Positions 1 to 64,000 are shown, counted from the first letter of the stretch. The stretch: DNA of 64,000 nt from Iocasia fonsfrigidae (GCF_017751145.1 NZ_CP046640.1:3638137-3702136); one strand, 5' to 3'. Translations and numbers: made by a program. Notes: generated from the sequence alone by a model not told the origin.

Positions 1-726
1 CTGTCCCTCCAGGGCCCTTACTGCACCAATAACTGAAGAATCATTACCACCAGCAATAATCCATTTATCTACATCTGAATGCTTAGTAATAGTGATATTT
101 GCAGCATTAAAAGAACCTTCAGTATCAAGAGTCTTCATTGGGCTTTCATATCTATTAGCTTCTGGGAACCCCTTTTCCAGGAGCACATCTGTTGCCCCAT
201 TAGTTCTCTCAGCAATAGTTGGTAATTGATTATAGGTCATTTCCAGATAACCTACCTCATCATAATCCCAACCCATCTCATTCATCTGTTCAACCAGGGT
301 CTTGCCCACTAACTTACCAATATTATAAGCAGAAATACCCATATGGTGTACTTCTTCCATAGGCTGCTCATCTGAACCAACAAAGCGGTCATCAACACTC
401 ATAAACTTTAAACCCTGCATATCTGCCCTGGCCTTAATGGCAGGACCCAGCTTAACATCAGGTGTACAGATAATAAAACCCTGGGCTCCCTGAGCAGCCA
501 AATTATCAATAGCCGATAATACCTTTTCACCATCTGTTGTACCAATCTTTATTACCTCAAAACCATAATCTTCTCCAGCCTCTTCAGCATATCTCCACTC
601 ATCCTGGAACCAGGCTTCTTCAGGTTGTTTAACTAAAAAACCAATTTTGACATCTGCAGCCCCGGCAATAGAAACCACACCCAAAACCATTACAACACTA
701 AGCACAAACAATAATAATTTTTTCAA
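1..726 (-). CDS. araF: L-arabinose ABC importer, periplasmic binding protein (3' end missing)
   Basis: Binding protein that delivers L-arabinose to an AraGH-type importer. The frame runs open to the window edge, so 242 N-terminal residues are seen and the C-terminus is cut off. I start it at the TTG at 724-726, seven bases after AGGAGG; an ATG start further in would destroy the signal peptide. The first 24 residues (MKKLLLFVLSVV...) are a Sec signal ending near SIAGA-AD, with no lipobox Cys. The mature part carries VKIGFLVKQPEEAWF, FEVIKIGTTDGEK and FIICTPDVKLGP, which match my memory of E. coli AraF closely. It lies behind a roughly 250-base leader with its own promoter and AraR-like sites. 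Substrate is inferred from family resemblance and operator type. Confidence 0.85.
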   Translation of the reverse strand, partial: MKKLLLFVLSVVMVLGVVSIAGAADVKIGFLVKQPEEAWFQDEWRYAEEAGEDYGFEVIKIGTTDGEKVLSAIDNLAAQGAQGFIICTPDVKLGPAIKARADMQGLKFMSVDDRFVGSDEQPMEEVHHMGISAYNIGKLVGKTLVEQMNEMGWDYDEVGYLEMTYNQLPTIAERTNGATDVLLEKGFPEANRYESPMKTLDTEGSFNAANITITKHSDVDKWIIAGGNDSSVIGAVRALEGQ

Positions 727-860
727 GTTTTTTCCTCCTCTAATTATTTTGTTTATTACGCGACAAAAAACCCCCTCTGAAACTAAGAACTCACTTTATG
801 AAGTCACCCCCTTTAATACCTTAAATAACTCATAAATAAACCCTGCCTAGATAAGAATGC

Positions 861-929
861 AAAAAGAGACCCTCTTTAACAAATAACCTGACCAGGTTAT
901 TGATAAAAAAGGGCCTCCTTGACCTCTTT
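861..929 (-). promoter_or_regulatory. Structured 5' leader of araF (three adjacent hairpins)
   Basis: Three foldable elements follow each other in the transcript. Hairpin 1 (905-929) pairs AAAGAGGUC with GCCCUUUUUU around the hexaloop AAGGAG, with one U-C mismatch. Hairpin 2 (882-901) is a perfect 8-bp stem, AATAACCT/AGGTTATT. Hairpin 3 (863-877) is AAAGAG-GGT-CTCTTT followed by two more T, a weak terminator-like shape. The 5' arm of hairpin 1 (AAAGAGG) could also pair with the 3' arm of hairpin 3. Loop 1 has A at position 1 and G at position 4, as ANTAR targets do; hairpin 2 does not fit that rule. The structure is seen; a role in attenuation is inference. Confidence 0.4.
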
Positions 930-933
930 AGCA

Positions 934-977
934 ATTTGTACCGACCATCAGTACAAATATAAGTATTTTATTTGTAC
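934..977. promoter_or_regulatory. Three AraR-type operator half-sites
   Basis: Half-sites ATTTGTAC (934-941), GTACAAAT (951-958) and ATTTGTAC (970-977) lie in alternating orientation 17-19 bp apart. The Bacillus AraR operator is built from exactly this octamer joined head to head; here the halves are separated by 9 and 11 extra bases. They cover the expected start point and first transcribed bases of araF, a repressor position. No araR gene is in the window. Confidence 0.65.
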
Positions 978-980
978 AAT

Positions 981-1009
981 ATTATACCAGAAATATAGTT
1001 AGATGTCAA
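981..1009 (-). promoter_or_regulatory. Consensus sigma-A promoter of araF
   Basis: Reading the minus strand, TTGACA (1004-1009) and TATAAT (981-986) are separated by exactly 17 bp. The start point would fall near 974, inside the AraR-like half-sites. A perfect promoter combined with repressor sites suggests strong, induced expression. Confidence 0.8.
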
Positions 1010-1059
1010 ATAATTTACACTAAAGTCAATAGTGGAAATATTATAAGATAAACCCCAAA

Positions 1060-1647
1060 TTAAAGTTCAAACTGTTGATCGGCATCAATAATATCCCTGG
1101 CGATAATAACCATTTTTTTGTTCTGCTCATTGCTCCTTTTCTGTAGCAAGCGCATAGCCTCTGCCTCTTTTAAATCCATTCTGTCCATCAGGATACCTTT
1201 GGCCTGTTCAATTAATTTGCGAGCTTTCAAGGCCTCCTCTGCATTATCCAGTTCATCCTGTAGTTTTTTAAATTCTGCAAAACGGGCCCGGGCAATATCA
1301 ATCGCCGGTCTTATATCATTAATACCCACAGGTTTGATTAGATACCCAAATACACCAGCCTCTGTTGCCCGGTCAATCAATTTCTGATCATTATACCCAG
1401 TTATAATAATACAGGGAATTAAACACTGCTCATTGATCCTGCTGGCTGCTTCTATACCGTCCATAGAAGGCATATTAATGTCCAATAAAATCAAATCAGG
1501 CTTTTTCTCCAGGGCTAATTTAACTGCCTGTTTACCATCTAAAGCCTCCCCAACAACCCGATGACCGAGCTTTTCCAGATTAGATTTCAAACCCATTAAT
1601 ATGACTGACTCATCCTCAGCTATTAAAACATTTAATGATTTATCCAT
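1060..1647 (-). CDS. Response regulator with ANTAR RNA-binding output domain
   Basis: Phosphorylation-controlled transcription antiterminator of the AmiR/NasR/EutV type, cytoplasmic. Residues 1-120 are a CheY-like receiver: acidic pair E11-D12 (IAEDES), phospho-acceptor D56 in DLILLDINMP, and conserved K105 in LIKPV. Residues about 130-190 form the helical ANTAR domain, with the usual IEQAKGILMDRM segment followed by EAMRLLQKRS. The ATG at 1647 has AAGGGGTG in front. It starts 13 bases after the upstream sensor kinase, so the two are surely one two-component unit. ANTAR proteins bind paired stem-loops in nascent mRNA and prevent termination; the target RNA here is not known. Its stop is only about 50 bp before the araF promoter. 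Confidence 0.92.
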   Translation of the reverse strand: MDKSLNVLIAEDESVILMGLKSNLEKLGHRVVGEALDGKQAVKLALEKKPDLILLDINMPSMDGIEAASRINEQCLIPCIIITGYNDQKLIDRATEAGVFGYLIKPVGINDIRPAIDIARARFAEFKKLQDELDNAEEALKARKLIEQAKGILMDRMDLKEAEAMRLLQKRSNEQNKKMVIIARDIIDADQQFEL

Positions 1648-1660
1648 AAATCACACCCCT

Positions 1661-3496
1661 TTAAAACGGTATACTGATATCCACCTGGGTACCATTAACA
1701 GATGACAACTTTATATCACCTCGAAACTGATGTTTCACAATAGAAAAAACTATGGATAAACCAAGACTATCTAATTCATCCATCTTAAAATCAGCTGGTA
1801 ACCCCTTCCCATTATCTTTAACTATCAGTTTAATCCTATCCCTGCTTTTACAGCATAATATCTTAACTTCCCCCTGGTTGTTTTCTGGAAAGGCATGTTC
1901 AAGGCAGTTGCTAACTAATTCGTTAATAACTAAAGCAATAGCAGAGGCCTTATCATAAGAAATAAAAATATCATCAAGTTCCAGTATCATCTTAACCTTA
2001 TTAGTATTTAAAAACTCAATAATAACATTAACTATTTCTTTGACATTAATTATACTCCTCCCTAATTCATCTTTTGACAGAAGGTCATGTACAGAAGCTA
2101 TACTCTTTATACGAAAGATAATATTATTTAAAGTATCACTTATATCCCTTGATGAATGCTTACCCATAAAATCCTTCTGCAGGGTAATCAAACTTATAAT
2201 ATACTGCAGATTGTTTTTGATCCTATGGTGACTCTCCTGCAAAAGGGCTGACCTACCCATCAGTCTAGTATCTTCAATAGCAAGAGCAGCCTGTCTGGCC
2301 AGGGTTGATAGATAAATAGCCTCTTTCTCAGAATAATTGTATTCTTTTCTATAGGAAACCTGAATTATTCCTGTTACATGTGAGCGTATCAAAACCGGGG
2401 CCACCACAATCGTCTTTACTCCATTAACCCCTTTAAAGAGTTTGAAAAAGTCTTCATCATGCTGAAAGGCATAAAAGATCTCATCATTCCTGGTAAGCTG
2501 AAAGATTACTTCTTCTTTCAGCTCGGCAAACAACTTATTATTAGTACTATAATCAACTGTATCTATGATCGTATTAGTCTTTTCATCAAGCAATTTGATT
2601 GTACAAGCATCAGCTTTCATAAAATCTGTAGTGTATTCAGCCAGTAATTTTAATACATCTTTCAACTCATATTTGGAAGTCAGGAATTCTGTAGCTTTAA
2701 AAACTGTATTTAGAATCTTCTTGGTCTCATTCTCTACCTCTACACCACCACTGTCCCTATTATATAATTCATTACCCAGCATCATATTAACCAGTCTCTC
2801 AGGTGCTGTTCTGGCCTCTTCCTCTGATACAGTACCCAGAATTTCACCCTGAAACATCACTGATACATGGTCGGCAACCTTTAAGGCATCCTTCCACTGC
2901 TTAGTTATATAGATAATACTACCACCCTCATTTTTATACTGGTAGATATTATTATACAGCCTCTGTATTGATTTAACTCCCAGGCAATCTGTTGGCTCAT
3001 GCATAATTACTATCTCCGGCTTATTAAAAAAAGCCCTGACAATAGAAAGGTTCTTTTTCTCTTCAGCCGATAATTTACCCACCCTCATATTATAGTCAAA
3101 ATCCAGTTCCATAATATCAAGGGCCTGGTGGCAGTTATTCTTTACACCCTGAAAATTTATAAAGGGCAACAGTCCACACCTGGGATATCTGTTCAATGAA
3201 ATATTCTCTGCCACAGTAAGTTCATCCACTACTGAAGGTGTATCAAAAATAAATTCTATCCCCTTATTCCGCAAAAGAGATATCTTAAAATCAAGCGGTT
3301 TTCCCTTAAAAAAAATATCCCCTTTGACATCAACTAAACCAGCAATAGCCTCTATCAAGGTCTTTTTTCCAGACCCCCCCAGACCTACAACAGCATGAAC
3401 CTCCCCAGGAAAAAGATTCAGGTTAATATCGTTAAGGTTAAAACCATCAAGGTTAACGGTAGTTAAACCCTGTATCTCCAGTAGAAAATCTTCCAT
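1661..3496 (-). CDS. Hybrid sensor: degenerate sugar-ABC ATPase domain + GAF + HisKA_2 histidine kinase
   Basis: Cytoplasmic sensor kinase of 611 residues with an unusual domain order. Residues 1-240 resemble the first nucleotide-binding domain of RbsA/AraG-type sugar importers, but key ATPase positions are changed: the P-loop reads GLGGSGKKT (K45 where Ser/Thr belongs), the signature is LSAEE instead of LSGGQ, Walker B is EIVIMHE (H166 for Asp), the Q-loop Gln is absent and the switch His is Lys (YITKQ). Residues about 255-410 look like a GAF domain. Residues 418-440 contain the HisKA_2 box ESHHRIKNNLQ (phospho-His about 423), followed by an ATP-binding domain with NELVSN and DNGKGL. There is no membrane segment. 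I infer that the pseudo-ATPase docks on a sugar permease or senses nucleotide, and that the kinase phosphorylates the ANTAR regulator. Confidence 0.88.
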   Translation of the reverse strand: MEDFLLEIQGLTTVNLDGFNLNDINLNLFPGEVHAVVGLGGSGKKTLIEAIAGLVDVKGDIFFKGKPLDFKISLLRNKGIEFIFDTPSVVDELTVAENISLNRYPRCGLLPFINFQGVKNNCHQALDIMELDFDYNMRVGKLSAEEKKNLSIVRAFFNKPEIVIMHEPTDCLGVKSIQRLYNNIYQYKNEGGSIIYITKQWKDALKVADHVSVMFQGEILGTVSEEEARTAPERLVNMMLGNELYNRDSGGVEVENETKKILNTVFKATEFLTSKYELKDVLKLLAEYTTDFMKADACTIKLLDEKTNTIIDTVDYSTNNKLFAELKEEVIFQLTRNDEIFYAFQHDEDFFKLFKGVNGVKTIVVAPVLIRSHVTGIIQVSYRKEYNYSEKEAIYLSTLARQAALAIEDTRLMGRSALLQESHHRIKNNLQYIISLITLQKDFMGKHSSRDISDTLNNIIFRIKSIASVHDLLSKDELGRSIINVKEIVNVIIEFLNTNKVKMILELDDIFISYDKASAIALVINELVSNCLEHAFPENNQGEVKILCCKSRDRIKLIVKDNGKGLPADFKMDELDSLGLSIVFSIVKHQFRGDIKLSSVNGTQVDISIPF

Positions 3497-3713
3497 AACA
3501 TAACACTCTCTTCCCCTTAACAGGCATAAATAGATATACTGTTTAAAATAGTCTGTTTTTTGTTGTCATATCTATATTATTTCTAGCTAAAAACACATGT
3601 CCCTGCAATTTTTTCATAATTTTTCTATACCCTTTCCCTATATATTCTATTCCCTTCCTCTTATTTTATTAATTATCTCTCAACTTAGTTTTTTTAATAA
3701 ATTAACTAAGAAT

Positions 3714-3743
3714 ATTATACTAAATCTTAATTATTTTTGTCAA
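3714..3743 (-). promoter_or_regulatory. Promoter of the sensor kinase/ANTAR operon
   Basis: TTGACA (3738-3743) and TATAAT (3714-3719) on the minus strand, 18 bp apart. The resulting leader is about 210 bases long and includes an inverted repeat CTTAGTT/AACTAAG just after the start point. I found no ANTAR-style double hexaloop in it. Confidence 0.7.
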
Positions 3744-3775
3744 CTAAAATTCATATCGTAGATAGATATCTATTA

Positions 3776-3903
3776 AAGTGTGCATTCGAAAAGTAATAAA
3801 TAGGGGATTATATATCCCTAAACGAAGTTAAGGTGTTACCGTTGAGTGAAGGGATAGATAATCCCCTCCGGGTATAATACTGATACTTTTCGAACAGACT
3901 CTT
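3776..3903. repeat. Repeat family A, copy 1 (nested palindrome, MITE-like)
   Basis: An element of about 128 bp, nearly identical to one at 27557-27680. Ends are inverted repeats around TTCGAAAAG / CTTTTCGAA. Inside is a second inverted repeat, GGGGATTATATATCCCT against AGGGATAGATAATCCCC, around a constant core containing GTTAAGGTGTTACCGTTGAG. It lies between the stop of the LacI gene (3954) and the kinase promoter. It has no coding capacity and no convincing target-site duplication. It could be a MITE or a large transcript-end hairpin. The rest of 3497-3953 holds only the kinase promoter and A/T-rich DNA. Confidence 0.85.
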
Positions 3904-3953
3904 AAAATAGGCTTTTTTATAAAAAAGATTATTTGCAATTATATTTTATATGA

Positions 3954-4958
3954 TTAGATTAATTTCCTTGTTGAATTTCTTATTACTAATCTTGTATCCA
4001 GAATTTTTGCTTCTTTTTTGTTTGTTTTCCCTTTTATTTCATTAATTAAAATCTGGGCAGCTAATTCACCTGTACTATATTTGGGTTGATGAATTGTCGT
4101 TAAACCAGGCCGTATTAATTTGCTTATATCAATATTATCATGCCCAATTACTGAAATATCTTCCGGTATATTTAAGCCATTATCTAAGATAGCCTCATAT
4201 GCCCCTAAAGCCATAAGGTCATTAGAGGTAAAGATTGACGTAGGTTTATCATCCAGGGAAAGTATTTTAAACATTTGTTTAAAGCCTGATTCCCTACTAT
4301 AATCCCCTTCTAAAACCCATTTTTCATTATATCTTAAATCAGCCGATAATATCGCCCTCTTAAAACCCAGCAACCTGTTTTTAGCAGAACTAGTTTTTAA
4401 GTCACCAGTAATATGCCCGATTTTTTTATGTCCTAACTGTATTAAATGTTCTGTAGCTGTAATAGCTGATTTAATATTGTCTATTGAAACAGAAGATATT
4501 TTATAACTACTTATATTGTCAGCTATCTGAACTACCGGTAATATCCTCTGCTCCAATTCTTTCAACAATTCCTTATCACTTAAAGATAAAAAAATTACTA
4601 TTCCATCTACACGTTTATTTCTTAATAAATTAATTGCCTGTCTTTCTTCATCTCTGTTATTATCCGTATCACACAAAATAACTGAATATCCCTGTCTTTT
4701 GGCGGTATGTTCAACTCCTCTGGCAACTTCTGGAAAAAACGGATTACTAATATCAGGTACAATTAATCCTATAGTATTGGTTTTATTCAACACTAACCCC
4801 CTGGCAACACCATTGGGGTTATAACCCATTTTATCTATTATCTTTTTGATCTTTTTCTTGGTTTCAATATTAACATCTGGTTTATCATTTAAAACCCGGG
4901 AAACAGTTGTAACTGATACTCCAGCCTCTTTAGCAATATCTTTTATAGTAACCCTCAT
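3954..4958 (-). CDS. LacI-family transcriptional regulator
   Basis: DNA-binding repressor of 334 residues, the usual family length. The N-terminal helix-turn-helix and hinge are clear: TIKDIAKEAGVSVTTVSRVL at residues 3-22, then the hinge helix near NPNGVARGL. The rest is the periplasmic-binding-protein-like effector domain (NTIGLIVPDISNPFF; VIGHDNIDIS). Gene order places it 280 bp after glcD and well before the kinase operon. The glcD-etf-gldA promoter region carries CG-centred palindromes typical of LacI operators (10198-10222), so control of that operon is my best guess. Effector unknown. The 25 bases around 5010-5034 upstream contain a short tandem of ATTAATCTCCT. Confidence 0.93.
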   Translation of the reverse strand: MRVTIKDIAKEAGVSVTTVSRVLNDKPDVNIETKKKIKKIIDKMGYNPNGVARGLVLNKTNTIGLIVPDISNPFFPEVARGVEHTAKRQGYSVILCDTDNNRDEERQAINLLRNKRVDGIVIFLSLSDKELLKELEQRILPVVQIADNISSYKISSVSIDNIKSAITATEHLIQLGHKKIGHITGDLKTSSAKNRLLGFKRAILSADLRYNEKWVLEGDYSRESGFKQMFKILSLDDKPTSIFTSNDLMALGAYEAILDNGLNIPEDISVIGHDNIDISKLIRPGLTTIHQPKYSTGELAAQILINEIKGKTNKKEAKILDTRLVIRNSTRKLI

Positions 4959-5071
4959 AAATTATATAACCTCCAAACATGAAAGTTTATCAATATTTCA
5001 AACTCCTTTATTAATCTCCTATATTAATCTCCTAATATGTTTAACTACATAGCAAGTTAATAAAATGATAT

Positions 5072-5111
5072 TGATAGACACTGACCAACAAAAGATTGTC
5101 AATGTCTATCA
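5072..5111 (-). terminator. Strong hairpin after glcD
   Basis: Fourteen-base arms (5072-5085 and 5098-5111) around a 12-base loop. On minus-strand RNA the single non-Watson-Crick position is a U-G wobble, while on the plus strand it is an A-C mismatch, so the fold favours minus-strand transcription. It lies 127 bp downstream of the glcD stop and before lacI. There is no clean U-tract, so it may be a 3' end stabiliser rather than a classical terminator. Confidence 0.55.
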
Positions 5112-5237
5112 CTAAATCAATAATTTTTAGAACCATATAACTTAGCTATATGCAGACTTCATTTAGATAATTTAACCGATTTTTTCCATTATAATTATAA
5201 GTTATCTTATAGTATAATGCAAGCAATTAGTATACAT

Positions 5238-6656
5238 TTACTCCAACTTAAAAATCTTCCCGGGATTTAAGATGTTATTTGGGTCAAAAGATTTTTTGAT
5301 TTTCTTCATCAGCCCAAGCTCAACAGGGTCAATTAATTCTTTCATAAATTTCCTGCGTTTAGAGCCAATACCATGTTCACCACTAAGTGTACCTCCCAAT
5401 TTTAGAGCGGCCTGATATAATTCATATAATGCTTTTTCCTCAGTCTGGTACCATTCCTGCATATCTGTATCTGGATTTTTAACCAGTGTTGCATGTAAAT
5501 TGCCATCACCAGCATGCCCATAACAGGGAATCTGAATATTATATTTCTTTGAAATACAAGTTATTTCTGGCATCAACTCAGGTATTGCTGCAATAGGAAC
5601 AACAATATCTTCTAAACTCTGATGGGGACTGAAGACCTTAAATGCCTCAGCAATATTTCTACGCACATTCCAGACCCTCTCCTGTGTTGTACGATTATCT
5701 GCTACATAAACTTCAATAGCCCCTTTTTCCAGACACAACTCCCCAATAGTTTCGGCATCATCTTCAACTTCCTGTACTTTATGACCATCTACTTCAATTA
5801 AAAGAACTGCCCCTGCCTCTTGATAAGGAAGGTGCTCATTCAAATACTCACAGGATTTTTTAATTGATAATTTATCCATAAATTCAATACCAGTAGGAAT
5901 AATCCCGCCTCTAGTCATAATAGTAGGTACCATCTCAATAGCTGATTTAATATCTTTAAATAAAACGAGCAAGTCAACTTTTTCAGTTGGTAGAGGCAAA
6001 AGTTTTACAATGGCTTTTGTAATAATACCTAGGGTTCCTTCTGAACCAACAATCAATTGTTTAAGATCATATCCGGTAACATCTTTAACCCTTTTTCCTC
6101 CAAGTTGAACAATCTCACCTGTAGGAGTAACAATTTCTAATCCCATAATATAGCGACCAGTCACACCATATTTTACTGCTTTACCCCCACCTGCGTTTTC
6201 AGCAATATTTCCACCAATATAACAGGACTCTACACTCATAGGATAACCAGCAAAAAAGAGTCCTTTTTCCTTAATTTCTTCATTAACACTATTAGTAACT
6301 ACCCCTGGTTCCAGAGTCATCATTAGATTGTTATAATCAACCTCTAAAACCTGATTCATTTTCTCTACTGATAAAACTATTCCACCATATTCAGGGATCG
6401 CCCCACCAGATAATCCACTCCCAGCACCCCTTGGAGTAACAGGTATTAGCTCCAGGTTGGCCAGTTTCATTACAGTAGAAATCTCCTCTGCTGAACTTGG
6501 GGTTATTACTACTTCTGGCAGATGGCCATACTGTTCAATAGGGGTTTCATCATGGGAATAGGTCTCCAGCTTTGCTGGGTCAGTTAAGACATTTTTTTCC
6601 CCCAAAATCTCTATCAGTTGGTCTAGTATTTTCCCAGTAACAGGATTATATTTCAC
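5238..6656 (-). CDS. FAD-linked 2-hydroxyacid oxidoreductase (GlcD/LctD type)
   Basis: Oxidises a 2-hydroxyacid such as lactate or glycolate and passes electrons to the neighbouring EtfAB; cytoplasmic flavoprotein. The 472 residues match the GlcD/D-lactate dehydrogenase family. The N-terminal FAD-binding domain has PRGAGSGLSGGAIP near residue 75 and VKYGVTGRYIMGLE near 160. The C-terminal FAD-oxidase domain has YGHAGDGNLHATLV and the closing SGEHGIGSKRRKFM. The start overlaps the etfA stop by 4 bp (ATGA), so the genes are co-translated. This GlcD-EtfA-EtfB set resembles the electron-confurcating lactate dehydrogenase of Acetobacterium. The true substrate cannot be read from sequence. Confidence 0.88.
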   Translation of the reverse strand: MKYNPVTGKILDQLIEILGEKNVLTDPAKLETYSHDETPIEQYGHLPEVVITPSSAEEISTVMKLANLELIPVTPRGAGSGLSGGAIPEYGGIVLSVEKMNQVLEVDYNNLMMTLEPGVVTNSVNEEIKEKGLFFAGYPMSVESCYIGGNIAENAGGGKAVKYGVTGRYIMGLEIVTPTGEIVQLGGKRVKDVTGYDLKQLIVGSEGTLGIITKAIVKLLPLPTEKVDLLVLFKDIKSAIEMVPTIMTRGGIIPTGIEFMDKLSIKKSCEYLNEHLPYQEAGAVLLIEVDGHKVQEVEDDAETIGELCLEKGAIEVYVADNRTTQERVWNVRRNIAEAFKVFSPHQSLEDIVVPIAAIPELMPEITCISKKYNIQIPCYGHAGDGNLHATLVKNPDTDMQEWYQTEEKALYELYQAALKLGGTLSGEHGIGSKRRKFMKELIDPVELGLMKKIKKSFDPNNILNPGKIFKLE

Positions 6657-7657
6657 TTTACACCCTCCTTCTCCAATAGCTCATTTATTTCTGGGATTAT
6701 TTCAAAAAGGTCGCCAACAATCCCAAAATCAGCTACTTTAAAGATAGCTGCCTCCGGATCCTGATTTATCGCAATAATTGTTTCAGCCGTTTTCATCCCA
6801 GCCAGGTGCTGAATAGCTCCTGATATTCCAGCAGCTATATAAAGTTTAGGGGTTACAGTTTTACCACTAAGCCCTATCTGGTGTGGATAAGAGAGCCAGT
6901 CCCTATCAATTGCTTCCCGGGAAGCCCCTATTACACCATTAAGTCTTCCAGCCAGTTCATTAAGCAAATCAAAATTTTCTTTTTTCTTAAGCCCCTTGCC
7001 CCCAGCTACTACTATCTCTGCATCTTGAATATTATCTTCTTCTGCATCATTTCTAAAAGCAATTCTCTCCACCCTACCATCAAAGAGCTGCTGATTATAT
7101 TGATAATTTATAATCTCCCCCTTGCCTTGGCGTGAATAATCAACTTGGGCTGGCCTAGTAGACCTGGGCCTTACTGTCGCCATCTGCGGTCTGTGTTCAG
7201 GTGTTTTAATTGTAGCTAAAATATTACCACCGATAGCCGGTCTAGTCTGTAGGAGGTCATTGGAATCTTCCTCTATATCCAGTTCTGTACAATCAGCTGT
7301 GAGTCCTGCATGCATTCTAATGGCCACATGGGGCATTAACGCCCTTCCACTAGTGGTTGCAGCTGATAAAATAATAGCTGGTTTATATTTCTTAATCAAC
7401 TCTATCAAAACATTACTGTAGTTTTCTACAATAAAATGTTCTAATTCAGGTGCATTTGCCAAATAAACCTTATCTGCCCCCCTTAATATTAGTTCTTCTG
7501 CTTGTTCTTCACTGATATTATTACTTAATAAAATCGAGGTCAATTCACAGCCTAGTTTTTTAGAAAGTCTTTTACCCCGGGTAAGTAATTCATAAGATAC
7601 TTCTTTAATTCTTCCATCTTCAGCTTCAGCAATAGTCCATATACCTTTATATTTCAT
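6653..7657 (-). CDS. etfA: Electron transfer flavoprotein, alpha subunit
   Basis: Large Etf subunit, 334 residues, FAD-binding. The C-terminal FAD domain shows the family hallmark region GLSGKTVTPKLYIAAGISG followed by QHLAGMKTAETIIAIN and DPEAAIFKVADFGIVGD. There is no N-terminal ferredoxin-type extension, which some lactate-dehydrogenase Etfs carry. It sits between etfB (14 bases upstream) and glcD (4-bp overlap), so the complex is probably EtfAB plus GlcD. Whether it bifurcates to NAD and ferredoxin or only relays electrons cannot be settled by eye. Confidence 0.93.
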   Translation of the reverse strand: MKYKGIWTIAEAEDGRIKEVSYELLTRGKRLSKKLGCELTSILLSNNISEEQAEELILRGADKVYLANAPELEHFIVENYSNVLIELIKKYKPAIILSAATTSGRALMPHVAIRMHAGLTADCTELDIEEDSNDLLQTRPAIGGNILATIKTPEHRPQMATVRPRSTRPAQVDYSRQGKGEIINYQYNQQLFDGRVERIAFRNDAEEDNIQDAEIVVAGGKGLKKKENFDLLNELAGRLNGVIGASREAIDRDWLSYPHQIGLSGKTVTPKLYIAAGISGAIQHLAGMKTAETIIAINQDPEAAIFKVADFGIVGDLFEIIPEINELLEKEGVK

Positions 7658-7671
7658 CGACTGTCTCCCCC

Positions 7672-8469
7672 TTAAATAATTTCCTTTTCCTTAAGAAAAT
7701 CTTTAAATCTCATTACAGCCTTTTGCAGACTATCTTCATCAATAACCTTGAGATATTCTCCATTCCTGGTAACTCTGGGATGACTTATTTTTACTACTCT
7801 GGTAGGGGAACCCTGTAATCCTAGTTTCCCCTGTTCTAATTCAATATCTTCCGCCGACAATTTTATTAACTCTGCTTTTTTAGCTTTCTGCTTCCCCCTT
7901 AAAGTAGGTAGACGGGGAAAACTAATTTCTTTTACTACTGTTAAAAGGGCAGGTAAGGGTGCTTTTAATACTTCATATCCTTCTTCAACTAATCTCTCAA
8001 CTGTTAGACTATCTTCTTTAATATGGTTAATCTTACTGATATAAGTAAGTAATGGTATATCTAGAAAAGAGGCTATCCCTGGTCCAACCTGTCCGGTATC
8101 TCCATCAGTAGCCCTTTCTCCAGCTAAAATCAAATCATATTTACCCAATTTTTTAATAGCTTCTGCCAGGGCATATGAGGTTGCCCAGGTATCTGAACCA
8201 GCAAATTCCTTGCCTGATAAAAGAACTCCTTCATCACAACCCATAGCTAAGGCCTCTCTTAAGGCTTTTTGAGCCGATGGGGGGCCCATAGTTATAGTTG
8301 TTATCCTTCCACCATATTTTTCTTTAAGTTCAATTCCTAATTCAATTGCATAAAGATCTAAAGGGTTAACAATGCTTTCTACTCCAGACCGCACCATTGT
8401 TCCTGTCTCTTCATCCATTTTGACATTCCCTGTTTCCGGTACCTGTTTGATTGGTATTATTATATTCAA
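7672..8469 (-). CDS. etfB: Electron transfer flavoprotein, beta subunit
   Basis: Small Etf subunit, 265 residues, starting MNIIIPIKQVPETGNV. The nucleotide-binding signature AGERATDGDTGQVGPGIA is near residue 120, and VERLVEEGYEVLKAPLPALL near 165 is the recognition-loop region. The ribosome site AGGAGTAGG precedes the ATG. Followed at 14 bases by etfA. Family assignment is secure; in bifurcating members this subunit holds the extra FAD that accepts electrons from NADH, which is known of the family but not proven here. Confidence 0.93.
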   Translation of the reverse strand: MNIIIPIKQVPETGNVKMDEETGTMVRSGVESIVNPLDLYAIELGIELKEKYGGRITTITMGPPSAQKALREALAMGCDEGVLLSGKEFAGSDTWATSYALAEAIKKLGKYDLILAGERATDGDTGQVGPGIASFLDIPLLTYISKINHIKEDSLTVERLVEEGYEVLKAPLPALLTVVKEISFPRLPTLRGKQKAKKAELIKLSAEDIELEQGKLGLQGSPTRVVKISHPRVTRNGEYLKVIDEDSLQKAVMRFKDFLKEKEII

Positions 8470-8497
8470 TTCCTACTCCTCCTTTAAAAAACTTCCA

Positions 8498-9601
8498 TTA
8501 ATAATTGGGAACAGTATTTTCAAGTTTGTCTATAGCTAAAATAACCATTTCTTTACTTACCTTAAAGGGCATTAATCTCATCACTGGATCAGTAGTCGCT
8601 TTTTGGGCAACTCCCTCAATAATTTTTTTAGAATACGGAAGTTTTAAGCCCTTTAAAGAAGGTTCCAAACCAAGTTTCCTGAAGAAATATACTACTTCTT
8701 TAATCTCTTCCTCTGGCAGGTCTTCCATAAATAACTGAACAACTATACCATAGCCAACTTTTAAGCCATGTAATAACTCGTGGCTTTCTTCAATAATTGT
8801 TAAAGCATTATGGATAGAATGGGCTGCTGCACCACGACAGGTTTTTTGTCCAATACTTTGTATTATTCCAGTAGTAAAGATATTTAGATTTATAACATCC
8901 TTTAAAGCCTGTCCTGTTTTTTTAGACCTAACTAATTTAATTGCTTCTTCTCCCTGTTTATTTATTCGAGTATAGAGGAGTTCAGCCAATTTAATTGCCG
9001 ATGCAGTAAAAATATCTGGATTATCAATATTTTTAACAGCTGCTCTCCCCTCATACCACTTAGACAGGGCATCAAGAATACCTGATGTAAAATACTTAAC
9101 AGGGGCATTGGTAATTACTATTGGATCAACAAGTACTAAATCCGGGTTACTCCTTAGATAATAATCTAGTTGATATTCTCCAGCATCATTATAAACAATA
9201 GACAGAGGGGTTACTGCAGCACAAGTAGCAGCAATTGTCGGTATGGTTACTATTGGTAGACCACAGCGATCAGCAACAACTTTAGCACAGTCTAAAGACT
9301 TTCCTCCACCAACACCGATAATCACCTCAGCTGAAATGTTATTTGCCTTACTCATTATTAAATTAATATTGTTTTCACTACATTCCCCTTTAAATACATG
9401 TTTTTCCCAGGCTATACCTGCCTTATCTAAAGAACTAACTAAGTCATTTTCAATAGATTGCAGTGCTCTCGGCCCTCCACTAATCAAAGCTCTTTTCCCC
9501 AGTTCAGCAACAATTTGACCACTTTTTTTAATTAATCCTTCTTCATTCAAATATAACACTGGAGCAGTCTGCATATATTCCCGCATTACACCTTTTTTCA
9601 T
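8498..9601 (-). CDS. Glycerol-dehydrogenase-like iron/zinc-type alcohol dehydrogenase
   Basis: NAD-dependent polyol or alcohol dehydrogenase of the GldA branch, 367 residues. The nucleotide-binding loop IGVGGGKSLDCAKVVAD is near residue 95. Metal-binding positions lie in DALSKWYEGRA (Asp, about 178) and in the His-containing segments AAAHSIHNALT and HELLHGLKVGYG. The ATG at 9601 has GGAGGTAATAGTT in front. First intact gene of the operon that continues with etfB, etfA and glcD, 28 bases apart. A pseudogene tail of dctM (9646-9929) lies between it and the likely promoter at 10231-10258. It may make the hydroxyacid's precursor or act on a related polyol; the exact substrate is unknown. Confidence 0.85.
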   Translation of the reverse strand: MKKGVMREYMQTAPVLYLNEEGLIKKSGQIVAELGKRALISGGPRALQSIENDLVSSLDKAGIAWEKHVFKGECSENNINLIMSKANNISAEVIIGVGGGKSLDCAKVVADRCGLPIVTIPTIAATCAAVTPLSIVYNDAGEYQLDYYLRSNPDLVLVDPIVITNAPVKYFTSGILDALSKWYEGRAAVKNIDNPDIFTASAIKLAELLYTRINKQGEEAIKLVRSKKTGQALKDVINLNIFTTGIIQSIGQKTCRGAAAHSIHNALTIIEESHELLHGLKVGYGIVVQLFMEDLPEEEIKEVVYFFRKLGLEPSLKGLKLPYSKKIIEGVAQKATTDPVMRLMPFKVSKEMVILAIDKLENTVPNY

Positions 9602-9645
9602 AACTATTACCTCCTTCTTTATTATAGTAAATTATTTATAAACAA

Positions 9646-9929
9646 CTACATTAAATTGAATAATCTAGGTAAAAACAAAGATATTTGTGGAACAAAAACC
9701 AAAATCAATACTGCTATAAAGATAATCGCTAAATACGGCAAAATTTCTCTTCAAATTTTTCCCCTGATACACTACTAGCTGCAAATAGACATACACCTAA
9801 CGGCGGTGTTATTAATCCAACATTCATGACAATTATCATAACTGTTCCAGCATGAAGAGGATGAAAACCAAGAACCAATAACATCTCAGAAAAAATAGGG
9901 GCTAACATAATACAGGCTGCTCCACTCTA
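9646..9929 (-). pseudogene. Remnant of a TRAP transporter large subunit gene (dctM tail, frameshifted)
   Basis: About 90 codons of a DctM C-terminus survive in two frames. The upstream part reads MLAPIFSEMLLVLG and then LITPPLGVCLFAASSVSG, the family's conserved end region. Near 9745 the frame shifts and continues as ILPYLAIIFIAVLILVF and FLPRLFNLM, ending at a TAG (9646-9648). A TAG also sits just upstream at 9927-9929. This is a decayed relic of a transporter that once preceded gldA, different from the intact dctM at 10403. The adjoining 9930-10110 holds no gene I can recognise. Confidence 0.8.
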
Positions 9930-10117
9930 AAGCCTGTTTGTCTATTTAATAGTAAAACTGTACCTCAGCTGATTAATCTTCCTAATATGCCCGCAAGATG
10001 TGGCAACTGTTCTACATCTTTTTCTTTCTTCCAGGCAATATAATACAATAACTATGACAAACCTCACAACTTACCTTAGCTACAAAAAACGCAACTGGGA
10101 AACTTAATTAAAAACGC

Positions 10118-10350
10118 GCCGTTAACGTTTTCGATGGACATATTTTTTGTCCATTTAAAATAATATGCAAGATAATTTATAGGCAACTTTCGTTTTTTGA
10201 AAACGTTAACGGTAACGTTAACGATATCTATACTATAATCATTTTAGTTTAATAAAACAAATATCATTAAATCGACTGACAACTAATTATCTCCTATTAT
10301 ATCTGTTTGTAATAAATTTTCTGATTTATTCTTAAACTTTTAATCTTCTT
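10118..10350. repeat. Duplicated regulatory segment, copy 1
   Basis: Diverged copy of 15729-15980, in the same orientation. The best block (10274-10338 against 15902-15966) agrees at about 58 of 65 positions by eye, including TGACAACTAATTATCTCC. Both copies also share GCCGTTAAC at the other end and a CG-centred operator in the middle. The two copies bracket dctMQP, the DapA-family gene and gntR. Confidence 0.75.
10198..10258 (-). promoter_or_regulatory. Promoter with overlapping LacI/CcpA-type operators upstream of the gldA-etf-glcD operon
   Basis: Minus-strand TTGTTT (10253-10258) and TATAGT (10230-10235) are 17 bp apart. Immediately downstream is a run of CG-centred half-sites, AACGTTAACGGTAACGTTAACG in two pieces (10202-10212, 10213-10223). 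The first part, TGAAAACGTTAACG (10198-10211), fits the CcpA cre consensus at 13 of 14 positions. A further GTTAACGTTTTCG lies at 10121-10133. A LacI-family repressor is the likely binder. Confidence 0.55.
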
Positions 10351-10402
10351 TTGTTTTTGACTTAAAATAATTAATCTTGGAAAAATACAATAATACTATT
10401 TT

Positions 10403-11698
10403 TTACCCAAAATATAATTTTGGTAAAAATAATATAATTTGTGGGAGATAGGTAATCAATAATAGGATTCCAATACTTGCTAACAAAAAGGGAATGATTT
10501 CTTTAATAACTTTTTCCATAGGAAGATTACTAATGATAGTACCCGTAAAAATTGCCTGCCCATATGGTGGTGTTATTAATCCAATCATTAAGTTTAATGC
10601 CATCACAACCCCAAAATGCACTGGATCTACCCCAAATTTAACCATGATAGGAAATACTACTGGTCCAATTATTAAAATAGCTGGGAGACTGTCCATAAAC
10701 ATTCCCCAAACAAGAAGAAATATATTCATCATAAATAATAGAATATAGACATTATCAGTAACTGTAGTTAAATAATTAGTAAGTAAAACAGGGACTTTCT
10801 CAACTGAAAGAATCCAACTAAAAACATTTGAAGCCGAAGAAAGCAATAAAAGTGCTGCCGAAACCATGGCTGACCTTTTTATTATTTTATAAAGATCCTT
10901 TAATTTAATATCCTTTCTTTTAAAAATCAAAGTCAAAATAAACCCATATAATACAGCTACTGCTGATGCCTCAGTGGGAGTAAAAACACCTGTTATGATT
11001 CCCCCAAGAATAATTATGGGCATAAAGAGAAAAGGAAGACTATTAATTACTACTGTCAAATATTCTTTCAATGAATTTTTTTTATTATAAAGTGGATAAT
11101 TCCTCTTTTTAGCAATGAAAAAAATTATTGAACATTGGGCTATACCAATCAAGATACCAGGAATAGCTCCCCCTAATAACAAACGACCAATAGAAACCCC
11201 TGTAACTGCACCAATTAATACTAATGGAATACTAGGAGGAATAATTGGACCTTGTAAAGCAGAGGTAACTGTTACCGCAACACTAAAATCTTTGTCATAG
11301 CCACCCTCTTCCATCAATTCTATTTCTAAAGGACCTAGGCCAGATACATCAGCCAGCGCAGAACCTGAACAACCTCCAAAAAGCATACTTGCCAAGACAT
11401 TCACATATGCTAGTCCTCCCCTGAAACGTCCAACAAATATATTAGCCAGTCTCAATAACTTATTACCTGTTCCAGAATAGACCATTAATTCACCAGCTAA
11501 TATAAAAAATGGTATCGCCATTAAAGTAAAAATGTCTATCCCCGTAAACATTTGGTTGATAAGAATAAAAACATCTTTACCTGATCCCAAAAAATATACT
11601 AAACTTCCAAAAATCATTGCAAACGAAAGTGGCATACCCATAAACATTGACACTAAAAAGACAACTAACATCAATATAAATATATATGAAAAAATCAT
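10403..11698 (-). CDS. dctM: TRAP transporter large membrane subunit (DctM family)
   Basis: The transport-conducting subunit of a tripartite ATP-independent periplasmic transporter, which uses a sodium or proton gradient to take up organic acids. The 431 residues are nearly all hydrophobic, about 12 membrane segments. Family landmarks seen: MGMPLSFAMIFGSLVYFL at the start, GGCSGSALADVSGLGPLEI near 110, GPIIPPSIPLVLIGAVTG near 150, and GLITPPYGQAIF near 370. It follows dctQ by 22 bases. The substrate is probably the acid handled by the DapA-family enzyme encoded upstream. Confidence 0.92.
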   Translation of the reverse strand: MIFSYIFILMLVVFLVSMFMGMPLSFAMIFGSLVYFLGSGKDVFILINQMFTGIDIFTLMAIPFFILAGELMVYSGTGNKLLRLANIFVGRFRGGLAYVNVLASMLFGGCSGSALADVSGLGPLEIELMEEGGYDKDFSVAVTVTSALQGPIIPPSIPLVLIGAVTGVSIGRLLLGGAIPGILIGIAQCSIIFFIAKKRNYPLYNKKNSLKEYLTVVINSLPFLFMPIIILGGIITGVFTPTEASAVAVLYGFILTLIFKRKDIKLKDLYKIIKRSAMVSAALLLLSSASNVFSWILSVEKVPVLLTNYLTTVTDNVYILLFMMNIFLLVWGMFMDSLPAILIIGPVVFPIMVKFGVDPVHFGVVMALNLMIGLITPPYGQAIFTGTIISNLPMEKVIKEIIPFLLASIGILLLITYLPQIILFLPKLYFG

Positions 11699-11720
11699 AT
11701 TTTTTCTCCCCTCTTTAATT

Positions 11721-12206
11721 TTAGTCTTTCTCTTTAATAAACACTACTTTTAGATATTTTAATACTAATTGAATCATCATTAGAACAGAACCTATTGGAA
11801 TACTGATAAATATCCAGTTAAAAGGAAGTCTTAAGGCTGGTGTTTTGGAATAGACTGCCATAACTGTTTTTTCCATACCATATTTAAACATATATATTAA
11901 CAAAACAAATATGATAAGATCAATAATAATAAACCATACTCTCCTGAAAGTAGGTGAAAATCTGTTTATAACAAATGTTAAAGAAGGGTGCCTATTTTTA
12001 TTATAGGCAGAACATATTCCTATAAAAACTAGATATACCATCAAATATCTAGCAGCCTCTTCAGCGCCAAACCAAGGATTATTGATAACATATCTTTTCC
12101 AAACTCCAATAATAATAACAATAAACATAGCAATAAATAACAAACTGATAATCAAATTAATTAATTCTGTAAAATATAAATCAATTTTTTCTATAGTTTT
12201 CTTCAA
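11721..12206 (-). CDS. dctQ: TRAP transporter small membrane subunit (DctQ family)
   Basis: Small four-helix partner of DctM, 161 residues. I place the start at the TTG at 12204-12206, eight bases after AAAGGGGGGG. A longer open frame to 12266 exists, but its extra 20 residues would be encoded by the intergenic hairpin at 12229-12264 and look unlike any DctQ N-terminus. Membrane segments are visible from LINLIISLLFIAMFIVII onward, and the family motif around NPWFGAEEAARYLMVYLVF lies near residue 45. It lies between dctP and dctM. Confidence 0.88.
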   Translation of the reverse strand: MKKTIEKIDLYFTELINLIISLLFIAMFIVIIIGVWKRYVINNPWFGAEEAARYLMVYLVFIGICSAYNKNRHPSLTFVINRFSPTFRRVWFIIIDLIIFVLLIYMFKYGMEKTVMAVYSKTPALRLPFNWIFISIPIGSVLMMIQLVLKYLKVVFIKEKD

Positions 12207-12228
12207 ATTAACCCCCCCTTTATATATT

Positions 12229-12264
12229 GTTGGCTTTCCACCTTTAATAAAGCGGAAAGCCAAC
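12229..12264 (-). promoter_or_regulatory. Hairpin between dctP and dctQ
   Basis: Perfect 11-bp stem, GTTGGCTTTCC (12229-12239) with GGAAAGCCAAC (12254-12264), loop of 14 bases. No U-tract follows, and the dctQ ribosome site begins soon after. It therefore looks like an mRNA 3'-end stabiliser or partial attenuator that favours dctP over dctQM. Confidence 0.75.
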
Positions 12265-12282
12265 ATATATTTTTATACTATC

Positions 12283-13332
12283 TTAGAAAGTTTCTTCTGC
12301 TAATTTTTGTTCAGCTTTTTCAACTGCATCAAGAAACTCATCTACTACCTGATCACCTATTTTTTCTCTCATCCATTTCTCAACAGGGGGTCTGGCCACT
12401 TTTTGGAAGGCACGTTTTTCTTCAGGTGAAAGGGCATATATTTTCATACCTTTTTCCCTGAGTTCTTCTATTGCTATAACATCAAGTAATCCACCAAAAC
12501 CATTATAAGTATTCATAGCATTACGGCTTCCATGGTATAAGGCCTGTTGAAGGTCTTCAGGTAAACTCTGGTACCATTCTTCATTAATTAAAATAGCACC
12601 TACCGCTAAGAGATGTCCATCCAATGACATATATTTTTGAACCTCATGAAAACTCTCTGACAAAATTAGGCTTGCTGGGTTTTCCTGTCCATCTATTACC
12701 CCGGTTTCTAAACTAGTATATACCTCCATAAATGGTACTGGTACTGGACTTGCTCCTAATGCTTTAACCATTTCTGTATGGGGGACTGTCTCCATTACTC
12801 TAATTTTTAAACCATTTAAATCTTCAGGAGATTTGATAGGTCTTACATTATTTGTGAAATGTCTAAATCCGAATGGTTCAAGACCAAGGATTCTAATGCC
12901 CGTTTTTTTTGCACAATCTTCTATGATTTTTTGAGTAAAAGGATTATTAGTATCAAGAACCCTTTTAGCTACTTCTCTTGAAGAAAAAACATAAGGTAAA
13001 TCAAATATGCTTAAAGGTTCATAATACATTGAAGCTAAAACCCCTGAAGCAATATCTGTAACCTCAATAGTTCCTCGCCTTACTTGTTCAGTTGCAGATC
13101 TTTGATCCCCCAACTGTCCTGCAGGATATAATTCTACTTTGATCCGTCCACCAGATAAGCGCTCTACTTCTTGTTTGAAGACCCATGCCTGAGCAGTACT
13201 AGATGTCTTCATAGGATCTGCCTGGGTATTCCATGAATACTTCATTACATATTCTTCTTTAGCCAACGAAACACTTCCTAAAAGAACCACACATACACCT
13301 AAAGTTAGTAAAAAACAAAAAACTCTTTTCAT
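12283..13332 (-). CDS. dctP: TRAP transporter periplasmic solute-binding protein (DctP family)
   Basis: Periplasmic receptor, 349 residues. A Sec signal peptide covers residues 1-24 (MKRVFCFLLTLGVCVVLLGS...LA); the Cys at 14 is not a lipobox because Val, not Gly/Ala/Ser, precedes it. The mature protein shows RIKVELYPAGQLGDQRSA, the family segment GLKIRVMETVPHTEMVKALG with the conserved carboxylate-binding Arg, and the signature PVPFMEVYTSLETGVIDGQE. It has its own long upstream region (13333-13795) and is followed by a hairpin, dctQ and dctM. Likely substrate is a sugar acid or related carboxylate. Confidence 0.93.
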   Translation of the reverse strand: MKRVFCFLLTLGVCVVLLGSVSLAKEEYVMKYSWNTQADPMKTSSTAQAWVFKQEVERLSGGRIKVELYPAGQLGDQRSATEQVRRGTIEVTDIASGVLASMYYEPLSIFDLPYVFSSREVAKRVLDTNNPFTQKIIEDCAKKTGIRILGLEPFGFRHFTNNVRPIKSPEDLNGLKIRVMETVPHTEMVKALGASPVPVPFMEVYTSLETGVIDGQENPASLILSESFHEVQKYMSLDGHLLAVGAILINEEWYQSLPEDLQQALYHGSRNAMNTYNGFGGLLDVIAIEELREKGMKIYALSPEEKRAFQKVARPPVEKWMREKIGDQVVDEFLDAVEKAEQKLAEETF

Positions 13333-13462
13333 TTTAATCCTCCTCTTTATTTTTTAGATATTAGAACCCAAACTAAATCAATACCGTCTAGTCTCCTCTA
13401 TCTTGAATCTTAATAAACTTTTGCATTTTATACTTTCTGCAACTTTACTTGAAGTATTTCAA

Positions 13463-13495
13463 CAGAATTAAAAACAATATGTTTTTAAAATTCTG
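13463..13495. promoter_or_regulatory. Hairpin in the dctP upstream region
   Basis: CAGAATT-AAAAACA pairs with TGTTTTT-AATTCTG with a two-base bulge. It lies 130 bases before dctP, so it would fold in its leader. Function unknown. Confidence 0.45.
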
Positions 13496-13625
13496 TCTTT
13501 TAAACGGCAATATCGTTGCTAATAAATCGTCCAACTAGTTAATTTGTCATACATAGGAAGTGCTAGTATATAATAAACAGGTTTGTGCATAAATACTATA
13601 ACGATTAATTTGTTTTTTTATAGAT

Positions 13626-13714
13626 GATGGCATTGAACTTATTAAAATAGTTAATTATACAATTTAATTATAAATAGTTTCAAATCTTTTGAAATATATA
13701 AGTTCAATGCCATC
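13626..13714. repeat. Perfect 17-bp inverted repeat between the DapA-family gene and dctP
   Basis: GATGGCATTGAACTTAT (13626-13642) and its exact complement (13698-13714) enclose 55 A/T-rich bases that contain a further short hairpin, TTTCAAA-TC-TTTTGAAA. The stretch 13333-13795 has no gene. This could be the transcript end of the DapA-family gene, a small MITE, or a structured leader of dctP. No second copy was noticed in the window. Confidence 0.6.
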
Positions 13715-13795
13715 TTAATTTAAATATGCCTTTTAATACAACAGCAAAGTGTGAAGGATTTTCTGTATAAACTTAACAGCCATAAAAATTACTCT

Positions 13796-14701
13796 TTAGA
13801 TACTTAACAATATTTCTAATGGTTTTTCCATCCTCTTCTTAAATTCAGGATCTAATTCTTTTAAAGGTTTTCTTGGAATACCAACATTAGCACCTTGAAC
13901 ATTTGCTGCCCATTTTAACATTTCTAACCAGTGTACTTGAGCATTAACCTCTGGATCCATAAAGAAATTTATAAACGGTATGAATTTATCCCAGATTGCC
14001 CTTCCTTTATCAAGATCTTTTTCAACCATTACTGCTTCCTGTAAGGCTCTACATTGTTTTGGAAATGTTGCTGGAAATCCTGAAAGCCATCCATCTGCTC
14101 CAGCTGCTAATCCTTGTAAGGCAGCATAGTCATGTCCATAAAAAACAGTCATCTTATCTCCACATTCAAACTTCATGTCTGATACTCTGTTTGCATCACC
14201 GTGAGCTGCTTTTACACCTGTTAATACCCCTTCATCAACAAGTATTTTTGCTTCTTTAGCAGTTAATTCATAACCAGCAAACCAAGGATTATTATATAGT
14301 ATCATTGGTAATTCTGTTGCTTTATGAATTTCTCTAAGATGATTCATTGCTGCTGCTTTGTATGGTTTATAGTAATAAGGTAAAATTACCATTAGACCAT
14401 CAACACCAACATTTTTTGCATGGATACTAAGTTCAAGTGTTTCAGGGGTTGAATATTTACCAGTACCAGCATAACAAGGTATTTGACCTGCAACATACTT
14501 TGTAACATGCTCAATAACTCTTTTTTGCTCTTCCATAAACATACCAGCACTTTCGCCAGTACTTCCACAGGGAACTATTGACTGAATCCCATTATCAATC
14601 AGCCAGTCAATATACTTTTCTGTTCCTTTTTCATCATAAGTTCCATCACTTTTTTTCCATACTGTAAACATTGGTGGAAAAATCCCATAAGCCTTTTTCA
14701 T
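13796..14701 (-). CDS. DapA/NanA-superfamily lyase or dehydratase
   Basis: Class I (Schiff-base) aldolase-fold enzyme, about 301 residues, acting on a 2-keto acid. I choose the ATG at 14701 because AGGAG sits 9 bases before it; an ATG three codons upstream is too close. Catalytic landmarks: GSTGES at 46-51, the proton-shuttle Tyr136 in ILYNNP and the Schiff-base Lys164 in TGVKAAHGD. It does not have the features I would need to call it true DapA. The setting, with GntR upstream and a TRAP transporter downstream, argues for catabolism of an imported sugar acid, such as a keto-deoxy acid or sialic-type lyase or dehydratase. Substrate not identifiable by eye. Confidence 0.85.
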   Translation of the reverse strand: MKKAYGIFPPMFTVWKKSDGTYDEKGTEKYIDWLIDNGIQSIVPCGSTGESAGMFMEEQKRVIEHVTKYVAGQIPCYAGTGKYSTPETLELSIHAKNVGVDGLMVILPYYYKPYKAAAMNHLREIHKATELPMILYNNPWFAGYELTAKEAKILVDEGVLTGVKAAHGDANRVSDMKFECGDKMTVFYGHDYAALQGLAAGADGWLSGFPATFPKQCRALQEAVMVEKDLDKGRAIWDKFIPFINFFMDPEVNAQVHWLEMLKWAANVQGANVGIPRKPLKELDPEFKKRMEKPLEILLSI

Positions 14702-14790
14702 TAATAACATCTCCTAATCTTGTATTATAAACTTACATAATTAAAAAATTTAATTAAAAATTTAAGACCAATTCCAATATTACTTTTAAT

Positions 14791-14815
14791 TTGGTATGTT
14801 GTCAGACCAATTATA
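14791..14815. promoter_or_regulatory. GntR-type operator overlapping the -10 of the DapA-family gene
   Basis: Contains AATTGGTCTGACA (14800-14812 on the minus strand), the same 13-mer found in the gntR promoter at 15576-15588. It is fused to a TATAAT (14810-14815, minus). TTGGT...ACCAA (14791-14795, 14806-14810) forms a wider inverted repeat. A shared site implies one regulator for both promoters. Confidence 0.6.
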
Positions 14816-14830
14816 CTTTAAAAAAACTAT

Positions 14831-15547
14831 TTAGTTTTTCTTTATTAATTTAATTGCATCAGAAAGAGCACTATTAACATGTGATGTCATTGCACTAACA
14901 GCTCTTGCAACATCTTTTGTACTCATTGCATTTATTATTTCCTGATGAGCTTCGTATGCATTTTCAGCATTTTCTTTAATTGAGAATATTTTAATCCTGT
15001 ATTCTAAAATTGCTTCAGAAATTTTTTCGTTTATTGAAATTAACAAGTTGTTACGAGTAGCTTCACTTACATAGCTATGAAACGTATTATCGATAACTTC
15101 CATTTTTATTACATTATTTTCTTTGATAGCTGTTTTTAGCTTTTGATTTGTTGAATTTAAATCTTTCATTAGTTTTTCAAATTCCTCATCTGATGATCGT
15201 TTTAAAGCCAGCTTAATTGCCAATGGCTCCATTGCAAGTCTAATATCCATCAAATCAGTAATTTGCAGTTCATGTTCAGAAAACCAATTAGCTATGTTAA
15301 GAGATTCATTTTCATTCTTTCTTAATACATATGTGCCTTTTCCCTGTTTTACTTTTACCAATCCCAGGGCCTGTAAAACCTTTATTGCTTCTCTTACTGT
15401 AGACCTACCAACATTCAATTTTCGGGACAAAACTCTTTCAGTTGGCAGCTTGTCACCTATCTTTATTTTGCCCATTATTATTTCATCTTTTAAAGTTTTT
15501 ATAACACTATCTAAAGTTGACATTTTTTCTATTGGTTTAATTTTCAT
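14831..15547 (-). CDS. GntR-family regulator, FadR subfamily
   Basis: Ligand-responsive repressor of 238 residues. The N-terminal winged helix is clear: LPTERVLSRKLNVGRSTVRE at about 40-60, then GLVKVKQGKGTYVLR. The C-terminal all-helical FCD ligand domain spans about 95-230, with acidic/His metal-binding candidates in DIRLAMEP, DNTFHSYV and AYEAHQEI. It is divergent in function from the other regulators here and is adjacent to the DapA-family gene. The 13-mer AATTGGTCTGACA in its own promoter and in that of the next gene suggests autoregulation and control of the dapA-like/dctPQM unit. Confidence 0.92.
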   Translation of the reverse strand: MKIKPIEKMSTLDSVIKTLKDEIIMGKIKIGDKLPTERVLSRKLNVGRSTVREAIKVLQALGLVKVKQGKGTYVLRKNENESLNIANWFSEHELQITDLMDIRLAMEPLAIKLALKRSSDEEFEKLMKDLNSTNQKLKTAIKENNVIKMEVIDNTFHSYVSEATRNNLLISINEKISEAILEYRIKIFSIKENAENAYEAHQEIINAMSTKDVARAVSAMTSHVNSALSDAIKLIKKN

Positions 15548-15575
15548 ATTATTACTCTTTCCTTACTTGATTTAA

Positions 15576-15629
15576 AATTGGTCTGACATCTTATAAGACA
15601 ACTATAACATCTCCAAATTTTCTTGTCAA
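15576..15629 (-). promoter_or_regulatory. gntR promoter with operator
   Basis: TTGACA (15624-15629) and TATAGT (15601-15606) on the minus strand, spaced 17 bp. The operator AATTGGTCTGACA (15576-15588) lies just downstream, over the first transcribed bases. Confidence 0.75.
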
Positions 15630-15728
15630 TAATTTAATAGATTATATATCTCCTCCCTTCATTAGTAGAAAATTTAAAGTCAAAACTTATTTAGTTATAA
15701 AAACAAAATATAGTAATTGAATAACCAA

Positions 15729-15980
15729 GCCGTTAACATTTCTAATAGATATATCTATTTGTTGTAATATTACAAGTCTAACATCTCTTTACAGCTAATA
15801 TTTAATGCAACTTAATCATATTGTTCAATAACGTTACCGGTAACGTTATCGTTATTTATATTATACCCTGCCCAGCATTATTCTAACAAACACCAATAAA
15901 CTGATTGACAACTAATTATCTCCTGTTAGATCTGTTTATAATAAATTTTCTGACTTATTCTTAAATTTTTAATCTTTTTT
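15729..15980. repeat. Duplicated regulatory segment, copy 2
   Basis: Counterpart of 10118-10350. One end coincides with the stop codon of the araC remnant (15979-15981), which suggests the original segment was an araC-gene terminus plus a neighbouring promoter. The rest of 15630-15728 is A/T-rich with nothing I can name. Confidence 0.75.
15828..15890 (-). promoter_or_regulatory. Perfect 22-bp LacI-type palindrome with promoter
   Basis: Two 11-base arms, ATAACGTTACC (15828-15838) and GGTAACGTTAT (15839-15849), make a perfect CG-centred palindrome. Just upstream on the minus strand is TATAAT, with TTGTTA about 18 bp before it. Same arrangement as copy 1 at 10198-10258. It points toward gntR but is 300 bases away, so it may be a relic. 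Confidence 0.55.
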
Positions 15981-16090
15981 ATCTTTGCCCTTTACTATCC
16001 CTAAATTTACTCGGACTCTGTCCGGCATATTTCTTAAAAATGCGGCTGAAATAGGCCGGTTCCAGATAACCTATCTTTTTTGATTTCCAA
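15979..16090 (-). pseudogene. Remnant of an AraC-family regulator (C-terminal helix-turn-helix only)
   Basis: About 37 codons encode KKIGYLEPAYFSRIFKKYAG followed by QSPSKFRDS and a stop, the hallmark of the last AraC-type helix-turn-helix. Upstream coding sequence is gone and I see no start. It is a decayed or truncated gene at the edge of the duplicated segment. Confidence 0.75.
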
Positions 16091-16229
16091 GCCTGCTACC
16101 CCTATTACTTACCAGTATTTATTTGTAATTTTCTCAATCAATTAAATTTAAACACTTTTCGAAAATATTTCCCATGTAGAAATGAGGTCTATTATTTATA
16201 CTTTTTTCCATCCCTATAAAACCCTATAA

Positions 16230-16248
16230 GACCGGCAGAATGCCGGCC
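16230..16248 (-). terminator. Hairpin after the RbsD/FucU-family gene
   Basis: CCGGCA-GAA-TGCCGG with flanking pairs, located 27-45 bases past the last gene of the ribose-type operon. The following minus-strand sequence is only partly T-rich, so termination efficiency is uncertain. Confidence 0.5.
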
Positions 16249-16274
16249 CTATATATTATAAATCCTATTTACAA

Positions 16275-16691
16275 TTATACTACACCTATTGTTAACAAAA
16301 TATTTGCATAAACCCTCTGTTCACCACTTACAATTACCAGACATAAGTCATCATTTTCCACACACTGATCATAAAAATCAAAACGCTTTTCCTTATTAAA
16401 ACCTACTTCTGAACCCAGGCATTCCTTAAATTCAAGGAATATCTCCGGCTCTTCACCCTCCCCAGGTTCCATAACTGTAACAGACTCGATACTAATTGTT
16501 TTATTTAATACATCAAGTATATCTGTCACCTTCACTAAACCCGGAGTCAGATTTAAGTAAACAGTCTCAACCCCCTGTTTAACCTGGGTGCTGGCTGGAT
16601 AATTTCCATCTGTTATTAAGACTTGGGCCCCATGTCCTGCTGCAGCAAGAGCTTGTAATATTCTTGGATGTATTAACTTCGTTTTTAGCAT
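16275..16691 (-). CDS. RbsD/FucU-family sugar mutarotase
   Basis: Interconverts pyranose/furanose or alpha/beta forms of an imported sugar, cytoplasmic. At 138 residues it matches family length. N-terminal LIHPRILQALAAAGHGAQVL holds the conserved catalytic His (GHG), then ITDGNYP with the conserved Asp. The C-terminal VSGEQRVYANILLTIGV is the family closing motif (Tyr and Asn). It follows the permease gene by 8 bases as the last gene of the ABC unit. RbsD and FucU are hard to separate by eye; the MLKT... start and overall pattern lean to FucU. Confidence 0.85.
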   Translation of the reverse strand: MLKTKLIHPRILQALAAAGHGAQVLITDGNYPASTQVKQGVETVYLNLTPGLVKVTDILDVLNKTISIESVTVMEPGEGEEPEIFLEFKECLGSEVGFNKEKRFDFYDQCVENDDLCLVIVSGEQRVYANILLTIGVV

Positions 16692-16699
16692 TAAACCAC

Positions 16700-17686
16700 C
16701 TATTCCTGACTAAAAGATTTTTCGCGTCTTTTTCTATCATAAATTACAGCTACAATTATTATTACACCAATTACAATTCTCTGTACAAATTCAGAGATAT
16801 TTAATAAATTAGCGCCATTCCGTAATACTCCTATTATTAAAGCACCTATAATAGTACCAATAATACTACCTTCCCCACCCAGCAGACTGGTTCCACCAAT
16901 AACTGCTGAAGCAATTGCATCCATCTCATAACCAGTACCTGCTGTTGGCTGGCCCGTTATCAAACGAGAAGACTGAACAACACCGGCCAAACCAGCCATT
17001 AATCCCGAAATACTATAAATAATCATTGTGTACTTATCTACATTAATACCAGATAATAAAGTAGCATCCTTATTACTACCAATGGCATAAGTATACCTAC
17101 CAATCTTGGTTTTACTTAACACAATATGGGCAAGTACTGCCACAACTGTTAATATTACTAGCGGTACAGGAATAATTCCAAACAACCTACCTGCCCCTAA
17201 AAAATCATACTCCGGAGGCAATTGATAAACAGGAATACCACCTGTTAACAGTAAACTTATCCCCCTAGCTATGCCCATCATACCAAGGGTGGCAATAAAA
17301 GCATGTATCTTCCCTTTTGCTGTTATAAATCCATTTATAAAACCAGCAACTAGGCCTGTAATCAATCCTAATAGGATTGCCAGATACATATTTAAACCAT
17401 TTGCCATTGTTAAAGTTGCTACTATACCACTTAAACCCAGTATTGAACCAACAGATAAATCTATACCCGCAGTAATTATAACAAATGTAACACCAATACC
17501 CATCAGGGCAATAACGGTTGTTTGTACACCAATAGCCAGAAGATTATCCACTGTTAGAAAATAAGGGGAGGCAATAGTCAAGATTAAAGATATTATTATT
17601 AACCCCGTAAATGGTATGATTTTTTCTGAAAATTTACTTATAAACAGTTTCAAATCTTTTTTTTCTTCACTCTTTATATTTTCCAT
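16700..17686 (-). CDS. rbsC: Sugar ABC importer permease (RbsC family)
   Basis: Membrane subunit of a ribose-type importer, 328 residues with about 8-10 membrane segments. Family landmarks: ALMGIGVTFVIITAGIDLSVG near residue 60, SNKDATLLSGINVDKY near 205, and GMDAIA-type segment YEMDAIASAVIGGTSLLGGE near 255. The start follows rbsA by 14 bases. The gene symbol reflects family; the transported sugar may not be ribose, given the kinase, polyol dehydrogenase and aldolase encoded next door. Confidence 0.9.
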   Translation of the reverse strand: MENIKSEEKKDLKLFISKFSEKIIPFTGLIIISLILTIASPYFLTVDNLLAIGVQTTVIALMGIGVTFVIITAGIDLSVGSILGLSGIVATLTMANGLNMYLAILLGLITGLVAGFINGFITAKGKIHAFIATLGMMGIARGISLLLTGGIPVYQLPPEYDFLGAGRLFGIIPVPLVILTVVAVLAHIVLSKTKIGRYTYAIGSNKDATLLSGINVDKYTMIIYSISGLMAGLAGVVQSSRLITGQPTAGTGYEMDAIASAVIGGTSLLGGEGSIIGTIIGALIIGVLRNGANLLNISEFVQRIVIGVIIIVAVIYDRKRREKSFSQE

Positions 17687-17700
17687 TTTTATCCTCCTCT

Positions 17701-19191
17701 TTAAGACATATTCCTGGTAGCATATTTCATAATCTTTTCCTGAGTAGCCTCACTACCATCAATCTCTCCAGTCATCACACCATTAGACATGACTACTATT
17801 CTATCACTCATAGCAAGTATTTCTGGTAAATATGATGAAACCATTATTATAGCAGTACCCTGTTCAGCTAACATATTCATTACCTTAAATATCTCACGTT
17901 TAGCGCCTACATCTATCCCCCGTGTCGGTTCATCAAAGAACAATATCTCAGATTTACTGCACAGCCATTTGGAAATAACTACTTTTTGCTGGTTACCTCC
18001 ACTTAAAAATTTAACCTTCTGGTTCAGTGAAGGGGTTTTAATCTTTAACTCATCTTTATACTTAGCAGCAATCCTTCTTTCTTCCTGTTTATAGATCAAA
18101 CCATGTCTTATATAATTATCTAAGGTACTAAGACTAATATTCTCATCAACAGCCAAATCCAGAGCCAGCCCCTGTTCCTTTCTACTTTCTGGAACTAAAC
18201 CAATACCATATTCTATAGCATCTTTAGGTGAATTTATCTTAACTTCTTTATTGTCTACATAAATTTTACCAGTTGTAATGGGATCAACCCCAAAAATAGC
18301 CCGGAGAATCTCGGTGCGACCTGAACCAACCAGCCCGGCAATCCCAAGTATTTCACCTTCTCTAACTGAAAAAGACACCTTACTAATCACATTCCGGCGT
18401 GAAAGGTTTTCTACCCTTAGTTTTTCCGAACCTATCTTGACATTACGTTTAGGATATAATTCCTTAATTTCTCTACCTACCATTAACTCAATTAATCTAT
18501 CAGGATCTGTTGAAGCCGCTACAGTATCTATTTTCCGACCATCCCTGAGAATCGTCACCTGGTCTCCAACCTGTTTTATCTCTTCTAACAAATGCGAGAT
18601 ATAGATTATTGACCTACCTTCACTCTTTAATTGTCTAATAATATCAAATAGTATATTCTTTTCTTCTGCAGTCAGGGCAGCTGTTGGTTCATCCATAATT
18701 ATTACCTGGGCATTTATTGATACAGCCTTAGCAATTTCAACCATCTGCTGATAGGCTACACTCAAGTTTTTAACCTTTTCTTTAGGAGAAATATTAACAT
18801 TTAATCTATCCAGTATTTTCCGGGTTTGCCGATACATTTCTTTATCATCTAATAAAATATTACTGCTAGATTCTCTTCCCAGGAAAATATTCTCCTGCAC
18901 AGTCAGGTGTGGGGCAAGATTAAATTCCTGGTATATCATACTTATTCCTAAGTCCATAGCATGCCGTGGGTTTTCCAGGTTTATCTCTTTACCATTTAAA
19001 AATATTTTCCCACTACTTTTCTGGTAAGCACCAGTTAAAACCTTCATTAAGGTAGATTTACCAGCACCATTCTCACCTAATAAGACATGAATTTCTCCTT
19101 TTTTTACCTCCAGATCAACATTATCTAGTGCCAGAACCCCAGGAAACTGTTTTGTGATATTTTTCATATTTATAACTAAATTATCACTCAA
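17701..19191 (-). CDS. rbsA: Sugar ABC importer, double ATPase (RbsA family)
   Basis: Energises the importer; 496 residues with two nucleotide-binding halves. The first half is canonical: Walker A GENGAGKST, signature near LSVAYQQMVEIAKA, Walker B VIIMDEPTAAL. The second half shows the family's natural degeneracy: GLVGSGRTE in place of Walker A, but a good signature LSGGNQQKVVISKWL and ILFFDEPTRGIDVGAK. It lies between the rbsB-like gene (with a hairpin in between) and rbsC. Compare the pseudo-ATPase in the sensor kinase at 1661-3496, which keeps fewer catalytic residues. Confidence 0.93.
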   Translation of the reverse strand: MSDNLVINMKNITKQFPGVLALDNVDLEVKKGEIHVLLGENGAGKSTLMKVLTGAYQKSSGKIFLNGKEINLENPRHAMDLGISMIYQEFNLAPHLTVQENIFLGRESSSNILLDDKEMYRQTRKILDRLNVNISPKEKVKNLSVAYQQMVEIAKAVSINAQVIIMDEPTAALTAEEKNILFDIIRQLKSEGRSIIYISHLLEEIKQVGDQVTILRDGRKIDTVAASTDPDRLIELMVGREIKELYPKRNVKIGSEKLRVENLSRRNVISKVSFSVREGEILGIAGLVGSGRTEILRAIFGVDPITTGKIYVDNKEVKINSPKDAIEYGIGLVPESRKEQGLALDLAVDENISLSTLDNYIRHGLIYKQEERRIAAKYKDELKIKTPSLNQKVKFLSGGNQQKVVISKWLCSKSEILFFDEPTRGIDVGAKREIFKVMNMLAEQGTAIIMVSSYLPEILAMSDRIVVMSNGVMTGEIDGSEATQEKIMKYATRNMS

Positions 19192-19216
19192 TATAATCCC
19201 CCTTTCTTAATAAGTA

Positions 19217-19248
19217 GTGTATCTACACCTAGTTTTGTGTAGATACAC
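19217..19248. promoter_or_regulatory. Hairpin between the binding-protein gene and rbsA
   Basis: Perfect 12-bp stem GTGTATCTACAC (19217-19228) / GTGTAGATACAC (19237-19248), loop of 8. It sits directly after the binding-protein stop. It has the same placement as the hairpins at 12229 and 31321. Confidence 0.75.
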
Positions 19249-19271
19249 ATTAAATCAATTATCCTTTCACT

Positions 19272-20222
19272 TTATTCGTTTGGGAATAATACTTTATGAA
19301 CTACCGGGTCATTTAAATTACTTCTGGTAGCAACTATCGAACCTGTATCAACAAATTCAGGGATATCTTCTCCATTTATGGCCTTAATAGCATACTGTAC
19401 CCCCAGATAACCCATCTGATAAGGACGTTGTACTACTAAAGCATCTACTGAACCTTCTTTTAACTGTTTAATTAAAGTATCTCCACTATCAAAACTAACC
19501 AGGACAACATCATCTTCTAAACCCCTTGACTTCAAGGCTCTACCAGCACCAACACCACCAGGTAGATTGGCTGCAAAAATTGCCTTCAAATTAGGGTTAG
19601 CTGTTAACATATTTTCCGTAACCTGCATTGCTGTAGCTATATCAGCCTGGGAATACTGTGTAGCTACTACTTCTAAGCCAGGGTATTTTTCTAAACCATC
19701 TTTAAAACCGTTTTCTCTGGCCATTGAAGTAGCAGCACCAGCTACAAAAGGTATAACACCTACCTCACCCTCTTCACCAGTAAGAATTGCTAAAATATCT
19801 GCTGCCTTCATGGCAGCCTTTTCATTATCTGTTGATACATGAGCCATAACAACACTATCATCTGCTACCCCAGAATCTATAGTAATAACAGGTATCCCTT
19901 TATTTTGAGCCTTTTTAAGGGGAGGAACCAGGGCATTGGCATCAGTAGCTGCCATAACTATGGCATCGACATTTTTGATAACATTATTTTCGATTACATT
20001 TACCTGTTTAGCAATATCAGTCTCTTTTTGGGGTCCCTGCCAGACAATGTTTGCCCCAAATTCTTCAGCAGCTGCCTCAGCACCAGCTTTAACTACCAAC
20101 CAGTATGGTGAATCAGTACCCTTTGGTGACACAAGGATTGTGGGCTTTCCCGCCAGAACATGCCCACTAACAGCCAATACTAAAACCAACAACAATGAAA
20201 CAATTAAATTTCTTTTACTCAT
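19272..20222 (-). CDS. rbsB: Sugar ABC importer, periplasmic binding protein (RbsB family)
   Basis: Receptor of the importer, 316 residues. Signal peptide MSKRNLIVSLLLVLVLAVSG...LAG, cleaved near residue 25, with no Cys. The mature protein begins KPTILVSPKGTDSPYW and includes VDAIVMAATDANALVPPL, IPVITIDSGV, HVSTDNEKAA and FAANLPGGVGAGRAL, all typical of the ribose/galactose cluster. AAAGGAGG lies before the ATG. It is separated by 228 bp from the aldo/keto reductase gene upstream, with a possible separate leader. The sugar is unknown; a polyol or rare ketose fits the neighbouring enzymes. Confidence 0.92.
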   Translation of the reverse strand: MSKRNLIVSLLLVLVLAVSGHVLAGKPTILVSPKGTDSPYWLVVKAGAEAAAEEFGANIVWQGPQKETDIAKQVNVIENNVIKNVDAIVMAATDANALVPPLKKAQNKGIPVITIDSGVADDSVVMAHVSTDNEKAAMKAADILAILTGEEGEVGVIPFVAGAATSMARENGFKDGLEKYPGLEVVATQYSQADIATAMQVTENMLTANPNLKAIFAANLPGGVGAGRALKSRGLEDDVVLVSFDSGDTLIKQLKEGSVDALVVQRPYQMGYLGVQYAIKAINGEDIPEFVDTGSIVATRSNLNDPVVHKVLFPNE

Positions 20223-20287
20223 AGATTAAATCCTCCTTTAAATTTTAGACTAGACTATTCCTAAAACCTGACCATAAACCTGTCCTT

Positions 20288-20300
20288 GATCACCTCCTTT
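20288..20300 (-). promoter_or_regulatory. Perfect anti-16S sequence without a start codon in the rbsB leader
   Basis: AAAGGAGGTGATC on the minus strand can pair with 13 bases of the 16S rRNA 3' end, yet no start codon stands at usable distance. It lies 66 bases before the rbsB start, inside a hairpin formed by AACCTGT and ACAGGTT. A stabilising (STAB-SD-like) site is one explanation. The rest of 20223-20450 shows only A/T-rich promoter-like DNA. Confidence 0.5.
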
Positions 20301-20450
20301 AATTTAATCTTAAATAACAGGTTCTTTAATTATCACCCTTTAAAAAATAGCTTTTCACAATAATAAGCACATTTTATACAGTTATAATTTTATCGATTTT
20401 TATCAAAACAAACCAGTATAGTAGAGAAATATTATCAAGAAAATACTAAC

Positions 20451-21482
20451 TTATTTTGTAATCTCACCATCTAGATCCCATATGTCTCTCCAATCATTCG
20501 CTCCTTCCCAAAGGAAAACCTGACCCTTAATGAGGCGACAATTCTTATTAATCCCTGCAATCTCTTTCATTTCCTCTTCACTAAGTGGGTCTTCTACTGT
20601 ACAGCGAAGATTACTCAAATATTCATTCCGGTGAATTGAAAATGGTATCGGTACCTGCCCCCGCTGTACTGCCCATTTAACACAAATTACAGCAGGATGT
20701 ACCTTATGTTTTTCAGCTATCTTAACAATAACCGGGTCCTCTATATCAACTGTATCATTTTCTGTTTTATCACGGTCAGGACGGGTTGGTGAACCAATCG
20801 GTGTAAAACCTATTGGCAATATTTCATTGTCCTTACAAAAGTTAAAGAACTCAGGCTGTTGAAAATGGGGATGCAGCTCCATCTCATTACAAGCCGGTTT
20901 GATTTCAGCATCTCTCAATAGGAGTTTCATTTTAGGGATGGTCATATTAGAAGTACCAATATGTTTTACTAACCCTTTTTTCACCAGTTTCTCCATTTCA
21001 CGCCAGGTCTCCATAAAATGCTCATGGATATAAGGTTCAGCATCCGGGTCCCGGGAATCAACACTTACCCCTGGTGCATGGTGGTTGGGAAAAGGCCAGT
21101 GAACAAGATATAAATCAAGATAGTCTAACTGCAAATCCTTAAGTGATTTTTCACAGGCTGGAATTACATTACCTTTACCATGACTATTATTCCATAACTT
21201 AGAAGTAATCCACAGCTCTTCCCTGTCCAACACCTCCAATATTTCCTTTAATGACTCACCAATCAGATCCTCATTATGATAAGCAGCAGCACAATCAAAA
21301 TGTCTGTACCCCACTGCTGCAGCACCCTTAACAGCTTCAGCGATATCTCCAGCACTAAAACGGTCAGAACCATAGGTGCCCATTCCAACACCAGGTATTT
21401 TATCACCATCATACAAAGTCCTTTGAGGAACCTTATTGGGGTCAACCCCCTCCTCAGCAATTCTAAATCTTTCTGTAGTCAT
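20451..21482 (-). CDS. Aldo/keto reductase
   Basis: NADPH-type sugar or aldehyde reductase, about 343 residues. I start it at the ATG at 21482 behind GGAGGG; a longer frame to 21518 would overlap the PfkB gene. The catalytic tetrad is visible: Asp in HFDCAAAYHNE with the Tyr four residues on, Lys in ITSKLW, His in LYLVHWPFPNH. Other family marks are IGTSNMTIPKMKLLL and CNEMELHPHFQQ. Eighteen bases after the PfkB stop, it is part of the same operon. It may reduce an aldose to a polyol, or act on a side product; direction unknown. Confidence 0.9.
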   Translation of the reverse strand: MTTERFRIAEEGVDPNKVPQRTLYDGDKIPGVGMGTYGSDRFSAGDIAEAVKGAAAVGYRHFDCAAAYHNEDLIGESLKEILEVLDREELWITSKLWNNSHGKGNVIPACEKSLKDLQLDYLDLYLVHWPFPNHHAPGVSVDSRDPDAEPYIHEHFMETWREMEKLVKKGLVKHIGTSNMTIPKMKLLLRDAEIKPACNEMELHPHFQQPEFFNFCKDNEILPIGFTPIGSPTRPDRDKTENDTVDIEDPVIVKIAEKHKVHPAVICVKWAVQRGQVPIPFSIHRNEYLSNLRCTVEDPLSEEEMKEIAGINKNCRLIKGQVFLWEGANDWRDIWDLDGEITK

Positions 21483-21499
21483 ATCTATCCCTCCATTTT

Positions 21500-22432
21500 T
21501 TAATTTACCTCTACACATTCTATTTCTTCAAAATAATCATCAACTAACTCTTTAGAAACCATTCCCGTCTTAAAAAATTGAGTATTTGCTGCCCCACAGG
21601 CCATCCCCAGTTTTATAACATCAATTAGCGCTCTCCCCTGACTTAAAGCAACAGCACAACCTGCTATAAAAGAATCACCTGAACCAACAGTATTCTTGAC
21701 TTTTAACAGAGGCCCTTTAAAATGATAAACCTGTTTTTTAATTACAGTTAGACACCCATTTCTCCCTAAAGAAATGACAGGCAGTTCAATACCCTGCTTC
21801 TTGAACTCCCATAAAACACCTATATAATCACTTATGTCTGAAAGCCTTTGGCCAGCAATCTGTTCAACCTCATCCTGATTTGGTTTTATCATATAGGGAA
21901 TAGACTTAATCCCCTCTACCAGGTATTCTCCACTACTATCCAGTATAAATTTCTTATCTCTACTTTTAGCAATATTAATCAAAATTTTATAGAAATCAAC
22001 CGGAATACCTTCCGGCAGACTCCCTGAAGCTGTAACAACATCAACTCCATCCAGTAATTTATTATAGTGTTCCAGAAAATTTTCAAGTTCCTGCCTGCTT
22101 ACAATTGGACCATTTTCTAAGATTTCTGTTGAAGTAGTATTTTTCTGGTCTGTGATATTAATACAAATTCGGGTCTCACCTGTAATCTCCATAAATTCAC
22201 TTATAATCCCCCGTTTTTGAACCTCTTTACTAATAAATTGTCCATTATTTCCACCCAGCAGTCCGGCAGCAGTAACAGATTCTCCCAACAAATATGCCAC
22301 CCTGGCTACATTTAATCCTTTACCACCAGCAGTGGCTGTCATATCCCTGGGCCGAAAAACAGCATCAACTGCAAAATCATCTACCGAATAAACCTTATCT
22401 ATGGCTGGATTCATTGTAATGGCTAACAACAT
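21500..22432 (-). CDS. PfkB-family phosphofructokinase/tagatose-6-phosphate kinase (FruK/LacC type)
   Basis: Phosphorylates a ketose phosphate to the bisphosphate, cytoplasmic, 310 residues. The N-terminal signature TMNPAIDKVYSV is typical of 1-phosphofructokinase and LacC. AGGKGLNVARVAYLLGE is PfkB signature 1; the catalytic-base region VKNTVGSGDSFIAGCAVAL is signature 2 (Asp of GSGDS). The start overlaps the aldolase gene by 10 bp, so translation is coupled. Together with the aldolase it would convert a phosphorylated ketose to two trioses. Confidence 0.9.
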   Translation of the reverse strand: MLLAITMNPAIDKVYSVDDFAVDAVFRPRDMTATAGGKGLNVARVAYLLGESVTAAGLLGGNNGQFISKEVQKRGIISEFMEITGETRICINITDQKNTTSTEILENGPIVSRQELENFLEHYNKLLDGVDVVTASGSLPEGIPVDFYKILINIAKSRDKKFILDSSGEYLVEGIKSIPYMIKPNQDEVEQIAGQRLSDISDYIGVLWEFKKQGIELPVISLGRNGCLTVIKKQVYHFKGPLLKVKNTVGSGDSFIAGCAVALSQGRALIDVIKLGMACGAANTQFFKTGMVSKELVDDYFEEIECVEVN

Positions 22433-23304
22433 TCATATTCCTCCAGTGTGTTTAATAACTTATTAGAACTGCAGAGCCTTATCTTTTCTTTAACCACCTT
22501 CTTAACAGCCTCTCTACCTAAACCCAGATATTTACGAGGGTCATTCCCTTCTGGATTGTCAGCAAAATAATTCTGAATTGACCGGGCCAGAGGTATTTTT
22601 AGTTCAGTAGCTATATTTACTTTAGATATCCCCCGTTTAATTGCCTCACGGACACTATCAGCAGGCACGCCTGATGCCCCGTGTAGGACAAGAGGAATAT
22701 CAACCAGTTCTTTGATAGCTGATAACCTATCAAAATCAAGTTTAGGTTCCCCCTGATACATACCATGAGCAGTTCCAATAGCAATAGCCAAGGTATCGAT
22801 ACCAGTAGTCTCCATAAAATCTTTAGCCTCTGCTGGTATTGTTAATGAAGCCTCCCTTTCATCTACACTTAAATCATCCTCTGTCCCACCGATCCTACCT
22901 ATCTCTGCCTCCACAGCTACACCCACAGCATGGGCCATTTTAACAACCTCTTTTACCAGAGAAACATTCTCCTCATATGGTAATTTTGCTGCATCAATCA
23001 TCACTGAAGTATACCCATTCCTTAAGGCCTGGGCAATCACCTCATAGGATGAACAGTGATCAAGATGAAGTGCTATCGGGATATTTACCTCAGTAGCAAT
23101 GGTTTTAACAATATTGGCAATACACGAAACCCCTGCATGCCTTAAGGTGCCAGGAGTAGTAGCTATCATTACTGGAGATTTCTCCTCAACTGCTGCCTCG
23201 ATCACCCCCTGAACTGTTTCCATATTATGAATATTAAAAGCTGGAATAGCTATACTATTTTTTTGAGCTTGTTTTATAAGATATAACGGATTAACTAAAG
23301 ACAT
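22423..23304 (-). CDS. Class II (zinc) ketose-bisphosphate aldolase, GatY/KbaY/FbaA family
   Basis: Cleaves a ketose 1,6-bisphosphate into dihydroxyacetone phosphate and glyceraldehyde phosphate. The 293 residues include the catalytic Asp/zinc His pair in IALHLDHCSS, the second zinc His in AIAIGTAHGMYQGEPKLDF and the third in PLVLHGASGV, then KVNIATELK. Length and sequence resemble tagatose-bisphosphate aldolase catalytic subunits (GatY/KbaY) as much as FbaA. It lies 31 bases after the zinc dehydrogenase gene and overlaps the PfkB gene. Confidence 0.9.
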   Translation of the reverse strand: MSLVNPLYLIKQAQKNSIAIPAFNIHNMETVQGVIEAAVEEKSPVMIATTPGTLRHAGVSCIANIVKTIATEVNIPIALHLDHCSSYEVIAQALRNGYTSVMIDAAKLPYEENVSLVKEVVKMAHAVGVAVEAEIGRIGGTEDDLSVDEREASLTIPAEAKDFMETTGIDTLAIAIGTAHGMYQGEPKLDFDRLSAIKELVDIPLVLHGASGVPADSVREAIKRGISKVNIATELKIPLARSIQNYFADNPEGNDPRKYLGLGREAVKKVVKEKIRLCSSNKLLNTLEEYECC

Positions 23305-23335
23305 CTTATTCCTCCCCTTTAAAAACTAAAATTAA

Positions 23336-24376
23336 TTATACCTCTAACATAACCTTTCCCTTTATCTTTCCCTGGTCTATATCCTCAAAAGCAGTCCAGA
23401 TTTCCTTTAGTGGTATTACCCTATCTAAGAGTTTTTCGATCCTTATTTTCTTTTTTCCCAGGTAATAAGCACCCAGTGTCCATTCTTTACCAGGGAATGG
23501 TGCTGAATAAGACATCCAGGAACCCCTGACCGTTAATTCCTTTCTATTTAAATACTCAAACTGTTCCGGGGTAATCTTAAAAGCAGTATGTGGTGTACCA
23601 ATATACATTACACTCCCCTTATTAGCTGCTATCTCCAGACATAAAAGCTCAGTCTGTGGTACCCCTGCTGTCTCTAAAACCATCTCAAATCCATTACCAT
23701 CGGTAATATCATTTACCCTCTCCCGGAAATTTTTATTCCTTGTATTAATTAGATAATCTGCGCCCAGCTCTTCAGCTAATGCCAGTTTATCTTCATCGAT
23801 ATCAAAAACAGTTATCTCTTTGGCACCCATAATTTTAGCAGCCTGTAATGTTAGTAACCCAATTGTCCCCATTCCGGTAATAGCAACACTGGTCATAGGT
23901 TTAAAGTCCATCAAAAATAGACCGTGTAGGGCTACAGTAATCGGCTCCAGGAAAGCCCCCTGAACATATGATACCCCTTCCGGTAGTTTAACAAGATTCA
24001 TTTCAGGAACCTTAACATATTCAGCCCAGGTCCCAAATTCCCTGGAACCAATAAAGCTATAGTTATTACATAAAGCAAAATCCCCTTTTAAACAACTCTC
24101 ACACTGATGACAGGGTTTTAATGGGGCCGCAGTAACTCGATCACCCTTTATGAAGTCAGCCCTCACACCCCTTCCTATCTCTGCTATTTCCCCTGCAAAT
24201 TCATGTCCAAATACATTAGGGTAGTAATGTGATGCGTCACCCAGGACCCTGGGCAGATCTGAACCACAGATACCTGTTGCTTTAACCCTGATTAAAACCT
24301 CATGTTCATTAATTTCAGGTCTACTGATCTCTTCATACCGCAAATCCCTCTTCCCATGTAATACCGCTGCCTTCAT
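23336..24376 (-). CDS. Zinc-dependent polyol dehydrogenase (medium-chain, GatD/sorbitol dehydrogenase type)
   Basis: Oxidises a polyol or polyol phosphate to the ketose with NAD(P); 346 residues. Catalytic zinc ligands are Cys in ATGICGSDL (about 38) and His-Glu in GHEFAGEIAEIG (about 59). The structural zinc site is CHQCESCLKGDFALC. The Rossmann fold is ITGMGTIGLLTLQAAKIMGA near 170, with VFDIDEDK after it. The setting between an FGGY kinase and an aldolase/PfkB pair fits a polyol pathway. It resembles galactitol-1-phosphate dehydrogenase, but the substrate cannot be fixed by eye. Confidence 0.9.
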   Translation of the reverse strand: MKAAVLHGKRDLRYEEISRPEINEHEVLIRVKATGICGSDLPRVLGDASHYYPNVFGHEFAGEIAEIGRGVRADFIKGDRVTAAPLKPCHQCESCLKGDFALCNNYSFIGSREFGTWAEYVKVPEMNLVKLPEGVSYVQGAFLEPITVALHGLFLMDFKPMTSVAITGMGTIGLLTLQAAKIMGAKEITVFDIDEDKLALAEELGADYLINTRNKNFRERVNDITDGNGFEMVLETAGVPQTELLCLEIAANKGSVMYIGTPHTAFKITPEQFEYLNRKELTVRGSWMSYSAPFPGKEWTLGAYYLGKKKIRIEKLLDRVIPLKEIWTAFEDIDQGKIKGKVMLEV

Positions 24377-24445
24377 TATTAATTAACCTCCCATTTTGAG
24401 AAATAAAATAATATTCTTAATATCTGAATAAAACTTTGATATAAA

Positions 24446-25978
24446 TTAATTTTCAGAAATATTATAAAGAACTTGATAACTATCCTTTAGTTTCTGATAT
24501 AAATCTATATAGAGCTGATAATAATCATGATAAATATTTAATTTAGCCTGGTCTGGTTTGTGAACTCTAGCTATCTTGATAGTAGTCTCAACAGCGTCTT
24601 CAAAATTACTGTAAACCCCTACACCTACTCCTGCCAGAATAGCTGCCCCCAGACTGGTTGCCTGGTCTGCATAAGGGATCTTAATCGTTTTATTAGTAAT
24701 ATCAGACTTAAGCTGAGTCCAGACTTCACTATTGGCAGAGCCGCCTACACTATTAAGCTCTTCAGCAACAGCACCCACCTCTTCGGCAGTCTCCAGATTA
24801 TGGCGTAATGAATAAGCAACACCTTCCATCATCGACCTGATCAAATGTTTTCTCTCTTTATCATATGATAAACCAAAAAATACTCCCCTTGCTTTAGTAT
24901 CCCAAAGTGGCGACCTTTCACCAGCCATATAAGGCAAAAACATAAGTCCTTCACTACCGGCCGGAACACTTGCTGCCTCCTGGCTCATGACCTGATAAGG
25001 GTTTTTACCCTGTTCTTCAGCCAGTTTGTGTTCATAAAAACCCAGTTCCTTATTAAACCAGTTAAGAACACCTCCTCCTCCAACTGTACCTCCCTGTAGG
25101 AGCCATTTATCTGGTACTACATGATTACCCAGAATTAATTTTGGATGAATAACTGCCTTATCTAATACAATACTCATTCCTCCGGCCTGTCCGCCTTGTT
25201 CCTGGGTCTGACCAGGTTTAATTACCCCAGCCCCCAGAGTACAACAGGCTGCATCCAGTCCACCAGCAACAACAGGTATCCCCTCTTTTAAACCGGTCTC
25301 TACTGCTGCTGACCTATTTACCTTACCCACAACTTCATGGGGAGAATATAAAGGGGCCATTAAATCTAATGATATATCTAACTCATTAGCAATCTCTTCA
25401 GCCCATTCATCCTTATGTATATCGAAAAAATGAAAACCATAGCCCTGTGATAAATCCTGGGAATATTCTCCACTCAACTTATACACTATATAGGCATTAC
25501 TCTGCAAAAACTTATAAGTTCTTTTATAAATATCAGCTTCATTATCCCTCAACCAGAGCATTTTAGGAGTAATATAGGCTGAATCGACAGGATTGCCATT
25601 AGTATTAATCAGTCTTTCCTCACCAATATAATTTTTCAAATAAATAGTCTGCTTTTCAGCCCTTCTATCAAGCCAGATCATAGCCCTCCTTAAAGGTAAA
25701 CCATCTCTATCAACTGGTAAACAGGCCCAACTATGTCCATCAACACCAATGGCAAGAATATCATCTGTATTTATGTCATAGCTATTTTTTATTTCATTAA
25801 TCCCTCTACAAACCTGCTCCCACCAGTCTCCGGCATCCTGTTCAACACAATTTTCACCAAAATAATATGTCTGGTATTCCCCCAGATAAGTACTAATAAT
25901 ACACCCCGCAAGGTCAAAAAGGCTTATCTTACAGCCAGATGTACCAATATCAATTGCCAGTAAATATTTAGTATCCAT
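24446..25978 (-). CDS. FGGY-family carbohydrate kinase (xylulokinase-like)
   Basis: ATP-dependent sugar kinase of about 510 residues. I use the ATG at 25978, eight bases after GGAG; the longer frame to 26029 lacks a ribosome site. N-terminal phosphate loop AIDIGTSGCKISLFD, substrate region GVDGHSWACLPVD and RRAMIWLDRRA, and the second FGGY signature region SVGGSANSEVWTQLKSDI near 420. First gene of the catabolic operon, 69 bases before the zinc dehydrogenase. Upstream lie repeat B copy 1 and two operator-like AAACGTTTC sites. The nearest described relatives act on xylulose and other ketoses. Confidence 0.9.
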   Translation of the reverse strand: MDTKYLLAIDIGTSGCKISLFDLAGCIISTYLGEYQTYYFGENCVEQDAGDWWEQVCRGINEIKNSYDINTDDILAIGVDGHSWACLPVDRDGLPLRRAMIWLDRRAEKQTIYLKNYIGEERLINTNGNPVDSAYITPKMLWLRDNEADIYKRTYKFLQSNAYIVYKLSGEYSQDLSQGYGFHFFDIHKDEWAEEIANELDISLDLMAPLYSPHEVVGKVNRSAAVETGLKEGIPVVAGGLDAACCTLGAGVIKPGQTQEQGGQAGGMSIVLDKAVIHPKLILGNHVVPDKWLLQGGTVGGGGVLNWFNKELGFYEHKLAEEQGKNPYQVMSQEAASVPAGSEGLMFLPYMAGERSPLWDTKARGVFFGLSYDKERKHLIRSMMEGVAYSLRHNLETAEEVGAVAEELNSVGGSANSEVWTQLKSDITNKTIKIPYADQATSLGAAILAGVGVGVYSNFEDAVETTIKIARVHKPDQAKLNIYHDYYQLYIDLYQKLKDSYQVLYNISEN

Positions 25979-26107
25979 ATAACTTTCTCCTTTAAAATTT
26001 TTGATAGAACAAAGTGACCTAACAATCATTCAAACTTAATCAATAATTATTAATTTTTTTACTATAGGAATTCTTCTTATATAAAGTCAACTTGTTATCA
26101 TAATACA

Positions 26108-26283
26108 GACAAATATATTTACTGGACGACTCTAGAAATTATCCGTAGGCAGGACGCCGAAGGATAATTTCTCGACAGTAAGCGGAGGTAGGACACCGCA
26201 GCGCAACCTTAAACTGTTCTTGGGCGAACTACTTAAATGCGGAGTGCCTGCGGTACACGACAAGGGGAGTAAATATATTTGTC
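26108..26283. repeat. Repeat family B, copy 1
   Basis: Perfect 16-bp terminal inverted repeat (GACAAATATATTTACT, 26108-26123 and 26268-26283). Inside, AGAAATTATCC (26134-26144) pairs with GGATAATTTCT (26162-26172) around the loop GTAGGCAGGACGCCGAA, followed by CGACAGTAAGCGG and a second AGGTAGGACACC motif. This copy is longer than copy 3 because of about 50 extra bases before the right arm. It lies between lacI and the FGGY kinase, downstream of the operators, so it would be in the operon's 5' leader. Confidence 0.85.
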
Positions 26284-26340
26284 GGTCTTTAAAGTTATCT
26301 ACAATCTTAAAAATATCATTTGCCTTTTAGAATTTATTAT

Positions 26341-26382
26341 AAACGTTTCATATTATAATATTATATAGCACTAAACGTTTCG
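26341..26382. promoter_or_regulatory. Two LacI-type operators upstream of the FGGY kinase operon
   Basis: AAACGTTTC (26341-26349) and CTAAACGTTTCG (26371-26382) flank an A/T-rich stretch with two TATAAT-like boxes on the minus strand (26352-26357, 26360-26365). The second site recurs exactly in the promoter of the adjacent lacI gene (27466-27477). No good -35 box is visible. Confidence 0.65.
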
Positions 26383-26399
26383 TTTTAACGCAAAATTTT

Positions 26400-27407
26400 T
26401 CACCCTTCATTTAATTTCCTCACAGAGTCTTTAATAATAATCCTGCTTTTCAAACGGTAGACAGCAGGATGCTTACTCATATCCTTTTTAAGCCTTTTCA
26501 GCATTAATCTGGCGGCTGTTTCACCTATTTCATCCATCGGCTGGGTAACAATGGAAAGAGACGGCTTAATTATCTTGGCCAACTGTAAATTATCATAACC
26601 AATTAGAGATAATTCATCAGGCATTTTAATATCTAGTTCATTTATTCCCATTATAGAACCTAAAGTCATTTCATAATTAGTAACAAAAATAGCTGTCGGT
26701 GGTTCTGCTAGTTTCATCAAATTGATTATTTCCTGATGACCGCTCTCTATCTGATAATCACCAAAGCGTATTAAGTCTTTATCCCTGGCTATATTATAAT
26801 CCTCATGAACCCGATCATACCCAGTTAATCGTTCAACAGCAGTATAATGTTCCTCAGGTCCACAAATAATACCTATCCTTCTGTGTCCCCGGTGAATAAG
26901 CTGTTCAACAGCATCATAGGAACCATTAATATTATCAGTCAGTACTACATCACAATTAACCCCTTCGATATTTCTATCTATTAAAACCACCGGTAAATCT
27001 TTATTAACCTTATTTATTAGTTCATTATCTTCCGAACAACTGGGTACCATAATTATCCCATCAACATTTTTACTAAGTAAAAAATTCAACTTTTCCTTTT
27101 CTAATTTTTCATCTTCTCTATAATCACAAATTATGGTACTATAACCCTTTTGCAGTAGCAGGTTTTCCACCTTAGACACAATAGTCGTAAAAAACAAATT
27201 GGTTAAACTAGGTATTATAATTCCCACTGTCATGGTCTCATTTGTTTTTAAACCTCTAGCCATAACATTAACCTGATAGTCCAGTTTAACAACTGCTTCA
27301 TCTATTAATTCCTTATTCTTATCTAAAACATTACCTCCATTAAGGTATTTAGACACTGTTGCTATAGACACACCTGCATATTTTGCAACATCCTTTATCG
27401 TAGCCAT
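26400..27407 (-). CDS. LacI-family regulator of the polyol/ketose operon
   Basis: Repressor of about 335 residues. The ATG at 27407 is preceded by AAGGTG at 6 bases; a GTG three codons earlier lies inside that ribosome site and is unlikely. The helix-turn-helix ATIKDVAKYAGVSIATVSKY is followed by the hinge VNVMARGLK. The effector domain has TVGIIIPSLTNLFF and LIGYDNLQLAKII. The 12-mer CTAAACGTTTCG occurs in its own promoter and upstream of the FGGY kinase operon, which strongly suggests that it controls both. Confidence 0.93.
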   Translation of the reverse strand: MATIKDVAKYAGVSIATVSKYLNGGNVLDKNKELIDEAVVKLDYQVNVMARGLKTNETMTVGIIIPSLTNLFFTTIVSKVENLLLQKGYSTIICDYREDEKLEKEKLNFLLSKNVDGIIMVPSCSEDNELINKVNKDLPVVLIDRNIEGVNCDVVLTDNINGSYDAVEQLIHRGHRRIGIICGPEEHYTAVERLTGYDRVHEDYNIARDKDLIRFGDYQIESGHQEIINLMKLAEPPTAIFVTNYEMTLGSIMGINELDIKMPDELSLIGYDNLQLAKIIKPSLSIVTQPMDEIGETAARLMLKRLKKDMSKHPAVYRLKSRIIIKDSVRKLNEG

Positions 27408-27465
27408 CTCTATCACCTTTTTATTATGAAATTGTCAAAGTATATTCTTATAAATTACAATAGCG

Positions 27466-27515
27466 CTAAACGTTTCGTGTAATATAATATTAACATTCTG
27501 ACTTATTCCTGTCAA
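27466..27515 (-). promoter_or_regulatory. Promoter and autoregulatory operator of lacI
   Basis: TTGACA (27510-27515) and TAATAT (27487-27492) on the minus strand, 17 bp apart. The operator CTAAACGTTTCG (27466-27477) lies about 10 bases downstream of the -10 box. Confidence 0.75.
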
Positions 27516-27556
27516 GCATTTTTTGAAAATTCCTTCTTATGATAAATTATTCCTTT

Positions 27557-27680
27557 AAGTGTGTGTTCGAAAAGATAAATAGGGGATTATATATCCCTGA
27601 ACGAAGTTAAGGTGTTACCGTTGAGTGAAGGGATATATAATCCCCGGTGGTATATACTGATACTTTTCGAACAGACTCTT
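27557..27680. repeat. Repeat family A, copy 2
   Basis: Same architecture as 3776-3903: outer arms TTCGAAAAG / CTTTTCGAA, inner arms GGGGATTATATATCCCT / AGGGATATATAATCCCC, and the same core. The two copies differ at roughly a dozen positions, and the inner-arm base that differs still allows pairing. It lies between the kdu terminator and the lacI promoter. Confidence 0.85.
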
Positions 27681-27773
27681 TAATAATGATTGCATGATTA
27701 TTTTATCGTAACTAATCTAATTAAATCAAGGATAAAAGCACCTATTTCAGATAAGACATCTTAAAAAATATCA

Positions 27774-27808
27774 AAAAAATGAGGAAGATTTTTGTAAAAA
27801 TCTTCCTC
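27774..27808 (-). terminator. Intrinsic terminator of the kdu operon
   Basis: Perfect 13-bp stem GAGGAAGATTTTT / AAAAATCTTCCTC (27781-27808) with a two-base loop, followed on the minus strand by ATTTTTTTG. It begins 25 bases after the kduD stop. Confidence 0.85.
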
Positions 27809-27833
27809 TATCACATAACAATCTATTTATTAA

Positions 27834-28598
27834 TTAACTGGAAAGCCATCCTCCATCAACAGGAACAATTGCTCCATTCATATAATTAGAAGCTTTAGAA
27901 GCTAAAAATATAGCTGCACCTTTTAAATCTTCATTTTTACCCCATCTTCCAGCAGGTATTCTATTCAGTATGTTTTCACTTCTCTTTTTATCCTGACGAA
28001 GTGGTGCAGTATTATTTGTTGCAATATAACCAGGTGCAATTGCATTCACATTAATATTTTTAGCAGCCAATTCATTACAAAAAGATTTAGTAATACCTGC
28101 CACAGCGTGTTTACTCGCTGTATAAGAAGGAACAAAGACACCTCCCTGATACGACAACATCGATACTATATTAATTATTTTACCTTTTATATTGTTTTCT
28201 ATAAAATATTTAGCAGTTTTTTGACTTAATAAAAACAAACTACGTAAGTTAACAGTTAAAACATCATCCCAGTCTTTTACAGAAAAATCCAATATTGGAT
28301 GTCTTCTTATTATACCAGCATTATTAACTAATATATCTATTTGGCCGTATTTAGCTAATGCTTCTTCTACTATTTTATTAATACTTTCTTCTTCAAGTAA
28401 ATCAACCTGTATCTTCAAGAACTTTTTTCCTGTATTAGATTCAATACTTTTTTTAACTTCAGAAAGATCACTTCTTGCCACCCCAGCAATATCTGCTCCA
28501 GCCTCTGCCAGTCCTTCAGCAATTGAATAACCAATTCCCTTTAGGCTTGAGCAGCCTGTGACAATAGCAATTTTATTATCTAAATTAAATAGATCCAT
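27834..28598 (-). CDS. kduD: 2-dehydro-3-deoxy-D-gluconate/5-keto-4-deoxyuronate-pathway dehydrogenase (SDR, KduD)
   Basis: NAD(H)-dependent short-chain reductase that turns 2,5-diketo-3-deoxygluconate (DKII) into 2-keto-3-deoxygluconate. About 254 residues, starting MDLFNLDNK at 28598, seven bases after AGGAG. Cofactor loop TGCSSLKGIGYSIAEGLA, NNAGIIRRHPI, catalytic Ser in NIVSMLSYQ and YTASK, C-terminal PVDGGW. The region IRRHP with the DW next to it is typical of KduD. It is the last gene of the kdu operon, after kduI by 29 bases, and is followed by an intrinsic terminator. Confidence 0.92.
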   Translation of the reverse strand: MDLFNLDNKIAIVTGCSSLKGIGYSIAEGLAEAGADIAGVARSDLSEVKKSIESNTGKKFLKIQVDLLEEESINKIVEEALAKYGQIDILVNNAGIIRRHPILDFSVKDWDDVLTVNLRSLFLLSQKTAKYFIENNIKGKIINIVSMLSYQGGVFVPSYTASKHAVAGITKSFCNELAAKNINVNAIAPGYIATNNTAPLRQDKKRSENILNRIPAGRWGKNEDLKGAAIFLASKASNYMNGAIVPVDGGWLSS

Positions 28599-28627
28599 TA
28601 TCATACTCCTTTCAATATATTTTGAAG

Positions 28628-29458
28628 TTATTTAAGTCTTCCCATAGGTACATGATCCATATCAGAAAATGTTTGATTTTCACCAACCATTCCCCAGATA
28701 AATGTATAATTAGCTGTCCCTACTCCAGAATGAATTGACCAACTTGGGTTTATAATTGCCTCTTCATTACGGACAACAAGATGTCTTGTTTCATCTGGTT
28801 CTCCCATTAAATGAAAAACTAAATTATCTTCAGCAATATTAAAATAAAAATAAACCTCCATCCTTCTATCATGAGTATGACAAGGCATAGTATTCCAGAC
28901 ATTGTGGGGTTCAAGAAGTGTCATCCCCATTAATAACTGGCAGGTATCTAATACATCTGGATGAAGATATTTATAAATCGTTCTCTTATTTGAATTTTCC
29001 AGTGATCCTGCTTTCTCTGGCTTGGCATCTTTAATATTAATTTTTTTTGTCGGATAAGTTTTATGAGCTGGTGCACTATTTAAATAAAATTTAGCAGGAT
29101 TATCACTATCTTTACTACTAAAAATAATCTCTTTATTTCCCATACCAATATATAGCCCATCCTTTGGGTCAAGTGAATACTCCTCTCCATCGACTTTCAC
29201 AGTACCTTTAGCCCCAATATTTATGACTCCCATTTCTCTCCGGGCCAAAAAATATTCTACACCTATTTCCCTACCTGCCTCCAATTTTAATTCTTGTTTA
29301 ACTGGCTTTATACCTCCAGTAATTATCCTATCAATATAACTATAAACCAATTTAACCTCATCTGAATTAAACAAATCCTGAATCAAAAATTCCTTCCTCA
29401 TCTTTTCTGTTGTATAATGTTTTGCATCTTCCGGGTGTACCCCATTTCTAATTTCCAT
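28628..29458 (-). CDS. kduI: 5-keto-4-deoxyuronate isomerase
   Basis: Isomerises 4-deoxy-L-threo-5-hexosulose uronate (DKI) to DKII in pectin or uronate breakdown. About 276 residues. I start at the ATG at 29458 (MEIRNGVHPED) because it aligns with the E. coli N-terminus; an ATG four codons earlier (29470) is an alternative. Zinc ligands are in PCHTHDRRMEVYFYF (two His and a Glu) and the later His in WSIHSGVGTANY. EFLIQDLF and YSYIDRIITGGI are the typical N-terminal core. It lies between dctM and kduD. Confidence 0.95.
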   Translation of the reverse strand: MEIRNGVHPEDAKHYTTEKMRKEFLIQDLFNSDEVKLVYSYIDRIITGGIKPVKQELKLEAGREIGVEYFLARREMGVINIGAKGTVKVDGEEYSLDPKDGLYIGMGNKEIIFSSKDSDNPAKFYLNSAPAHKTYPTKKINIKDAKPEKAGSLENSNKRTIYKYLHPDVLDTCQLLMGMTLLEPHNVWNTMPCHTHDRRMEVYFYFNIAEDNLVFHLMGEPDETRHLVVRNEEAIINPSWSIHSGVGTANYTFIWGMVGENQTFSDMDHVPMGRLK

Positions 29459-29501
29459 ACTAAACTTCATCCTTTCCTTAATTTAAGATTTTATTAAATT
29501 G

Positions 29502-29513
29502 AAATACGTATTT
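29502..29513. promoter_or_regulatory. Palindrome between dctM and kduI
   Basis: AAATACGTATTT is a perfect 12-bp palindrome in the 72-bp gap before kduI. It is A/T-rich and could be a regulator site or chance. Confidence 0.3.
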
Positions 29514-29542
29514 AAAAATACTAAAACAGGAAAAATCACCTC

Positions 29543-30829
29543 CTAAAAAAACAAACCTGGAACCCATAATGAAACTTTCGGAAAAAAAGTCACTAAAATT
29601 AAAACTAATATATTACAGGCCAGAAAAGGTAGTGTTTCTTTAGCAATATCCATTATCGGCATATCAGAAATCTTTGATGCTGCATTTAAACACATTCCTA
29701 TTGGTGGTGTTGCCAGACCAATACCAAGTCCTACAATTAAAATTGCCCCCAGTTGTAAAAGATCCATACCCAGGGTCTCCATTACTGGAACCAGGACAGG
29801 GCCAAGTAACAATAAAGCCGGACTTACATCAATGAACATTCCTATTAATAATATAAGTATGTCCAAAAAAAACAAAATCCAGAAATAGCTAACATTAAGT
29901 GATAGGATAAAATCACCAATTATGTCTGGTATCCTTTCAAAAGCTAAAATCCAGATGAATGTATAGGCAAAAGAAATTATAATCATAATAGTGCTGGAAG
30001 TAAGTATTGTCTCTCTGGCAACCTCTTTAAAACGATTAATTTTTAATTTCCTGTAGACTAAAAAACCAATTATAACTGCATACAAAACAGCTATTCCAGC
30101 TGATTCAGTAGCTGTAGCAATACCAAAAGAAACAGAAAGCACTATAAAAAGTGGCATTGATATAGAAAGCACCCCATCGACAGATCTTTTTAACATTTCT
30201 TTAAACTCAAACTTTCCTTCTTCAATAGGATGATTATTACGCCGAGAAATTATATATACCAAAATCAACTGGCTTATACCAATCAATATACCTGGTACAA
30301 GTCCTGCTAAAAACAAAGCACCAATTGATTCATTAGAAATCGTCGAATAAATTATCATGGGAATACTGGGAGGAATAATCATCCCAACAGTTGATGAACC
30401 TACAGTAATACCTGTTGCAAATGCTTTACTGAAACCCCTTTTTTCCATTTCAGGGATTAAAACTGAACCTAATGCAGAAGTATCAGAAACCGAAGAACCA
30501 GATACACCACCAAAAATCATACTGGCAATTACATTAACTTCTCCCAGTCCACCCTTAAAAGGCTTTACTAAATAAGAACAAAAATCAATTATCTTCCTGG
30601 TTATACCACTTAAATTCATCAACATCCCTGCCATACAAAACAAGGGTAAGGCTACCATTACAGAACTATTCGCACCTGCCCACATCCTTTGAGGTATCAT
30701 AATTAAAAAATTAGGATTAAACACAAAATATACTATACTGGAAAGACCAAGTGAAAAACTAATTGGTAAACCAATTATAATAAAAAATAATAAGGTTAGT
30801 ATTAATGCTGTAACTGCCATATAATTCAC
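29543..30829 (-). CDS. dctM: TRAP transporter large membrane subunit (DctM family), uronate cluster
   Basis: Transport-conducting subunit for unsaturated uronates, 428 residues, about 12 membrane segments. Landmarks: GLPISFSLGLSSIVYFVF at the start, GGVSGSSVSDTSALGSVLI near 110, GMIIPPSIPMIIYST near 150, GIGLATPPIGMCLNAAS near 365. It follows dctQ by 6 bases. Neighbouring kduI/kduD make a 4-deoxy-5-keto-uronate or unsaturated galacturonide the most likely cargo. Confidence 0.92.
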   Translation of the reverse strand: MNYMAVTALILTLLFFIIIGLPISFSLGLSSIVYFVFNPNFLIMIPQRMWAGANSSVMVALPLFCMAGMLMNLSGITRKIIDFCSYLVKPFKGGLGEVNVIASMIFGGVSGSSVSDTSALGSVLIPEMEKRGFSKAFATGITVGSSTVGMIIPPSIPMIIYSTISNESIGALFLAGLVPGILIGISQLILVYIISRRNNHPIEEGKFEFKEMLKRSVDGVLSISMPLFIVLSVSFGIATATESAGIAVLYAVIIGFLVYRKLKINRFKEVARETILTSSTIMIIISFAYTFIWILAFERIPDIIGDFILSLNVSYFWILFFLDILILLIGMFIDVSPALLLLGPVLVPVMETLGMDLLQLGAILIVGLGIGLATPPIGMCLNAASKISDMPIMDIAKETLPFLACNILVLILVTFFPKVSLWVPGLFF

Positions 30830-30835
30830 TCCTGT

Positions 30836-31303
30836 CTAATTACAATTTTTAATTCTCTGATAAACATCTATAACTACATAAAAAATCATAAATACTGCAC
30901 TTAGTGGTAGAATAAAATATAGATATTTCATAGGTATCCTTATGCCTGGAGTAACAACATTCCCCACTTTATTTATCCATTTAAAACTAACCTTAATTAC
31001 CTGCCAGTATAGATACAAAATTGAAATATCAAAAAATATATTTACTATCTTTTTTGCCTTATCTGGAAATTTTATAGAAAAAATATCTATTGACAGATGT
31101 TCTCCTCGCCTAAATGCCAGAACTGAGCCAAAAAATGTAGTAAATATAAACATAAAGACTATCAATTCCTGCACCCAAACATATGAAATTCCAAATAGAT
31201 ATCTTAAAAACACAGAAATAATTATAGTAATTGTCATTAAAGCAATTACATTTATGGTAATTTTCATTAACAAAGAATCTACAATTTCTATAATTCTATT
31301 CAC
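30836..31303 (-). CDS. dctQ: TRAP transporter small membrane subunit (DctQ family), uronate cluster
   Basis: Small membrane subunit, 155 residues, four predicted membrane segments: about 15-38, 45-65, 85-105 and 125-145. The family motif is FGISYVWVQELIVFMFIF near residue 38 (Trp-x-x-Glu), then the conserved RRGEHLSID. It starts at a non-overlapping position 73 bases after dctP, with a hairpin between the two genes. Confidence 0.9.
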   Translation of the reverse strand: MNRIIEIVDSLLMKITINVIALMTITIIISVFLRYLFGISYVWVQELIVFMFIFTTFFGSVLAFRRGEHLSIDIFSIKFPDKAKKIVNIFFDISILYLYWQVIKVSFKWINKVGNVVTPGIRIPMKYLYFILPLSAVFMIFYVVIDVYQRIKNCN

Positions 31304-31320
31304 ACAATCACCTTCTTTTT

Positions 31321-31346
31321 CAGGGCCAGTCTTATAACCGACCCTG
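31321..31346 (-). promoter_or_regulatory. Hairpin between dctP and dctQ (uronate cluster)
   Basis: Arms CAGGGCCAG and CCGACCCTG pair over 9 bp on minus-strand RNA, including two G-U wobbles. The following sequence is A-rich, not a U-tract. Same location as the hairpin in the first TRAP operon. Confidence 0.65.
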
Positions 31347-31376
31347 TTTTTTTACTAATCTAAATTTCTTATTATA

Positions 31377-32369
31377 CTATTCTGCAGTTCTTATCTCATC
31401 TATTTCTGCCTGAGTAAAGAAACCCTCTTTAATGTAATAATCATATACTGCTTGTGATTTCTCAATAAATTGTACCCTCTGTTCTTCAGTTAAATAATTT
31501 ACTTCCATTTTGTCTTTCAAAATTTCAAAAGAATCCTCGGTTGCTTCACGATTTAATTTGTCATTATAAATCATCATTTTTTCTGCACATTTTTTTAGTA
31601 TTGCCTTTAAGTCTGAATCAAGGGAATTATACCAATCTAAGCTAACATATAGTGGACTGGGATGGAACTGGTAGTTAACTATCGTTAGGTATTTTTGTAC
31701 TTCATATAATTTTTTGTCTACCATATTTGTAAATGGATTTTCCTGACCATCTGCAACTCCAGTTTTTAAGGCCATATATAGTTCAGCATAAGGAACAGAT
31801 ACTGGGTTACCACCTATTGCTTTAACCGTTTTAATGATACTATCTATAGGTGGTGTTCTCATCTTAAGACCACTCATATCTTCAGGTGTTTTGACAGGCC
31901 TCTTATTATTACTAAAATTCCTTAACCCACCTGCCACACCAGTGGCCAGTATCTTAATATTATTCTTTTCTGTAGTTGCTGCAATCTTATCCCCAATTGG
32001 ACCACGGATAATAGAATATACAGAATCAATATCTTTGAATAAAAATGGCATAGTATAAATTAATAGCTTTGGAGATGCGGCTTCAAACTGTCCACCTAAG
32101 GTTGCCTGAATTGCTCCAACTTTTACAGTTTCCATCATTTCTGCTTCTGTACCTAGTTGATTAGAGGGATATATTCTTACTTTAATTCTACCGTTTGTTT
32201 CTTTTTCAACAAGTGATTTAAAATATACACATGCCTTATGTCGTGGGGTCTTTACCGATTGACTATGACCAATTTTCATTTCATAATCTACCGCCAGAAC
32301 ACTTCCACTCATTATAAGACTAAACACCCAAAACAGAACAATACCTAAAACAATTTTACTATTCCTCAT
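31377..32369 (-). CDS. dctP: TRAP transporter periplasmic solute-binding protein, uronate cluster
   Basis: Receptor of 330 residues with a signal peptide MRNSKIVLGIVLFWVFSLIM...VLA and no lipobox Cys. The mature protein starts VDYEMKIGHSQSVKTPRHKA and carries RIKVRIYPSNQLGTEAEMME, the Arg-containing GLKMRTPPIDSIIKTVKAIG, and the family signature PVSYAELYMAL...GVADGQENP, read here as PVSVPYAELYMALKTG. First gene of the transporter after the IclR regulator. Resembles TRAP receptors for galacturonate or unsaturated uronates by context only. Confidence 0.92.
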   Translation of the reverse strand: MRNSKIVLGIVLFWVFSLIMSGSVLAVDYEMKIGHSQSVKTPRHKACVYFKSLVEKETNGRIKVRIYPSNQLGTEAEMMETVKVGAIQATLGGQFEAASPKLLIYTMPFLFKDIDSVYSIIRGPIGDKIAATTEKNNIKILATGVAGGLRNFSNNKRPVKTPEDMSGLKMRTPPIDSIIKTVKAIGGNPVSVPYAELYMALKTGVADGQENPFTNMVDKKLYEVQKYLTIVNYQFHPSPLYVSLDWYNSLDSDLKAILKKCAEKMMIYNDKLNREATEDSFEILKDKMEVNYLTEEQRVQFIEKSQAVYDYYIKEGFFTQAEIDEIRTAE

Positions 32370-32457
32370 TTTTTTCCTCCCCTTTTTTATACGCTAAGAA
32401 AATATATTATAAAATATGTAATCAATACCCCCTTTTCAAATATTTTTAGATGAATAA

Positions 32458-32542
32458 TAAACCTAAAACAAATTTTAGGTTTAAATTATATTTAATGATT
32501 TAAATAGCAATTTATTTTTCATATATATAAAACTTTTTTCAC
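32458..32542. promoter_or_regulatory. Inverted repeat and possible KdgR-like site upstream of dctP
   Basis: Perfect 10-bp arms AAACCTAAAA / TTTTAGGTTT (32458-32481) with a 4-base loop may end the iclR transcript. TATAAAACTTTTTTCAC (32526-32542) resembles the site in the iclR promoter (TGAAA-N5-TTTCA type) with one mismatch per half. The rest of 32370-32578 is A/T-rich. Confidence 0.4.
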
Positions 32543-32578
32543 GAATAAAAGCAAAAAAATATACTTATTTATAAAAGT

Positions 32579-33343
32579 CTATAAAAGTTGATAACCCATT
32601 TTAAAGGAAATATTTAAGGCCTCATGCTGTATAGTATTAATCAGAGAAGGCATATTCTTTTTAATTCGAGCAGTATCACCCGTTATTCCCAGGGCAGCAC
32701 ATACACGTTTTTTAGAATCAAATACTGGAACAGCAATACATGTTGTGCCCAAAAAAACTTCTTCATTATCTAGAGCATAACCTTGTTCAACTACCTTTTG
32801 AAGTTCTTCGGCCATCTTTTTTCGGTCTGTTATAGTATTGTGAGTAAATCGCACTAATTCTATATTTTTTAGTAATATTTCTCTCTTTTCTGCTGGCTGG
32901 TATGCTAATAGAACTTTACCCGCAGCGGGGGCATTCAATGGTAGACTTGATCCAACAGTTGACCTGGTTTTGGTATTATTTGGTGTCTCAATAATTTCAA
33001 GAAAATACAAATCCTCCTCGAAAATAATACCTAATTGAGAAGTTTCACCACTATCTTTTGTAAGTTCACGCATATAAGGCAGTGAATTATTCCTCAAATT
33101 CTTTATCCATTCAACATGGTTTCCTAATTGAAACATCTTAAAACCCAGTTTATATCGTTTTGAAGGTAGTTCACACTCAATTAATTTGTATTTTTCAAGT
33201 GTCTTTAAAATATTGTATGTAGTTCCATTCGGTATATTAAGAGTTTTTCCAATATCAGATAATCTTGTGTTTTTTTTTGAAGTAGCCAAATATTCTAATA
33301 TTTTAATTGCCCTTTCTAGGGTAGATTCTCTAGTTTTATTCAT
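32579..33343 (-). CDS. IclR-family regulator (KdgR-like)
   Basis: Regulator of uronate breakdown genes, 254 residues, cytoplasmic. The winged helix is RAIKILEYLATSKKNTRLSD followed by NIPNGTTYNILKTLEKYKLI. The C-terminal IclR effector domain has GSSLPLNAPAAGKVLLAYQP, YALDNEEVFLGTTCIAVPVF and AALGITGDTARI. The adjacency to kduI, kduD and a TRAP transporter supports a KdgR role. Its own promoter contains a palindrome with KdgR-type geometry. Confidence 0.9.
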   Translation of the reverse strand: MNKTRESTLERAIKILEYLATSKKNTRLSDIGKTLNIPNGTTYNILKTLEKYKLIECELPSKRYKLGFKMFQLGNHVEWIKNLRNNSLPYMRELTKDSGETSQLGIIFEEDLYFLEIIETPNNTKTRSTVGSSLPLNAPAAGKVLLAYQPAEKREILLKNIELVRFTHNTITDRKKMAEELQKVVEQGYALDNEEVFLGTTCIAVPVFDSKKRVCAALGITGDTARIKKNMPSLINTIQHEALNISFKMGYQLL

Positions 33344-33471
33344 TAATTATTATCACCTTTTCCTCATCTTCTCGTATGTCTTTTTATAATTTTCAATATT
33401 TTGAATACACACCTAATATTACTAATGCAAACATCAATTTATACTCAGTTCCCTGTTTGATTATAATTAAA

Positions 33472-33543
33472 ATGAAATATGTTTTCATATATAAAAAATA
33501 TATTTCATATTTATATTATAAATATTTTGACCATAATTGTCAA
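33472..33543 (-). promoter_or_regulatory. iclR promoter and KdgR-type operator
   Basis: TTGACA (33538-33543) and TATAAT (33515-33520) on the minus strand, 17 bp apart. Downstream, ATGAAATATGTTTTCAT (33472-33488) is a palindrome with a 5-base spacer, like the enterobacterial KdgR box. A further ATGAAATAT half lies between. Confidence 0.65.
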
Positions 33544-33576
33544 GAATTTTATAAAACTATCTAAATATAACTTCAT

Positions 33577-34554
33577 CTACTTTTCCATCCTATGAGTTTT
33601 TAATACCCTCCACCAATCTTCATTAGTACAATACCACTCTATTGTCTCCTTTAATCCCCTGGAAAAATCATATTTAGGTCTCCAGCCGAGGTCCTGTCTA
33701 AGTTTTGTATAATCTATAGCATATCTCCTATCATGTCCAGGTCTGTCTTTAACAAACTTAATTAACCCCCGGTCTTTACCAAGTATATTAATAATAGCCT
33801 CCGCTATCTCTATATTCCTTTTCTCATTATTACTACCAATATTGTATATCTCCCCTGCTTTTCCACTACGCAGCACCACATCTACTGCCCGACAGTGATC
33901 TCCTACATGAATCCAGTCCCTGATATTCCCGCCGTCACCATATAGGGGTAGTTCCCTATTATTTAAGGCATTAGTAATAAGAAGGGGTATTAATTTCTCA
34001 GGGTATTGATAGGGACCGTAGTTATTCGAACAGCGGGTAATATTGACAGGGAGGCCATAGGTTTTATGATAAGCATCGACCAGTAGATCAGCCCCTGCTT
34101 TGCTGGCAGAATAAGGACTGCTGGGCTGGAGTAAATCTTCCTCAGTAAATAATCCTTGAGCACCTAATGAACCATAGACTTCATCAGTAGAGACCTGAAT
34201 AAATTTATTTATTTTATATTTAACAGCAGCCTCCAGTAGAACCTGAGCACCGCTAATATTTGTCTGGATAAAGACATCAGCCTCTTTAATGCTCCGGTCA
34301 ACATGAGATTCTGCAGCAAAGTTAATTATTACATCAACACCCTGTTTCATTAACCCATCAACAAGCTCTTTATCAGCAATATCCCCTTTGACAAATTTAT
34401 AATGTTCATTATCTTCCAGTCCCTTAAGATTATTTAAGTTACCAGCATAAGTCAGTTTATCAAGATTAAGCACTTCATCATCATAATGTTCTAAAATATA
34501 ATGGATAAAATTCGAACCAATAAAACCAGCTCCACCGGTAACCAGCAATTTCAT
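33577..34554 (-). CDS. rfbB: dTDP-glucose 4,6-dehydratase
   Basis: NAD-dependent dehydratase in dTDP-deoxysugar synthesis (dTDP-rhamnose and relatives) for cell-surface polysaccharide. The 325 residues have GGAGFIGSNF at the N-terminus, FAAESHVDRSI, STDEVYGSLG, catalytic YSASKAG and VNITRCSNNYGPYQYPEKLI, all RfbB hallmarks. It follows the epimerase gene by 16 bases. The window has no rfbA or rfbD, so the pathway is completed elsewhere. Confidence 0.94.
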   Translation of the reverse strand: MKLLVTGGAGFIGSNFIHYILEHYDDEVLNLDKLTYAGNLNNLKGLEDNEHYKFVKGDIADKELVDGLMKQGVDVIINFAAESHVDRSIKEADVFIQTNISGAQVLLEAAVKYKINKFIQVSTDEVYGSLGAQGLFTEEDLLQPSSPYSASKAGADLLVDAYHKTYGLPVNITRCSNNYGPYQYPEKLIPLLITNALNNRELPLYGDGGNIRDWIHVGDHCRAVDVVLRSGKAGEIYNIGSNNEKRNIEIAEAIINILGKDRGLIKFVKDRPGHDRRYAIDYTKLRQDLGWRPKYDFSRGLKETIEWYCTNEDWWRVLKTHRMEK

Positions 34555-34570
34555 TTAAAACCCTCCTATT

Positions 34571-35026
34571 TTATCTATTCTTTGTCTCCCAGTCAAAACC
34601 AATCTCCGGGTCATCCCAGGGAATCCTGTACTCATCAGGGTTTTCCCTATTATATGGCTTTGTTGTAAAATACATTATAGTAGCAGCCTTATTACCAAGC
34701 ACCTGATACCCATGGGCAACACCCTTAGGTATCAGGAGTAATACCTGATTATCCTCACCCATATAATAAACATCTGTCCTGGCCCTTGTTGGTGAATCCT
34801 CCCTTAAATCATATAATACCACCTGGGCATTACCTGAAGGAAAAAACCAGATATCATCCTGTTCTTGATGATAATGAAATGCCTTAATAACACCAGGATA
34901 TGTTTTAGAGAGTGAGGCCTGCCCAAACAATTCTAGCAACCCATCATCCCTGCGCAAAACCTCCATAAAAAAACCCCGATCATCAGGATGCTTAACTAAA
35001 CTCTTCACCCTAACACCTGTAATCAC
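34571..35026 (-). CDS. dTDP-4-dehydrorhamnose 3,5-epimerase-related protein
   Basis: Cupin-fold member of the RmlC family, 151 residues, somewhat shorter than RmlC (about 180). Features seen: HPDDRGFFMEVLRRDD, catalytic-region His in VIKAFHYHQEQDDIWF (RmlC has a single His there) and GVAHGYQVLGNKAA. Partnered with rfbB, so a sugar nucleotide epimerase is likely. The shorter length and HYHQEQDD sequence set it apart from classical RmlC, so I leave the symbol blank. Confidence 0.8.
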   Translation of the reverse strand: MITGVRVKSLVKHPDDRGFFMEVLRRDDGLLELFGQASLSKTYPGVIKAFHYHQEQDDIWFFPSGNAQVVLYDLREDSPTRARTDVYYMGEDNQVLLLIPKGVAHGYQVLGNKAATIMYFTTKPYNRENPDEYRIPWDDPEIGFDWETKNR

Positions 35027-35084
35027 TGATATATTCCCCCTTCCAGGATATTACTATAATAATATGCTGGTTGAGAGTAAAATA

Positions 35085-35684
35085 TCAGTGAAACAGACCT
35101 AATTCCTGCAAATCTCCCCTTAACTGTACCGGGCTTTTAAATTGTATTGTCTTAATCCCAAAATCCTCAGCGGCCAGAAGATTATCCTCCATGTCATCAA
35201 TAAACACAGTTTCTTCAGGGGACAGTGAATAATTTGCCAGTAGATAGCGGTATATCTCCGGCTCCGGTTTTACAGCATTAATCTCTGCCGAAATAACCAG
35301 TTCATCAAAATTATTAAAAAAATCATAATTTGCAACCAGTTTAAAGGCCTCTAAGTGGAAATTTGACAAAACATAAAGACTATATCCCCTGTCTTTGAGT
35401 TCCTCCAAAATCCCAATGCTCCCTTGGATAGGCTGCAATATCTCCTCCCAGTCTCTGAATATATCACTAACCTCACTGCCAAAACCATGCCGTTTTGTTA
35501 AGATTTCTACAGCCTCCTGCTGACTAATACTACCCCTGTCAAGCCCTATCCACTCCTCACTCTTGAAAACAGAGTTATATAATTTATTAATTAATTCTTC
35601 ATCATCATATTTCTTTTCCAGATATCCCCTGGGGTCATAAGATAAAAGCACATTCCCTAGGTCAAAAACAACATTTTTTATCAT
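35085..35684 (-). CDS. HAD-superfamily phosphatase (YihX type)
   Basis: Small-molecule phosphatase, 199 residues. Motif I is FDLGNVLLSYDP (nucleophile Asp; the second Asp of DxD is replaced as in YihX relatives), motif II SNFH, motif III KPEPEIY, motif IV FIDDMEDNL. It is the last gene of the lplA-ABC operon (22 bases after the ATPase gene). Substrate unknown; a link to the ABC cargo is possible but not shown. Confidence 0.85.
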   Translation of the reverse strand: MIKNVVFDLGNVLLSYDPRGYLEKKYDDEELINKLYNSVFKSEEWIGLDRGSISQQEAVEILTKRHGFGSEVSDIFRDWEEILQPIQGSIGILEELKDRGYSLYVLSNFHLEAFKLVANYDFFNNFDELVISAEINAVKPEPEIYRYLLANYSLSPEETVFIDDMEDNLLAAEDFGIKTIQFKSPVQLRGDLQELGLFH

Positions 35685-35706
35685 TACTAAACAACTCCTT
35701 TTTTAA

Positions 35707-36429
35707 TTAATCCATTAAATAAAGGTCAGCAATCTCCTGTAAAATACTATATATCCCCTTATCAGCAAGCCCCCTCTCCCCCTGAGGTATTCTTATTTTA
35801 AACTCTTTTTCTATCCCGGCCGGTTGACCTGCCAGAAAACAGATCCGGTCAGCCAGTAAAACAGCCTCTCTGGGATCATGGGTAATAAGCAAAATCGAGT
35901 AGGCTTCTTCCTGCCAATTCTTTAGTAACAACTCACGTAGTTTTATTTTTAACCCTGTATCAATAGATTTAAAGGGCTCATCAAGCAAAAGTAAATCAGG
36001 TTTAATTGAAAGGGCCCGGGCAAACTCCAGGCGCTGTTTCATACCACCACTCAATTCCCCTGGGAAACTATCCCGAAAATCAATTAAGCCTACCCCTTTT
36101 AAAAGATACTCCCTCAGAGCTGCCCCTTCCTTTTCAGTGAGAAAGTTCTGCTGAACAAAGGTAAGGTTATCTTCCACACTCTTCCATGGTAAAAGCCTGG
36201 GCTCCTGAAAAACACAAGCCAACCTCAGCCCCTCCTTTAAAGTTAATTCGCCGACATCCCTGTCAAGTAAACCAGCAATAATATTAAAGAGTGTTGTTTT
36301 ACCACTGCCAGAAGAACCAATAAAGGCTACAATCTCTCCATCTTTGAGTTCAAAGTTAATATCAGCCAGCACTTCATAGGCATTATATGATTTGGCCAAG
36401 TTTTTAATACTAAGTAAATTAGCCGACAT
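35707..36429 (-). CDS. ABC importer ATPase (NitT/TauT/SsuB type)
   Basis: Cytoplasmic ATPase, 240 residues. Walker A IGSSGSGKTTLF, Q-loop CVFQEPRLLPW, signature LSGGMKQRLEFARAL, Walker B LLLLDEPFKSID, switch His LLITHDPREAV. All catalytic residues are present. It overlaps the permease gene by 11 bp. The subfamily covers nitrate, taurine, sulfonate, thiamine-precursor and other small-molecule importers; the lplA link suggests lipoate or a related acid. Confidence 0.9.
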   Translation of the reverse strand: MSANLLSIKNLAKSYNAYEVLADINFELKDGEIVAFIGSSGSGKTTLFNIIAGLLDRDVGELTLKEGLRLACVFQEPRLLPWKSVEDNLTFVQQNFLTEKEGAALREYLLKGVGLIDFRDSFPGELSGGMKQRLEFARALSIKPDLLLLDEPFKSIDTGLKIKLRELLLKNWQEEAYSILLITHDPREAVLLADRICFLAGQPAGIEKEFKIRIPQGERGLADKGIYSILQEIADLYLMD

Positions 36430-37192
36430 CTGGCTCCCACCTCATTACATATTTCTTTAAAGGCTTAATAATCAAATATTCAAAAGAAAACATAAGGACT
36501 ATCAGTACAATAGACCAGGCAAAAAGCCTATCTGTCTGCAAATTGTTATTGGCAACACTCAGGGCAAAACCTATCCCACTGGAACTCCCCACAAACTCAG
36601 CAAACACTGTCGACTTCCAGGCAAAAGCCAGACCAATACTGATAGCTGACATCAGGTGAGGTAGGAGGGAAGGAAGATAAATATCAAAAAAAATCTGTTT
36701 CCTGCTGCAGTGATAAAACCTGGCCATTTCAACAAGCCCATAATCTATATTACCCAGCCCATGGTAGATATTTATAAAAACAACTGGAAAACTAACAATA
36801 AAAATCAGAAAGATAGGTGTTAAGTCATCAGCAATACCAAACCAGATAACTGCCAGAACCAGCCAGACTACTGGTGGAATGGTCTGCATAATTGTTATCA
36901 GTGGCCTGAAAAAAAGCCTCCAGAACTTACTGTAACGTAGAAAAAAAGCAAAAACAAGCCCGGCAATAATCGCTCCTGAATAACCAATCATCGTACGTTT
37001 AACTGTAATTAAAATAAAAGTGACCAGTATTCCACTTTCCAATAGCTCAATTAAGACCTGAGCAGTTTCCAGTGGAGAAGGCAGAATTAAAGAAGAAAAT
37101 CTGCTGGATAAACCTCCCCATAAAAGAAGCACTGCCAGAACACCAGCAGTGCCGACAGCTATTTTAAAAAAACTAGAAGTAAAATGATTCAT
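36419..37192 (-). CDS. ABC importer permease (SsuC/TauC type)
   Basis: Membrane subunit, about 257 residues, six segments. I prefer the ATG at 37192, 11 bases after AGGTGG; the longer GTG start (37207) lies inside that ribosome site. Family landmarks: SRFSSLILPSPLETAQVL near the N-terminus, and the EAA loop MARFYHCSRKQIFFDIYLPS at about 160. It overlaps the binding-protein gene upstream and the ATPase gene downstream, a tight operon. Confidence 0.88.
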   Translation of the reverse strand: MNHFTSSFFKIAVGTAGVLAVLLLWGGLSSRFSSLILPSPLETAQVLIELLESGILVTFILITVKRTMIGYSGAIIAGLVFAFFLRYSKFWRLFFRPLITIMQTIPPVVWLVLAVIWFGIADDLTPIFLIFIVSFPVVFINIYHGLGNIDYGLVEMARFYHCSRKQIFFDIYLPSLLPHLMSAISIGLAFAWKSTVFAEFVGSSSGIGFALSVANNNLQTDRLFAWSIVLIVLMFSFEYLIIKPLKKYVMRWEPDVG

Positions 37193-38126
37193 CAGGTAAT
37201 TTACCACCTATCATCTCTGGGTATAATGTCATAATATCCCTAAAATACCTCTCAATTAATTTGTTCTCTTCTAAAACAGGATAACAATCCAGTTTTACCC
37301 TGTTAAAAGACTTCAGGATTAATTGAGCAGGCATACCATAGTATTTGGCTGCCAGTTCTGCCGCCTCTTCAGGATTGTTATTCACCCAGTTTACACCTAT
37401 CTTATAATAATCATTAAAACTATCTGTTAACTGCTGATTTTCCTCTAAAAAGTTATTACTAACAAAAAGCCCTACAAATGGTATCCTACCGTCACCATTA
37501 TGGTGTTTAGCCCATTCGTCTTGAATATTTATTGATAAGCTGGCCTTATCGTTATTACTCAAAATCTTGGTCACTAGTGGTTCAGGGAGTAAAATGGCAT
37601 CTAATTTACCCATCATAAATGTCCTGGCCCCATTTTGTAAGGGCTTATAAACCAGGTTAATCTCTTCAGAGGCAATACCCTCTTTATCCAGAAAATACCG
37701 GACTAGAAAATCCAGCGGTCCCCCTAACAAAGGCAGGCTGAGTGTCTTACCCTGCAGGTCCTCCCAGGTATCTGCCTCAAATCCATTTGTCAGAACATAA
37801 TCTATTGCCCAAATGTTGGCATTAAGCAATTTAATATTAATCCCTTTATTAAAAACCTTGGCTCCAACATTAACACCAGTCAACATCATATCTATCTCAT
37901 TTTTAGCAATCAAAGAAATAGCCCTATTATGGTCAGCTGATATCTTTACATCAATCTCTATATCCTCACCTAGCACACCTTCTTCTGCCATCCATAACAC
38001 TGGTAATGCCCCTACTGTTGTTGGTGTCTGCACTTTTATCTTTTTTATTCCCTCTGCATTAACAGCAGTAGTCATTACAAATACAATAAGCAGACTTAAC
38101 ACTAAAAACAACTTTTTTCTTCCCAT
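37173..38126 (-). CDS. ABC importer periplasmic binding protein (SsuA/ThiY-like)
   Basis: Receptor of about 317 residues, start at ATG 38126 with GGGAG 8 bases upstream. Signal peptide MGRKKLFLVLSLLIVFVMTT...NAEG with no lipobox Cys. The mature part has KIKVQTPTTVGALPVLWMAE, the NMT1/THI5-like fold opening, then KNEIDMMLTGVNVGAKVFNK and WEDLQGKTLSLPLLGGPLDF. Ligand unknown. It lies 23 bases from lplA (38150-39142) and overlaps the permease gene, so it likely binds something that the ligase uses. Confidence 0.88.
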   Translation of the reverse strand: MGRKKLFLVLSLLIVFVMTTAVNAEGIKKIKVQTPTTVGALPVLWMAEEGVLGEDIEIDVKISADHNRAISLIAKNEIDMMLTGVNVGAKVFNKGINIKLLNANIWAIDYVLTNGFEADTWEDLQGKTLSLPLLGGPLDFLVRYFLDKEGIASEEINLVYKPLQNGARTFMMGKLDAILLPEPLVTKILSNNDKASLSINIQDEWAKHHNGDGRIPFVGLFVSNNFLEENQQLTDSFNDYYKIGVNWVNNNPEEAAELAAKYYGMPAQLILKSFNRVKLDCYPVLEENKLIERYFRDIMTLYPEMIGGKLPDESFYF

Positions 38127-38149
38127 TAAGATCACTCCCTTATCAAAAG

Positions 38150-39142
38150 TTATATATTCTTCTCCTTTAGCCAGGAAACAATATCAGTTATTATTTCCTT
38201 ATTTTGGTCAGGATTAATCTTCTTAATTCTTTTACTTATTTCCTCAATGTCAAAAATACAGCCTTTGAGCATTTCAGCAATTTTTCTTATTAATTCAACC
38301 TCCATCGCATCAGAGTAAATAACCGCCTCTTCAATAATACCCCTGCTGGCCTGTAGGCAGAGCTCTAACCCCCCCCAGGGGAATCTTTTCTCAAAAACAA
38401 CATTGAAATCCGGGGAGCTGCCGAACAACCATTCCCAGGAGGAATATTTCTCATATAAACCCTTTAATTTAGAAATATCTTCAGGCTGTAAATACTCAGT
38501 CTGTCCTTTACCACCATACTCCTCTAAAAAAGAAGCCTCCATAGCCTGTTTAAGCATTTCAAGATTTAAATCAGCCTTCAACTCTTTCAGATTAACCACC
38601 CTGGAGCGAACCGAATCAATCCCCTTGGATGCTATCTTCTCAGCTGATACCTGAAGGTATTTAAGCATCTGAGTAAAGTCAGTATCAAGTAATAGTGTGC
38701 CATGATGATATGCCTTGTCAGCTGCAAAATAAAAGGCATTCCCTGAAAACTTTTTGCCTTCAACAAGCAGGTCATTCCGACCGGAAAACTCAGCCCCAAT
38801 TCCCAACTGTTTAACAGCCTCAATAATAACTCTCAACTGTCTATTTAGATAATAATTAGCACGCCCCATAATAAATGTAAAATTAAGATTACCAAGGTCA
38901 TGGAAGACCGCACCACCTCCTGATAAGCGGCGGGCCAGCTTACCTTCATCTCTTTTTAGGACCTTATAATTACATTCCTTCCAGGCGTTCTGATTACGTC
39001 CGATAACCACTGTCCGCTGATTCTGCCAGAGATAAAGCAGAACTTCATCCTGGCTAATGCTCTCCAACAAAAATTCTTCCAGAGCCAGGTTATACCAGGG
39101 ATTATTACTTAAAGAATAGATTATTTTTGTTTTAAGCGGCAT
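38150..39142 (-). CDS. lplA: Lipoate-protein ligase A
   Basis: Activates lipoate with ATP and attaches it to lipoyl domains; about 330 residues. I start at ATG 39142 with GGGGG 7 bases upstream. N-terminal catalytic domain: YLWQNQRTVVIGRNQNAW, the key loop LARRLSGGGAVFHDLGNLNF, lipoyl-AMP Lys in EGKKFSGNAFYF, and YHHGTLLLDTDF. The C-terminal accessory domain covers about 245-330. First gene of an operon with a NitT/TauT-type importer and a HAD enzyme. It has its own promoter and a perfect palindrome at the start point. Confidence 0.93.
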   Translation of the reverse strand: MPLKTKIIYSLSNNPWYNLALEEFLLESISQDEVLLYLWQNQRTVVIGRNQNAWKECNYKVLKRDEGKLARRLSGGGAVFHDLGNLNFTFIMGRANYYLNRQLRVIIEAVKQLGIGAEFSGRNDLLVEGKKFSGNAFYFAADKAYHHGTLLLDTDFTQMLKYLQVSAEKIASKGIDSVRSRVVNLKELKADLNLEMLKQAMEASFLEEYGGKGQTEYLQPEDISKLKGLYEKYSSWEWLFGSSPDFNVVFEKRFPWGGLELCLQASRGIIEEAVIYSDAMEVELIRKIAEMLKGCIFDIEEISKRIKKINPDQNKEIITDIVSWLKEKNI

Positions 39143-39164
39143 TGATAAACCCCCTGACAATTTT

Positions 39165-39215
39165 AAGTAAATAATTTACTTACTAATATTATACCACTTT
39201 TATATCTCCAGACAA
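39165..39215 (-). promoter_or_regulatory. Promoter and palindromic operator of the lplA operon
   Basis: TTGTCT (39210-39215) and TATAAT (39188-39193) on the minus strand, 16 bp apart. AAGTAAAT-A-ATTTACTT (39165-39181) is a perfect palindrome right at the expected start point. It does not match an operator that I can name. Confidence 0.65.
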
Positions 39216-39220
39216 TAGAT

Positions 39221-39253
39221 AAAACCCACTTCCTTAGCAGAAGCAGGTTTTAT
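39221..39253. terminator. Hairpin after putP
   Basis: Arms AAAACCTGCTTC and GAAGTGGGTTTT on the minus strand pair over 12 bp with two wobbles, then TTATCT. It lies 33 bases after the putP stop. Confidence 0.6.
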
Positions 39254-39285
39254 TTATTATTCCCGGTCAGCATAAAAACTAGCAG

Positions 39286-40794
39286 TTATTCATTGGCCAG
39301 TGGTTTCATAGCCATCTCAAATTCCTTTTCCACTCCCTCTACCGGGCCATCACCCAGTAAACTAATTAAATATATAAGCAGGGCAGCCAGTATAAACCCT
39401 GGAATAATCTCATATAGGCCAGTATAGGCAAAGAAGTTTTTCCAGATAATTACCGTTAATCCACCCGTAATTATCCCGGCCAGTACACCATTCCTGCTTG
39501 TCCTCTTCCAGAAAAGGGAAAACAAAATAGCTGGTCCAAAAGAAGCGCCCAGTCCTGCCCAGGCATAAGCAACTATGTCCAGTATCGAACCCCCTGAAAG
39601 GGCAAAAACAAGCCCCAGAATAGTGATTAAAGCAACTGTAGCACGGCTTACCCAGAGCAGTTCCTTCTGCCCTGCCTCTGGTCTAAAAATGGCTTTATAA
39701 AAATCCTCTGCCAGGGCACTGGAAGAAACCAAGAGCTGTGAGTCTATCGTACTCATTATAGCCGCCAGAACAGCTGCCAGAAAAATACCGGCTATCCACG
39801 GATTAAACAATCTCTGTAATAATACTAGAAAAACAGTCTCTGTATTTGCCAGGGGCTCTGGTATAATAACAATACCCATCATACCAACCAGTACCGCCCC
39901 TATCAGGCTGATAACAACCCAGCTAATCCCTACAAACTGAGATATAGGGAGCTGCCGGGCAGACTTTATCCCCATAAACCTTACCAGTATATGAGGCATA
40001 CCAAAATAACCTAGCCCCCAGGCCAGCAGGGAGATTAAACTAATAAAAGTAAAGCCGTCCCCGGTATTAAGTGAGGTCCACCTAACCCTGTCAGCCAGAT
40101 TATAATCAACAATTTTAGAGGCATTAAGAAGATCCGGATTTACAGCAGCAATCTGTTTCCATAGTTCATCAAATCCTCCTAAACTGCTGATCACAATGAT
40201 AGGAACTATGATCAAAGCAATAAACATAAGTAAACCCTGCACAAAATCAGTCCAGCTGACTGCTTTAAAACCACCCAGAAAGGTATAAAGTCCAACAACA
40301 ATTACAGCCAGAAAGACAGCAACATTATAGTTAATTCCCAATATATTTTCAAACAATATTCCACCAGCAATCAAACCTGAAGAAACATATATTGTAAAGA
40401 AAATCAAAATTGCTAAAGCAGTTACAATCCGCAGATAATGGGATTTATCTCTGAAACGGCTTTCAAAAAAATCGGCTATTGTTATAGCATCTACCACCTC
40501 AGTATAACGGCGCAGTCTTTGGGCAGTAAACTGCCAATTTAAATAAGTACCTAGTGCCAGTCCAATACCTATCCACATGGCATTAAAACCACCTGCGTAA
40601 ACCGCACCTGGAAAACCCATCAATAACCACCCTGACATATCACTGGCCTGAGCACTTAAGGCAGTAACATAAGGATTTAGGGTCCTACCCCCTAAAAAAT
40701 AGTCCTCTATCGATTCATTCCGGCGGTAGTAATAATACCCGATTAACAACATCCCGATTATATATACTATAATTGTAATGAGTACAGGATCCAT
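39286..40794 (-). CDS. putP: Sodium/proline symporter
   Basis: Sodium-driven importer of the SSS family, 502 residues, 13 membrane segments. It closely follows PutP: GGRTLNPYVTALSAQASDMS near 35, YTEVVDAITIADFFESRFRD near 97, and IMSTIDSQLLVSSSALAEDF near 345 (sodium-site Ser/Thr). Proline is a plausible compatible solute for a salt-adapted anaerobe. The ATG overlaps the stop of a 36-codon ORF (TAATG). Confidence 0.9.
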   Translation of the reverse strand: MDPVLITIIVYIIGMLLIGYYYYRRNESIEDYFLGGRTLNPYVTALSAQASDMSGWLLMGFPGAVYAGGFNAMWIGIGLALGTYLNWQFTAQRLRRYTEVVDAITIADFFESRFRDKSHYLRIVTALAILIFFTIYVSSGLIAGGILFENILGINYNVAVFLAVIVVGLYTFLGGFKAVSWTDFVQGLLMFIALIIVPIIVISSLGGFDELWKQIAAVNPDLLNASKIVDYNLADRVRWTSLNTGDGFTFISLISLLAWGLGYFGMPHILVRFMGIKSARQLPISQFVGISWVVISLIGAVLVGMMGIVIIPEPLANTETVFLVLLQRLFNPWIAGIFLAAVLAAIMSTIDSQLLVSSSALAEDFYKAIFRPEAGQKELLWVSRATVALITILGLVFALSGGSILDIVAYAWAGLGASFGPAILFSLFWKRTSRNGVLAGIITGGLTVIIWKNFFAYTGLYEIIPGFILAALLIYLISLLGDGPVEGVEKEFEMAMKPLANE

Positions 40795-40904
40795 TACTTA
40801 TCACCCCTTTTCTCTCTTATCAAACGGCAGAGTGAAAGTAAGACAATCATCCCATTTGGTACCAACAACCAGAACCATGTTACAAAAGGTAAACTATAGT
40901 CCAT
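40794..40904 (-). CDS. Small membrane protein upstream of putP (symporter accessory protein candidate)
   Basis: A 36-residue ORF, MDYSLPFVTWFWLLVPNGMI then VLLSLCRLIREKRGDK. It has one hydrophobic segment followed by a positively charged tail. A strong ribosome site AGGAGGGG lies 10-17 bases before the ATG, and its TAA overlaps the putP ATG. Short proteins of this kind precede sodium symporter genes in many bacteria; I recognise the pattern (small accessory protein) rather than an exact family. Confidence 0.75.
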   Translation of the reverse strand: MDYSLPFVTWFWLLVPNGMIVLLSLCRLIREKRGDK

Positions 40905-40983
40905 TTCCTTAAACCCCTCCTATTTACTCTAAAACTATAAATATTAATAAGACCACTATAAATATATATTCTCAATAAATAGC

Positions 40984-42021
40984 CTATTTCCTTTTTTTAA
41001 ATAATTGCCTACTATCCCGTTCACCCTTTTTAATCAATTCCTCAATGACCTTTTTATTGTTAAATCCCCCAATACCGGGTGGGTCAAGTTCCTGAGCAGG
41101 TGCAATCTTATTAATCGATATCATCTTACTATTATTATGGTGTTTCAAACCATAAAGCTTTCTCATCTCAGCAAGAAAACCAGCCGGTAATGAACTCTCA
41201 TATTGATTCAACAATTTTATTAAGCCATTTAACTGTTCTGTCCGATGGAGATCACCATATAAAAGTTGCCCAAAAGCCATATCAATAAATTCAGCAATTA
41301 CCTCTAGGGCAGAATACTGGGGATGGACCTTACCGTCTTCATAACCATCTTCAATCTGATCAAGAGGGGATAAAAAAACAACATAGATATCACTTGTCCC
41401 CCACATAATCGCTTCCCTTAAGGGGGCATTACATAAGGCCCCACCATCAATATAATTGTCCCCCTCAATATTAACCGCAGGAAAGGCTACCGGGAAAGCC
41501 ATTGACCCCAGAACAGCCTCAATCACTGCTATATCAGAGTTATAATCAAATATCCTGAGTTTTTTCCTGTTGAGATTAGTGCCAGTCACACTTAACTGGC
41601 AGTCCCTATAATCAGAAAACCTGCGTTTAACAGGTATATAGCTGTTAAGAACCGCCTTAACTATCTTATTGCTAAATATTGAAGATATTTTACAGGGGTT
41701 AAAGAAATTATTTAAAAAACCAGACCAGTTTAGGGTTAAAAAATTATCAACCTTCATCCAGGCCTCTTCCATCCCATCTCCTATCTCCCTGCTGCTCAAC
41801 CCCTTTTTAATAAACTCAGCAAGTAATACAGCATTAAAGGCACCAATAGAGCTCCCCGTAACCAGGTCAAATTTAATCCCCATCTTTAAGAGTCCCTTTA
41901 TAACCCCTGCCTGATAAGCACCCTTGGCACCACCACCTGATAAAACTAGCCCTGTCTCTAAATTCCTGTGATACTTATCGGTTAAAGAGTACTTTCTCCT
42001 ATATTTTCTCATATTCACCAT
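40984..42021 (-). CDS. Patatin-like phospholipase (RssA/NTE type)
   Basis: Lipid acyl hydrolase with a Ser-Asp dyad, 345 residues. Oxyanion loop LSGGGAKGAYQAGVI near 28, nucleophile LVTGSSIGAFNAV (GSSIG, Ser about 59), and Asp in YIDGGALCNAP near 192. The ATG at 42021 has GGGGG seven bases upstream. It has no signal peptide, so it is cytoplasmic or membrane-associated. It stands alone between putP and the Nudix gene. Confidence 0.9.
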   Translation of the reverse strand: MVNMRKYRRKYSLTDKYHRNLETGLVLSGGGAKGAYQAGVIKGLLKMGIKFDLVTGSSIGAFNAVLLAEFIKKGLSSREIGDGMEEAWMKVDNFLTLNWSGFLNNFFNPCKISSIFSNKIVKAVLNSYIPVKRRFSDYRDCQLSVTGTNLNRKKLRIFDYNSDIAVIEAVLGSMAFPVAFPAVNIEGDNYIDGGALCNAPLREAIMWGTSDIYVVFLSPLDQIEDGYEDGKVHPQYSALEVIAEFIDMAFGQLLYGDLHRTEQLNGLIKLLNQYESSLPAGFLAEMRKLYGLKHHNNSKMISINKIAPAQELDPPGIGGFNNKKVIEELIKKGERDSRQLFKKRK

Positions 42022-42074
42022 AGCTATACCCCCATTAATATTATATTGGGTACAGCAGAAGGGTATGACATTAA

Positions 42075-42105
42075 AAAACCTGCAGCCCTTAAAGCCCCAG
42101 GTTTT
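42075..42105 (-). terminator. Hairpin over the Nudix gene stop
   Basis: AAAACCTG (42098-42105 on the minus strand) pairs with CAGGTTTT, followed by TTAATG. The 5' arm lies within the last codons of the gene. Confidence 0.5.
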
Positions 42106-42589
42106 CTTTTGCTTTTTTTAAAGCCTTGTTAAAACAACTAAAGCTAAAATCAACAGCATCGTTAATCTCAACAAACCGTACATCAGCAGCGTCATCAGCT
42201 GCCTTTAACTCTCCCTGCAGATTATTAACTAGATACATTACAATCAACACTGGACCATAAACCCTGGCATCCTGGGTATAAACCCCCAGCAGTTCAACTA
42301 TTCTCCCTGTTAATCCTGTTTCTTCCTCCAGCTCACGCAGACAGGCCTGCTCAGCTGTTTCACCTGGATCAATAAAACCAGAGGGAGGAGACCATAAACC
42401 TTTACCAGGCTCAACACCTCTCTTGACAAGGAGTATTTTGCCATCTCTAACGGCAACCGCACCCACCGATGACCTTGGATTAAGGTAATGAACAAAACCA
42501 CAGGAAGTGCAGTATTTCCTCATCTTATGATCAATCACATCTTCACTAAGACCTTTACCACATACCGGACAAAAATTATATTGATACAA
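42089..42589 (-). CDS. Nudix hydrolase with N-terminal zinc ribbon
   Basis: Hydrolyses a nucleoside diphosphate derivative, 166 residues. The N-terminal zinc ribbon is FCPVCGKG...YCTSCGFVH. The Nudix box is complete: GFIDPGETAEQ then LRELEEETGL, with the metal-binding Glu residues. It resembles the NudC/ADP-ribose pyrophosphatase groups but lacks their long C-terminus. It is just downstream of hydA, separated by a terminator. Confidence 0.9.
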   Translation of the reverse strand: MYQYNFCPVCGKGLSEDVIDHKMRKYCTSCGFVHYLNPRSSVGAVAVRDGKILLVKRGVEPGKGLWSPPSGFIDPGETAEQACLRELEEETGLTGRIVELLGVYTQDARVYGPVLIVMYLVNNLQGELKAADDAADVRFVEINDAVDFSFSCFNKALKKAKENLGL

Positions 42590-42667
42590 ACCCCTCCCCC
42601 CTATCCTGCTTCGTATATATTATATATTCTCCCCAAAAATATAATCGCCTGCCTATTCTATTAATTA

Positions 42668-42695
42668 AAAACGCTGACCACCAGGCCAGCGTTTT
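42668..42695 (-). terminator. Intrinsic terminator of the hydrogenase operon
   Basis: AAAACGCTG pairs with CAGCGTTTT around a 10-base loop, followed by TTAATTAATAG on the minus strand. It lies 8 bases after the hydA stop. Confidence 0.7.
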
Positions 42696-42702
42696 CATAT
42701 CT

Positions 42703-44424
42703 CTAGTTCTTAGCACGTGCTTTAAAATGTGTATGCAGCAATTTGTGTGATTTATCAGCAAGTGGTTCCCCCAGGAAGTCATCATATAACTTCTGAACCA
42801 TAGGGTTTTCATGTGATTTACGGACATACTTGTTTTTATCTATACTGGCAAGGCCTTCAGCCCGTTTATCCTTTTTCTCATTATTAACAGGCAAGGGCTG
42901 ACCGCCACCACCAACACAACCATGAGGACAGGCCATTATTTCTATCCAGTGATATTTCGAATTGCCTGCCCTGACTTCATCCAGGAGTTTAGCAGCATTA
43001 CCAAGGCCACTGGCTACAGCAACATTTACTACCAGATCACCAATCTCAACCTCCGCCTCTTTAATACCACGAATTCCAAGATTAAGACGTTCCAGTGGTT
43101 CACCAGTCAATTTCTCTTTAACTGTCCTTAAAGCGGCTTCAGTTACACCACCAGTAGTACCAAAGATAGTACCAGCCCCTGTTGACTTACCCATCAGTTC
43201 ATCATATTCATCATCTGCCAGATTATTAAAGTCAATACCAACTTCTTTAATCATTCTGGCCAGCTCTCTGGTAGTCAGAACTGCATCTGTATCTTTATAA
43301 CCACTATCAACCATCTCTTCCCTGTCTTTTTCAAACTTCTTGGCAGTACAGGGCATTACTGAAACAGTATATATATTGGCTGGGTCTATATCAGATTTCT
43401 CTGCATAATAGGTCTTAACCAGTGGTGAAAACATTTGCTGTGGTGACTTAGCAGTAGAAACATTATCCAGCAAATCAGCATAATTGTGTTCAGCATATTT
43501 AATCCATCCCGGACAACAGGAAGTAATATGGGGCAATGGTTTATTATTTTCAACCTTATCAAGGAATTCATAACCCTCTTCCATAATTGTCAGATCAGCA
43601 CTAAATTCAGTTGAAAAGACCCTGTCAAAACCGAGTTTACGCAGGGCATTAACTAATTTGCCAGTAACTACTGTCCCTGCTTCCAGCCCAAACTCCTCAC
43701 CAATAGTAGCCTGAATAGCTGGGGCAGTCTGTACTATGACATGTTTATCCGGGTCTTCCAGGGCATGCCAGACCTTATCTATTTCACTTACTTCTGTGAT
43801 AGCCCCTACAGGACAAACCGTGGCACATTGACCACAGTTAGCACAGTTAATTTCACTCTGTGGTAGATCAAAAGCTGTCGTAACAACTGAATCAAAACCA
43901 CGTTTACTAAATTGTAGGGCAGAAACCCCTTGAACCTCTTCACAGACACGAACACAGCGCCCACAGAGAATACATTTGTTGGGATCCCTCTTTAAAGCAG
44001 GCCCCCTATCATCTAAAGGAAGATTCCTTTTTTCACCTTCTAAAGGTTCAATTTCTTCACGTCTAATCCCCATTTTATAGACTATATCCTGCAGTTCACA
44101 AGTTCCATTCCTGTCACAGCCCAGACAGTCATTGGGATGGTTAGCTAACAACAATTTAACATTCCGGCCCCTGGCCCTTCTGGCCCGGGCACTACGGGTA
44201 CTTAAGTTCATTCCATCAGCAGCCGGAGTGACACATGAAGCTACCAGGCTGTCGTTATCAAGATTTTCTACCACACAAACACGGCAGGAACCGTGAAGGG
44301 TTAAATCAGGATGATAACACAGGGTTGGTATATCAATACCTACTTCGCGGGCCGCTTCCAGAATGGTAGTACCTTCTTCGACCTGAATCTCCTGTTCATC
44401 TATAGTTAATGTTATTTTACTCAT
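42703..44424 (-). CDS. hydA: [FeFe] hydrogenase catalytic subunit (electron-bifurcating, HydA)
   Basis: Catalytic H2-evolving subunit of the HydABC complex, about 573 residues; cytoplasmic. I start at ATG 44424 (MSKITLTIDE) because the longer frame overlaps hydB. N-terminal 2Fe-2S plant-type ferredoxin domain (CYHPDL...GSCRVCVV), His-Cys 4Fe-4S site (HPNDCLGCDRNGTC), two 4Fe-4S sites (CILCGRCVRVCEE, CANCGQCATVCPVG). H-cluster: ITSCCPGWIKY, VMPCTAKKFE and EIMACPHGCVGGGGQP. His replaces the more common Gly in CPGGC. C-terminal SSU-like tail. Last gene of the hyd operon. Confidence 0.95.
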   Translation of the reverse strand: MSKITLTIDEQEIQVEEGTTILEAAREVGIDIPTLCYHPDLTLHGSCRVCVVENLDNDSLVASCVTPAADGMNLSTRSARARRARGRNVKLLLANHPNDCLGCDRNGTCELQDIVYKMGIRREEIEPLEGEKRNLPLDDRGPALKRDPNKCILCGRCVRVCEEVQGVSALQFSKRGFDSVVTTAFDLPQSEINCANCGQCATVCPVGAITEVSEIDKVWHALEDPDKHVIVQTAPAIQATIGEEFGLEAGTVVTGKLVNALRKLGFDRVFSTEFSADLTIMEEGYEFLDKVENNKPLPHITSCCPGWIKYAEHNYADLLDNVSTAKSPQQMFSPLVKTYYAEKSDIDPANIYTVSVMPCTAKKFEKDREEMVDSGYKDTDAVLTTRELARMIKEVGIDFNNLADDEYDELMGKSTGAGTIFGTTGGVTEAALRTVKEKLTGEPLERLNLGIRGIKEAEVEIGDLVVNVAVASGLGNAAKLLDEVRAGNSKYHWIEIMACPHGCVGGGGQPLPVNNEKKDKRAEGLASIDKNKYVRKSHENPMVQKLYDDFLGEPLADKSHKLLHTHFKARAKN

Positions 44425-44453
44425 GGTACGAGACACTCCTTTATTATATATTT

Positions 44454-46256
44454 TTAACCCTGGGAAATAGCATCTACTGGACATTTCTGGGCACAGGCAC
44501 CACAGGAAATACAGATATCACCATCGATCTGATAACTCTCTTTTGGTTTGCCCGAAATAGCATCTACTGGACAGACCTTAGCACACATTCCACAACCTAC
44601 ACAGGTCTCTTCATCAATTACATAGGCAGCAGCTAGCCCCTGACAGACACCAGCAGGACATTTTTTGTCCTTAATATGGGCTTCATATTCATTACGGAAG
44701 TACTTAATTGTACTCAACACCGGATTAGGGGCAGTCTGTCCCAGCCCACATAGGGCTGTATCCTTAATATGCTCACCCAACTCCAGGAGTAATTCGATAT
44801 CCCCCTCTTTACCCTCACCTTCACAGATTCTGTTTAAAATTTCCAACATTCTTTTAGTACCTTCACGACAGGGAGTACATTTCCCACAGGACTCACTCTG
44901 GGTAAAATCAAGGAAGAATTTAGCAACATCAACCATACAGGTCCCTTCATCCATTACCACCATACCACCTGAACCCATCATAGCCCCAATCTCTTTTAAA
45001 GAATCATAATCAATAGGGAGATCAAGGTAATCAGAAGTAATACAGCCACCTGAAGGTCCACCAGTCTGAACAGCCTTAAACTTCTTACCAGATGTTAACC
45101 CACCACCAATATCAAAAACAATCTCACGTAAAGTAATTCCCATCGGAACCTCCACAAGACCAGTATTATTAATCTTACCAGTCAGGGCAAAAACCTTGGT
45201 TCCTGAACTATTTTCTGTCCCTACACTACTAAAAGCCTCTGCACCTTCATTAATAATGTAAGGGACATTTCCAAAGGTCTCAACATTATTAATATTGGTT
45301 GGTTTACCCCATAAGCCTTTATTAGCAGGGAACGGTGGTTTCGGCCTGGGCATACCCCTTTTACCTTCAATAGAAGCCATTAAGGCAGTCTCTTCGCCAC
45401 AGACAAAGGCCCCGGCTCCTTTCTTAATATGAAGGTCAAAACTAAAATCACTGCCAAAGAGATTATCACCCAGCAAGCCTAGTTCTTCAGCCTGTTCAAT
45501 CGCCTTTTGCAGCCTGGTAATTGCCAGTGGGTACTCGGCTCTTACATAGACATAACCTTCATCAGCCCCAATAGCATAAGCAGCAATAATCATCCCTTCG
45601 ATCACTGCATGGGGGTCACCTTCCAGCAGACTGCGGTCCATAAAAGCACCTGGGTCACCCTCATCAGCGTTACAGATAATATACTTTTTATCACCAGCTG
45701 CTTTCCTGGTAAAATCCCATTTTAAACCTGTTGGGAACCCCCCTCCACCACGTCCGCGAAGGCCGGAGTCTTTAACCTCCTGAATAACCTCTTCTGGGGT
45801 CATTTCTGTAATCGCCTTACCCGCTGCTTCATAGCCACCGCTGGCAATATATTCTTCAATACTCTCCGGGTCTATTCGACCACAATTAGATAATACTATC
45901 CTTCTTTGTTTTTTATAGAATTCTATATCCTGATATGCTGGAATACTCTCTTCACTGATCGGTTCTTTAAATAATAATCTATCAACAATTCTACCCTTTA
46001 AGAAATGCTCTTCAACTATTTCAGCTACATCCTCTTCCTTAAGCTGACAGTAAAAGACCCCTTCCGGGTAAACAATCATAATTGGTCCCTTTTCACAGAA
46101 TCCATGACACCCTGTCTCAACTATCTTTATTTCTTTACTTAGATCATGCTCTGCCAGCTCATCTTCCAATACTGTTTTTATCTTTTTAGAACCAGAAGAA
46201 ACACAACCTGTACCAGTACAGATTAATACATGGGAACGATAAATAGACTGGTCCAT
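44454..46256 (-). CDS. hydB: Bifurcating hydrogenase, NADH- and FMN-binding subunit (HydB, NuoF-like)
   Basis: Subunit of 600 residues that binds FMN and NAD(H) and splits electron flow to ferredoxin and HydA. Residues 1-95 are a thioredoxin-like 2Fe-2S domain (ICTGTGCVSSG; ETGCHGFCEKGP). The NuoF core has GRGGGGFPTGLKWDF and NADEGDPGAFMDRSLLEGDP, with 4Fe-4S ligands in ESCGKCTPCREGTKRM. The C-terminal pair of 4Fe-4S motifs is CVGCGMCAKVCPVDAI and CISCGACAQKCPVDAI. It follows the small ferredoxin-like gene by 2 bases and precedes hydA. Confidence 0.95.
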   Translation of the reverse strand: MDQSIYRSHVLICTGTGCVSSGSKKIKTVLEDELAEHDLSKEIKIVETGCHGFCEKGPIMIVYPEGVFYCQLKEEDVAEIVEEHFLKGRIVDRLLFKEPISEESIPAYQDIEFYKKQRRIVLSNCGRIDPESIEEYIASGGYEAAGKAITEMTPEEVIQEVKDSGLRGRGGGGFPTGLKWDFTRKAAGDKKYIICNADEGDPGAFMDRSLLEGDPHAVIEGMIIAAYAIGADEGYVYVRAEYPLAITRLQKAIEQAEELGLLGDNLFGSDFSFDLHIKKGAGAFVCGEETALMASIEGKRGMPRPKPPFPANKGLWGKPTNINNVETFGNVPYIINEGAEAFSSVGTENSSGTKVFALTGKINNTGLVEVPMGITLREIVFDIGGGLTSGKKFKAVQTGGPSGGCITSDYLDLPIDYDSLKEIGAMMGSGGMVVMDEGTCMVDVAKFFLDFTQSESCGKCTPCREGTKRMLEILNRICEGEGKEGDIELLLELGEHIKDTALCGLGQTAPNPVLSTIKYFRNEYEAHIKDKKCPAGVCQGLAAAYVIDEETCVGCGMCAKVCPVDAISGKPKESYQIDGDICISCGACAQKCPVDAISQG

Positions 46257-46258
46257 GA

Positions 46259-46633
46259 CTAATTACCTCCTTCATCAAAACGTGCTATTGCTAAATCTTC
46301 TACAACATTACCATTTATCACATGTTCAACAATAATCATTTTAACATCAGCCGGTGTAAGGTTACCATAAGTAACCCTATCCTTCCCAGGCATTTTAACA
46401 TCAAGCAGTGGTTCCTTCTCACACATACCAATACAGCCAGTCTGGGTAACAATTACATCCAAACCCCTTTTATCAATCTCCTTCATGACTGCCTTTAATA
46501 TCTTACGGGCTCCGGCCGCAATACCACAGGTGCCCATCCCAATAATAATCTTGGGGCGCTCACTATTACTCCTCATCTCTAAATCCTTCTGAACCTTACT
46601 TCTTAATTCTCTTAATTCTTCCAGAGATTTCAT
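46259..46633 (-). CDS. Thioredoxin-like [2Fe-2S] ferredoxin (hydrogenase accessory subunit)
   Basis: Small electron carrier, about 124 residues. I start at ATG 46633 (MKSLEELREL) because GGAGG lies 11 bases before it; an upstream ATG overlaps that ribosome site. Cys ligands in MGTCGIAAGARKIL and TGCIGMCEKEPLLDV fit the thioredoxin-fold 2Fe-2S pattern (CxxxA...CxGxC). A gene like this sits in the hyd operons of many acetogens and clostridia as HydD. Next to hydB, 2 bases apart. Confidence 0.85.
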   Translation of the reverse strand: MKSLEELRELRSKVQKDLEMRSNSERPKIIIGMGTCGIAAGARKILKAVMKEIDKRGLDVIVTQTGCIGMCEKEPLLDVKMPGKDRVTYGNLTPADVKMIIVEHVINGNVVEDLAIARFDEGGN

Positions 46634-46634
46634 T

Positions 46635-47186
46635 TTATAAGTCACCTCCATACAGGTCTCTTAATTCTTCATTAAGATTCTTTTCTATCCAATTTAAAAC
46701 AGGGTATTCATTAATCGAAACATCCCCTAATTCAGCCTTAATCTCCTCAGTACTAAATACAAATTCCCGCCCCTCATAAACATGCCGATAAATAAAATCT
46801 ATCTCCGGATTAGTTGTAATCAGGGCAACAATCGTTCCTACAATATCACCCAGTGGGACGCGGTCAATATTGTTATATTCAAAGTAAGCAGTAATCCTGG
46901 TGCCTTTACCCGGTTCTGACTCTATCTTCATATCCCCCTTGGATCTCCTACTGGCCTCCCTAAACAGTGATAGGCCGAGACCAACTTCCCTGGTCTTTCG
47001 CGAAGTAACAAAAGGGTCAACTACTCTACTGATGTCCTCTGACTCTATACCTTTTCCATTATCCTCTATCACAATTATTAACAGATTTTTAGCTATATCT
47101 TCTCTAATAATTAGTTTAATTAAGTCAGCATCAGCTGCAATTGAATTCTGTACTATATCAAGAATATGCAGTGATAATTCCCTCAT
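46635..47186 (-). CDS. Histidine-kinase-like ATPase domain protein in the hyd operon
   Basis: GHKL ATPase of 183 residues without a phospho-acceptor His box or sensor domain. N-box MRELSLHILDIVQNSI, G1 box EDNGKGIE, F-box-like VVDPFVTSRKTREVGLGLSL. The last 80 residues (GDIVGTIVALITTNPEIDFI onward) are extra to the domain. A homologue (HydE in Acetobacterium nomenclature) lies in similar hydrogenase operons, with function unknown. It begins 8 bases after the HydC-like gene. Confidence 0.85.
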   Translation of the reverse strand: MRELSLHILDIVQNSIAADADLIKLIIREDIAKNLLIIVIEDNGKGIESEDISRVVDPFVTSRKTREVGLGLSLFREASRRSKGDMKIESEPGKGTRITAYFEYNNIDRVPLGDIVGTIVALITTNPEIDFIYRHVYEGREFVFSTEEIKAELGDVSINEYPVLNWIEKNLNEELRDLYGGDL

Positions 47187-47194
47187 AAGACCAC

Positions 47195-47686
47195 TTAGAT
47201 ATACTCTTTTAAAATGTCTTTAACTTTTTCTGGTGTCAGCCGCCCATGTGTATCATCATTAATCATCATTACAGGTGCTAAACCGCAGGCCCCTATACAG
47301 GCAACTGTTTCCAGAGTAAATTTCAGGTCTTCAGTAGTCTCTCCATTTTCTATACCCAGTTCATCCTGTACTGCCTGAAGAACCTCTGCCCCGCCACGGA
47401 CATGACAGGCTGTACCCATACAGACTCTCAGTACATTCTTACCCCTTGGTTCCAGGTGGAACTGTGTATAAAAGGTAACAACACCATAGACCTGGCTTAA
47501 AGACATATCAAGGAAAGTGGCTATCTCTTTTAGAACATCCTCTGGCAAATAACCATACTCATCCTGAGCATCCTGCAGAATGGGAATTAGGTATTTTTCA
47601 TCCTTTTCATAACCCTCAAGTATTTCCCTCAATGGAGCCAGATACTTATTTAAGCTTTCCTTTCCTCCTCCACAACTACATGCCAT
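47195..47686 (-). CDS. hydC: Bifurcating hydrogenase, NuoE-like [2Fe-2S] subunit (HydC)
   Basis: First gene of the hyd operon, about 163 residues. ATG at 47686 (MACSCGGGKESLN) with AAGGAGGGG before it; the longer frame is not used. The N-terminal helical part is YLIPILQDAQDEYGYLPEDV. The thioredoxin-like 2Fe-2S domain has CMGTACHVRGGAEVL and CIGACGLAPVMMIND, with four Cys in the NuoE pattern. It transfers electrons between HydB and HydA. Confidence 0.93.
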   Translation of the reverse strand: MACSCGGGKESLNKYLAPLREILEGYEKDEKYLIPILQDAQDEYGYLPEDVLKEIATFLDMSLSQVYGVVTFYTQFHLEPRGKNVLRVCMGTACHVRGGAEVLQAVQDELGIENGETTEDLKFTLETVACIGACGLAPVMMINDDTHGRLTPEKVKDILKEYI

Positions 47687-47742
47687 CTTAATACCCCTCC
47701 TTATTGAATTATATTGGTCAGCAAAATAATACAAAAAAATCC

Positions 47743-47760
47743 TAGTTAATTATTTCACAT
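47743..47760. promoter_or_regulatory. Rex-like operator in the hyd promoter
   Basis: On the minus strand ATGTGAA-ATAA-TTAACTA fits the redox-sensor Rex consensus (TTGTKAA-N4-TTMACAA) at 12 of 14 positions. It lies about 17 bases downstream of the -10 box, near +10 to +27. Control of fermentative hydrogenases by Rex is well known in clostridia. Confidence 0.5.
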
Positions 47761-47776
47761 ACTATAAGCCATGATT

Positions 47777-47805
47777 ATTATATGTCACTTGCAAGCCGAT
47801 GTCAA
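47777..47805 (-). promoter_or_regulatory. Consensus promoter of the hyd operon
   Basis: TTGACA (47800-47805) and TATAAT (47777-47782) on the minus strand with exactly 17 bp between. Leader about 85 bases. Confidence 0.85.
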
Positions 47806-47908
47806 TAGTAGACACCATTTTCTGAATATAATATAATATTCTGCAATTTATTCATTTTTTTCAGCTATATAAGTTTTGTTTAATTTATTCACACTAATGC
47901 TTTGTGTA

Positions 47909-48097
47909 AGCCAATTATATTAATGGAGCGACTAGTCTAAACTTTCTTTTAAGTTCCGCAATGTTAGCTTAAACACTAGCTCATCGAGAGCGTCGTATAT
48001 TTTTCACGTAGGCAGGATGCTGGAGTGAAAAATATGTGGACAGTGAGTGGAGACAGGACGCCGTAACGAACGACAAGCGGAATTAATATAATTGGCT
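47909..48097. repeat. Repeat family B, copy 2
   Basis: Perfect 16-bp ends AGCCAATTATATTAAT (47909-47924) and ATTAATATAATTGGCT (48082-48097). Internal stem ATATTTTTCAC (47997-48007) / GTGAAAAATAT (48025-48035) encloses GTAGGCAGGATGCTGGA, followed by GACAGTGAGTGGAGACAGG and ACGCCG. Extra bases before the first stem make this copy longer than copy 3. Stems differ from copies 1 and 3 in sequence but keep pairing. Lies upstream of the hyd promoter and after the DUF711 gene; the rest of 47735-48137 holds that promoter only. Confidence 0.85.
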
Positions 48098-48137
48098 GGA
48101 ACGGAAAAGTGCTATATTTAAGTGCTACTTATATAAA

Positions 48138-49502
48138 TTAATTCCGCAGGCTATGCAGAGGAGCCGGGATTCTTCCTCCCCGCTCTATAAAACTAGTACT
48201 AGGGAAATTGCTGATAGCCATTACTGGTGCTTTACCTAATAAACCACCAAACTCTACACTCTCACCAACCTTTTTGCCTGGAGCAGGAATTATTCTAACT
48301 GCAGTGGTTTTATTATTTATAACACCAATAGCAACCTCATCTGCAATAATAGCTGAAATAGTCTCTGCTGTTGTCTTACCTGGTACAGCAATCATATCAA
48401 GTCCTACTGAACAGACACAGGTCATTGCCTCCAGTTTCTCTATGTTTAAGGCACCTATTTCTACCGCTTCTATCATACCCGCATCTTCACTCACCGGTAT
48501 AAAAGCCCCACTTAATCCACCAACATGGGAGGATGCCATTACACCACCCTTTTTTACAGCATCATTTAGAAGAGCCAGGGCAGCTGTTGTACCTGGTGCA
48601 CCACACCTTCCAACCCCCATTTCTTCCAGAATCCGGGCCACACTATCCCCCACAGCAGGTGTTGGCGCCAGTGATAGGTCAACAATACCAAAAGGAACAC
48701 CTAATCTTTTAGAGGCCTCCCTGGCTACCAGTTGACCCATCCTGGTAATCTTAAAAGCAGTCTTTTTAACTGTTTCAGCTACCACATCAAAAGGCTCACC
48801 CTTAACCCCTTCCAGGGCCGATTTCACAGTACCAGGACCACTAATGCCCACATTTATCACAGACTCCCCTTCACCTATCCCGTGAAAGGCACCAGCCATA
48901 AAGGGATTATCCTCCGGCACATTAGCAAAAACTACCAGTTTAGCACAGCCCAGGCCATCCTGTACTGCAGTTAAATCAGCTGTTTCTTTAATAACCTGAC
49001 CCATCTGCCGGACAGCATCCATATTAATACCGGCCCTGGTGGTAGCTACATTTACCGAAGAACAGACCAGCTCTGTCTCTTTTAAAGCAGTAGGAATTGA
49101 GTTAATTAATCTGTGATCCCCACTGGTATAGCCCTTGTGTACCAGAGCAGAATATCCTCCAAGGAAATCTACTCCTGTCTCCCGGGCTGCCTGATCAAGT
49201 GTCCTGGCTATCCTTAAGTAATCTTCCTCAGCTGCATCAAGGGCTTCAGCAATTAATGATACTGGGGTAACAGAGATCCGCTTATTTATAATCGGTATCC
49301 CATATTCCAGTTCAATCTCTTCCCCTACTTCTACCAATCTACCAGCATATTTAATAATTTTATCATATATCTTCGTAGACAAACGTTTAATATCAGGGTC
49401 AACACAATCACGTAATGATATCCCCATAGTAATAGTCCTGATATCCAGTTTCTCTTTTTCTATCATCCTGATTGTTTCCATTATTTCATATGGGCTTAAC
49501 AT
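48138..49502 (-). CDS. DUF711/UPF0210 (PFL) family protein
   Basis: Conserved cytoplasmic protein, 454 residues, of the family once named PFL-like (DUF711). Typical segments are [20 protein letters not shown] at the N-terminus, [17 protein letters not shown] near 115, [14 protein letters not shown] near 225, and [12 protein letters not shown] at the C-terminus. The biochemical role is not established. The gene immediately upstream encodes an ACT domain protein (12 bases away); this ACT-DUF711 pair is common in bacteria and archaea. It is the last gene of the cluster that begins with wecB. Confidence 0.9.
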
Positions 49503-49514
49503 GCTAATTCCTCC

Positions 49515-49784
49515 TTAGATACGGTGCATTGACCTAAATATATCTTCATGCTGTAGTTTTATCGACAAACCCAGTTCCTTTCCAACCCTGTCAAGTTCTT
49601 CATTTAATTCATCCTGAGGGATGTTGAGTCCTGAAATATCAACAAGCATCATCATTGTAAAATAATCCTGTAAAACAGTCTGACTAATATCCAAAATATT
49701 AACATTAGTACTAGCCAGCAAACTACTTACTTTAGCAATTATGCCAACTTTATCTTCACCAATAACTGTAATTATCGCCTTCAT
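49515..49784 (-). CDS. ACT domain protein (UPF0237 type)
   Basis: Amino-acid-sensing ACT domain of 89 residues, starting MKAIITVIGEDKVGIIAKVS with LLASTNVNILDISQTVLQDY after it. The C-terminal 25 residues (LGLSIKLQHEDIFRSMHRI) are typical of UPF0237. It is coupled to the DUF711 gene. Probably a ligand-binding regulator of the partner; ligand unknown. Confidence 0.9.
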   Translation of the reverse strand: MKAIITVIGEDKVGIIAKVSSLLASTNVNILDISQTVLQDYFTMMMLVDISGLNIPQDELNEELDRVGKELGLSIKLQHEDIFRSMHRI

Positions 49785-49806
49785 CTTTATCTGCCCTTTC
49801 TCATAT

Positions 49807-50547
49807 TTATTTTATAATCCTTGACTTCCGTCCATTTCTTCCCAGAACAGCCAGTTTAATCTCTGGCAGAGATACTTCCTCCATATAAAACTCCATCATA
49901 GGTTTAATGTCTATCAAATAATGGCTGTCAGAACTACTTATCAAAGAATATTCCTTAATAAAGGGAAACCTCTCCTTGATTTCCTTTTCTGAAACATGTT
50001 TTGAAATCTCCAGAATAGATATTTCCATTTCAGGTGGTATAAACCCCAGATTAGCCAGCATACTATTATAAGGCCTGTCGATATGTGAGGGAATTACCAG
50101 ACCACCAAGGCATGTTATTTTTTTAACAATATCTTCAATGCGCATTTTTACTGCTGTGGCTAGCAGTCTTTCTTCTTTAGCAATAAACTCATCTTCCTGA
50201 TCAGTTATTATCTGATAACCAAAATACTCTTCATCATTCAACATATCTGGCAATGACTGATAAACCTCTTCCTGCCAGGTAATTAACTGTTCAAGCTGGT
50301 CAAAGAAACACAGCAGATGTACCCCCTCTGCACTCTCAACCTCCATCCCTGGTATAACTTCAAGTGGACTCCCGGCTGCTATCTCTACTGCCGCGGCCAC
50401 ATTTCTGGCCGAATTATGGTCAGTTATAGCAATAATATCCAGCCCCTGCTCAACAGCCTTCTTAATAATATTCCCTGCTGTCATAATAATATCAGCACAG
50501 GGTGATAAACAGCTATGAATATGGAGGTCAGCCTTAAAACAGCGCAT
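49807..50547 (-). CDS. PHP-domain metal-dependent phosphoesterase
   Basis: Phosphoesterase-like protein, 246 residues. Metal-binding motifs: DLHIHSCLSPC (HxH), IAITDHNSARN (D-H), a Glu/His in MEVESAEGVHLLCFF, IPSHIDRP and SSSDSHYL (D-H). It resembles the TrpH/YciV branch (nucleoside 3',5'-bisphosphate or RNA 5' end). The start overlaps the DRTGG gene by 1 base. Function in this cluster is unknown; its constant company with DRTGG and Fe-S genes suggests signalling. Confidence 0.88.
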   Translation of the reverse strand: MRCFKADLHIHSCLSPCADIIMTAGNIIKKAVEQGLDIIAITDHNSARNVAAAVEIAAGSPLEVIPGMEVESAEGVHLLCFFDQLEQLITWQEEVYQSLPDMLNDEEYFGYQIITDQEDEFIAKEERLLATAVKMRIEDIVKKITCLGGLVIPSHIDRPYNSMLANLGFIPPEMEISILEISKHVSEKEIKERFPFIKEYSLISSSDSHYLIDIKPMMEFYMEEVSLPEIKLAVLGRNGRKSRIIK

Positions 50548-50879
50548 TATTCTATACCCATCTTGACCAGTTTAACAGCCAGTTCATAGGCAGAAAGCTC
50601 ACTACGTAGTATATTCACACCCTTCTCCTCAGCCCTCGCTACAGCAGCATCCTCTACGGTCATACCCTCAACTACAATAACAGCAGCCACATCTGCCAGC
50701 AGGGCTACAGCTACAACATTCTGGTGGCCCTGGATAGTAAGCCAGAGGTTACCTTCTTCAGCCCTGGCCATCACATTACTCAAGAGATCCCCTATATAAG
50801 CACCACTAACCTCCCTAGCAAGGGAGTCAGCAGCAATGACCTCCAGTCCCAGCTTATCGACAATTTCATTTACTCTCAT
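50547..50879 (-). CDS. DRTGG-domain protein (second copy in cluster)
   Basis: Small cytoplasmic regulator-like protein of 110 residues. The DRTGG fold is inferred from VSGAYIGDLLSNVMARAEEG, NLWLTIQGHQNVVAVALLAD and AAVIVVEGMTVEDAAVARAE. DRTGG domains are known from phosphotransacetylase and HPr-kinase neighbours and probably bind ligands. It overlaps the Fe-S gene by 14 bp. Confidence 0.8.
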   Translation of the reverse strand: MRVNEIVDKLGLEVIAADSLAREVSGAYIGDLLSNVMARAEEGNLWLTIQGHQNVVAVALLADVAAVIVVEGMTVEDAAVARAEEKGVNILRSELSAYELAVKLVKMGIE

Positions 50880-52230
50880 TTTTATTATTCTCCCCTTTCA
50901 AAACTTCCTTTTGGGTACCAGCCTTTTCTTCACGCCTTTTTTTTCTCATAATCGGTGGTATGGAATGGGCCAGTTCAGACATCTGATCAGCCAGATCCTC
51001 CACCTGCTCCCTGAGTATAAAGATACAATCACTGCGTTTAGCCTTACCAGTAACTATATCCTCAGCCAGGGTTTGGCAGTCAGGCGCCCCACAGGCAGCA
51101 CAATCTAAGCCGGGTAATAAATCTATCTCTTTCTCCAGCTGTGCCAGTTTTTCCATGGCCTTTTCGATATCACTATCAAGTCTAGCTACTTCTACTGGTT
51201 TAAACTCACTTGACAGTTGATAACTATAAAGACAATAATCCTGATTAACCGCCTTATTATGCTCTTCTGCCAGTTTTTTTAGATTATATTTAGCCTGAAA
51301 TGGATTTATTACATTAAGCACCCCACCTACACACCCCCCTGTACAGGCGGAAAGCTCACAATACCTGATATCTGTAATATTATTACGAGATATCTCTTCA
51401 AGTATATCCTTAACATTATGAATGCCTGACACAGCAATGGTTTTATTTAAGATAGCGGGTTTAATAAGATCTACTTCCCCACCACTCTGGCCCCATTTAA
51501 TCCCCAGATAGGGGGTAAGGCCTTTTTTTCCTTCACTCTCACTGTTCTTTTTATCCATCACTTCCAGTAAACTATGATAAACCTTATCAACAGGAATTGC
51601 CTTATCAATAAAACTCCTGTCCACACCCAGGGGATTATGAACAGTTGAAGTCTTACCTGGGCAGGGGGTTACCAAGAAAATACCCAGTTTCTGCTCACTA
51701 AGACCACTGTCCAACAACTCCTTCCTCACGCTCTGGGCCATTAATTCTGTAGGTGGTTTAAAAGGAATCAGCTGGTCAATAAGCTCCGGATATAAGAGTT
51801 TAATTAACCTCACAACAACAGGACATGAGGAAGATATATATAATTCCTTAGTATTTTTTAAAAAATCAATAGTCTTATATGTCAAGGCCTCTGCTGCCAT
51901 AGCAACATCATAAACACCCTTAAAACCGAGTTTATATAGACCCTTAATAACCTGGCCTGGTGAATAATCAATAAATTGACCATAGAAACTGGGGGGGACT
52001 AAAGCAACCGGGTAATCATAATCAGCAATATCTTCTATAGAATCAGTCCTGGTATATTTCGCATGATAGGCACAGGTTCTTATACATTCTGCACAGTCGA
52101 TACATAATTCTTCTTTAATCGTAGCCTTACCCTGATGTACCCTGATAGCCTTGGTAGGACAATCCTTTACACAGTTAGTACACCCTTCACATAATTCCTC
52201 TTTGAGTAAAACTGAATGCTGCTGAATCAT
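50866..52230 (-). CDS. [FeFe]-hydrogenase-like Fe-S protein with incomplete H-cluster ligands
   Basis: Soluble Fe-S protein, 454 residues. Residues 1-60 hold two 4Fe-4S motifs, CEGCTNCVKDCPTKAI and CIDCAECIRTCAYHA. The central domain resembles the hydrogenase large-subunit C-terminus, but the H-cluster motifs are altered: SSSCPVVV instead of TSCCPGW, TPCPGKTS instead of PCTAKKFE, and SACTGGCVGGVLNV instead of ACPGGC. Residues about 377-400 hold an extra 4Fe-4S motif, LDCAACGAPDCQTLAEDIV. Such proteins occur beside hydrogenase operons as putative redox sensors. I infer a sensory role, not H2 catalysis. Confidence 0.85.
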   Translation of the reverse strand: MIQQHSVLLKEELCEGCTNCVKDCPTKAIRVHQGKATIKEELCIDCAECIRTCAYHAKYTRTDSIEDIADYDYPVALVPPSFYGQFIDYSPGQVIKGLYKLGFKGVYDVAMAAEALTYKTIDFLKNTKELYISSSCPVVVRLIKLLYPELIDQLIPFKPPTELMAQSVRKELLDSGLSEQKLGIFLVTPCPGKTSTVHNPLGVDRSFIDKAIPVDKVYHSLLEVMDKKNSESEGKKGLTPYLGIKWGQSGGEVDLIKPAILNKTIAVSGIHNVKDILEEISRNNITDIRYCELSACTGGCVGGVLNVINPFQAKYNLKKLAEEHNKAVNQDYCLYSYQLSSEFKPVEVARLDSDIEKAMEKLAQLEKEIDLLPGLDCAACGAPDCQTLAEDIVTGKAKRSDCIFILREQVEDLADQMSELAHSIPPIMRKKRREEKAGTQKEVLKGENNKNESK

Positions 52231-52253
52231 AAAAGACCACTCTTTCTTAAAGA

Positions 52254-52697
52254 TTATTTAATAGCTATTACCACCTTGATACTGGTCCCTTCACCTGGAG
52301 CAGTATCAATCTCCAACTGATCTGAATAGTTTTTAACATTAACCAGACCCATGCCAGCTCCAAAACCCATTTCCCTCACTTCATCACTGGCTGTTGAATA
52401 TCCAGGTTGAAAAGCCTTCTCTAAATCCTCAATACCAGGCCCCTCATCATCAATATAAATAAAAATTTCATCAGAAGAAACCGCTGCCTTGATATTTCCC
52501 CCCTCAGAATGAATGATAATATTCATCTCCAGTTCATAGGTAACAATAGCAGCCCGGCGAATTATAGTATTATTTATGCCCAGTTTCCTTAATAAAGCCT
52601 TTAACTCACTTGAGGCCTCACCCCCGCGGGAAAAATCCCCCTTATCAATTTCCTTTTCTAGAATAGCATGTTCCTCCACATGACTTCCTCCACTCAC
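52254..52697 (-). CDS. Anti-sigma-factor-like GHKL ATPase (RsbW/SpoIIAB type)
   Basis: Serine-kinase-like ATPase of 147 residues. N-box AAIVTYELEMNIIIHSEGG, G1 box YIDDEGPGIEDLEKA, G2 box GFGAGMGLVNVKNYS. The start overlaps the DRTGG gene by 4 bp (ATGA). RsbW relatives phosphorylate or sequester partners; no anti-anti-sigma protein is encoded next to it. It lies 23 bases before the hydrogenase-like gene, which may be its redox input. Confidence 0.87.
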   Translation of the reverse strand: MSGGSHVEEHAILEKEIDKGDFSRGGEASSELKALLRKLGINNTIIRRAAIVTYELEMNIIIHSEGGNIKAAVSSDEIFIYIDDEGPGIEDLEKAFQPGYSTASDEVREMGFGAGMGLVNVKNYSDQLEIDTAPGEGTSIKVVIAIK

Positions 52698-53050
52698 TTG
52701 ATTTTATTAATTTTCTCAGGTTTTAACCCCTTTTCATATAGCATACCACAACATTCAAACAAAGGTTTTTTAGCCATATACAGATAAATACCACTTGTCC
52801 GGGCAAGTTCTATAGTCTCTACAGGAGGTTTTTTCCCTCGAACAAAGATAATCACCTTGATATCTATCATTTCGGCAGTTCGTACTACCTGTGGATTAGT
52901 AAGACCAGTCAATAATAGAGATTTCTCTTGAGAAAAAGCAAGTACATCACTCATCAAATCAGCCCCACAGGCCTTTTTTATCTCCAGTTCGTCATCACCA
53001 GCTACTAAAGGCTGCAACTGAAGGATATCCCTTATATCTGCCAGCTTCAT
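52694..53050 (-). CDS. DRTGG-domain protein (first copy in cluster)
   Basis: Protein of 118 residues related to the second copy at 50547: CGADLMSDVLAFSQEKSLLL, QVVRTAEMIDIKVIIFVRGK and ELARTSGIYLYMAKKPLFE. The C-terminal CCGMLYEKGL is extra. Function unknown; the pair of DRTGG genes brackets the ATPase and the Fe-S gene. It follows wecB by 34 bases. Confidence 0.8.
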   Translation of the reverse strand: MKLADIRDILQLQPLVAGDDELEIKKACGADLMSDVLAFSQEKSLLLTGLTNPQVVRTAEMIDIKVIIFVRGKKPPVETIELARTSGIYLYMAKKPLFECCGMLYEKGLKPEKINKIK

Positions 53051-53084
53051 CTATCAATTACCCCCTCAAATTTATTAAAAAAAG

Positions 53085-54233
53085 CTAAATATATTCCTCA
53101 CTTAAACAATCAACTAAACCAAATTCATAAAGCAGCCGTTCACAAATTCTCTGACTGGCCCGACCGTCACCATATGGATTAACAGCATTAGCCATCTTAT
53201 CATATTCTTCTTTATTATTAAGCAGAAGGCTAGCCTTGTTATATATTTCGTTCTCTTCAGTCCCCACCAGGGCAACAGTACCAGCTGTTACAGCCTCTGG
53301 ACGTTCAGTTGTATCCCGCAGGACAAGTACTGGTTTGCCGAGGCCCGGCGCCTCTTCCTGGATACCGCCCGAATCTGTAAGTACCAGATAAGACCTAGCC
53401 ATCAGATTTACAAAAGGCTTATACTCCATTGGTTCTATTAAGTGTACCCTGTTTAAACCCTCCAGGTTATCATTGGCAATCTCCCTGACTTTGGGGTTTA
53501 AATGAACTGGGAAAACCAATTCTACATCATGATTATCCTCAATAAGCCGCCTTACAGCAGTAAAGATATCCTCCATCGGTTTACCCAGATTCTCCCTACG
53601 GTGTGATGTCAGGAGTATTATTTTTTGATTAACAAAATCTAGCTGCTCTAAAACATCATTCTGAAAGACATAATCATCGTCTGCTGTTTCCAGAATAGCA
53701 TCTATCACAGTATTTCCCGTTACAAAAACCCTATCAGGATCTATATTTTCAGCCAGTAGATTTTCCCGTGAGTTTGCTGTAGGAGCAAAATGCAGATCTG
53801 CCAGTACAGCAGTAAGGTGTCTGTTCATCTCTTCAGGAAAAGGGGAATACTTATTATATGTCCTCAACCCTGCCTCAACATGCCCTAGCCTCACCTGCTG
53901 GTAAAAAGCAGCCAGACCAGCCACAAAGGTAGTCGAGGTATCACCGTGTACCAGAACAATATCCGGATTTTCTTTACTGATTACCCCTTCAAGACCCATA
54001 AGTACCCGGGTAGTTATCTCTGATAAAGACTGTCCCCCCTGCATAATATCCAGGTCATAATCTGGATTAATATCAAACAACCCTAAAACCTGATCAAGCA
54101 TCTCCCGGTGCTGAGCAGTAACAACCACTACAGCCTCAAACCTTTTATCCACCTGGAGAGCCTTTACCACAGGAGCCATCTTAATCGCCTCAGGTCTCGT
54201 CCCAAAAACCAACATCACTTTAATCCTATCCAT
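53085..54233 (-). CDS. wecB: UDP-N-acetylglucosamine 2-epimerase (non-hydrolysing)
   Basis: Makes UDP-ManNAc for surface polysaccharide, 382 residues. Signatures: MLVFGTRPEAIKMAPVV, VVVTAQHREMLDQVLGLF, VLVHGDTSTTFVAGLAAFYQ, VEAGLRTYNKYSPFPEEMNR and LTDSGGIQEEAPGLGKPVL with RDTTERPEA. It leads the regulatory-looking cluster that ends with the DUF711 gene. This may only be neighbourhood. An enzyme product with repeat B copy 3 upstream. Confidence 0.95.
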   Translation of the reverse strand: MDRIKVMLVFGTRPEAIKMAPVVKALQVDKRFEAVVVVTAQHREMLDQVLGLFDINPDYDLDIMQGGQSLSEITTRVLMGLEGVISKENPDIVLVHGDTSTTFVAGLAAFYQQVRLGHVEAGLRTYNKYSPFPEEMNRHLTAVLADLHFAPTANSRENLLAENIDPDRVFVTGNTVIDAILETADDDYVFQNDVLEQLDFVNQKIILLTSHRRENLGKPMEDIFTAVRRLIEDNHDVELVFPVHLNPKVREIANDNLEGLNRVHLIEPMEYKPFVNLMARSYLVLTDSGGIQEEAPGLGKPVLVLRDTTERPEAVTAGTVALVGTEENEIYNKASLLLNNKEEYDKMANAVNPYGDGRASQRICERLLYEFGLVDCLSEEYI

Positions 54234-54381
54234 TACTTAATCACCCTTATTAAACTAGTAATAAAACTAGAATCTCTAATTGAACAAAATGGCTTCGCCA
54301 CCCAGACTAAATCACTAATTATTAATTTTTTCTTAGAACCACTTTTCACTCAAAGTTAACTACTCATCATAATAAACCAGC

Positions 54382-54502
54382 CCAATATATTTACTGTACG
54401 ACTCTAGAAATTGTCTGGAGGCATGGACGCCGGAAGACAATTTCTCGACAGTAAACGAAGGCAGGACGCCGTAGTGCACAACAAGGGAAGTAAATATATT
54501 GG
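54382..54502. repeat. Repeat family B, copy 3
   Basis: Shortest copy. Perfect 14-bp ends CCAATATATTTACT (54382-54395) and AGTAAATATATTGG (54489-54502). Internal stem AGAAATTGTC (54406-54415) / GACAATTTCT (54436-54445), loop TGGAGGCATGGACGCCGGAA; then CGACAGTAAACGAAGGCAGG and ACGCCG. Flanks also resemble copy 1 (TCATCATAATA to the left, GGTCTT-AAAGTTAT to the right), so the unit is wider than the inverted repeat. The rest of 54234-54635 holds the wecB leader and the terminator below. Confidence 0.85.
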
Positions 54503-54579
54503 TCGGTCTTCAAAGTTATTAAAAACATAGCTTCTTTAAAAGTACATAATATTATCATAACACAGTTTATAAATCCTTT

Positions 54580-54608
54580 CAAAAGAAAAAAGAGCCTTCT
54601 AAAGGCTC
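54580..54608 (-). terminator. Intrinsic terminator of the small zinc-ribbon gene
   Basis: GAGCCTT-TAG-AAGGCTC (54592-54608) followed by TTTTTTCTTTT on the minus strand, 27 bases after the stop codon. A textbook terminator. Confidence 0.85.
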
Positions 54609-54635
54609 AAATACACGCCAATATTCAACTATATC

Positions 54636-54794
54636 TCAAGCTAATTTCTCCCGTTTATTATCCTTATTTGTTTCAGTAGTAGTTTCTACTTTTTCATTTG
54701 CCAGATCCTTGCCGCAATAACAGCACAACCATTTTCCAGCCCTACTTGCGGAATAATTATAATGATTACAGTTTGGACAGTGTATTCTGTACAT
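54636..54794 (-). CDS. Small zinc-ribbon protein
   Basis: A 52-residue protein starting MYRIHCPNCNHYNYSASRAG, with CPNC at 6-9 and CCYCG at 24-28, two knuckles of a zinc ribbon. The C-terminal 20 residues are charged (ETTTETNKDNKREKLA). AAGGTG lies before the ATG at 54794 and a terminator follows, so it is a real single-gene unit. Role unknown; such ribbons bind RNA, DNA or protein. Confidence 0.8.
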   Translation of the reverse strand: MYRIHCPNCNHYNYSASRAGKWLCCYCGKDLANEKVETTTETNKDNKREKLA

Positions 54795-54986
54795 AAACAC
54801 ACCTTCTTTCTTCCAACTTAATTACTAATAAAGATATATCTTACTGTAATATATATATCCAAGCAAAGACGATTATTAATTATTTATATAAATTATATTC
54901 ACTTACAGCTGTTTATATACATGATTCTGTCCATATACTGCTTTTCCTCATTTACCCATATATAGACAAAATATACGCCTTGTTCT

Positions 54987-55014
54987 ATTATATCATTTTA
55001 TTTTCAATTTGCAA
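54987..55014 (-). promoter_or_regulatory. Possible promoter of the zinc-ribbon gene
   Basis: TTGCAA (55009-55014) and TATAAT (54987-54992) on the minus strand, 16 bp apart. It would give a leader of about 185 bases. The remainder of 54795-55032 is A/T-rich without other features. Confidence 0.45.
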
Positions 55015-55032
55015 GTGATCTTGCCGACATTA

Positions 55033-55620
55033 TTATAATTTTTCCTTTATATTATCAGCAATTTGATTTAATAGCTGTTTGGACTGCATTTCCAGCTCAT
55101 TAAGCTTTTCTTTAAAACCCTGCTGGGTCTCTTCATCAATAGCTGGCTCCATTTTCATTACCGTTCTGCCATCACTGGTTTTAACAGGTTTCATTGTCAT
55201 CTGAGCATTTTCCATCTGCTCTTCAATAATATTATTCATTCTCTCTCGTTCAGCATTATATCTTTCTTTAAGATTGAAAACCTGTTCAAATCCCTGTTCC
55301 AGTAATGAACTATTACGTCCCTCCTTTAGAGACTCAATTGCCAGGATACCTTCTTTGCGCCGTTTTATTTGATAATCAGCTGTTTTAAGCCCTATCGACT
55401 CTATTAACAGTACCTGGGCCTCTCTCAGCAAATCACCATCATCTTCATCTTTTAATCTTTCCCAAAGGTCTTCTGGACTTATCTTTTCCTTATAAAAATC
55501 AGACAGTAAAGGCTTAATCTTATCCCTTTTAATCCTTAACTCTTCCTCTGCTGTCAACTCATCACCAATTGCCTCAGCCTTCTCCATAGCAATTTCAAAA
55601 GCACTTTTCATCTTTCTCAT
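55033..55620 (-). CDS. Unrecognised coiled-coil protein
   Basis: About 195 residues, not a family that I can name. I start at ATG 55620 (MRKMKSAFEIAMEKAEAIG) with AAAGGAGTG before it. The first 60 residues are charged helices (DELTAEEELRIKRDKIKP), the middle has LLIESIGLKTADYQIKRRKE, and the last 80 contain heptad-like stretches (NAERERMNNIIEEQ; KLNELEMQSKQLLNQIADNI). Cytoplasmic, no Cys, no membrane segment. It is 4 bases from the upstream unknown gene, so the two form a pair. Confidence 0.8.
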   Translation of the reverse strand: MRKMKSAFEIAMEKAEAIGDELTAEEELRIKRDKIKPLLSDFYKEKISPEDLWERLKDEDDGDLLREAQVLLIESIGLKTADYQIKRRKEGILAIESLKEGRNSSLLEQGFEQVFNLKERYNAERERMNNIIEEQMENAQMTMKPVKTSDGRTVMKMEPAIDEETQQGFKEKLNELEMQSKQLLNQIADNIKEKL

Positions 55621-55624
55621 AATA

Positions 55625-56362
55625 TCACTCCTTTTTAAAGAGATCAAAAAATCTATCTTCATAAGCCCGGAAAACTCCCCACTGATCTAGTTCCTGTTTG
55701 AGCTTTGCCGGGTCAAGAACACCACTCTTTACCTCAGCAAACATCTTTTCAATCTCCTCCTTAGCAGCCAGGGGTAGTCCCTCAAGATTCCGCGTAACCG
55801 CCGGTAAACCACGTTCATCCCTACGCAAGAAACCCTTATTTTCATAATAAGGGAGCTGTGATTTATAAGCACTCTTAATAATTAATTCCTGGACATATTT
55901 AGTTAATGATACATCCCAGAGCTCATCTATACCCTTGATAATAACAACAAAATCCTTTCCTTCATCCTCAATACGCCTCTCCAGTCTCTTAAATGTCTCA
56001 TTAATATCATATGACACTGTAGAGGTATGTTCTTCCTCCCTCTTATACCTCATTTTATATAATACACCGGCCAGATCGGGATTCTGCCGGGCAATTAATT
56101 TCATAGCCTCACGGGCCTCACTACTAAACCCTTCCATATCAACCAGATAACCAGGTGTTAATAACTTAGGCTTTTCCCAGGATATCTTCCCACGTCTAAC
56201 TTTAGTCTCAGGGCCCTCATTTTTAAACACCTCATGATAGGCAGGCTCAGCAAGGACATAGAAGTGAAGGGTTGTTGCTGAATTAGTCGAAATCAACCCG
56301 TCCGGCGACCGTAGTATCTCTGTTTCTTCCAGTGCATACTTTATTCGTTCAGGGCTATTCAT
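55625..56362 (-). CDS. Unrecognised protein, partner of the coiled-coil gene
   Basis: About 245 residues; I use ATG 56362 (MNSPERIKYALEET) with GGAGG 9 bases upstream. The stretch LHFYVLAEPAYHEVF and the DFVVIIKGIDELWDVSLTKY segment near 150 are distinctive. There is no signal peptide, membrane segment or nucleotide motif. It shares an operon with the coiled-coil protein. Phage or DNA-related roles cannot be excluded; no function is claimed. Confidence 0.8.
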   Translation of the reverse strand: MNSPERIKYALEETEILRSPDGLISTNSATTLHFYVLAEPAYHEVFKNEGPETKVRRGKISWEKPKLLTPGYLVDMEGFSSEAREAMKLIARQNPDLAGVLYKMRYKREEEHTSTVSYDINETFKRLERRIEDEGKDFVVIIKGIDELWDVSLTKYVQELIIKSAYKSQLPYYENKGFLRRDERGLPAVTRNLEGLPLAAKEEIEKMFAEVKSGVLDPAKLKQELDQWGVFRAYEDRFFDLFKKE

Positions 56363-56433
56363 ATTATGCTGCCTCCTCAAAGTCTTATTAATATTATATT
56401 ATAAAGATAAGCCAACCCCATGTCAATACACAA

Positions 56434-57295
56434 AAAGATGACAGGGGGACGGTTCGTCTGTCACATCATCTTTTCTTCACAGCCCTGGCCACAACACCAC
56501 GCCCAATCCCCAGTACCCTACTCAACTGCCTTATACTAGCATCTGTTTCCTTTTTTATAGCAAAAATCATCTTATCTCTATCAGTTTTACTAACATTAGC
56601 TAGGCCACCGACTTCAAACTCCTTAATTATTCTCTCCCTCAGTTCTTGATCACTAAGCCTTTTTTTACATTTATATTCCAGACAGTTGTCATTATTTACT
56701 TTCTGCATAAACAACTCAAAACTCTCCCTATCTACAAAGTAATCATCAATAAATCCAGCATCAATATTTACCTGTTTACCATTATACCACTTAATATATT
56801 TCTGATAACTACTCCACTCATATTCAACAGGCAGTTTACATATGCCTGCCTTGACTGGATTCTGATGAATATAACGCAGTACTACCAATAAATAGGTATC
56901 ATCCTCGACAGCCTCACTCTTAAATCTATTTTGAAACAGGTGACCATATCGGTCATATTTCTTATTATACCACTGAACAAAACTAACCGCTATCCTTTTA
57001 ATACTCTTACCGATTTTTTCATTTTCTTTTATCAATAAATGTACATGATTACCCATTAAACAATAGGCATATAATAAAAAATTACCGTTTTTTTGGGCCC
57101 TGTTAACCACCTGAATAAACCTTTTATTATCCTCATCAGCAACAAAAATAGTCTTCCTGTTTATCCCCCGCAGCATAACATGATATATCCCGGTTTCACT
57201 CTGTTTTCTTTTCTGTCTAGGCATTTTTGATCACCATTTTTAGTGTACCATTCTTTTGCTTTCGTGTCAATCGAACCGTCCCCCCGTCACGCAGC
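56434..57295. mobile_element. REP-flanked RAYT unit
   Basis: GGGGGACGGTTCG (56444-56456) and its exact complement CGAACCGTCCCCC (57272-57284) flank one transposase gene, with GACAG/CTGTC and GTC-type short arms around each. Such GAACCGTCCCC(C) repeats with TGTCAC arms are the REP partners of tyrosine RAYT proteins. Only these two REP copies were noticed in the window. Confidence 0.8.
56466..57224 (-). CDS. REP-associated tyrosine transposase (RAYT, Y1_Tnp/HUH family)
   Basis: Single-strand DNA nuclease/transposase of 252 residues. HUH motif in YCLMGNHVHLLIKEN at about 60, catalytic Tyr in the helix around VQWYNKKYDRYGHLFQNRFK, and IHQNPVKAGICKLPVEYEWSS (the family's NPV...A...W signature). 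The extra C-terminal 70 residues carry a helix-turn-helix-like region (DASIRQLSRVLGIGRGVVAR). Flanked by inverted REP sequences. These proteins usually occur once per locus and mobilise REP/BIME elements. Confidence 0.92.
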   Translation of the reverse strand: MPRQKRKQSETGIYHVMLRGINRKTIFVADEDNKRFIQVVNRAQKNGNFLLYAYCLMGNHVHLLIKENEKIGKSIKRIAVSFVQWYNKKYDRYGHLFQNRFKSEAVEDDTYLLVVLRYIHQNPVKAGICKLPVEYEWSSYQKYIKWYNGKQVNIDAGFIDDYFVDRESFELFMQKVNNDNCLEYKCKKRLSDQELRERIIKEFEVGGLANVSKTDRDKMIFAIKKETDASIRQLSRVLGIGRGVVARAVKKR

Positions 57296-57297
57296 AA

Positions 57298-60180
57298 TTA
57301 TATATCAAGCAATTCCTGAATATCCTCCCAGGTAATCTGTTTGAGGGGATTTACATTATCCTCAACTATGTTATTAAACAGGTCTTCCTTTCTCCTTTGT
57401 AGTTTTATCATCTTTTCTTCTACAGTTCCTTTAGTGATCAATTTATACACCATAACCCTATTTTCCTGTCCCAGACGGTGAGCCCTGTCAGTTGCCTGGC
57501 GTTCAACCATCGGATTCCACCAGGGATCAACATGAATAACAATATCAGCCGCTGTCAGGTTTAGACCTATTCCCCCGGCTTTGAGGCTAATGAGAAAAGC
57601 CTTGATCCTGTCATCCTGGTTAAAACTCTTTACCCTTGACATTCTATCCCTGGTACTGCCGTCAAGGTATTCAAAGCTTACACCCCTTTTTTCAAAATCT
57701 TCACGTATTATCTTTAACATCCTGACAAACTGGCTAAAGACTATTATTTTATGACCACCATCAACAGCTTCCTGCACTATTTCGGACAAGGCCGCCAACT
57801 TGCCTGACCCTTCTTTATGAGCGGAATGTTCAAAATTATTCAACACCAGAGAGGGGTGATTACAGACCTGCCTCAGTCTTGTTAAGGCCGCCAGGATATT
57901 TATCCGGGAACGATCAAACCCCTTCTCCTGGACAGAAGCCAGTAATTCACCTTTTAGCTGATCAAGGATCAGTTGATAGGTGTCCTCCTGTAGTTTAGTC
58001 ATCTCCACATATTGAATATTAATAGTCTTCTCCGGCAATTCTGTCAGCACCTCATCTTTATTTCTGCGTAAAATAAAAGGAGCTACCCTCTTTTTAAATT
58101 CCTGGAGTTTTTCCTGATCATTACCTTTTGTAATCGGATTTAAATACTCCTTCTTAAAACGGCTGTATCTATAGAGATAAGCAGGCATCAAAAAATCAAA
58201 AATTGACCAGAGTTCATCAATCGAATTCTCCAGAGGGGTTCCTGTCAAAGCCAACTTTCTCTCTGCCTTAATCTTTTTTACACCCTGGGCCCTTTTAGTC
58301 CTGTGGTTCTTAATGTGATGAGCTTCATCAAGAATACAATAGGCAAACTCCAATCCATTATCATTCAGTTTTTCATAATCCCTGCTGATAATTGAGTATG
58401 AGGTAATAAGCAGCTCATATTCCTGGAGATCATCAAGCATTTCATTCCTTTCTTCAGGGGTTCCATAATAGACCAGATATTTCAGGTCAGGAAAAAACTT
58501 ATCTACCTCTTCTGCCCAATTATAGATCAGAGTGCGGGGACAAATAACTAAAGCCGGTTTGTTAAGTTCTAAACTTACCAGGAGGGTCAGGGTTTGAATC
58601 GTTTTACCAAGACCCATATCATCTGCCAGTATCCCCCCCAAATGATACTTATTTAAAAACCTCAGCCAGTAATATCCCTGACGTTGATAATTCCTCAACA
58701 CATCCTGAACCCTCTGGGGGATAGAGACCTCCTTAACCAGGCTACCAGCTGTAATATCTTCTTGCAGACTATTGTAAACCCTATTACCCCGGCATCTTAT
58801 ACCAGCCTCTTCAATCAGGTTTTTATAATAAAGGAGATTATAAAATGAACTTCTATAATCCCCTTCATACCCCTCTTCAGCAGTATCCAACAGCTTAGTA
58901 AGCCCTTCCTCCTGTTGACTCTCTTGAAGGATAAAATACCGTCTGTCAATATTAATATATGATTCACCATGTTGATTTTGGGAGATCATCTTTTTTAATT
59001 CTGAACTAGTAAATGTCTTCCCACCCAGATTATAATAAACTTCAAACTCGAACCAATCTATCCCATCCCCTTCTTTGAGTTCAATAATTGGTTCCAGCTG
59101 AACCGTCCTTATCTCCAGTTCATCAAAAGAATCGGTAGTCACAAGCTGCCATTCCTCAGGGAGATGGATAAACCCATCAGTAATAAAGTCAATAATATCT
59201 TCTTTATTTCTGAGTATAAACTCTTCTGGTCTGACATGAAAACCATAGTCATGCATTAAATTCAGCAGATCCTTGACTGCCCGGTTGTCCTGAAGATACC
59301 ATAAATTAGACCCTTTGCTTGAGCGGGTATATTCCCTTAAATCAAAATCCCTACTCAGGGCCTCAATACCACTTATATGCTCACCCTTTATCTCAATATC
59401 AGCATTACAAAGGATATTCCCCTGAATATAATCAAAATATAGGGTAATCACTGGTTCTTCAGAATGCAGTTCATATTTTCTAAAATAATTATCTATCTCC
59501 AGGTCATACTTCTTCTCCAGAGCCGGTAATACCTCAAAGATAAACTCCCCTTTTTTATCCCCCGGGATCCTGATTTCATCAGGGAGACTGTTGAATTCCA
59601 GCATGTTTATCGGATGTACTATACTGTCAATAACTGTCCAGTAAACTTCATGATAAGGAGCCCTGTACAGCTGATATTCATCTTCCTTAATATTTATATT
59701 TATTAAATCCTCTGTACCACTTAAAAACAGAGCAGGCTTTAGTTTTTCACCTACCCGGGCCCGTTGACCAGTTTCAACTAAATACACAGGACTATCAGTT
59801 ATTAATTCCAGTAGAAAATTATAGGCATCATTATCTTTGACCAGCAGAAAAGACCCTGCTGTTCTGCTCTGGCTTGTCTCCAGTTTTCTAAATGATTTGA
59901 CATTAAGATAATCACCCCTGGAAAGCAGACTGCTGACCTGATAGGTTCTGAAAGTGATTCCATGATGAATATATGATATTATCCTCTCTATCTCCTGATC
60001 AGATAAGCTATTACATTCAATGCTTATTTTAAAATTTACCAGGTGTTCATTCATTAAACCACTTATATAGTAATGGAGTACTTCTTTCTCGATAAGTTCC
60101 CGGGGCCGGCTCAACTCCACTAATTTCTGATAATTAGTATTCTGTCCTGACTTATTCTTAAACCGTTTCAGGTCCTCCAA
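57298..60180 (-). CDS. SNF2-family DNA helicase/ATPase
   Basis: DNA-dependent ATPase of 960 residues. The N-terminal 450 residues are a bacterial SNF2-associated region without clear motifs. The helicase core has motif I LGGILADDMGLGKTIQ, II YCILDEAHHIKN, III LTGTPLENSIDELWS, and in the second half KIIVFSQFVRMLKI, FLISLKAGGIGLNLTAADIV and RAHRLGQENRV. No SWIM zinc motif is seen. It is a stand-alone gene between the RAYT unit and ugd; roles in replication or transcription restart are typical. Confidence 0.93.
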   Translation of the reverse strand: MEDLKRFKNKSGQNTNYQKLVELSRPRELIEKEVLHYYISGLMNEHLVNFKISIECNSLSDQEIERIISYIHHGITFRTYQVSSLLSRGDYLNVKSFRKLETSQSRTAGSFLLVKDNDAYNFLLELITDSPVYLVETGQRARVGEKLKPALFLSGTEDLININIKEDEYQLYRAPYHEVYWTVIDSIVHPINMLEFNSLPDEIRIPGDKKGEFIFEVLPALEKKYDLEIDNYFRKYELHSEEPVITLYFDYIQGNILCNADIEIKGEHISGIEALSRDFDLREYTRSSKGSNLWYLQDNRAVKDLLNLMHDYGFHVRPEEFILRNKEDIIDFITDGFIHLPEEWQLVTTDSFDELEIRTVQLEPIIELKEGDGIDWFEFEVYYNLGGKTFTSSELKKMISQNQHGESYINIDRRYFILQESQQEEGLTKLLDTAEEGYEGDYRSSFYNLLYYKNLIEEAGIRCRGNRVYNSLQEDITAGSLVKEVSIPQRVQDVLRNYQRQGYYWLRFLNKYHLGGILADDMGLGKTIQTLTLLVSLELNKPALVICPRTLIYNWAEEVDKFFPDLKYLVYYGTPEERNEMLDDLQEYELLITSYSIISRDYEKLNDNGLEFAYCILDEAHHIKNHRTKRAQGVKKIKAERKLALTGTPLENSIDELWSIFDFLMPAYLYRYSRFKKEYLNPITKGNDQEKLQEFKKRVAPFILRRNKDEVLTELPEKTINIQYVEMTKLQEDTYQLILDQLKGELLASVQEKGFDRSRINILAALTRLRQVCNHPSLVLNNFEHSAHKEGSGKLAALSEIVQEAVDGGHKIIVFSQFVRMLKIIREDFEKRGVSFEYLDGSTRDRMSRVKSFNQDDRIKAFLISLKAGGIGLNLTAADIVIHVDPWWNPMVERQATDRAHRLGQENRVMVYKLITKGTVEEKMIKLQRRKEDLFNNIVEDNVNPLKQITWEDIQELLDI

Positions 60181-60203
60181 AATCTTTCTATTGCCTCCTT
60201 AAA

Positions 60204-61592
60204 CTACTCCTTATCAGCTGCTACCTCATCAAAAGCCTTATTTACTGCACCTGCTCTACTGGCAGGAACACCTACACCAATGTATTCCAGACCATACCTT
60301 TCAAGCTCTTCTTTTTCATAGACATTTCTCAGGTCAAAAAAGATCGGTTGTTTCAATAATTCCTTAACTTTACTTAAATCCAATCTCCTGAACTGATTCC
60401 ACTCAGTTATTAAAACCAGGGCATCAGATTTCTTCATTACCTCATATTCATTATTACAATAAGTAATATCTTTTTCATAGTCCTTGAGCCGCCAGACAGC
60501 CTCTTCAATTCCCTGGGGGTCATAGGCGCTTATCAGGGCACCAGCTTTAATAAGCTCAGGTATTATTGTCAGGGCAGGAGATTCGCGCATATCATCAGTT
60601 TCAGGTTTGAAACTCAAACCCAGGATACCAATCTTCTTGCCTTTTAGATCACCTAAACGTCCCTCTATCTTATCAACCATCCGTAGTTTTTGCGCCTCAT
60701 TAGCCGCAATACCTGCACTAATTACTTTTAACTCTACACCCTTCCCTTCAGCTATCCGGGCAATAGCACTGGTATCCTTAGGAAAACAACTCCCTCCATA
60801 ACCAGGTCCAGCATGGAGAAATTTACTGCTAATCCGCCCGTCCATCCCCATTGCTTCAGCAACAGTCTGTACATTGGCATTAACTGCTTCACAAAGGGCA
60901 GATAATTCATTAATAAATGATATTTTGGTAGCCAGAAAGGCATTAGAGGCATACTTAATCATCTCGGCAGTCTCCAGATTAGTAAATACAAAGGGTGTAT
61001 TATTTATATATAATGCCCGGTAAACATCTCTTAAAATCTGACGGGCCTTTTCACTTTCTGTACCAATAACTACCCTGTCAGGATGAGTAAAGTCCTGAAC
61101 AGCCTTTCCCTCCCTTAGAAACTCAGGGTTACTGACTACATCGAACTCATATTCCTTACCCCTTTTAGCCAGCTCTTCTTCAATAACAGCAGCAACTTTA
61201 CGCCCTGTCCCAATAGGCACAGTAGATTTATCAACTACAACCTTATAATCATCCATATATTTACCAATAGAGCTGGCTACATCAAGTACAAACTGAAGGT
61301 CAGCACTACCATCTTCAGCAGGAGGGGTTCCTACCGAAATAAACACAACCTCACTCTCTTTAATAGCAGACTCTATATCAGTAGTAAACCTTATTCTCCC
61401 ATCAGCCAAATTACGCTCATAGACATCTTTTAAGCCTGGCTCATAAATGGGTATTTCTCCCCTGTTTAGCATCGCAATCTTATCTTCATCTATATCCACA
61501 TTTATAATATTATTCCCGAACTCCGCCAGACATACCCCACCAACCAGTCCAACATAGCCTGTACCAATTATACTTATTTTATTATTGTACAT
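60204..61592 (-). CDS. ugd: UDP-glucose 6-dehydrogenase
   Basis: Makes UDP-glucuronate, 462 residues. NAD-binding IIGTGYVGLVGGVCLAEFGN, EPGLKD, VSVGTPPAEDGSADLQFVLD, catalytic Cys in GPGYGGSCFPKDTSA and KIGILGLSFKPETDDMRESP are all present. It begins a run with the SNF2 gene (23 bases). With rfbB/rfbC and wecB it supports surface polysaccharide synthesis. Confidence 0.95.
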   Translation of the reverse strand: MYNNKISIIGTGYVGLVGGVCLAEFGNNIINVDIDEDKIAMLNRGEIPIYEPGLKDVYERNLADGRIRFTTDIESAIKESEVVFISVGTPPAEDGSADLQFVLDVASSIGKYMDDYKVVVDKSTVPIGTGRKVAAVIEEELAKRGKEYEFDVVSNPEFLREGKAVQDFTHPDRVVIGTESEKARQILRDVYRALYINNTPFVFTNLETAEMIKYASNAFLATKISFINELSALCEAVNANVQTVAEAMGMDGRISSKFLHAGPGYGGSCFPKDTSAIARIAEGKGVELKVISAGIAANEAQKLRMVDKIEGRLGDLKGKKIGILGLSFKPETDDMRESPALTIIPELIKAGALISAYDPQGIEEAVWRLKDYEKDITYCNNEYEVMKKSDALVLITEWNQFRRLDLSKVKELLKQPIFFDLRNVYEKEELERYGLEYIGVGVPASRAGAVNKAFDEVAADKE

Positions 61593-61631
61593 TCCAGGTC
61601 CTCTCCTTTGCTCTATTATTACTCTCCCTAT

Positions 61632-61660
61632 ATTTTAATATATTAGAGCCTTAAGGTCAA
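61632..61660 (-). promoter_or_regulatory. Promoter of ugd
   Basis: TTGACC (61655-61660) and TAAAAT (61632-61637) on the minus strand, 17 bp apart, 40 bases upstream of the ugd start. Confidence 0.6.
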
Positions 61661-61779
61661 TTTTATCTGTCTTCCAGCTGTCATGTTTTTCTATTTTTAT
61701 AACAGTAATACAGGGATTTCTTGGTTATTGCTGAAATATATACGTCGGATACAAACAACTTTCCCTACCCAAAACATTG

Positions 61780-62577
61780 TTAAAACCGACTATAATCCCC
61801 ACCACCAATAGCCCCTTGAATATATTGCTGGGATTTCTCGTTTTGTGGATTAAGGAAAAATTCCTCTGCTTCTCTGACTTCTATTACTTCTCCTAGATAG
61901 AGAAATATAATATAGTCAGATAATCTCCTGGCCTGACGTAAGACATGGCTAACTAAAACAATTGTATAATTTTCTTTTAGTGAGTATAATAAATCCTCAA
62001 TCTCTTTTGCAGAAATTGGATCAAGGGCTGAAGTAACCTCATCACATAAAATCACCTCTGGTTCTACAGCTAAAGTACGGGCCAGACATAACCTCTGCTG
62101 CTGACCAATAGACAAATCTGCCGCTGGAGAATCCAGTCTATCCTTTACTTCTTCCCATAGATTAGCCTTTCTAAGTGAAGTTTCTACAATCTCAGTAAGC
62201 TCTTGTTTTGGTAATTTACTATGTAAACGGGGACCAAAAGCTACATTATTATAAATTGATGCTGGTAGGGGATACGGCCTTTGTGCAACCAGACCTACTC
62301 TTTTCCTCAGTTCCGGAACCGGGTGGTCAGGGTGATAGATATCTTCCTGACCAATATATATTTTTCCCTCTACTCTGACATCATCCTGAATATCATGTAG
62401 TCTATTTATTGTTTTTAATAAAGTTGTCTTCCCACAACCCGAAGGGCCAATAATAGTAGTTAATTTATTTTTAGGAATATTAACACTGATATCCTTTAAG
62501 GCCCCTACTGCTTTTTTATTACTGGTATAGAAAACATTTAAGTTTCTAATCTCTATTTCCGGTGCAAATTGACTCAC
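61780..62577 (-). CDS. pstB: Phosphate ABC importer ATPase
   Basis: Cytoplasmic ATPase of the PstSCAB phosphate importer, 265 residues. Walker A IIGPSGCGKTTLLKTINR, Q-loop VAQRPYPLP, signature LSIGQQQRLCLARTL, Walker B VILCDEVTSALDP, switch His VSHVLRQ. The usual LSGGQ reads LSIGQ and DEPTSALDP reads DEVTSALDP. The catalytic Glu and switch His are intact, so it should work. Follows pstA by 30 bases. The 187-bp gap to ugd shows the ugd promoter and no terminator that I can be sure of. Confidence 0.93.
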   Translation of the reverse strand: MSQFAPEIEIRNLNVFYTSNKKAVGALKDISVNIPKNKLTTIIGPSGCGKTTLLKTINRLHDIQDDVRVEGKIYIGQEDIYHPDHPVPELRKRVGLVAQRPYPLPASIYNNVAFGPRLHSKLPKQELTEIVETSLRKANLWEEVKDRLDSPAADLSIGQQQRLCLARTLAVEPEVILCDEVTSALDPISAKEIEDLLYSLKENYTIVLVSHVLRQARRLSDYIIFLYLGEVIEVREAEEFFLNPQNEKSQQYIQGAIGGGDYSRF

Positions 62578-62607
62578 TTATTTCCCCTTCTTTCTTTTTT
62601 AGAAGCT

Positions 62608-63465
62608 TTAATTGCCTTTGTCCTGTATATATCTGGAAAAATATTTAATACTTAACCTGGAAAGGACATTTAATATAATTATTATAACTAACAAAACAAA
62701 AGAAGCAGCATAGGCATCAGCCCTTACTTTAGCATGAAAAGCACTTGCCTGCTGAAAAATCAAAATAGGTAGGGCTGTTACTGAATCAAATAAACCCTGT
62801 GGCATTGAACTACTGCTACCAGCTGTAAAGATTATTGTTGCAGCATCTCCAATACCCCTCCCTAAACCAATCAAAACCCCTGCAACTATTCCCGGAAGGG
62901 CGTATCTTATAACTACTAATGAAGACTCCAGTTTGGTTGTTCCCATGGAATAAACTGCTTCTTTTAGGTTATTAGGAACAGAACTAATGGCCTCATCAGT
63001 ATAACGGGTTATTATTGGTAATTCTAATAGGGTTAAAGCCATAATACCAGCCAGCAAACTCCCCCGCTGCTTAATAAAAACCAGAATAGTCATTACAAAT
63101 ATACCCAGTACTATTGAAGGTGTACCCCAGAGTATTTCCAACAAAACCCGTATTTTATTAGCATAACTTCTTTTTAAATAATCAGTCTGCAAATAGCTTG
63201 CTATCAATAATGCCAGAGTAATCGCCAGCAGTGTAGCAGGTAATACTAAGTAAATACTACCCAATAGGGCATGAAGAAAACCGCCTTTACCCCCCAGTAA
63301 ATACTTTGGCCCTGGTGGTGTAATAACAAGAGCAGGGTTACCGAGAAGCACCCCTCCCCCTTTGATTAGGGTAATGACAATAATAATAATTAAGGAAAAC
63401 ATTACCACTAAAAAGGATAAAAAGGTAAGCAATTTAAAAACTTTCTCTACTTGATATCTATTCAT
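62608..63465 (-). CDS. pstA: Phosphate ABC importer permease PstA
   Basis: Membrane subunit of 285 residues with six segments. Segments include FLSFLVVMFSLIIIIVITLI at 12-31, then GSIYLVLPATLLAITLALLI and LEILWGTPSIVLGIFVMTIL. The EAA-type loop is AVYSMGTTKLESSLVVIRYA, and VLIGLGRGIGDAATIIFTAG is the PstA core. The start overlaps the pstC stop by 8 bp. Family is clear by motif and order. Confidence 0.92.
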   Translation of the reverse strand: MNRYQVEKVFKLLTFLSFLVVMFSLIIIIVITLIKGGGVLLGNPALVITPPGPKYLLGGKGGFLHALLGSIYLVLPATLLAITLALLIASYLQTDYLKRSYANKIRVLLEILWGTPSIVLGIFVMTILVFIKQRGSLLAGIMALTLLELPIITRYTDEAISSVPNNLKEAVYSMGTTKLESSLVVIRYALPGIVAGVLIGLGRGIGDAATIIFTAGSSSSMPQGLFDSVTALPILIFQQASAFHAKVRADAYAASFVLLVIIIILNVLSRLSIKYFSRYIQDKGN

Positions 63466-64000
63466 ATTTCCACCTCTCCCGCAGACAATTTTTTAAATGG
63501 CAGGAAAATAAGTTGAAAATAGTAACCACAATAAATAAAAACAAGGCTACAAAAATTAAAGCAGACCTTTCTTCAGGAATAGACATCATCTCACCAAAAC
63601 TATTTACTATCAAACTCGGCAGGGTCTGGCCAGCTGAAAACAGCGAAGGAAAACTATTTTTTCCCCCAATTACCATTGCTACTGCCATTGTCTCACCAAA
63701 AGCCCTACCCAGGGCTAAAATAATAGCTGATACTATTCCCGGACCAGCCGCCTTTAATAATACCAGCTGAATCAGCTGCCAGTTAGTAGTCCCTAGTGAT
63801 AAGGTTTGTTCCTTTAACCCTAATGGTATTGCCCTAAGTGATTCTACTGTTAATGAAATAATAAGTGGAAAAATCATTACTGCTAGCACAACTGATGCTG
63901 TAAAAATACAACAACCAGTTGTTTTCACTCCCAAACAGGGACCTACATAATCTTTAACAAAGGGAACAAGAACAAGTAAAGCACATAAACCAAATACTAC
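63458..64000 (-). CDS. pstC: Phosphate ABC importer permease PstC (5' end outside window)
   Basis: The frame is open to the window edge, so the N-terminus is missing and 180 codons are seen. The beginning reads LLVLVPFVKDYVGPCLGVK, then VLAVMIFPLIISLTVESLRA, the EAA loop ALPLG-type KEQTLSLGTTNWQLIQLVLL, and ILALGRAFGETMAVAMVIGG, the PstC signature. The TTG at 63934 looks like a start in isolation, but the frame continues upstream through FVKDYVGP. First visible gene of the pst operon. Confidence 0.93.
   Translation of the reverse strand, partial: VVFGLCALLVLVPFVKDYVGPCLGVKTTGCCIFTASVVLAVMIFPLIISLTVESLRAIPLGLKEQTLSLGTTNWQLIQLVLLKAAGPGIVSAIILALGRAFGETMAVAMVIGGKNSFPSLFSAGQTLPSLIVNSFGEMMSIPEERSALIFVALFLFIVVTIFNLFSCHLKNCLRERWKYE

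Follow-up and report, generated by a model that had tools for sequence, protein, structure and literature searches.

The lipoate-protein ligase gene lplA and the genes of a NitT/TauT-type ABC importer form, judging by their order and spacing, one operon in Iocasia fonsfrigidae, a salt-loving anaerobic bacterium. The importer defines a subfamily that recurs beside lipoylation genes in Halanaerobiales and beside [FeFe]-hydrogenase genes in other Bacillota. The stretch of DNA analysed, here called the window, comprises 64,000 nucleotides; the features of interest are collected in Table 1. We favor the reading that the operon serves lipoate scavenging and that lipoate is the ligand of the importer, and we assign it a probability of roughly 0.38, the identity of the ligand being the weak step. 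The importer would bring lipoate into the cell, where LplA, as the predicted sole lipoylating enzyme, would use it to lipoylate GcvH and the lipoyl domain of a dihydrolipoyl dehydrogenase (Lpd). As a single specific ligand, lipoate is our best guess, a tentative one, and some other nutrient is at least as likely.

Table 1 Features of the lplA-importer region and the neighboring hydrogenase operon (window coordinates)
Feature	Position	Strand	Evidence and remarks
sigma-70-type promoter	39188..39215	-	TTGTCT-16-TATAAT, TG before -10; 10/12 positions; consensus match only
Perfect 9-1-9 palindrome TAAGTAAATAATTTACTTA	39164..39182	.	At expected transcription start, directly behind promoter
lplA, lipoate-protein ligase	38150..39142	-	TIGR00545, LplA-B_cat, Lip_prot_lig_C
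Binding protein (SBP), periplasmic, NMT1/THI5 (NitT/TauT) family	37173..38126	-	Pfam NMT1 33.1 bits (cut-off 20.5)
ABC importer permease	36419..37207	-	BPD_transp_1; 35-base overlap with SBP gene
ABC importer ATPase	35707..36429	-	ABC_tran; 11-base overlap with permease gene
HAD-IA family hydrolase	35085..35684	-	HAD_2; TIGR01509 above cut-off; final gene in tight cluster
NADH-dependent [FeFe]-hydrogenase operon hydC-HATPase-hydB-hydA	42703..47734	-	HydA NF040763 845 bits (cut-off 765)

On the minus strand, promoter and palindrome are followed at tight spacing by lplA, the binding protein (SBP) gene, the permease and ATPase genes, and the HAD gene. Counted from the first-possible starts, the gaps are lplA-14-SBP-(-35)-permease-(-11)-ATPase-22-HAD; with the likelier ATG of the SBP at 38126, lplA and the SBP gene are 23 bases apart. 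For lplA, the start is taken as the ATG at 39142 with GGGGG upstream, and the longest frame begins with TTG at 39160. This is the layout given by the preliminary description, which had placed lplA first, the SBP gene 23 bases on, then overlapping permease and ATPase genes and a HAD enzyme. The SBP carries a signal peptide and no lipobox. The permease is SaoP/SsuC-like and the ATPase TauB/SsuB-like, and both score under the equivalog cut-offs, the permease under all of them. A homologue of the HAD gene likewise lies inside the ABC operon in G004. On its upstream side, lplA is separated from the hydrogenase (hyd) operon of the window by about 3.5 kb.

With 383 bits, LplA exceeds the TIGR00545 cut-off of 280; it has the C-terminal accessory domain Lip_prot_lig_C (67 bits) and is the only protein of the lipoyl ligase/octanoyltransferase fold (PF21948) in the closed 3.93-Mb genome. 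The preliminary description had suggested a search for absence of lipA and lipB, and neither LipA nor LipB/LipM was detected in the genome. The best match to the LipA model (23 bits) fell far short of the cut-off of 310; the two weak matches were rejected, one being MiaB/RimO-like by inspection and the other the biotin synthase BioB. Genes of the lipoyl synthase LipS1/LipS2 often adjoin a ligase gene (PMC10332631), and lplA in the window has no such neighbors. The window lacks a glycine cleavage gene, as had been stated; the single GcvH of the genome is encoded in a complete glycine-cleavage operon, gcvTHPAPB (gcvT-gcvH-gcvPA-gcvPB), at C1:3904.8-3909.1 kb, about 0.22 Mb from the window. A dihydrolipoyl dehydrogenase that itself bears a lipoyl domain at the N-terminus (L116:3839-5551; G000:C1:2499838-2501550) is likely a second target of LplA beside GcvH. 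Since LipA is missing, only one ligase-family protein is present, and the gcv operon and the lipoyl-domain Lpd are there to be served, we predict that the cell must obtain its lipoate by scavenging, as far as searches for LipA, LipB, and LipM can tell. A scavenging role of LplA is thus highly probable.

We surveyed 61 relatives for the SBP and read the orthologous neighborhoods. A close SBP orthologue is present in 26 of the 61, these being of the same order. In nine Halanaerobiales genomes lplA is linked to the importer, and two arrangements occur. It lies upstream of the importer (lplA-ABC) in the window's own family (G000, G001, G004, and G002), with one gene between in G004 and G002, and it follows as ABC-lpd-lplA in three other families (G010, G013, G017, G019, and G036); in G017 the reading frames overlap. 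A downstream lpd was seen in 17 loci (TIGR01350, 558 bits), either lpd or lplA flanks 21 of the 26 orthologous importer loci, and GcvPA is near two importer loci. The preliminary description would have been undermined by a pairing unique to this genome; instead, it recurs elsewhere in two gene orders. Because both main branches of the SBP tree contain lplA-linked importers, the tie is either old or arose twice. Among genomes of the order with a completeness of 90% or more, nine lack LipA and contain GcvH, and eight of these nine have the importer; G012 is a predicted scavenger without it.

Several other genes adjoin these loci. A gene for a DUF2207 membrane protein is part of the importer operon in three genomes of the window's family (L034:9633-11258, L056:591-2237, and L033:5865-7556) and in two of them lies between lplA and the SBP gene. 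A protein of 407-412 aa with a sugar-isomerase fold adjoins the importer in both main branches (L034:5930-7153, L032:5637-6875, and L048:10535-11758). A gene pair for an encapsulin and an encapsulated-ferritin-like protein is found downstream of lpd/lplA in many Halanaerobiales (L036-L055, e.g., L052:11564-12742) and likewise where the importer is missing (L110-L112).

The strongest alternative is that the ligand is some other small nutrient of anaerobic, hydrogen-producing fermenters and that lplA and lpd are its neighbors because of a common physiological state or inherited order. The importer would then work regardless of lipoate scavenging. We place this reading slightly short of an even chance. 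Lipoate makers that lack LplA keep the importer under purifying selection and retain its invariant residues. In five Halanaerobium genomes, LipM adjoins LipA, LplA is missing, and the importer is intact; its dN/dS in Halanaerobium pairs is 0.04-0.12, a range also found in pairs that bear LplA. Three other Bacillota (G063, G069, and G072) keep the importer with LipB-LipA and without LplA. As a stand-in for the ligand pocket, we used the invariant SBP residues S66, H69, R71, G87, N89, W109, D112, GGP-D142-F, R146, P184-E185-P186, W208, and others. These residues are nearly the same whether or not the genome has LplA, and also in two distant orthologues (37-38% identity); a 30%-identical paralogue does not have them.

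The same reading draws support from two genomes in which the importer occurs with the invariant residues and no lipoylation enzyme was detected (G003 and G006; LplA, LipA, and GcvH not over threshold). G003 has two SBPs, and as D112 is changed in both and one sits on a long branch, a changed ligand would fit; the SBP of G006 has not changed. G003 also retains the hyd region and the importer neighborhood on one contig, with lplA gone. A contig end does not hide an LplA in G006, where the upstream sequence is not lplA. In G022 and G025, the contig ends inside lpd, so that the missing LplA is probably an assembly gap. Within the order, we found no significant association between having the importer and having LplA (15/22 vs 4/8, p 0.42), and we therefore treat the p of 1e-4 from a pooled hand tally as confounded by kinship. 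The importer is thus not confined to genomes with a lipoate ligase, and its intact state after ligase loss, where decay is expected, weakens lipoate as sole ligand. What holds of the proposed lipoate uptake system is the predicted scavenger and the recurrent lplA-ABC pairing; lipoate specificity is not supported, given the importers kept in LplA-less genomes. The neighborhood in Halanaerobium further includes many unrelated genes (GlgA, SufBC, and encapsulin), in keeping with a different nutrient. However, a different nutrient leaves unexplained why lplA is linked in two gene orders while most other neighbors change, and why the ABC-lpd-lplA frames overlap in G017.

The second context of the importer bears on both readings. 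Among 84,980 species genomes scanned, 34 importer loci were found. Of the Bacillota genomes not recorded under the name Halanaerobiales, 12 have the importer directly behind hydA (0-50 bases), as the last part of an NADH-dependent [FeFe]-hydrogenase operon (hydCBA) with no lplA nearby, which speaks for a different nutrient. The H-cluster motifs of HydA are intact in all 12 loci. One Aerophobetes contig shows the reverse order, with the importer ahead of the hyd genes. As the hyd-linked importers are nested within the clade of the window's family in the SBP tree, this context may stem from gene loss between hyd and importer. Of these 12 genomes, eight have LplA without LipA, three (G063, G069, and G072) have LipB and LipA without LplA, and one has neither; GcvH is present in 12/12.

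Lipoate could join the two contexts, because aminomethyl-lipoyl-H-protein supplies the dithiomethylamine ligand during H-cluster maturation (PMC11736057), i.e., the lipoylated H-protein builds part of the hydrogenase cofactor. This biochemistry may explain the linkage of importer and hyd genes. Taken together, the lplA/lpd linkage in Halanaerobiales and the hydrogenase-operon membership in other Bacillota would then reflect the first ABC-type lipoate importer, with lipoate uptake wired to hydrogenase assembly via the H-protein and the dithiomethylamine bridge, a combined proposal that we regard as unlikely. HydG was considered as a factor shared with the importer and discarded, as the two show no correlation across genomes.

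Two observations on the hydrogenases themselves were made. Thirteen genomes with HydA (G002, G010, G011, G013, G017, G022, G027, G061, G062, G063, G066, G067, and G069) gave neither HydG nor a HydE-like cross-hit; several of the HydA-positive, HydG-negative genomes are at least 90% complete, and intact H-cluster motifs were checked in the hyd-linked loci (HydA L119-L150). Either CO/CN ligand synthesis is unexplained there or the maturases are divergent. In G032 (L059:2118-9606), a 30%-identical importer paralogue (ATPase-SBP-permease) directly follows genes for an HfsB-like protein and a group B [FeFe]-hydrogenase; no hydrogenase was seen near two other paralogue loci (L057 and L058).

Fold comparison does not single out a ligand. 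The AlphaFold2 model of the SBP (pLDDT 90.9) has 3hn0, PqqT, 3un6, and SsuA as best fold matches and adopts the two-domain fold of the SsuA/TauA/NrtA group (VIA-align Z 25-30, rmsd 2.3-3.0 over 274-286 residues; matches 3un6, PqqT, 3hn0, NrtA, SsuA, and the ThiY-like 3ix1). The ligands of these NitT/TauT matches vary (PQQ, sulfonates, nitrate, and thiamine precursors), and the model matches the whole group, so that fold matches were set aside as a ligand clue. ThiY-like, thiamine-binding, and Thi5 structures among the matches, together with the NMT1/THI5 Pfam family, would suit an importer that supplies an NMT1-type vitamin precursor (thiamine pyrimidine or riboflavin). Yet no TPP, FMN, or SAM riboswitch was found in the window or nine related loci (Rfam, gathering score), which disfavors B1/B2 import; the sole Rfam match, located at the edge of L034, is a c-di-GMP riboswitch. 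Moreover, no thi or rib genes were seen nearby and no equivalog model reached its cut-off, and we hold this supply role to be improbable. An importer for aliphatic sulfonates or other sulfur compounds, the least probable reading by a little, has in its favor the best subfamily match of the SBP (SsuA_fam, 54.6 bits, cut-off 163.5) and the weakly sulfoquinovose-isomerase-like gene (80.9 bits, cut-off 700), i.e., the sugar-isomerase-fold neighbor, that adjoins the importer in several genomes, but all scores are far under the cut-offs, no sulfonate-cleaving enzyme was seen in the annotated neighborhoods, and lplA, lpd, and hyd are left unexplained.

Regulation of the operon was addressed through its upstream region. 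The promoter (39215-39188) is the best promoter match of the region, and the perfect palindrome noted earlier at the start point was found directly behind it, a location that is suggestive. The palindrome TAAGTAAATAATTTACTTA is a possible operator. The window contains seven palindromes with arms of at least 9 and a spacer of 0-3, vs about 1.4 in Markov resamples; hence, one such palindrome alone is not rare. The palindrome did not turn up ahead of lplA in two relatives. A whole-genome search gave a single site with one mismatch, where about 0.06 such sites are expected per genome, and the remaining sites are at control level. This site (L171:3926-3944; G000:C1:704425-704443) is located 53-71 bases upstream of the nifH start in a nif operon, and a regulator common to the lplA promoter and the nif operon is possible. 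No copy was found in the gcv and lpd regions. With nifH as the only further site, a wider regulon was rejected. The window has two further strong intergenic inverted repeats, an 11-bp perfect palindrome at 15828-15849 and one with 13-bp arms at 27781-27808.

Through the survey, what began as a guess from one genome has become a defined importer subfamily whose members recur in two settings, beside lipoylation genes and beside the NADH-dependent [FeFe]-hydrogenase. The soluble binding protein makes the importer quickly testable, and orthologues from LplA-less genomes are natural controls. Should the ligand be lipoate, the importer would tie vitamin uptake to both glycine cleavage and hydrogenase maturation; otherwise, the subfamily would stand as a conserved uptake system in anaerobes that produce hydrogen.

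To our knowledge, bacterial uptake of free lipoate is still poorly known. Our literature search found no paper that describes lipoate import by an ABC system or places an NMT1 importer within a hyd operon, and a minimal-cell model lists the lipoate uptake mechanism as still open (PMC6609329). The role of the window importer would equal that of the proposed ECF-type lipoate uptake, but it is not ECF, since its components include a periplasmic SBP along with a BPD_transp_1 permease. With the NitT/TauT importers SsuABC, TauABC, ThiXYZ, NrtABCD, and PqqT, it shares the fold, the three-gene make-up, and the overlapping SBP-permease-ATPase frames. In contrast to them, it scores under every equivalog cut-off, forms its own subfamily with a GGPLDFL.RY motif, and is linked to lplA/lpd or hydCBA, with no riboswitch or sulfonate genes found. 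Against SaoXPA, the SaoX, SaoP, and SaoA equivalog scores are 19.7/300, 125.9/295, and 142.8/360; against the SsuA/TauABC sulfonate importers, permease and ATPase are far below the cut-offs, as is the SBP; and the upstream TPP/FMN riboswitch that would point to ThiXYZ/RibXY was not found in the window or the nine related loci. The nearest solved sequence (E 2e-14) and top Foldseek match is 3hn0, the Parabacteroides distasonis SBP BDI_1369, which has about 20% identity to the window SBP and was labeled "nitrate transport protein" by its depositors. LplA itself resembles the E. coli-type enzyme in its TIGR00545 score above cut-off, its C-terminal domain, and its RRLSGGGAVFHD and KKFSGNA motifs, and differs in that its gene shares one operon with an importer.
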